21,032 bases of DNA. Origin: a virus. Shown in pieces: positions 1 to 21,032 of this stretch. Location of the stretch: positions 1 to 21,032 of IMG/VR virus record IMGVR_UViG_3300033816_000619, one strand, 5' to 3'. The stretch's first letter is position 1, and the number at the start of each line of letters is the position of its first letter. A model generated the notes under the pieces. That model saw nothing but the letters and a program-made list of their open reading frames with translations, was not told the DNA's origin and searched no databases. The translations under genes were made by a program, and so were the position numbers.

Positions 1-11
1 CTGCGAAGCAG

Positions 12-67
12 TATCCCCTCTCCTCTCAGCTAGCAACGCGGTAAGCTGAGAGAAGAGAGAGGGGATA
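12..67. repeat. Long imperfect inverted repeat (hairpin)
   Basis: The left arm at 12-31 pairs with the right arm at 44-67 as 11 base pairs, a 4-base bulge (53-56, aaga) and 9 more base pairs, around a 12-base loop. The arms are polypyrimidine and polypurine. Two smaller hairpins flank it: CTGC-GAA-GCAG at 1-11, and AGCGTA (76-81) with TACGCT (91-96). No T-tract follows on either strand, so it does not look like an intrinsic terminator. It could be a structured RNA, a cruciform or a protein-binding site. Confidence 0.7.
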
Positions 68-272
68 GTAGGAAGAGCGTAAGCGATGAGTACGCTACTC
101 TCTATATAAGGGCTCATGTCCTCAAACATCGGTTTTCTTTCGCAAATCATACGGTTTTCAGGCACTTACGTAGCGTCCTTTTTTGCTGTTTTTTTTTACA
201 CGAAAAAATCTGTTGTGCAATACGTCAAAACACTTGCTCGTTTGCAATGGCTTTTACTCTGTAAATCCGTCG

Positions 273-313
273 CGCAACACAGACGCAACTTTCTTGCGCA
301 ACCATTACGCAAC
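273..313. promoter_or_regulatory. Four-copy CGCAAC iteron-like cluster
   Basis: CGCAAC occurs four times in one orientation, starting at 273, 284, 297 and 308. The spacings are 11, 13 and 11 bases, near one helical turn. The third copy lies in the perfect palindrome TTGCGCAA (294-301). T-rich DNA follows at 340-400. Repeats in phase with the helix beside an easily melted stretch are typical of origins or of multi-site operators. The same element recurs near 9521-9564 and as a dyad at 11899-11914. The function is inferred. Confidence 0.45.
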
Positions 314-510
314 AAAATAAAGTGTTGAGAATCAAGCATTTGCAAGGGTCGATTTTTGGCTGTTTTTTGGTTGTTTTTCAAAAGCTCGTTTTTTTGTTGT
401 GAAACAAAATGAAACACACAAGAACATTTTTGCCAAAACCTCTGTAAAAAGTCCTTGAACATTTGCAAACAGCCTGTGACGATAAATGGCGTGCGTTTCG
501 CACAACAACT

Positions 511-879
511 ATGGAAACTACTGGAAATCAAAGAACTAAAGTCAGAGCGGAATACTACCGCGAGTGGCGTGCAAAGAAGCGTGCGAAAGCCGCAGAGGCG
601 GTCGCTGAAACAAGTGACATCAAGGCCGATTTCAGGGCCGCGCTTAATGCAAGCGTTGCCCTGCAAAAGGCTGTTTCGAGCCGTGAGGAGACTATTCGTC
701 ATCTGGAGAAGATGGTCGAGCTGCTTTCGGCAGACCTATGCGCTCGCCTTGAGCGAATCGAGACCGCATTACAGGTAAAACCGGCGGTGCCTCATCCAGC
801 TCCTCATCCGGTGACTCAGCCATCCCAGCCATCTGATCAGGCTGACCATAAGCCTGCGCCCCCTTGGATGAAAAGGTAG
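511..879 (+). CDS. Basic coiled-coil protein with proline-rich tail, unknown function
   Basis: This 122-residue protein has no family I recognise. Residues 8-30 are strongly basic and aromatic (YYREWRAKKR), about 31-88 are predicted helical or coiled coil, and 90-122 are a Pro/His/Gln-rich tail ending in KPAPPWMKR. The basic patch followed by a helix suggests nucleic-acid binding, but this is not shown. The ATG at 511 is chosen; an in-frame TTG at 463 is possible, and neither has a clear Shine-Dalgarno. It is one of only two rightward genes here, and its last 188 bases overlap the end of the primase-helicase gene tail to tail. Its terminal peptide resembles those of the ssDNA-binding protein and the nuclease, which argues that it is real and belongs to the replication module. 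Confidence 0.6.
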   Translation: METTGNQRTKVRAEYYREWRAKKRAKAAEAVAETSDIKADFRAALNASVALQKAVSSREETIRHLEKMVELLSADLCARLERIETALQVKPAVPHPAPHPVTQPSQPSDQADHKPAPPWMKR

Positions 880-3214
880 CCCATGCCGCTTGACCGGCCT
901 TGCCGACGCAGGTGCCGGTCTCTGGATCGAAGGCGTACTCGTTCCAGTCTGGGACAGACGCATACGCCCCTGCTTGGATAGCCGCACCGGTCTCATCCGA
1001 AGCCAATAGCCCCCCAGGCACATCGAGGTAGCTCTTCGCCTTGCTGCCCTTGACCGCACAGGAGACGATGAGCTCCTTCTGTAAGCCCTCCTCGATGAGG
1101 TGCCCGAACTCGCTCGCGCCAACTGCACGCAGCACCGGTGGGAGTTCTGAGCGGCGCTTGTAGAGTCCGTTGGCTGCGTTCTTGTTCCCCAGCGTGTACG
1201 GGTGCAGATTGCCAGCAGCTTCCCTGACGGCCAGAACCAGCCATGCAAGGCGCTCGGTCACGTTGATGGCGCTGTACACATCCACCTTGGTGACGTCCTG
1301 AAGAAGGCCGTTGCCATCCCGTAGCAGCGTGCGCTCGCCGCGCATGAGGCCCGAGATGTTCGCCTTCAGCACACCGAACCGGTAGCAGGAGTCCACCCGT
1401 GGGGCGAGGCCCATGCCCTTCATGCGGCGCTCGTAATCGGTGGCGTGCCAGAACCCAAGATTGATTCGGAAGTACGACGGTATGGCGCTGCTCCCGCGAA
1501 TGGAGTTCTTCATGTCCTTGAGCGTTCGGATGGGCTCGGCTCCCGGTTTGCGGATGTGGTGCGTTATCATCAGCGCGGCGTGAAGCTCGCCGCACACGCG
1601 CCCTGCCTCGCGCATCATTTCGGCTACCGCCAGAGCGTTGTTCTCGTCCCCGTGAGAGACCGCGTTGAAGGTATCCACGCACACCAAGCACAGGTCTGGC
1701 ACACGCTTAAGCTCGGTTATGACCGCCTCCCACTTGGAGGAGGCTACCGGCGCTCCGCTCCTCGGATCACGCTCAACGAGTGGGAACGCCCCGCCAACCG
1801 CTGAGAGCGGTATGACGACAAGCCGCCGGCCTGCCTTCGCGATGAGCCCACCTTGGTCAATCTCAAGGATACGCCGGTGCATTTCGGTCTGGCTGTCTTC
1901 GCACAAGAGCAGAACAGCGGTTCCGCCGTTGGTGATTCGCTGTCCACACCAGTCCAAATCCCCGCCGAACTCGGGATAAGCGGCCACTTTCAACGCTAAA
2001 TCGGCGATTAAGCCAGTTTTCCCCGCCCCACCCTCGGCGATAAACAAGTGCGGCTCGCCTTTCACAACGAGCGATTCAACGAGGTAGGTGTGCTCGGGCT
2101 TGGGCCATTTTATCCACCGGTGCGCTTCCCATGCTGAGAACCATGACTCCGCCGGTGTGCTCTGCGGGAGCTGTCGCACTGGGATCGGTGCCTGTGCCGG
2201 CGTCTCTGGCTTGCCGTTGCGCCGAACGTCCGCGTTAACAAGTCCCTGCCACTCCGAAGCAAACCGTGCGTCCGTCCATGCGGGGTGCATCCGTTGCAGC
2301 ATCCATCCCCGTGTTTGCTCGCGTGCCTCGTCCATCGTGATGACGCCCCGCCGAACCATCCCAAGATTCGCGCCTGCAACCGAGTTAAACGCATCCCACC
2401 GAGTCTCCCCGCCGGCGCCCCCCTCGAACACGTCCCGCTGGAACGCCGGCTCCTGACGGAGCACGTTCCCGCTGCCGACTCCAAACAGCCCCGCCTCCGG
2501 AACCATGGCCTCCCCTGCTGGCAGCAACGTGCGCAGCCGCTCCCCCAGAGCTCCCGCGTTGTACACGCTCTCGGACTGCCACTCGATGACGGTCTGCACT
2601 GGTCGGCCCTGCTTGGCGTGGACGCTGCCGGCGAGCCGGATCGGTTGGTGAGCGCGTCCGTACGGGTTTGAGTCCACCCCGAGGCCCATGGCGGAGTCCC
2701 CGCCTGAGACCTTGGCAAGGGCGTCTCGCATCCGGATGGCCTGCTCGACGGGCACTTCATCATCCAGAGCGTACCAGACGTGCCGCTTCGGTGTGCCTTC
2801 GTCGGTTGTCCCACCGGAGCACACCACCAGCGACGGCTCACCTAGTTGCTCGGTGAGCTCTCGCATCTTGGCATCAGTGTCCCCCGCATCGAGGTCTGCG
2901 ACCAGCGAGCGCATCCGCGCCACGTTGGCGCTTGTGGCCCTTCGGTCACTCAAGATGCCTGGGACAACAAAGGTCGCCACGTTGTACTGCGCCCACCGCT
3001 CGGTGGCTGAGAGCACAGGCGCAAAGCCCTCCTTGGCTGGTTCAACGAAGATGTCTTCGCGGAAGACGCCTTCTTGCTCGGTGCCCTTCTCTCCGATACC
3101 GCGAACGCAGATGAACTCGTTCTCCTTCCAGTCTCGCTCTCCGAAGATGAGGCGAAGATGCTCTTGGGCTTGGCGTAGGTCAACCAAGCCACGACGGTCT
3201 GTCAATGGCTGCAT
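692..3214 (-). CDS. Primase-polymerase / RepA-like helicase fusion
   Basis: This 840-residue protein probably primes and unwinds phage DNA. The N-terminal half has RepB-like prim-pol features: LVADLDAGD (about residues 104-112, acidic D.D metal site), KRHVWY (about 143-148, conserved His) and the nucleotide-binding stretch RLAGSVHAKQG (about 193). The C-terminal half is a RepA-type hexameric helicase: Walker A EGGAGKTG (about 394-401), Walker B LCLVCVDTF (about 508-516), MITHHIRKPG (about 549) and NSIRGSSAI (about 570). The ATG at 3214 sits 23 bases after the nuclease stop and is preferred to a TTG at 3295 inside that gene, although no good Shine-Dalgarno precedes it. The acidic, proline-containing last 62 residues lie in DNA shared with the opposite-strand gene at 511-879. 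No DNA polymerase is seen nearby. Confidence 0.88.
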   Translation of the reverse strand: MQPLTDRRGLVDLRQAQEHLRLIFGERDWKENEFICVRGIGEKGTEQEGVFREDIFVEPAKEGFAPVLSATERWAQYNVATFVVPGILSDRRATSANVARMRSLVADLDAGDTDAKMRELTEQLGEPSLVVCSGGTTDEGTPKRHVWYALDDEVPVEQAIRMRDALAKVSGGDSAMGLGVDSNPYGRAHQPIRLAGSVHAKQGRPVQTVIEWQSESVYNAGALGERLRTLLPAGEAMVPEAGLFGVGSGNVLRQEPAFQRDVFEGGAGGETRWDAFNSVAGANLGMVRRGVITMDEAREQTRGWMLQRMHPAWTDARFASEWQGLVNADVRRNGKPETPAQAPIPVRQLPQSTPAESWFSAWEAHRWIKWPKPEHTYLVESLVVKGEPHLFIAEGGAGKTGLIADLALKVAAYPEFGGDLDWCGQRITNGGTAVLLLCEDSQTEMHRRILEIDQGGLIAKAGRRLVVIPLSAVGGAFPLVERDPRSGAPVASSKWEAVITELKRVPDLCLVCVDTFNAVSHGDENNALAVAEMMREAGRVCGELHAALMITHHIRKPGAEPIRTLKDMKNSIRGSSAIPSYFRINLGFWHATDYERRMKGMGLAPRVDSCYRFGVLKANISGLMRGERTLLRDGNGLLQDVTKVDVYSAINVTERLAWLVLAVREAAGNLHPYTLGNKNAANGLYKRRSELPPVLRAVGASEFGHLIEEGLQKELIVSCAVKGSKAKSYLDVPGGLLASDETGAAIQAGAYASVPDWNEYAFDPETGTCVGKAGQAAWATFSSKGAQAYGQPDQMAGMAESPDEELDEAPPVLPVMRSRFAQGERIGLPKAARPSSPDDE

Positions 3215-3237
3215 TTTGTTTGGGGTAGTAGTCTGTC

Positions 3238-4035
3238 TTACTTCAGCCAGAACGGCTTTGTTGTGTTGGGTGCCTGAGTGGGAGCATCCTCCCAACAGGT
3301 GCTCTTAAACGAGCAGAACTTGCACCGAAAGTCGGTGCGGTCTTTGCCAAGGCGCGGGAGTTCCTTGGGCGATTGAGCGTCGATGACGCGCACCGCGCGA
3401 TCCGAGGCTTCTTGGGCTGCGAGCGCGTCGAACGGAACCAACTCAACGAGCACCTCACCGGTGTCGCGGTTGAGCGCCGTGAACATACCGCCAGCGGGGA
3501 TGTCGAGGTACGCGCAGTAGATTTGCATCTGGGCGTAGTACACCGGCTTAGACGCTCTAACCCCCTTGTTCTTGGTGTCGTTCCAGCTTTTGTCGTTGAG
3601 CGCCTTGTTCTCCCACAGAAGCGGGTACTCAACACCGGTGATGATGGGCCCACCAGCGACAATCCCATCGATGTGTCCACCGAGGCGACCGTCCGCAGCG
3701 CGGAAGCCGAACTGCTTTCCGTCGCTCTTCTCGGTGAGTAGGTCAAACCCCGCTGCACGAATGTACTTCGCCATGCGGTCTTCGCCGTCATGCCCCATAT
3801 CAAAGATGCGCAGCACCTCCGGTGAGAAGCCCGAACCTTCGTCCTCTGGCGTGTGCTCGTATTCAAACCGGAGGCGTCTCTCGCACGCCTCGCCCCATCG
3901 AGACGCCCCGAGGTAGTCCCGCTTCTCTTGGTTCGCCTGCCGCTTCAGAATGGCCTCATCCAGCACCGCTGCGATAGCAGCCTGTGCCGGCTCGTTCCCG
4001 ATTACTTTCCTGACCTCTGGCTTAAAGATGCTCAT
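3238..4035 (-). CDS. RecB/Cas4-like PD-(D/E)XK nuclease with Fe-S cysteines
   Basis: This 265-residue protein is a likely DNA exonuclease for recombination or DNA processing. Nuclease motifs are GHIDGIV (about 120-126, Asp123), LLWENKAL (about 139-146, Glu142 and Lys144) and YYAQMQIY (about 166-173). Four cysteines, C51 and then C238, C241 and C247, follow the split C...C-x2-C-x5-C pattern that holds a 4Fe-4S cluster in AddB and Cas4 nucleases. The protein ends in KPFWLK after a loose tail, like the ssDNA-binding protein. Its start overlaps the small membrane-protein gene by 14 bases. Alongside the Sak4-like protein, it probably supplies the end-resecting half of a single-strand annealing system. 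No cas1 or cas2 is nearby, so a CRISPR role is unlikely. Confidence 0.87.
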   Translation of the reverse strand: MSIFKPEVRKVIGNEPAQAAIAAVLDEAILKRQANQEKRDYLGASRWGEACERRLRFEYEHTPEDEGSGFSPEVLRIFDMGHDGEDRMAKYIRAAGFDLLTEKSDGKQFGFRAADGRLGGHIDGIVAGGPIITGVEYPLLWENKALNDKSWNDTKNKGVRASKPVYYAQMQIYCAYLDIPAGGMFTALNRDTGEVLVELVPFDALAAQEASDRAVRVIDAQSPKELPRLGKDRTDFRCKFCSFKSTCWEDAPTQAPNTTKPFWLK

Positions 4036-4183
4036 CGTCGTTTTTGAGTGCGTAAAAGATTCCGAACATGGCTAGAAGCAACACGGCCACATACGCGGTG
4101 ACGGAGGCTTTATCTTCTTGTTGGTAGAGTTTCACGGTGTCAGCGATTGCGATTGCCGCAAAGATGGTTGCCAGCAGTTTCAT
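4022..4183 (-). CDS. Small two-segment membrane protein
   Basis: This 53-residue reading frame has an N-terminal hydrophobic segment (residues 3-14, LLATIFAAIAIA) and a second one (about 29-45, TAYVAVLLLAMFGIFYA), joined by a charged linker and ending in KNDDEHL. It looks like a small inner-membrane hairpin protein. It overlaps the coiled-coil gene upstream by 44 bases and the nuclease start by 14 bases, both in other frames. The codons look normal, but there is no clear Shine-Dalgarno before the ATG. It lies far from the lysis cassette, so a holin role is not implied. The function is unknown. Confidence 0.55.
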   Translation of the reverse strand: MKLLATIFAAIAIADTVKLYQQEDKASVTAYVAVLLLAMFGIFYALKNDDEHL

Positions 4184-4475
4184 GTTTCAAGAATAGTGGC
4201 CCCTCAACACCGCTGGCTAGTCGCCATTCGGCTAGCTCGCCTTCAAGACGTTTAATGGTCTCAGATACGGTTTCAAGACGAGCCTTGTACTCGTCTCGCT
4301 CTTCAGCGGCCTCGCTCAAAGACCGGCAGGTGAACGCAACGCTTGGGTGTTCTCGCCACGATACGCCGCACGATGTGCATGAGTCGCTCACATCCACCAC
4401 CCGCGTGTGTGGAGGTGGAGTTGCTGCGGTGTATCCCGACAGCGGCCGAATAAGATGTGTCCAAACCTCGCTCAC
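4140..4475 (-). CDS. Hypothetical protein with Cys pair and coiled coil
   Basis: This 111-residue protein is not recognised. It has a CTSC pair (C33, C36) and C50, which could form part of a small metal site, followed by a charged helix of coiled-coil character (about 53-86). The start is a GTG at 4475 with a good Shine-Dalgarno (ggaggtgcaacc) and a GTGA overlap with the preceding gene, so translation is probably coupled. It belongs to the run of small early genes between the nuclease and the helicase. Confidence 0.65.
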   Translation of the reverse strand: MSEVWTHLIRPLSGYTAATPPPHTRVVDVSDSCTSCGVSWREHPSVAFTCRSLSEAAEERDEYKARLETVSETIKRLEGELAEWRLASGVEGPLFLKHETAGNHLCGNRNR

Positions 4476-4819
4476 GGTTGCACCTCCCCAACCATTTTCG
4501 TGCCGTCACGCAAATGGTCTTCGTCAGTTGGCCACTTGCCCATCACGCGAAGAAACGCCTCTGCCCGTTGCCGTGCGGTGGCGCGGATAGGCCATAAAGT
4601 GGAATGCGTTACATCGTAGAGCTTGAGGTAGTAGGCTTCAAACAACGCTTCAGACCCAAGCACCTCCTCCGCTTCGTGCATGGCGTTGAGGTCGCCGCAA
4701 TAGTCTGGGATGGCTTGCGTGCCAACTCGCAAGCCGTTGTCGGGATACCAACCACCGTCTGGGTTTCTCTGCCTGCCGCACGCCTTAGCGATTGCCTCGT
4801 TGATTTCCTGATCGCTCAT
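4472..4819 (-). CDS. Phage ABA-sandwich-like small protein
   Basis: This 115-residue protein resembles the phage ABA sandwich family. It has IPDYCGDLNAMHEAEEVL at about residues 37-54 and a helix with RATARQRAEAFL near 79-90, typical of small accessory proteins of unknown role in phage early regions. A strong Shine-Dalgarno (aaggaggtgcaggg) precedes the ATG, and the start overlaps the upstream stop as ATGA. The family assignment is from pattern recognition, and no biochemical function is known to me. Confidence 0.75.
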   Translation of the reverse strand: MSDQEINEAIAKACGRQRNPDGGWYPDNGLRVGTQAIPDYCGDLNAMHEAEEVLGSEALFEAYYLKLYDVTHSTLWPIRATARQRAEAFLRVMGKWPTDEDHLRDGTKMVGEVQP

Positions 4820-5037
4820 CCCTGCACCTCCTTCTCAATGCTCTTGTAATGGTACATATTCAGTATCCGCATTAGGTCATCTGCGTTTATAATTTTTCTC
4901 TCAAATAGAACCTCAAGCAGTTCGGCTATTATGGTGTGCGTATCCTCATGCCAATCGCCATACGCAAGCGCAAGTCTAGCAATGGACGCATACTTGAAGC
5001 GTTCCCCATAGTTGCTGGTTACTACAACCGCGCTCAT
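4816..5037 (-). CDS. Small helical hypothetical protein
   Basis: This 73-residue protein is not recognised. It is mostly helical, with a central IIAELLEVLFERKIINADDLMRIL stretch (about 36-59) that looks like a small helical bundle. The ATG at 5037 is chosen because it has a strong Shine-Dalgarno (gaaggaggagacgaa) and an ATGA junction with the zinc-ribbon gene. A longer in-frame version to 5112 would overlap that gene in another frame. It is part of the coupled small-gene run. Confidence 0.7.
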   Translation of the reverse strand: MSAVVVTSNYGERFKYASIARLALAYGDWHEDTHTIIAELLEVLFERKIINADDLMRILNMYHYKSIEKEVQG

Positions 5038-5186
5038 TTCGTCTCCTCCTTCTCGCATTCGGGGCACTTGAGCATTTCGCTCATCTCGTTCCACTCCATC
5101 ATCGTCCCGCATCGGCAGTCCGGTGCTTCGGGCTGTTCATTCGGATCGTTGGTTAGCCAACGGTCGTACCAGGATGGTAGGTTCAT
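5034..5186 (-). CDS. 50-residue zinc-ribbon protein
   Basis: This short gene encodes 50 residues with two Cys pairs, C24-R-C26 and C41-P-E-C44, spaced like a minimal zinc ribbon, and an acidic, Lys-rich end. A Shine-Dalgarno (agaaaggagagcaa) precedes the ATG at 5186. Both ends couple by ATGA overlaps, with the 48-residue gene upstream and the 73-residue gene downstream, which is strong support that it is translated. It may be a small nucleic-acid or protein adaptor; the function is unknown. Confidence 0.7.
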   Translation of the reverse strand: MNLPSWYDRWLTNDPNEQPEAPDCRCGTMMEWNEMSEMLKCPECEKEETK

Positions 5187-5329
5187 TTGCTCTCCTTTCT
5201 GAGGCGCATGATTTCGGCCTCGATGCGTTTGAATGTCGCCTCAAACGCACGCCGGTTTGGGTGCGACTGAAGTAGCGTCTCCGTAAGAGCCAGAAGCTCG
5301 ACGGTTTCCTGTATCACGTTGTTGTTCAT
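5183..5329 (-). CDS. Small helical hypothetical protein (48 residues)
   Basis: The 48 residues are predicted almost wholly helical, with a basic end (RLRKESK). The ATG at 5329 is chosen because it overlaps the DUF3310 stop codon and the stop overlaps the next start as ATGA. A longer frame reaching 5665 exists, but it runs through the DUF3310 gene and its extra residues look like an out-of-frame shadow. No family is recognised. Confidence 0.62.
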   Translation of the reverse strand: MNNNVIQETVELLALTETLLQSHPNRRAFEATFKRIEAEIMRLRKESK

Positions 5330-5613
5330 TTTGTTTTGGTTGTGATGCGAGCAATCTCTCGGCGAAGATACCAAGCGGCCTTCTCCAAGTCTTCCCGCTG
5401 CGTTTCGTACTTGAGACCTGCTCGCCACACATACTTGATGACGTTTCCCAAGTTGAAATTGAAGTGCTCGGCGACCTGGATGCACTCGGTGCCAGACGGG
5501 TGCTGGTTGTAGTGCTCCGGATGATTCACGGAACTTGTTGTCGATGAGTTCGGGGATGACGATTTCCCGCCACAGTTTGCTGTACATACGTTGTCTTTCG
5601 GTTGGTTTTCCAT
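5326..5613 (-). CDS. DUF3310 family protein
   Basis: This 95-residue protein has the DUF3310 signature: NHPEHYN (30-36), GTECIQVAEHF (41-51), GNVIKYVWRAGLK (56-68) and EDLEKAAWYLRREI (74-87). The family is common in phage early regions and is sometimes annotated as a nucleotide-kinase-like accessory. No catalytic function is evident here. The N-terminal 28 residues are Ser/Asn-rich and look disordered. An AAAGGA sequence lies just before the ATG, six bases after the helicase stop. Confidence 0.88.
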   Translation of the reverse strand: MENQPKDNVCTANCGGKSSSPNSSTTSSVNHPEHYNQHPSGTECIQVAEHFNFNLGNVIKYVWRAGLKYETQREDLEKAAWYLRREIARITTKTK

Positions 5614-5619
5614 AGTCCT

Positions 5620-7263
5620 TTAGCCAAGAATCGCTTTTTTTATGCGTGCCTCGTTGAACTTCCACGTGAGCACACAGCTTGCGCGGTAGCGCGACATCCC
5701 GAACATGGGCACATCCGCCATGTGCTTCAGTTGCGAGTCCGTTGGTGGCAGCTTAATCCAACTGCGGGTCTTGCGTGAGTTTGCACGGTCACCGTTGCTA
5801 CGCAAGAAATCGTCCGCTTGAGCGAGCGCAAGCTCCTTGGAGTTTGTGCGGGTAATGACGGTAACCGCGCCTCCGGTCACGCCGCCAATGGCGTTGTACA
5901 CCTCGCCCAGCCTGATGACCGCTCCCCACGCAGTGAGCGCGTTCGCCATGCGCACGGCGTCCCCGTACATCGACTCCCACCGGAACGGCGACATCTCGAT
6001 GATTTGCATCTCGGACATCTCGAAAGACTCGATGGTCTCGATGCCGTTGACCCGAACCGGGAAGACGTAGCCGCACACGGGGCAGCTACTGACCGCAGCC
6101 GGCACCTGAATGCCGCACTCAGGGCACTTCTTCATTGGCGCTTCACCGGTCTCGCTCTGGCGAACAAACAGCCGGTCTCCCGCGTCGATGTCACCGTGCG
6201 TGAGCAGTGAGGCGCCAAAGTCCAAGATGATGCAGTCGCTCTTAATCACCCCGGGGTAGCGTTTGGCGTCGATGCACGGCCTCAGCCCTCGCCCGATCAT
6301 CTGAATCATGGTGCTCTTCTGACTGCACGGTCGCACCAGCACAACGCACCCCACACGCTGGCAGTCCCACCCCTCGGTCAGCTTCATCACGTTGAGCAGC
6401 ACCTTGATTTTGCCTTGGTCAAAGCGCCGAAGAACCGTCGCGTTGTCGTCGTCCGACATTTCGGAGTGGACGGCCTCAGCCGAGATGCCTTCTTCGCGGA
6501 ACGCCTCAGCCAAGTGCTGGGCGTGTTGGATGGTCGAGCAGAACACCACGGTCGAGCGGTCGGACGCCTTCTCGCGCCAGTGCCGCAGAATCTCCGAGTG
6601 AACCGCCCTCTTGTCCATGATGGCCTCGACTTCACCCATGTCGAACTCTGCACCGGTCTTCTGCACGCTCTGGAGCTGGTCATTGAGCCCGATATCCATG
6701 CGGAACGCACGCGGCGGCACAAGGTTCCCTGCGGCGATTAGCTCGCCCACGGTGATTTTGTCGGCGACATTGTTGAACACCGCCGTGAGCGCCTGCTTGT
6801 CGCCGCGTTCCGGTGTCGCAGTAAGCCCGAGAATGACGCCATCTGGCGAGCGTTCGCGAAACGCCTGCACGATGTTCATGTAGCTTTCAGCCGCTATGTG
6901 ATGGCACTCATCACAGAACAGCGCCGACATCCCACTCGGCATCGTTGCCAAGTTCGCCGGCCTGCATAGCGTCTGTACCATGGCGAAGGTCGCCCCCGGC
7001 GACCACGCTTTGCGCTCTGCATTGAACACATCCACCTTCGCGCCGGCGTTGTACCGCTTAAAGGTTTCCTTGTTCTGAGTGACAAGCTCGTCGCGGTGTT
7101 GAATAACGAGTACCGGTGCCTCTTTCACAAACGGCGCAAGGATCGCGCTGCCCATGACCGTCTTACCTGCGCCTGTTGGCGCAATGCCTAAAGTGTTGCC
7201 GCACTTGCCGAGTGCGTCGATGCAGGCGTCAACGAACTGCGCCTGCCTTGGTCGTAAAATCAT
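5620..7263 (-). CDS. SF2 DEAD/DEAH-box helicase with zinc ribbon
   Basis: This 547-residue ATP-dependent DNA helicase probably remodels forks or recombination intermediates. Visible motifs are APTGAGKT (28-35, Walker A), DECHH (118-122, Walker B), TATPERG (148-154, motif III) and QMIGRGLRP (321-329, motif VI). A zinc ribbon follows the helicase core, with CPEC (380-383) and CPVC (394-397), then about 150 residues of unrecognised C-terminal domain that may bind DNA. The ATG at 7263 has a modest AAAGG upstream. A GTG at 7323 would add 20 residues coded by a hairpin-rich spacer and is rejected. The family includes UvsW and restriction-enzyme-like helicases; no methylase or nuclease domain is attached. 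Confidence 0.9.
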   Translation of the reverse strand: MILRPRQAQFVDACIDALGKCGNTLGIAPTGAGKTVMGSAILAPFVKEAPVLVIQHRDELVTQNKETFKRYNAGAKVDVFNAERKAWSPGATFAMVQTLCRPANLATMPSGMSALFCDECHHIAAESYMNIVQAFRERSPDGVILGLTATPERGDKQALTAVFNNVADKITVGELIAAGNLVPPRAFRMDIGLNDQLQSVQKTGAEFDMGEVEAIMDKRAVHSEILRHWREKASDRSTVVFCSTIQHAQHLAEAFREEGISAEAVHSEMSDDDNATVLRRFDQGKIKVLLNVMKLTEGWDCQRVGCVVLVRPCSQKSTMIQMIGRGLRPCIDAKRYPGVIKSDCIILDFGASLLTHGDIDAGDRLFVRQSETGEAPMKKCPECGIQVPAAVSSCPVCGYVFPVRVNGIETIESFEMSEMQIIEMSPFRWESMYGDAVRMANALTAWGAVIRLGEVYNAIGGVTGGAVTVITRTNSKELALAQADDFLRSNGDRANSRKTRSWIKLPPTDSQLKHMADVPMFGMSRYRASCVLTWKFNEARIKKAILG

Positions 7264-7350
7264 AAGTGCCTTTGTTTCACTGACGCAAAAATGAAAAAGC
7301 GTCGTTGCAGGATCTCCCTGCACACCATGCGGCTAGATTTGCCGCTGGTT
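7264..7350. promoter_or_regulatory. Hairpin-rich spacer before helicase gene
   Basis: Three short inverted repeats fill this gap: GACGC (7282-7286) with GCGTC (7299-7303), TGCAGG (7306-7311) with CCTGCA (7317-7322), and GCGGC (7329-7333) with GCCGC (7341-7345), the last flanked by CCA/TGG. They follow a terminator for the upstream gene. No clear -35/-10 pair is visible. The region may control helicase expression or be an RNA processing or protein-binding site. Its role is inferred only. Confidence 0.35.
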
Positions 7351-7357
7351 TTAACCC

Positions 7358-7396
7358 AAAAAAGGGGGGCGAGACAACCATTATTGCCCCGCCCCC
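7358..7396 (-). terminator. Rho-independent terminator after ssDNA-binding gene
   Basis: Read on the minus strand, GGGGGCG pairs with CGCCCCC around an 18-base loop, and six T residues follow after one extra C. It starts about 20 bases past the stop codon of the ssDNA-binding protein. It should end or attenuate transcription from the Sak4/SSB genes before the helicase, so the genes below may need read-through or their own promoter. Confidence 0.75.
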
Positions 7397-7416
7397 ACAA
7401 CCCCAAACAAACTGTG

Positions 7417-7989
7417 CTACTTCAACCAAGCAGGTTTCTTGCCAGCCGTCGCCGCAGGTGCGGCGGTCTTCGCTGCTGGCACCGGTGCTTTCGCCTCAGG
7501 CGCACTCTCATGCGCTTGGCTCCAGAGCTTGTGCCCGTTGCTACTCGGGTTGGGTGAACCCCAGTCGCTGATGGAGTTACGGTCTGCGCGGCCATCTTTG
7601 CCCTTGTCGATGCCGACTTTGATGACGACCTCAGCGCCGTTGAGCGCCTCGATGATTTGGTTGAAATCACCGCTGTTGAACTGCTCGTATGAGGCAGGGT
7701 CTTCGTAGTTGAAGACTCCACGGCTCTCAAGAATGCGAGTAATCGCCCCGATTCCCATCTGGCGCCATACCTCGCTGTTGTTCTCATCGAATGGGTTGCA
7801 AACCATTCCGAACACGCGCCGGTTGTTGTACTGGCCCCCTTGGATGGCGAGCTCGATGGAGAGGTAATCCCCACCGGTTGACTGACTGCTTTTGCGCTCC
7901 TTCACTACAAGGACGGCCTTGGCGACCGTGCCTTTGGGAATGAGTTCCATCTCTGTGCTTCCGACGTTTGTTGATTGTGCGTTGAACAT
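7417..7989 (-). CDS. DUF669-type ssDNA-binding protein
   Basis: This 190-residue protein probably coats single-stranded DNA during replication and annealing. Residues 14-140 fit the DUF669-like OB-fold pattern: MELIPKGTVAKAVLVVKE, DYLSIELAIQGG, NRRVFGMVCNPF and a later GAEVVIKVGIDKGKDGRADRN. Residues about 155-184 are an Ala/Pro/Lys linker that should be disordered, and the protein ends in KKPAWLK. Classical SSBs have an acidic tail ending in F; this tail is basic with a Trp. The gene lies directly after the Sak4-like ATPase, a pairing known in phages where the two act together in annealing. A terminator follows. The family call is by pattern. Confidence 0.8.
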   Translation of the reverse strand: MFNAQSTNVGSTEMELIPKGTVAKAVLVVKERKSSQSTGGDYLSIELAIQGGQYNNRRVFGMVCNPFDENNSEVWRQMGIGAITRILESRGVFNYEDPASYEQFNSGDFNQIIEALNGAEVVIKVGIDKGKDGRADRNSISDWGSPNPSSNGHKLWSQAHESAPEAKAPVPAAKTAAPAATAGKKPAWLK

Positions 7990-8010
7990 ACTGCTTTTCG
8001 ATTTTTGTTT

Positions 8011-8853
8011 TTAGTGTTTTGCGGTGTCGATGCGTTTACCTGCGCGAATCTTGGCGAGCACCTTCCCAAGGTCAGCGGGTTCCTGAAGCTCCAGCGTACC
8101 GGAGCGGTCTTTCGCGGGGTATCCCCACGGGTTCTGTTGGTGGCAGACAAAAGCGCGGTACTGCGACTTGTCCTCTGCCTCAAAGTTCTGAAGCGTCAGA
8201 ACGAGGTCGAAGATACCGGGCAACTCGCGGCCTGTCTTCGAGCCTTCGATTTGAACGTCCCAGTACTTTCTCTTCAACTCGTCTTCCTGCTGTTCCAGAA
8301 TGCCCACCAGCACCACGTTCTTGTGGCAGTGCTGAAGCTGGGTTACCCAGCGAATCATCTCGCGCCCAAGAAGCCCGTAGGCTCCACGGGTGTCAGGCTT
8401 GCCGGTCTTGTCGCTGAACGCCTCGGGCTGCTGCTGGCACCACGCAAAGCACATACGGCTTGCGACGGTGATACTGTCCACAAACAGCGTCTCGTACTGT
8501 TCATGCCCCGAGGCCGGCCCGAATGCCTTCACAACGGACTCGTACGCTGACTTGGAGTATGAGCCGTTGGCGTCCGCTGGATCGGGCCCACCGAGCCACA
8601 AAGCAATGGCCTTGGCTAGCTCCCACGGGTGTGCGCCCATCTCGTTGGACGTTGCTCGGATGTCGAGACAGTCGCCCTTCCAGTCCTTACCCAGCGCCAG
8701 CGTACCGGCCTCAAGGTCAACGAACAGGGTACTCTTCGCGTCCAGCGTGCGAGCTTGGTAGGTTTTACCAACGCCGGCAGGGCCGAACACAACCGCTTTT
8801 ACACAGTCCGAGGTGCGCTTGAGGCGCTCGTCTGCTTTTATGATTTTGAGCAT
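8011..8853 (-). CDS. Sak4-like RecA-fold ATPase (AAA_24)
   Basis: This 280-residue P-loop ATPase is of the AAA_24/Sak4 type, a compact RecA-like protein that promotes single-strand annealing with a partner SSB. Visible features are Walker A GPAGVGKT (24-31), FVDLEAG (44-50), Walker B ETLFVDSIT (121-129, Asp126), AYGLLGREM (158-166) and the EGSKTGRELPGIFD loop (about 203-216). The start overlaps the upstream stop by one base (TAATG). Its partners are close by: the ssDNA-binding protein just downstream and the Fe-S nuclease further along, making a complete nuclease-annealase-SSB set. Confidence 0.85.
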   Translation of the reverse strand: MLKIIKADERLKRTSDCVKAVVFGPAGVGKTYQARTLDAKSTLFVDLEAGTLALGKDWKGDCLDIRATSNEMGAHPWELAKAIALWLGGPDPADANGSYSKSAYESVVKAFGPASGHEQYETLFVDSITVASRMCFAWCQQQPEAFSDKTGKPDTRGAYGLLGREMIRWVTQLQHCHKNVVLVGILEQQEDELKRKYWDVQIEGSKTGRELPGIFDLVLTLQNFEAEDKSQYRAFVCHQQNPWGYPAKDRSGTLELQEPADLGKVLAKIRAGKRIDTAKH

Positions 8854-9251
8854 TACTTGAAGGAGATACGGGGTTCGCTGAACTTGGTGGTGCGTGCGTC
8901 CATCACGCGGCGCAGAACGTCCTCGTTGCCGATGCGCTCAATGGTCTTTGCGGCTACCGAGAGCTTGGCGTTGATGAGTTCCCGCGCATCCGCCAGAGGC
9001 AGTGACTCGTACAAGGACTGCAACTTCCCCTGATCCCAGAGGTAGGTTGCCTTGACCTCGTACTTGAGTTTCACGCCGTCAATCTCGGTGGATAGTTCCC
9101 CATACCCTCGTCCACTTTCCTTCAGCAGGTTCTGAAGGTTCGCTCCATGCTCTTGCATGATGGCTTCCTCCAGCGTCTTTATCTCGTCTTCAAGGACGGA
9201 GATTTTGGTTAGCCGTTTGGCTATCTCGTCCCTCATTTTTTTTAGGTTCAT
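8853..9251 (-). CDS. Coiled-coil protein upstream of Sak4-like gene
   Basis: This 132-residue protein has an N-terminal coiled coil (about 6-35, charged heptads) and a mixed domain (about 48-132) with KLKYEVKATYLWDQGKLQSL and a basic end. I do not recognise a named family, though similar small proteins are often found beside phage recombinases. Its start overlaps the HTH gene by 62 bases in another frame. A purine-rich AAAAGAGAAC lies upstream of the ATG. It probably has a role tied to recombination or replication, inferred only from position. Confidence 0.68.
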   Translation of the reverse strand: MNLKKMRDEIAKRLTKISVLEDEIKTLEEAIMQEHGANLQNLLKESGRGYGELSTEIDGVKLKYEVKATYLWDQGKLQSLYESLPLADARELINAKLSVAAKTIERIGNEDVLRRVMDARTTKFSEPRISFK

Positions 9252-9486
9252 TTTCTAGTTCTCTTTTCAGTTTATGGCACACGTCTTCGAGTCGGAGCGA
9301 CCAGCCTTCGTTGTGCGCCAACGCAACAAGCGCGGCGAACTTATCCAGCGGGATTTTCCGTCTGCGAACCCATGTTGATATTGTTCGCGGTTGCACAAGT
9401 ACACCCGCTAACACCAACTTCTTCCAGAGCAGGTTCTTTCCCCCGAACCGGAAGACCATGTGCCTCGCATCGATTTGGTAGCTCAT
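9190..9486 (-). CDS. Small HTH regulator (Cro/YdaS-like)
   Basis: This 98-residue protein has a helix-turn-helix at about residues 20-52: WKKLVLAGVLVQPRTISTWVRRRKIPLDKF, in which the QPRTISTWVRRRKIP stretch is typical of Cro/YdaS/carph-isopro-type DNA binders. The C-terminal end is polar and probably disordered. It is the first gene of the leftward replication operon and diverges from the rightward gene at 9575, with palindromes between them, so it probably binds that interval. The start is uncertain: ATGs at 9528, 9486 and 9459 are all in frame and none has a strong Shine-Dalgarno. The choice of 9486 leaves most of the palindromes upstream of the gene. Confidence 0.68.
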   Translation of the reverse strand: MSYQIDARHMVFRFGGKNLLWKKLVLAGVLVQPRTISTWVRRRKIPLDKFAALVALAHNEGWSLRLEDVCHKLKRELENEPKKNEGRDSQTANQNLRP

Positions 9487-9574
9487 GGCGGAGATGAAGA
9501 TGTACGCATTTTTTGCGTATCGCAACATCTTTTTTTATTTCGTCGCAAGGCGCTTTCTCGCAACGTATTGGCCC
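9487..9574. promoter_or_regulatory. Divergent operator/promoter region
   Basis: The palindromes here overlap: TACGCA (9503-9508) with TGCGTA (9514-9519), and TTGCG (9513-9517) with CGCAA (9521-9525). TCGCAA occurs three times (9520, 9543, 9558). Weak promoter-like pairs exist on both strands: plus TTGCGT at 9513 with TATTTC 17 bases on; minus TTGCGA at 9563-9558 with AATAAA 18 bases on. They overlap the repeats, which would let one regulator govern both genes. The CGCAA element is shared with the left region at 273-313. Confidence 0.45.
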
Positions 9575-9808
9575 ATGGAACCTGTCTCTTTTCAAGCTCT
9601 GGTCGAGCGGTACACCGGTGTTCATGGAATGCAAGCTGGCCTCTTGGTGCTTGCTCCGAAAGTACACTCGTCATCTGGGCCGATTGCCACCATGGGTAGC
9701 GCACTTCCTCCAGACACTATTATCCCCAAAGGCGCAGGGATTTACGACGAGAACGGTATGCTCCCGAAGATTGAAGGCAAGGGCCTTGAGTTTATCGCTT
9801 ACGCCTAG
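9575..9808 (+). CDS. Rightward small protein of unknown function
   Basis: This encodes 77 residues from the ATG at 9575. The same frame extends to ATGs at 9500 (with GGAG six bases upstream, adding an aromatic hydrophobic N-terminus) and 9485, so the true start is uncertain. Codon choice is ordered rather than random, and a hairpin with a short T-run follows the stop, both favouring a real gene. The protein is compact and non-polar, with a GKGLEFIAYA end; I recognise no family. It is divergent from the HTH gene and converges on the endolysin gene, overlapping its last 17 bases. It could be a switch or immunity gene by position alone. Confidence 0.5.
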   Translation: MEPVSFQALVERYTGVHGMQAGLLVLAPKVHSSSGPIATMGSALPPDTIIPKGAGIYDENGMLPKIEGKGLEFIAYA

Positions 9809-10418
9809 GCTCAAGAGCCTTTTCAAACAGGTCTGCTTCAGCGTCTCTGCGTCGCTGTAAGCCTTTGGTGTTAGGCCACAACCGTTTCATTGAGCGGATG
9901 AGTTCCGGTACGTCATAGAACCGGCGATCACGCATGGCGTTCTGAATGCCCAGCATCTCCGAGCGTCTTTCCCCTGCGAGTGCCGTTCCACGGTTGAATA
10001 CCAATGAGATAAGGGCGTCCCGCGCCTCGTCAGGCAGGTCTTCTGCCTGTGGGTAGATGCGTAGCATCCGCAGGTAAAATGTTGGCAGCGTGTTCTTTTG
10101 GAAAACCTCAACGGCCTTTTGCCAGAGAATGACAATCGAGCGCATCGTTGGGGATGCGTGCAGAAGTTCGCGAGCTGCGTTGGCCTTAACTCCGAGGGCG
10201 GCGGTGAGCGCAACGTAATCGGACTCAGGGAGAAGTTCCTCCCACGCTTCATCGAACTGTTGCGGTGTGGTGTAGCCCAAGTCGTAGCCAATCCCAATCG
10301 TTACGCCGCTCTGCTCCCCAGGCCAAGTAGGGCTCTGAAGGAACTTGCGGTAGTACTCCTCACCGCCGCCCACCTCGAAATCGATGATGAGCTTTAGACC
10401 GTCGTCAGAGAGAATCAT
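9792..10418 (-). CDS. Endolysin, pesticin/T4-lysozyme-like muramidase
   Basis: This 208-residue peptidoglycan hydrolase is probably for host lysis. The N-terminus has FEVGGG (Glu15) and SGVTIGIGYDLGY (about 38-50), in which Thr40 and Asp46 fit the Glu/Thr/Asp layout of pesticin-type lysozymes, with six residues between Thr and Asp. The remaining helical domain includes LISLVFNRGTAL, a common muramidase motif. No signal peptide is seen, so it should need a holin. The ATG at 10418 is chosen for its ATGA overlap with the membrane-protein gene; a frame reaching 10466 exists but lies inside that gene. Its end overlaps the convergent gene by 17 bases. Confidence 0.85.
   Translation of the reverse strand: MILSDDGLKLIIDFEVGGGEEYYRKFLQSPTWPGEQSGVTIGIGYDLGYTTPQQFDEAWEELLPESDYVALTAALGVKANAARELLHASPTMRSIVILWQKAVEVFQKNTLPTFYLRMLRIYPQAEDLPDEARDALISLVFNRGTALAGERRSEMLGIQNAMRDRRFYDVPELIRSMKRLWPNTKGLQRRRDAEADLFEKALEPRRKR
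9807..9823 (+). terminator. Short hairpin-T terminator candidate
   Basis: AGGCT (9807-9811) and AGCCT (9816-9820) form a 5-base-pair stem with a CAAG loop, followed by TTT. It begins inside the stop codon of the rightward gene, where an intrinsic terminator would be expected. The stem and T-run are short, so it would be weak. Confidence 0.38.
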
Positions 10419-10600
10419 TTGTGTTCTTGGAAGAACCGCTCTGATATTTCGCTCACCTTCTTCCAAAGCTCCTTGCGGTCATCCTCGCACTCGCGAATCT
10501 TCTGTGAGAGATACCAGATAGCAACCGCCAGCGCACACGCCAGCGGCCCTTGAGCAACAAGTTGGTTTACCATGGGTTCAAGTGAGATGTCGGCAATCAC
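10415..10600 (-). CDS. Small membrane protein of lysis cassette (holin or spanin-like)
   Basis: This 61-residue protein has one hydrophobic segment (about 13-31, including ACALAVAIWYL) and a charged helical tail (33-61, KIRECEDDRKELWKKVSEI) of coiled-coil character. Inner-membrane spanins and small holin accessory proteins have this plan. It starts with GTG at 10600, preceded by AAGGAGAAACC and coupled by GTGA overlap to the holin-like gene. Between a holin candidate and the endolysin, a lysis role is likely; which one cannot be settled from sequence. Confidence 0.7.
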   Translation of the reverse strand: MIADISLEPMVNQLVAQGPLACALAVAIWYLSQKIRECEDDRKELWKKVSEISERFFQEHK

Positions 10601-10764
10601 GGTTTCTCCTTACGAAAGATGTTGATGGCGCTGTAGATGCTGACGCCAGCGGTTAGAATCGCGTCCGCTTGGTCGGGAGCGATTTTGACACCAAAGATGG
10701 TTGCCAATGAAACCAGTCCACGCCATGTGGATGGCTCAAACAATCGGTTCAGTATGTACTTCAT
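10597..10764 (-). CDS. Holin-like small membrane protein
   Basis: This 55-residue protein contains WRGLVSLATIFGVKIAPDQ (about 14-32) followed by a second hydrophobic stretch (ILTAGVSIYSAINIF, about 37-51) and a basic end (RKEKP). The pattern of two short membrane segments split by a Pro/Asp turn matches small phage holin-like proteins I know from lysis cassettes. The ATG at 10764 is 14 bases past the tailspike stop. It is first of three coupled lysis genes. Confidence 0.72.
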   Translation of the reverse strand: MKYILNRLFEPSTWRGLVSLATIFGVKIAPDQADAILTAGVSIYSAINIFRKEKP

Positions 10765-10778
10765 AATAATGTAAATTA

Positions 10779-11852
10779 TTAATAATAAACAACAACGTGC
10801 GCTCTTGAGACATCTCTGTATGTCAATGCCGTATTTGATGTTACGGTTGATGTTGATACAAGTATATCTTGGTAGTTTTCGTAAGAAGCATCAATTGAGT
10901 TAATGTAATTTCCAGACGTATTCTGAATGTAACTTGAAACAATACAAGGAACCGTGCCAACTGGAAATGGAGTTGAAAGGGTTAACCTATACTGACCAAC
11001 ACCTACATCAGAAAAACTTGAAAAATTAAAAGAGTTTAATAATGCAATATTTTGAGTTACGTTACCACTTGTTGTTTGTGGAGACACGGCTTGAACTTGA
11101 TATATAAACAAGCTCAAAAGAGCTGATACCACATAACTTCCACTCACTGCTGTTCCTGATGTAAATGTTAAATTTACAGAACTGCTAGTAAGAAGTCCAT
11201 GTGGTGAACTTGCTGTTATAGTTATTGTTGTTCCGCTTTGACTGTATGTTCCTGTAACAGGGAATCCAGAAAAAGAAGCCCATGCTCTTGCAATGGATTT
11301 TTGGTTATAAAAACTATCGACGTATGCTTTTGTGGTAGCCTGCAAGTCTGCGGTTGGATTTCCGGGCAAAACAAGCGGCCCGGTCATGGTGTCGCCAGCC
11401 TTGTTGACTTTTAGAGCGTCCGCTGTGTCAACGTAGCCTTTGGTTGTAGCCTGTAGCGTTAGGGTTGGTGAACCTGGGAGCACAATCGGCCCAGTCATCG
11501 TCCCACCTGTCAGGTTCAGCTTTAGCGCAAGCCCTGCGTCAATGTCTGACTGTGAAATCTGCGGAGGCACAGTAAGGCTGGAATAAACAAGTTCGCCCTT
11601 GTTGTCGTTCACAACCATCGAGAAGTTCGTTGCGGCGGTGTATACGCGAGCTGGTGTGCCAGAACGCGAGAAAAAGCCATTCAGCGTCCGCAGAGGCTGC
11701 GCTGCTGGCTGAGTGAGCGCATCGTCCCAGTACACCGAGATGGGATTTGTGATTGGGTTCAAGTTCGCCGTGCCGATGTAGACGTAACCGTTGTTGAGCG
11801 GTGAGCCGTCTGTATCGGCGAAGGTCGTGAATGGAGAGACGATGTAGGCCAT
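10779..11852 (-). CDS. Tailspike/tail fibre with P22-type head-binding domain
   Basis: This 357-residue receptor-binding protein attaches to the tail hub and contacts the host surface. Residues 1-95 match the P22 tailspike head-binding domain (SPFTTFADTDGSPLNNGYVYIG, then VYWDDALTQPAAQPL). Two 37-residue-period fibre repeats follow (111-179, each with TMTGP...LQATTK.YVD). Residues about 186-357 are a Ser/Thr/Val-rich beta domain with a SPHGLLTSSSVNL motif. No beta-helix or catalytic acid pair is visible, so an enzyme is not supported. The DNA for the last half is clearly poorer in GC than the first (about one third against more than half in sampled lines), which suggests the tip was swapped in. 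The three lysis genes follow. Confidence 0.85.
   Translation of the reverse strand: MAYIVSPFTTFADTDGSPLNNGYVYIGTANLNPITNPISVYWDDALTQPAAQPLRTLNGFFSRSGTPARVYTAATNFSMVVNDNKGELVYSSLTVPPQISQSDIDAGLALKLNLTGGTMTGPIVLPGSPTLTLQATTKGYVDTADALKVNKAGDTMTGPLVLPGNPTADLQATTKAYVDSFYNQKSIARAWASFSGFPVTGTYSQSGTTITITASSPHGLLTSSSVNLTFTSGTAVSGSYVVSALLSLFIYQVQAVSPQTTSGNVTQNIALLNSFNFSSFSDVGVGQYRLTLSTPFPVGTVPCIVSSYIQNTSGNYINSIDASYENYQDILVSTSTVTSNTALTYRDVSRAHVVVYY
11316..11522 (-). repeat. Two in-frame tail-fibre repeats
   Basis: Two related coding repeats, each about 111 bases (37 residues), encode the TMTGP and LQATTK.YVD motifs. The copies have diverged in DNA but keep the protein pattern. They mark the boundary between the GC-rich head-binding half and the AT-rich tip, the place where recombination between fibre genes usually occurs. 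Confidence 0.7.
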
Positions 11853-11858
11853 GGTGTG

Positions 11859-14306
11859 TTACTCTTGAGGTGGTTCTTCTTCTTTACCGCCAATCAGGAA
11901 CGCAACGTTGCGTTGTGTTTGAGGCAGCTTAACAGCATCCGCGAATCTTTTGAATGCTGTACTGTTGACGGCGGTTTGCGCGGCCTTGGTGTAGGCAGTT
12001 GGGTTTGCCTGTGACGTACTCACCAACTTCCTGAACTCGGGAGAAAGCAGGAATTCATCAGCTCGAATCAGCAGGGGAATGGCTTGCTTGTTTCCAGATG
12101 CAGCTATGGCGCCACCAACTGCGCTACCAACAACTGGGCCTGCAACTACCCCAGCGGCAGAACCGGCGGCGAGTCCTTTAATCGATCGCACCACAGCATC
12201 GTACACCTTCTCAATCGTTGTCTCAGAAGCCTGCATGGCAGACTGTAATCTTCCGGTTGAAACATACTTGGCTTCAGCAGCCGAGATGTTGTCTGCAATC
12301 TTGTACAGGTTGTCCAAGTGACTCCTTGTTTCCGATGGCAGATTGGAGAACAGGACGTTCTTGGATTGGTTGTTGCTCTGGAGCCCCTCGTACCATTTTT
12401 TGAAGTACGTTGGGTTGAATGCCTCGTCCTTTACATTTGCACCAAATGCCGCTGCCAGTGATGACACCGCTGCGGTTTGGCGCATATCCTGTGGCATTTT
12501 ATTGATGAGCGAAGCGTACTCGGTGTATGCGCCCTTCTTGGAAAGGTTTCTTGTTGCCCTGATTAAAGGTTCGCCAACTGTGCGTTGTAGATTTTCTCCA
12601 AACAGACTCGCTCTTGCACTCGAAACGTCTTTGAACTGCGACCAAAGAGAGTTTGCTTCCTTGACCAAATCCTGAGCACCTGCCGCTGTTGCTGCTGCAT
12701 CAATGTCTTGAGTGAGAGTTCCGTAGTACAGCTTTGCAAGGCCGTCATCTAGGTCATTCAAGCCTTCAATGACATTTCCTCTACGCACCAATCCACCCAC
12801 TTCACTTCTCTCCTGCTTCAAGCGTCCGTATGTGGGCGGCGTGTTAATCATCACGTTCTTCGATTGCTCAAGTTGCGCAATCTGGTTCAAAAGCTGTGGG
12901 TCTCTGTTTCCGCCAGCTACCTGTGCTCTCAGCGGTGCAATCTGTGCATCCACAAGAGCGATTTCCTGCGGCGTAAGCTTTCGTTTGGCTTGTGCAATCT
13001 CCAAGATTTTGCGTTCGATTTTCTTGAGCCCACCAACGTCTCCGCCAAGTTCATCTGTGAGTCTTCGCTCAATCGCTGCAACCGTGTTATCAAGTTTTAC
13101 CGGCGTTTTTGCTGGAAGAACCTGTGGAATCTGCACGTTGTAGATATCGTCAGCCTGTTGCTCAAGAGTCTTGGCTATTGACTCCATCTTGTTGCTCAAG
13201 TTCAGATTGAGTTCGCTCAAATCAGTCGTACCGCCTGCCTGTTCAATGACCGATTGAGCCCGTGCTTTCAGTGCCTCAAGAGCGTTTTTCTTTTCAACGC
13301 TCAAACGAGCCCCATCCACCGATCCAACAGCCGCTGCCGCAGCTTGGAACTGCGGATTCTTGGACAGCAAGAAGTCTGGTATCTCGTCCACGTTCAGACC
13401 TAAATCAACAGCCGCCTGACGCACCGTTGGATCAGCCGCACCAGCCTCTGCAACAGACTGCATGGCTCGCTTGTCTCCCTTGATTGCGAGTGCAATGTCG
13501 TCCTCGATACGGGACGAGGGAGGTCTTGGACTACGGAATGGCGCTCCACCAACGAAGCCGCCAGCAATTCCACCGGCAATAGAGCCTGCAACCTGTGCCA
13601 GCGGCCCTCCACCGGCCTCTCTGACAACTTCGCCGCCAAGCCCGGCGGCAGCTCCCGCTGTAGCAGCTTCTAAGTTGGAAGTGCTCATTGCTTTCCCTGC
13701 ACGTTGCATAAAACTGCCTGCCGTTGCTTTTTTAGCAACCTGTCTTGCGAGCGCATTAAACCCAATCCCGCTGACTGCGCCACCGGTAATAGCCTCTGTG
13801 ATTCGTTCTGCTGCGGTATCTGGCTTCGGAACGCCAATCTGAGTGAGGTAGTGCTGAACAGCCTCATTTGGCAGCGTGTAGTTCGTGCCAAACAGTTTGT
13901 TGATGCCAGCGACAATCGGGTCTGCCATAGGGCCAAGACCTGCCCCAAGAACAGCGCCAGCACGCGCTCCAAGGGCAGCACCGGTAGCCGCGCCAGACGG
14001 CCCACCAATTAGACCAATTCCAGCCCCAGCAAGTCCTCCAAGTCCAGCGCCTGCAATCGCTGGCGCAGCCCCACGCAAAGCAGCTCCTGCAAGCCCTCCC
14101 ACCGTCGTCTCCGGTTGCCCAATCATCGCCTCTTCACTGGCAGCAGACGGCAGCGGTGCCTCGGCTGGTGTAGCCTCTGGAGGAGCCGGTGTGGCTTGCA
14201 GTTGACGCAGCCGAACGATTTCGTCGGCAAACATCCGAGCATCATCAACATTGCCTGCCTTGTCTGCTTTCAGCAGGGCATCTGAGAGTTCTTCAATGGT
14301 AGCCAT
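11859..14306 (-). CDS. gp16-like DNA ejection (internal virion) protein
   Basis: This 815-residue protein is probably packaged in the head and injected with the DNA. The N-terminus (ATIEELSDALLKADKAG, about 2-18) resembles a short helical motif seen at the start of many phage virion proteins. Gly/Ala-rich hydrophobic stretches at about 65-130 and 715-745 could insert in membranes. The rest is long alpha-helical, Ala/Gln-rich sequence. The family call rests on its place as the last of three ejection genes before the tailspike, as for P22 gp16, and on composition; P22 gp16 is shorter (about 609). The start joins the upstream stop as TAATG. No lysozyme or protease motif was found. Confidence 0.7.
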   Translation of the reverse strand: MATIEELSDALLKADKAGNVDDARMFADEIVRLRQLQATPAPPEATPAEAPLPSAASEEAMIGQPETTVGGLAGAALRGAAPAIAGAGLGGLAGAGIGLIGGPSGAATGAALGARAGAVLGAGLGPMADPIVAGINKLFGTNYTLPNEAVQHYLTQIGVPKPDTAAERITEAITGGAVSGIGFNALARQVAKKATAGSFMQRAGKAMSTSNLEAATAGAAAGLGGEVVREAGGGPLAQVAGSIAGGIAGGFVGGAPFRSPRPPSSRIEDDIALAIKGDKRAMQSVAEAGAADPTVRQAAVDLGLNVDEIPDFLLSKNPQFQAAAAAVGSVDGARLSVEKKNALEALKARAQSVIEQAGGTTDLSELNLNLSNKMESIAKTLEQQADDIYNVQIPQVLPAKTPVKLDNTVAAIERRLTDELGGDVGGLKKIERKILEIAQAKRKLTPQEIALVDAQIAPLRAQVAGGNRDPQLLNQIAQLEQSKNVMINTPPTYGRLKQERSEVGGLVRRGNVIEGLNDLDDGLAKLYYGTLTQDIDAAATAAGAQDLVKEANSLWSQFKDVSSARASLFGENLQRTVGEPLIRATRNLSKKGAYTEYASLINKMPQDMRQTAAVSSLAAAFGANVKDEAFNPTYFKKWYEGLQSNNQSKNVLFSNLPSETRSHLDNLYKIADNISAAEAKYVSTGRLQSAMQASETTIEKVYDAVVRSIKGLAAGSAAGVVAGPVVGSAVGGAIAASGNKQAIPLLIRADEFLLSPEFRKLVSTSQANPTAYTKAAQTAVNSTAFKRFADAVKLPQTQRNVAFLIGGKEEEPPQE
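11899..11914. promoter_or_regulatory. Perfect 16-base palindrome with CGCAAC dyad
   Basis: The sequence AACGCAACGTTGCGTT is its own reverse complement and is built from two abutting copies of CGCAAC. It lies in the last codons of the gp16-like gene, about 50 bases before the tailspike start. The element matches those at 273-313 and 9521-9564. It may be an operator for late tail genes or chance; a coding explanation (RNVAF) also exists. Confidence 0.35.
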
Positions 14307-15883
14307 TATTTGCTCCTGTATTTCTGAATGGCTGCATCTATTGCGCTCATTCCAGTTCCTGCTGGCGCAGCCATCGTTGACGGTAGGCTTGGACGCATTG
14401 AACGTATTACTCTAGCAGCGTCTTCCGTGATCGGTTTAGCCGGCCTAAGGCTTTCAGCCGGCACATTCTTTCCTTCGCGCAATGCCTTTAGAACACTGTC
14501 AGAAACCATCTTTGGAGACATCAAATCCTCACGCAGATAAACGATGTTGTCTGGATTGAGTTTGTATTCCCGTGCGTTCTTGGTTGTGTCATTTACAAGC
14601 GATTCAAACACCTTTGAATTGTTCTTGTATCTGTCTTGAGCAGCTTGAATCAATTTGGCTCTTTCAATGTTATTAAGCCCTTGGCCTAACAATTTTTCTA
14701 AAAGCGTTCTTGTTGTTGCCGGCAAATCAGAGCCTGTGATTTGTCCGCTTTCAGTCACACTTACAGTCGAGTTTGGATCGCCAAGCTTTACGAATGCTTG
14801 AACTGCGGAAACGTCTGCTGGGCCAGATTGCTGACTAAGTGCATCTTGAATCGCAAACAATGCATCTGTCCTTGCAACTTGGTCTCCGTAAGTTTTGCTC
14901 TTGATGAAATCTTGTCGAAGCTGACCTTCCATCTTGAACTTCTCTTCCGAAGGGAGAATGCCTTTCGCCTTTGCCTCCTCGGCGGCAGCTTGCATTTTGT
15001 CTTTAAGAGCAGCAGCCTCGTTCTTTGCTGTCTCGGACTCGGTTTTGGCAACCTGTTCAGGAGCGCGTTCCTTGAGGAAACCCAAAAAAGAATCTGCTTT
15101 CTTTTGGTCTACTTTCAGTAGATGACTATATGCAAGATTTGCCCAGATTGCAGGAGGAGCTTCTTTTGGAAGTATGTCTAAGGCTGACTGAAGTTCTTTA
15201 GACATCCGTTGAGCGACCGGATTTGGGTCTTTTGCAAATGCAGAAATCTGGTCGTTTATCAACTTAAACGCTCCGATGTTGTCCCCTGACATCCCAAACA
15301 TCGCAGCGTCCTGCATGGTGTTTACAAGCCCATCACGGTACTTGTTTGGCATAGCCTTCAGGATGTTGTCATACCTTTCAGCCTCCTTTGAAGGCAGAAG
15401 CGCACTCAACTGCCCAATCTGTTGTACGGATTTTGGGTCTGGATCGTTTGGATCCATCTTGCTGGCAATCTGACCAAGACGGATTTGAGCTGCCGCAGTA
15501 GCAGCATCTAACTCTGCCTTGTTCAACTTCCCAATCACCGGCAAAAGCGCCTCTGTGCCAGCTTCTTCAGAGCTTACAAAGTTGTTGAAAGCATTTCCAA
15601 CTTCTTGTTGTCTTGCCTTCTCAGCCTGAAGCGCCTGCAACTGTTGCTGGAATCCAAACTCTGCACGCCTTGCCGCCGCCGCGCTTTGCGCCATTTGCTG
15701 CTGCTGGCCTTGGATACCGAGTTGAGCGGCCTGAAGCTGGAGCGGAGCCATCATCGCGGCCTGTTCTTGCTGGGCGCGAGATGCCTTGATACCCTCGATG
15801 GCTGAAAGTCCTTGAATCAGATTCCCTCCAAACATGGAGGTGTTTATCTGCGGAACCGGGATGTTGTAATTGAACTCGGCCAT
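14306..15883 (-). CDS. gp20-like DNA ejection protein
   Basis: This 525-residue protein is dominated by Gln/Ala-rich helix (about 30-100, QQEQAAMMAPLQLQAAQ and similar), followed by charged helical sequence with a Lys/Glu-rich coiled region near 275-330. This is the composition of phage ejection proteins, which are stored disordered or helical in the head and passed through the tail. Its size is close to P22 gp20 (471) and its position between gp7- and gp16-like genes agrees. No enzymatic motif is visible. The gene begins five bases from the end of the gp7-like gene. Confidence 0.7.
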   Translation of the reverse strand: MAEFNYNIPVPQINTSMFGGNLIQGLSAIEGIKASRAQQEQAAMMAPLQLQAAQLGIQGQQQQMAQSAAAARRAEFGFQQQLQALQAEKARQQEVGNAFNNFVSSEEAGTEALLPVIGKLNKAELDAATAAAQIRLGQIASKMDPNDPDPKSVQQIGQLSALLPSKEAERYDNILKAMPNKYRDGLVNTMQDAAMFGMSGDNIGAFKLINDQISAFAKDPNPVAQRMSKELQSALDILPKEAPPAIWANLAYSHLLKVDQKKADSFLGFLKERAPEQVAKTESETAKNEAAALKDKMQAAAEEAKAKGILPSEEKFKMEGQLRQDFIKSKTYGDQVARTDALFAIQDALSQQSGPADVSAVQAFVKLGDPNSTVSVTESGQITGSDLPATTRTLLEKLLGQGLNNIERAKLIQAAQDRYKNNSKVFESLVNDTTKNAREYKLNPDNIVYLREDLMSPKMVSDSVLKALREGKNVPAESLRPAKPITEDAARVIRSMRPSLPSTMAAPAGTGMSAIDAAIQKYRSK

Positions 15884-15887
15884 AATG

Positions 15888-16970
15888 TTACATCACGTTG
15901 GTGGACATAAAACCAGACTGCGCCCCCTGTCCCATTGTCCAATCTCCAGAACCTGCAAATGACTCATAACCTCCACCTCCTCCAAAACCAAGAGCGTTCA
16001 TCAACGCATAATTTTGGATTCCACCGCTGATTGCATTTGCTACTCCTCCAATGCCAGCAGCTTGAGCCGCTGCTGCTCCTTGAATTCCAGCAGCTTGAGC
16101 GCCTCCTTGAGCCATCAATAAGTTTCCAATTGAATTTGCAGATTGCATACCAGCTCCAGCCTGTCCAGCCGCAGACGCTTGACCCAGGTTAAGCATATTC
16201 TGCGCAGCAGCTTGCCCCACGTTGGCTAACCCGCCAAGGCGTCCATACTGTTGCTCGATAAGTTGGTTAAGAAGCTGTGGGCGGTACCGTGCGAGTGCGC
16301 TTTGCGTGCCCTCAGAACCGCGCCTGCCGGTAGCTGACGCTGCTGCAAGAATCGCTTCCTCGCCCTGTTTAGCGAGTTCTTGGTAAAGCGGCCCCTGCTC
16401 AATCTGCTGGATGGCTTGACGTTGCTGTTCAACATTGATTTTATCGTAATCTTTGTTTTCAACAATTGGCCTTACGAACTCTTGCTGTTTTGCAAATGCC
16501 TTATCTTGAATTGCTTGTACTACAGCATTCGTTTCAGAATCAAACCTTTCAAGCGATATGGGGTCTTTAATTGATTTTCTGGCAGCATCTCTTTTAGACT
16601 GGTAGTCATTAATTTCACTTAATGCAGATGACGCAATTTTTTTGTATCCAGCAGATTCAAAAGCTAAATTTAAATTTTGCTGCCTAATGCTTTCGCCTGA
16701 CAGCCCAGAAAGACGTTGTATATGCTGAAGTGCTACTGGGCCGACTGAAGCAAATGGTTTTGTTAACTCAGGGTTTCCAGCTTCAATGTACGGACGAAGA
16801 AGCTCCCGCATAGCATCGAACTGACGCCGCTGTTCTGCAATAGCAGCGTCAGAACTTTCAGCCTGTACGTTTGATGCACTTTTAGCTGCTTTTGAAGCTT
16901 TGCTTGATGAATATACCGATGCTCCTGCACCAACTACTGCCGCTCCAAGAATTGCCCATCCAAGACCCAT
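15888..16970 (-). CDS. gp7-like DNA ejection protein
   Basis: This 360-residue protein has a hydrophobic N-terminus (MGLGWAILGAAVVGAGASVYSSS), then charged helix, then a Gly/Ala/Gln-rich C-terminus (about 245-330) and a Gly-rich end. A membrane-active start plus low-complexity helix fits an ejected pilot protein, and it occupies the P22 gp7 position. The ATG at 16970 is chosen: AAGGA lies upstream, and it directly follows the stop of the citrate-synthase-like gene. A longer frame to 17018 overlaps that gene. The upstream half of the gene is AT-rich, like the two genes before it. Confidence 0.68.
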   Translation of the reverse strand: MGLGWAILGAAVVGAGASVYSSSKASKAAKSASNVQAESSDAAIAEQRRQFDAMRELLRPYIEAGNPELTKPFASVGPVALQHIQRLSGLSGESIRQQNLNLAFESAGYKKIASSALSEINDYQSKRDAARKSIKDPISLERFDSETNAVVQAIQDKAFAKQQEFVRPIVENKDYDKINVEQQRQAIQQIEQGPLYQELAKQGEEAILAAASATGRRGSEGTQSALARYRPQLLNQLIEQQYGRLGGLANVGQAAAQNMLNLGQASAAGQAGAGMQSANSIGNLLMAQGGAQAAGIQGAAAAQAAGIGGVANAISGGIQNYALMNALGFGGGGGYESFAGSGDWTMGQGAQSGFMSTNVM

Positions 16971-16971
16971 A

Positions 16972-17502
16972 TTAAAATTCCTTTCTGTTTTTAAGGTAAA
17001 TATCACTCCAAGCTTCAATTCTTGAAGTTATGAACAAAATTGCAATTACATCTCTTGGAAGACTTAAAGCATGAGCAACCGCTGCTGTGTAAATGCTTGG
17101 ATTTGGGTATATTTTCTTTCCTGAGTCGTGAAACTCTTTCGTCTTATTTGAGATGATTGAATATATGTCAGCCCAGTTTTCCTTTAACAATAAATCCACT
17201 TTTTCCCATGTTGCATCCGGTTCACCTTTTACAAAAGAGTTTCCCCATCCAGGCTGAATTCCATTGAATGTTTTTCCGTTAAGAAAATCGTATGCTTGCA
17301 AAAGAGGGCCATGCATACCGCCCAACGTCATAAGAGCAGAAGCAATTGATTGGAGGTAGCTGCCAGAAGCTCCTGCTGAATTTGCAACAGCAAGCGTGGA
17401 TGCATTATTTCTGTACGTGCTAATCGCGTGAGCAGAATGCAACTCATTCAAGAGTTGCCACTCTTTTTCTGAAAGAGGCTCATCTCTCCAAAATGAAATC
17501 AT
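16972..17502 (-). CDS. Truncated, degenerate citrate-synthase-fold protein
   Basis: The 176 residues align by eye with the C-terminal half of citrate synthases and citryl-CoA lyases. Residues 18-74 give LNELHSAHA, NNASTLAVANSAG and ALMTLGGMHGP, matching the family His-rich helix and the catalytic His region (His64). QPGWGNSF (83-90) replaces the usual PGFGH, so the second catalytic His is Asn88. IYPNPSIYTA (131-140) replaces PNVDFYSG, so the catalytic Asp is Ser136. FITSRIEAWSDIY (157-169) matches the terminal Arg motif. With two of three catalytic residues changed and about half the normal length, it is probably not an ordinary citrate synthase. It overlaps the sulfotransferase-like gene by ATGA and lies in AT-rich DNA. 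Its role may be structural, regulatory or inhibitory. Confidence 0.68.
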   Translation of the reverse strand: MISFWRDEPLSEKEWQLLNELHSAHAISTYRNNASTLAVANSAGASGSYLQSIASALMTLGGMHGPLLQAYDFLNGKTFNGIQPGWGNSFVKGEPDATWEKVDLLLKENWADIYSIISNKTKEFHDSGKKIYPNPSIYTAAVAHALSLPRDVIAILFITSRIEAWSDIYLKNRKEF

Positions 17503-17990
17503 AAGGTTCCAGCTCCCATCTGAATCAATGATGCCTTCTGCTGAATATTGAGCATCTGAAGTCTATGTATTCTTTCGCGTGGGAATTCAATTTCTGGCCG
17601 GCACCAGTCCCAAATATCTCTGATGCGCAACGAAATGTCTGAAAATTTCACCGTTAAGGACGGAGATATTTTTGAGATGCATTGCTCCAGATGGTCAAAA
17701 AGGAAAGCGCACTCTTTCAATGGAAGTTTTGACACCTTACAAAAAGAATCCAGACACTCATCTTTCGATCTATCGATAACAACCCACTTTGAATCTGGAT
17801 ACCTTTTTTTGATATCGTCGTAAAACATTGGCACTATAGAGCTTGAGTCGCCAATTTGTTTTCCAGATTCAAGTTCGCGCATGAAGTCAGCCATGGATTT
17901 ACCATCTCTTTCATGCGCACAGTCCAAGGCCACAGACAGCCATGCTGTCATGCTTCTTGGGAACCCGGTAATGAAAAACGGTTGATTCAC
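17499..17990 (-). CDS. Compact sulfotransferase-like P-loop protein
   Basis: This 163-residue protein starts with FFITGFPRSMTAWLS (5-19), the PAPS 5'-phosphosulfate loop pattern of sulfotransferases, in which Arg takes the place of the common Lys. KWVVIDRSKDECLDSF (68-83) resembles the 3'-phosphate-binding Arg/Ser segment. Normal enzymes have 250-300 residues, so this is a minimal form. It could sulfate a host or phage surface group, or be a phage virion-associated protein of the same fold. The start is GTG at 17990, with AGGAAGAG a little upstream. It follows the small structural gene by one base and couples by ATGA to the citrate-synthase-like gene. AT-rich composition suggests late acquisition. 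Confidence 0.68.
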   Translation of the reverse strand: MNQPFFITGFPRSMTAWLSVALDCAHERDGKSMADFMRELESGKQIGDSSSIVPMFYDDIKKRYPDSKWVVIDRSKDECLDSFCKVSKLPLKECAFLFDHLEQCISKISPSLTVKFSDISLRIRDIWDWCRPEIEFPRERIHRLQMLNIQQKASLIQMGAGTL

Positions 17991-17991
17991 T

Positions 17992-18327
17992 TTACGTCAC
18001 TTCTCTTCCTGAAGCGTTGATTGTGATAGAACTTGCCACACTTGCCAGAGTAGAAATACGCCCTCCAGCCTCAAGAACCTGTCCAACAAGTTCTGGACAA
18101 GTGTAAGTTTCTCTTGGAACAAGTGTCTTCGACGCAAGAATAAGATTTGCTGGGCCAACAGAAATCGACAATGGAACAAGGTTTACAGAAAAAGCCACAT
18201 TCACCGTAGAGTTGTTCGTCGCGGTAAACTTGTCGATGATGCACTTGCAGTTGTTTGCCGTGTACTGAGTCGTCTGCGAAGCCTCAGCCTGCTTGGGCGG
18301 AATGATGTTTTTGACGTTAACGGCCAT
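17992..18327 (-). CDS. Small beta-rich phage protein
   Basis: This 111-residue protein has alternating beta pattern with KCIIDKFTATNNST, NLVPLSISVGPANLI, TLVPRETYTCPELVG and a final INASGREVT. This architecture is common among small phage proteins coded beside tail genes, where it may be a virion or capsid-decoration component; no function is established that I know of. It starts 11 bases inside the end of the previous gene. Confidence 0.62.
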   Translation of the reverse strand: MAVNVKNIIPPKQAEASQTTQYTANNCKCIIDKFTATNNSTVNVAFSVNLVPLSISVGPANLILASKTLVPRETYTCPELVGQVLEAGGRISTLASVASSITINASGREVT

Positions 18328-19009
18328 ACAGCGGGACAGTTGTTACGGTGAGAATCGCAGACGGAATACCAGGCACCGGTGGGGCTGCGGCAAAGGCTTG
18401 GATAGTAATGTCCGTAGTGTCTACAGACCACATGAGCTCCAAGTAATCTCCCGCGTTGAGTCTATACACGAAATTCCATGCCGCAACACTTTCCGCATTG
18501 TTGCCTTGAAGACGAATCTGCGTTGCAGAGTTGGCTTGATCAACGCCATTGATTCTTGCCCACAGATAGAACAGTCCGATACCTCCAGACACTTTGTCCA
18601 ACTGTATCGAGAACTGGAAGTTGTATATGCCATCAGAATCAACGTAAATGCGGCTTGTAGGCGTCCCAGTGCTTACTCCGAAACTTAGGTCGGTAGAGTT
18701 AAATGTGATTGCTTTTGCGGTATTTATCGACCCAGACGTTTGCGTTGTCGTGTCATAAAAGGTGCCATACCGAAGCGATTTAAATTCTTCAGGAGCAGGG
18801 TTAGTGGCAGATAGTTCAATCAGATTTGACAGGCGCTCAATTGCATCCAATGCCTGTTGAGCACTTGATTGAGCTCCCGCTGATTCAAGTTGGTTGCTTT
18901 CGGTTCTTGTTGGTATTTCCAAAAACAGTTGTTCAAAAGCTCGGATTGCCCGTTGATCAGGCAAGAACTTTGCAAGGTCGTTTCGGTTGAGATTGATGCG
19001 GTTTGCCAT
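18317..19009 (-). CDS. Tail-needle-position protein with jelly-roll-like C-terminus
   Basis: This 230-residue protein has a helical N-terminus (about 8-66, with KFLPDQRAIRAFEQLF and a heptad-like AQQALDAIERLSNLIEL) and a beta-rich C-terminal half (about 79-210) resembling a C1q/TNF-like jelly roll (RIYVDSDGIYNFQFSIQL, LWARINGV, YLELMWSVD). P22 gp26, the tail needle, has 233 residues and the same genome position after gp10, and the Sf6 needle carries a TNF-like knob. The needle role is inferred from position, length and layout, not from close similarity. Alternatives are a fibre or adsorption accessory. TAATG-type overlap (19009) with gp10-like gene. Confidence 0.6.
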   Translation of the reverse strand: MANRINLNRNDLAKFLPDQRAIRAFEQLFLEIPTRTESNQLESAGAQSSAQQALDAIERLSNLIELSATNPAPEEFKSLRYGTFYDTTTQTSGSINTAKAITFNSTDLSFGVSTGTPTSRIYVDSDGIYNFQFSIQLDKVSGGIGLFYLWARINGVDQANSATQIRLQGNNAESVAAWNFVYRLNAGDYLELMWSVDTTDITIQAFAAAPPVPGIPSAILTVTTVPLYGR

Positions 19010-20409
19010 TACCAGACAAGCGGTTCAAGCCTTGCGTCAAGTCGTGCAATGGACATATGCGCGTCACTCGTCCCACGGAACCGGTACGTCCTCCAATCGG
19101 CCATGCGACCGTTGCGCATCCACGTTAGTCGCTTGTAATAGTCGCCAATCTTACCGGCCTTTATACCGCGCTCAACAGAGTAAGTCAGACCGTCTGCTGA
19201 GTAGCTTGCAAAGATGGTTGGGTCGGCACCAAGCGCCACTCGCCCAGTAAGTGCCACAAGTTCCATTTCATGGAAAATGCCGCCCTTTCCCTCGTTGTAA
19301 AAAATCTCCGTCTCAAACTGCCAGCCGGTCAAGTTTCCCCAAACCGATGAGATGGTATCCACCGTGTAGCCGAGGTTCGCCGTTGTAGTATCAGCACACA
19401 CCCACTTGTCGTAGACGTACACAAAGTTGCGTGCGCGGTAGCCGTTGTTGCCAACAAGACCGTCTGCGAGCACAAACCAAACGGCCTGTTGGGCGATTTG
19501 CGAGACTGTTCCATCGTACACAAGCGTGCGATCAGGAAGGTGAATGTACAGGTGGTTCAGTCCATCGTGAAGACGCGTTTCACAGACAATCTGAGCCAGA
19601 GTAGTTTCAGAGTAACTTGCCAGAATCTGGTCAATTTCACGGGTTGAGACCTTAACCGTGTTTGCCCCAGTCGCGAGCCATACCGAGACCTGCTCGTTTC
19701 TCCCGCCTCCGACGAATGCCATAGCATCCAGATAGACGCATGAGGTGTACGTTCCCACACCCCCTCGCTGTATCTGGGCTCCCTCAACGCGCACGAACGG
19801 GAAGTCCCCTGCAAGCCCCGCGTTGTTGAAGAGCTCGATGGTGTGTCGGTTAACCGCATAGACCTCGTTCCTGAACTTTTGAATGGAGACAACACTGTCT
19901 GGGTCGGCCTCGCTGGTCGCTTTGTACGAGATGACCGTTGGGTCGCTTATACTGGTAATCGCAAGAAGGTAGCCATCGGTGACGAAGAAGTATCCGTCCA
20001 CCCAGCAAAAGTCGATGATTGGCCCAAGTTCAGGATCGTCTGCGAGCTGGGTTAGAACCGTTCCGTTCCAGTAGTACAACGTACCGTTTGACAGCACCGC
20101 AAGCAGGTCGGTTGAGTAGTCGAAGGTGACTTGCCCTGACCCACCAATATCAGCCAGCACCGTGACGCCGCCGAGAACATCCACGCTGACGAGCTTGGTG
20201 CCCATGGCTCGGTACAGCGTGCCTTTCCACTCAATGCCGCCTCGGTCGAGTCCTGGGCCTGTGCCGAACTGCACAATGCCATCGGCCGGCCTCAGGTAAC
20301 CGTTGCTGATGCCATTTTGCTGAATGACCGGTACGAGATTGCGCGGGTAGCTGCGACGGAAGTCGCTTGCTCCATTTGTGTAGATTCCGCTGAGTACCGG
20401 TACTTGCAT
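19009..20409 (-). CDS. P22 gp10-like head-closure / DNA stabilisation protein
   Basis: This 466-residue protein (P22 gp10 is 472) closes the portal-tail channel after packaging and joins the tail hub to the head. The N-terminus has the family signature: VPVLSGIYTNGASDFRRSYP, NLVPV, NGYLRPADGIVQFG. The body is repetitive beta sequence (WNGTVLTQLADDP, YFFVTDGYLLAITS, and so on), as expected for its beta-propeller-like fold. This is the strongest marker that the phage has a P22-type short tail. It follows the small basic gene with its ATG overlapping or abutting that gene's stop, and precedes the needle-position gene. Confidence 0.87.
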   Translation of the reverse strand: MQVPVLSGIYTNGASDFRRSYPRNLVPVIQQNGISNGYLRPADGIVQFGTGPGLDRGGIEWKGTLYRAMGTKLVSVDVLGGVTVLADIGGSGQVTFDYSTDLLAVLSNGTLYYWNGTVLTQLADDPELGPIIDFCWVDGYFFVTDGYLLAITSISDPTVISYKATSEADPDSVVSIQKFRNEVYAVNRHTIELFNNAGLAGDFPFVRVEGAQIQRGGVGTYTSCVYLDAMAFVGGGRNEQVSVWLATGANTVKVSTREIDQILASYSETTLAQIVCETRLHDGLNHLYIHLPDRTLVYDGTVSQIAQQAVWFVLADGLVGNNGYRARNFVYVYDKWVCADTTTANLGYTVDTISSVWGNLTGWQFETEIFYNEGKGGIFHEMELVALTGRVALGADPTIFASYSADGLTYSVERGIKAGKIGDYYKRLTWMRNGRMADWRTYRFRGTSDAHMSIARLDARLEPLVW

Positions 20410-20556
20410 TTATTTCTTCTTGGCTGTCTTTGCTGATGCCTTGAACGCGGCTGCTGTCGGCGCTCCCTTGGAACCCGGCTTACGCATCCGCTCTTTGCTA
20501 CCAGCTTCGATGCGTTCGCGTTTGGCGTGGATATTTGCGTAGAGTCCCTTTTTCAT
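20410..20556 (-). CDS. 48-residue very basic protein
   Basis: The 48 residues form KKGLYANIHAKRERIEAGSK, RMRKPGSKGAPTAAAF and a Lys-rich end. This sequence type (ANIHAKR, MRKPGSKGAPTA) recurs in phages near virion genes. Its charge points to DNA or RNA binding, or to a packaged accessory, but no function is established that I know of. AAAAAGGGA belongs to its first codons rather than to a ribosome site. Its start overlaps the upstream gene's stop as ATGA-like, and its stop abuts the gp10-like start. Confidence 0.7.
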   Translation of the reverse strand: MKKGLYANIHAKRERIEAGSKERMRKPGSKGAPTAAAFKASAKTAKKK

Positions 20557-20822
20557 TTGCAGTTCCAGCGTTTGAGGCTTGCGGCTTTGCGCGTAGGCCG
20601 GCCTTTCTCATCCTTCATAGGCCCAGGCATCCCGCTCATCCTCGCGCAGAACGAAGCCTTACGGCCTGCATCTGCCTTGGTCTTAGGGTTGGGAGCAGGC
20701 GCCTTCAAGTTCGAGCCGGTCTCGCGGTTGTATTTGGCGCGACCCTTGGCTGTGAGCCCTGCCCCTTTGGAGGCTGGGAGCTTTTCGCCGCGCCCTACGG
20801 AGAGTGATACGGATTTAGGCAT
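20553..20822 (-). CDS. Small basic protein, DUF6321-like
   Basis: This 89-residue basic protein has GLTAKGRAKYNRETGSNLK (about 22-40), SFCARMSGMPG (about 57-67) and DEKGRPTRKAASLKRWNC (about 71-88). This is a pattern I associate with DUF6321, a family found in bacteria and viruses. Function is unknown; the charge suggests nucleic-acid contact. The ATG at 20822 shares its final base with the previous stop (TAATG); an in-frame start at 20834 adds only four residues and is less likely. Confidence 0.72.
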   Translation of the reverse strand: MPKSVSLSVGRGEKLPASKGAGLTAKGRAKYNRETGSNLKAPAPNPKTKADAGRKASFCARMSGMPGPMKDEKGRPTRKAASLKRWNCK

Positions 20823-21031
20823 TAGAAGTACCAAATGATGACTCCAGTTCCATTTGCGCCAAGCCCACCGTTTCCTCCGGTTACGGAGCCCCCTCCTCCT
20901 CCTCCGCCACCACCGCCAGGGAACCCACCACCGCCACCGTTTCCTCCTACGCCAGAATTTCCTGTTTTAGCATATGCGCCACCTGCGCTACCTGCGCCAA
21001 CAAGTCCACTCCCGAGAAGTAATGGCCCCAT
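20822..21031 (-). CDS. Glycine-rich virion protein, C-terminal part
   Basis: This frame is open to the window edge, so the gene probably begins further right and only about 69 residues are visible. It is extremely Gly-rich (residues 23-60 of the visible part are mostly Gly, with Ser, Asn and Pro) and ends in GTGVIIWYF, a typical ending of Gly-rich domains on phage tail and capsid fibres. It may be a tail fibre, decoration or accessory protein. Confidence 0.55.
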   Translation of the reverse strand: MGPLLLGSGLVGAGSAGGAYAKTGNSGVGGNGGGGGFPGGGGGGGGGGSVTGGNGGLGANGTGVIIWYF

Positions 21032-21032
21032 G

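Follow-up and report, generated by a model that had tools for sequence, protein, structure and literature searches.

A phage-specific protein family with a predicted citrate synthase core, an altered active site and, in two phage types, a sulfotransferase-like partner

Citrate synthase (CS) functions as a dimer in which the active sites are shared between the subunits, and its C-terminal arm gives Arg421 to the active site of the partner subunit. The functional roles assigned to the residues of the pig enzyme considered here (His274, His320, Asp375, Arg329, Arg401, Arg421, His238, Asn242 and Ser244) are ones that we take to be established, and pig CS numbering is used below for equivalents identified by alignment. 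The PAPS sites of sulfotransferases include a 5' PKSGTTW-type P-loop and, for the 3'-phosphate, a site of the form R-x7-S. On the phage side, gltA has been reported on viral contigs from Lake Baikal viromes (PMC8066274), and OM43 phages encode sulfotransferase-like proteins, the role of which in phages is unclear (PMC10580990). A literature search recovered no description of phage CS-fold proteins of the short, altered-site kind described here.

The window, meaning the whole 21,032-base stretch of DNA that was analysed, is an uncultured virus record (IMG/VR IMGVR_UViG_3300033816_000619). The gene for the CS-like protein was found inside a tightly ordered minus-strand tail module of the P22 type (Table 1), in which genes for a head-closure/stabilisation protein, a C1q-like protein, a 111-aa protein, a 163-aa sulfotransferase-like protein (the partner), the CS-like protein and a gp7-like protein are followed by those for two large proteins. 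The plus strand of the same interval contains stops throughout, and the CS-like chain has its own start, with neighbouring genes occupying both flanks. The coupled overlaps described in the first-pass annotation are real: the start codon overlaps the stop codon of the partner gene as ATGA, and a single base separates the stop codon from the ATG that opens the ejection-protein gene downstream. A PADLOC search returned nothing.

Table 1. Features of the window, with the tRNA genes that contain the stop codon of the CS-like gene in T7-like relatives
Feature	Position	Strand	Description and evidence
Head-closure/stabilisation protein	20409-19009	-	P22-like tail module
C1q-like protein	Between the head-closure/stabilisation and 111-aa genes	-	P22-like tail module
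111-aa protein	17992..18327	-	Conserved in P22-like relatives; upstream border of the variable slot
Sulfotransferase-like P-loop protein (partner), 163 aa, PFFITGFPRSMTAW	17499..17990	-	Pfam Sulfotransfer_3; profile match to tyrosylprotein sulfotransferase
Putative CS/citryl-CoA-lyase-fold protein	16972..17502	-	176 aa, ATG to stop; ORF, homology, family and structure evidence
N-terminal extension, residues 1-15, MISFWRDEPLSEKEW	17458..17502	-	Alignments; similar Trp-containing extension only in copies with a sulfotransferase-like partner
Arg31	17410..17412	-	Alignments; invariant, specific to the phage family
Asn33-Ala34-Ser35	17398..17406	-	Alignment; equivalents of pig CS Asn242 and Ser244, kept
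His64 (pig CS His274)	17311..17313	-	Alignment; kept in 14/14 distinct copies
Asn88, replacing catalytic His320	17239..17241	-	Alignment; Asn or Ser in all relatives
Thr98, replacing Arg329 (oxaloacetate binding)	17209..17211	-	Alignment; Thr, Ala, Val or Ile in relatives
Ser136, replacing catalytic Asp375	17095..17097	-	Alignment; Ser or Ala in all relatives
Arg161 (Arg401 equivalent)	17020..17022	-	Alignment; invariant
P22 gp7-like DNA-ejection protein	15888..16970	-	Directly downstream of the CS-like gene; Pfam P22_gp7 1.2e-9; PHROG 598 1.4e-38
Two further large proteins	After the gp7-like gene	-	P22-like tail module
tRNA-Arg(TCT), L112	3579-3652		Contains the CS-like stop codon
tRNA-Arg(TCT), L113	4235-4308		Contains the CS-like stop codon
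tRNA-Arg(TCT), L114/L115/L117	8513-8586		Contains the CS-like stop codon

A resemblance to the C-terminal half of CS had been noted by eye, and this was borne out by profile and fold searches alike. The protein matched the Pfam Citrate_synt profile with 36.9 bits (E 2.8e-9; curated cut-off 27) and a profile built from cellular CS only with 44 bits, and a profile of 14 phage family sequences matched solved CS structures along most of its length, with E values as low as 1.3e-12. In the relative L119, residues 10-167 align to positions 161-340 of Citrate_synt, which is near the whole length of the protein. An AlphaFold model built from the 14 sequences (pLDDT 88.7, pTM 0.86), which replaced a poorer model from four close sequences, was compared with the PDB using Foldseek, and all 50 matches listed were CS, methylcitrate synthase, citryl-CoA lyase or ATP-citrate lyase, with no unrelated fold. 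The citryl-CoA lyase 6hxp was the top match in both rankings (Z 17.8; 172 of 176 residues; 2.5 A), and a Foldseek search of predicted viral structures gave no match. By sequence the nearest proteins were methylcitrate synthase and CS type II, and by shape citryl-CoA lyase. The NCBIfam CS-type models scored the protein at ~24 bits against cut-offs of 421 bits or more, the NCBIfam citryl-CoA lyase model matched a few family members only, and weakly, and identity to cellular CS across the phage proteins was about 16-26%. The significant profile match and the predicted fold place the protein in the CS superfamily, and, judged from these comparisons and the model, it is genuinely related to the C-terminal half of CS and forms a predicted compact core of the CS/citryl-CoA-lyase fold.

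The same gene was found at near identity in two other viral contigs only. The relatives recovered, 14 distinct sequences, fall into six diverged groups of uncultured phages, namely the P22-like group A (the window, L101, L102/L096, L103 and L104), the T7-like groups B (L109/L110), C (L111), D (L112, L113 and L115) and E (L114 and L117), and group F (L119-L126). Pairwise identity within the family falls to 28%, and in a tree with five cellular CS as the only other sequences, the phage sequences formed one clade with support 100/100. The family was opened using a degenerate DNA pattern for YPNP(S/T)xYT and then extended by family alignments. An alignment that mixed phage with cellular CS was unsuitable for scanning. 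The first search demanded PNP with Ser or Thr and later ones PGWG[NS]SFV or KGE[PL]D; as these patterns were partly drawn from altered motifs, copies that retain the ancestral residue, His, at position 88 may be under-sampled or missed. Group F was found through KGEPD and carries GFGN, not PGWG, and its Asn88 is therefore independent evidence, as is the Ser or Ala at position 136 in the groups found by the later family searches, where it is independent of the search pattern. A scan of 84,980 prokaryote genomes using exact short peptides, a weak negative, found no cellular member, and no record encoding the short family was found in INPHARED (50,697 phage genomes). Phage-named INPHARED records such as MT836793, OR848995 and OR850028 encode full-length cellular CS and are seemingly bacterial DNA; MT836793, considered as a phage homologue, was rejected as a bacterial contig with an ordinary CS.

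The first-pass annotation had proposed that the first catalytic His is kept and that the second His and the Asp are replaced, and all three assignments were correct by alignment, with His64 falling on the catalytic His of GPLHGG, Asn88 on the His of GFGH and Ser136 on the Asp of PNVDFY. The losses go beyond that first reading to the Arg329 and His238 equivalents and the Arg421 arm, before which the chain stops; Tyr30 is at the His238 position, an assignment that hinges on a two-residue gap. In the 14 distinct copies the positions of His320, Arg329 and Asp375 are never His, Arg or Asp, respectively, leaving only His274 of the triad His274, His320 and Asp375. From the oxaloacetate set of His238, Arg329, Arg401 and the Arg421 of the partner subunit, the window protein keeps only Arg401. 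Homologues with the same substitutions were found in the same slot of other phages, as the annotation had asked. Neither finding that it had named as refuting was obtained: the fold search gave CS and citryl-CoA lyase, and among the relatives recovered the second His and the Asp are both absent throughout. The catalytic replacements are thus, as aligned, the same across at least six diverged phage groups, with position 88 being Asn in groups A and F and Ser in groups B-E.

At 176 aa, the protein is far from a full-length CS chain of ~360-430 aa with an N-terminal domain, and although its core fold matches that of citryl-CoA lyase, the set that marks those enzymes (catalytic His, Arg and Asp in a short CS core) is incomplete, with the His and Asp replaced. 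Read from the alignments, the protein is without the residues needed for citrate chemistry and is not a CS. Under the established mechanism, the absence from the aligned protein of the Asp375 base, the His320 acid and most oxaloacetate-binding residues makes the known chemistry of citrate or citryl-CoA very unlikely. The family is therefore best described as belonging to the CS superfamily by its predicted fold and as being, by its aligned residues, neither CS nor citryl-CoA lyase.

What all 14 distinct copies keep is His64, Asn33, Ser35 and Arg161, together with a family signature, RxNxS...LGxxHxP...GxGxSFxKG. The invariant residues absent from the cellular CS compared include Arg31, Pro66, Ser89 and Phe90. 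Twenty of the 21 invariant residues are among the 51 positions, out of 176, that form loops aligned to the CS active site (Fisher p about 1e-11, to be taken as indicative, as the loops were picked from CS knowledge and some invariants are inherited from CS).

For group A pairs with unsaturated synonymous sites, dN/dS was 0.08-0.14 in the CS-like gene and 0.08-0.19 in the partner gene. The CS-like protein shares 70-73% identity between group A lineages and is exactly 176 aa in four of them. The L104 copy (L104:4598-5128) has an in-frame stop at residue 65, which is either a recent loss or an assembly error, and the remainder is still 58-60% identical. As no copy has the second His or the Asp, a new signature is shared and dN/dS is about 0.1, the family is evidently neither debris nor CS, and is on this reading a coherent phage family maintained under purifying selection. 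Together with the constant length, this agrees with the earlier view of a maintained gene.

The partner in the window matched Pfam Sulfotransfer_3 at 8.4e-5, which is under the cut-off, and its profile matched tyrosylprotein sulfotransferase at 8.7e-4. It is encoded directly upstream of the CS-like gene, and overlapping it, in all five group A lineages, where it always has exactly 163 aa and where its P-loop PRSMTAW and Arg74 are invariant and the 3' serine is Ser or Ala. A recognisable homologue (60 bits) also overlaps the CS-like gene in group F, in which the gene after the CS-like gene holds the ejection-protein position and gp7 homology was not detected. A Trp-bearing N-terminal extension of the CS-like protein is present in groups A and F and absent from groups B-E, and may form a contact with the partner. 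No sulfotransferase match was found in the records of groups B, C and E, some of which are fragments; the T7-like records without a match include four of 22-73 kb. Group D (L115 and L112) encodes a longer sulfotransferase elsewhere in the record. In L107 and L108, a sulfotransferase-like protein is encoded ahead of an ejection-type gene with no CS-like gene between them.

The slot between the 111-aa gene and gp7 was surveyed in 62 related records having both flanks, sorted by simple motif rules, with the Pfam matches behind the names mostly weak. It contains a helical 150-aa family with the motif DDVADGD in 16 records, a cupin in 14, a GNAT-like protein in 14, a 136-aa protein accompanied by a cupin or helical protein in six, a cupin-SET fusion in three and a cupin with an Asp/Asn-hydroxylase-like protein in two; it is empty in five, and the sulfotransferase-like and CS-like pair is found in two, both near-identical to the window. 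The slot upstream of gp7 thus seems to carry exchangeable small enzyme-fold proteins, often one per phage.

In the window (positions 16970-17990) and in L008-L084, this slot appears to be a hot spot at which small proteins with unrelated enzyme folds are encoded. The DDVADGD helical family (phrog_21390; 144-153 aa) is widespread (L020:5892-6350, L056:10979-11413, L061:3935-4396 and L084:11104-11553), and the copy tested had no Pfam match, with a motif reminiscent of metal-binding Asp-rich motifs. Some proteins of this slot look like fusions in which a cupin is joined with a domain resembling SET (protein methyltransferase) (L048:10429-11295, L059:8237-9100 and L072:10376-11233).

The genetic context is different in the T7-like groups B-E. 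There the CS-like gene forms part of a cluster of tRNA genes, next to genes for a RusA-like protein or a phage RNA polymerase, and no tail module adjoins it; its stop codon falls within tRNA-Arg(TCT) in groups D and E.

The explanation to which we give slightly better than even weight is that a CS/citryl-CoA-lyase core was repurposed in phages, with a pocket that was rebuilt and is still functional. The protein would act inside the infected cell as a ligand-binding pseudoenzyme or as the enzyme of a different reaction, partnered in two phage types. It would still bind a small ligand in a pocket rebuilt with Arg31, Ser89, Phe90, Lys92 and Asp96; since His64, Asn33, Ser35 and Arg161 remain, the likeliest candidates are CoA thioesters and carboxylates. 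As conservation concentrates in the pocket loops, ligand binding or altered chemistry is favoured over a mere docking surface. In the P22-like phages and one other type the CS-like protein would pair with the upstream sulfotransferase-like protein, and the T7-like phages would use it alone. We suggest tentatively that the rebuilt-site CS-fold protein and the sulfotransferase-like P-loop protein form a two-component phage system, working as one enzyme or effector encoded beside DNA-ejection genes, one component of which was adopted alone by the T7-like phages.

In the active version of this explanation the protein would be a new enzyme that converts a CoA thioester or carboxylate in a different reaction and that, in two lineages, joins the P-loop partner to form a two-subunit enzyme. 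The new invariant polar residues Arg31, Ser89 and Asp96 beside the kept Lys92 and His64, the overlap and conservation of the partner gene, and the extension shared only by partnered copies are consistent with this. However, the Asp375 position offers no evident general base, some groups are without the partner, and the 3'-phosphate-binding serine of the partner is not invariant, making an active enzyme a possibility short of a probability.

Alternatively, the sharing of active sites within the CS dimer could allow the protein to poison host CS, forming mixed dimers that are dead for want of the Arg421 arm and so throttling the TCA cycle during infection. The model appears to retain helices near the dimer interface without the arm, and the gene occurs in unrelated phages at a non-virion position. 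This is nevertheless unlikely, given that the invariant residues cluster in the pocket and not evidently on a docking face, that the protein is without the N-terminal part from which much of the CS dimer interface is built, and that identity to cellular CS is so low.

The conserved position directly upstream of gp7, among late tail genes, and the other single small enzyme-fold proteins held by the slot in related phages would also fit virion cargo, with slot proteins packaged or ejected together with the ejection proteins and the CS fold acting as a scaffold or early effector. This too is improbable in view of the T7-like copies, and because these sit among tRNA and replication genes and not in a virion module, a purely structural role is unlikely. 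A pseudoenzyme or altered enzyme is the most likely reading when set against both host CS poisoning and virion cargo.

An acquired metabolic gene still making citrate or methylcitrate is highly improbable, as His320, Arg329, Asp375 and the Arg421 arm are missing in every copy and the NCBIfam scores are far under their cut-offs, even though methylcitrate synthase and CS type II are nearest by sequence. Least probable of all is a decayed remnant of a bacterial CS gene, which the half-length, catalytically broken chain and the stop in L104 might suggest but which is already contradicted by the identical length in four lineages, the strong purifying selection and the same substitutions across six groups.

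The family would represent a branch, specific to phages, of an enzyme fold that is among the best studied. Surveys could record short CS-like genes of this kind as the metabolic gene gltA, and the sequence argues otherwise. The family also offers a clear experimental entry to the use that phages make of a CS-like pocket and to the reason for the accompanying sulfotransferase-like protein.

The partner belongs to a loose group of phage sulfotransferase-like proteins (PF13469 and PHROG 10855; Pseudomonas phages phiH1 and AAT-1, and the OM43 phages), but differs in having only 163 aa, in a P-loop that is not of the usual type and in being coupled to a CS-fold gene. Genes labelled gltA or prpC in viral data are, as here, CS-related genes on viral contigs, whereas the full-length CS found under phage names in INPHARED are ordinary long enzymes and none is of the short, altered type. 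The 2-methylcitrate synthases and CS type II (PrpC; 3tqg and 6s6f) are closest in sequence and share the equivalents of His274, Arg401, Asn242 and Ser244, but the phage protein is without their N-terminal half, has two of the three catalytic residues replaced in all members and, in the P22-like phage copies, has a shortened segment past the first His. With citryl-CoA lyase (Hydrogenobacter thermophilus 6hxp, and the citryl-CoA lyase module of ATP-citrate lyase) it has the compact core of the fold in common, but it is ~80 residues shorter, has 16% identity, and is without the His, Arg and Asp at 320, 329 and 375 and the C-terminal arm.
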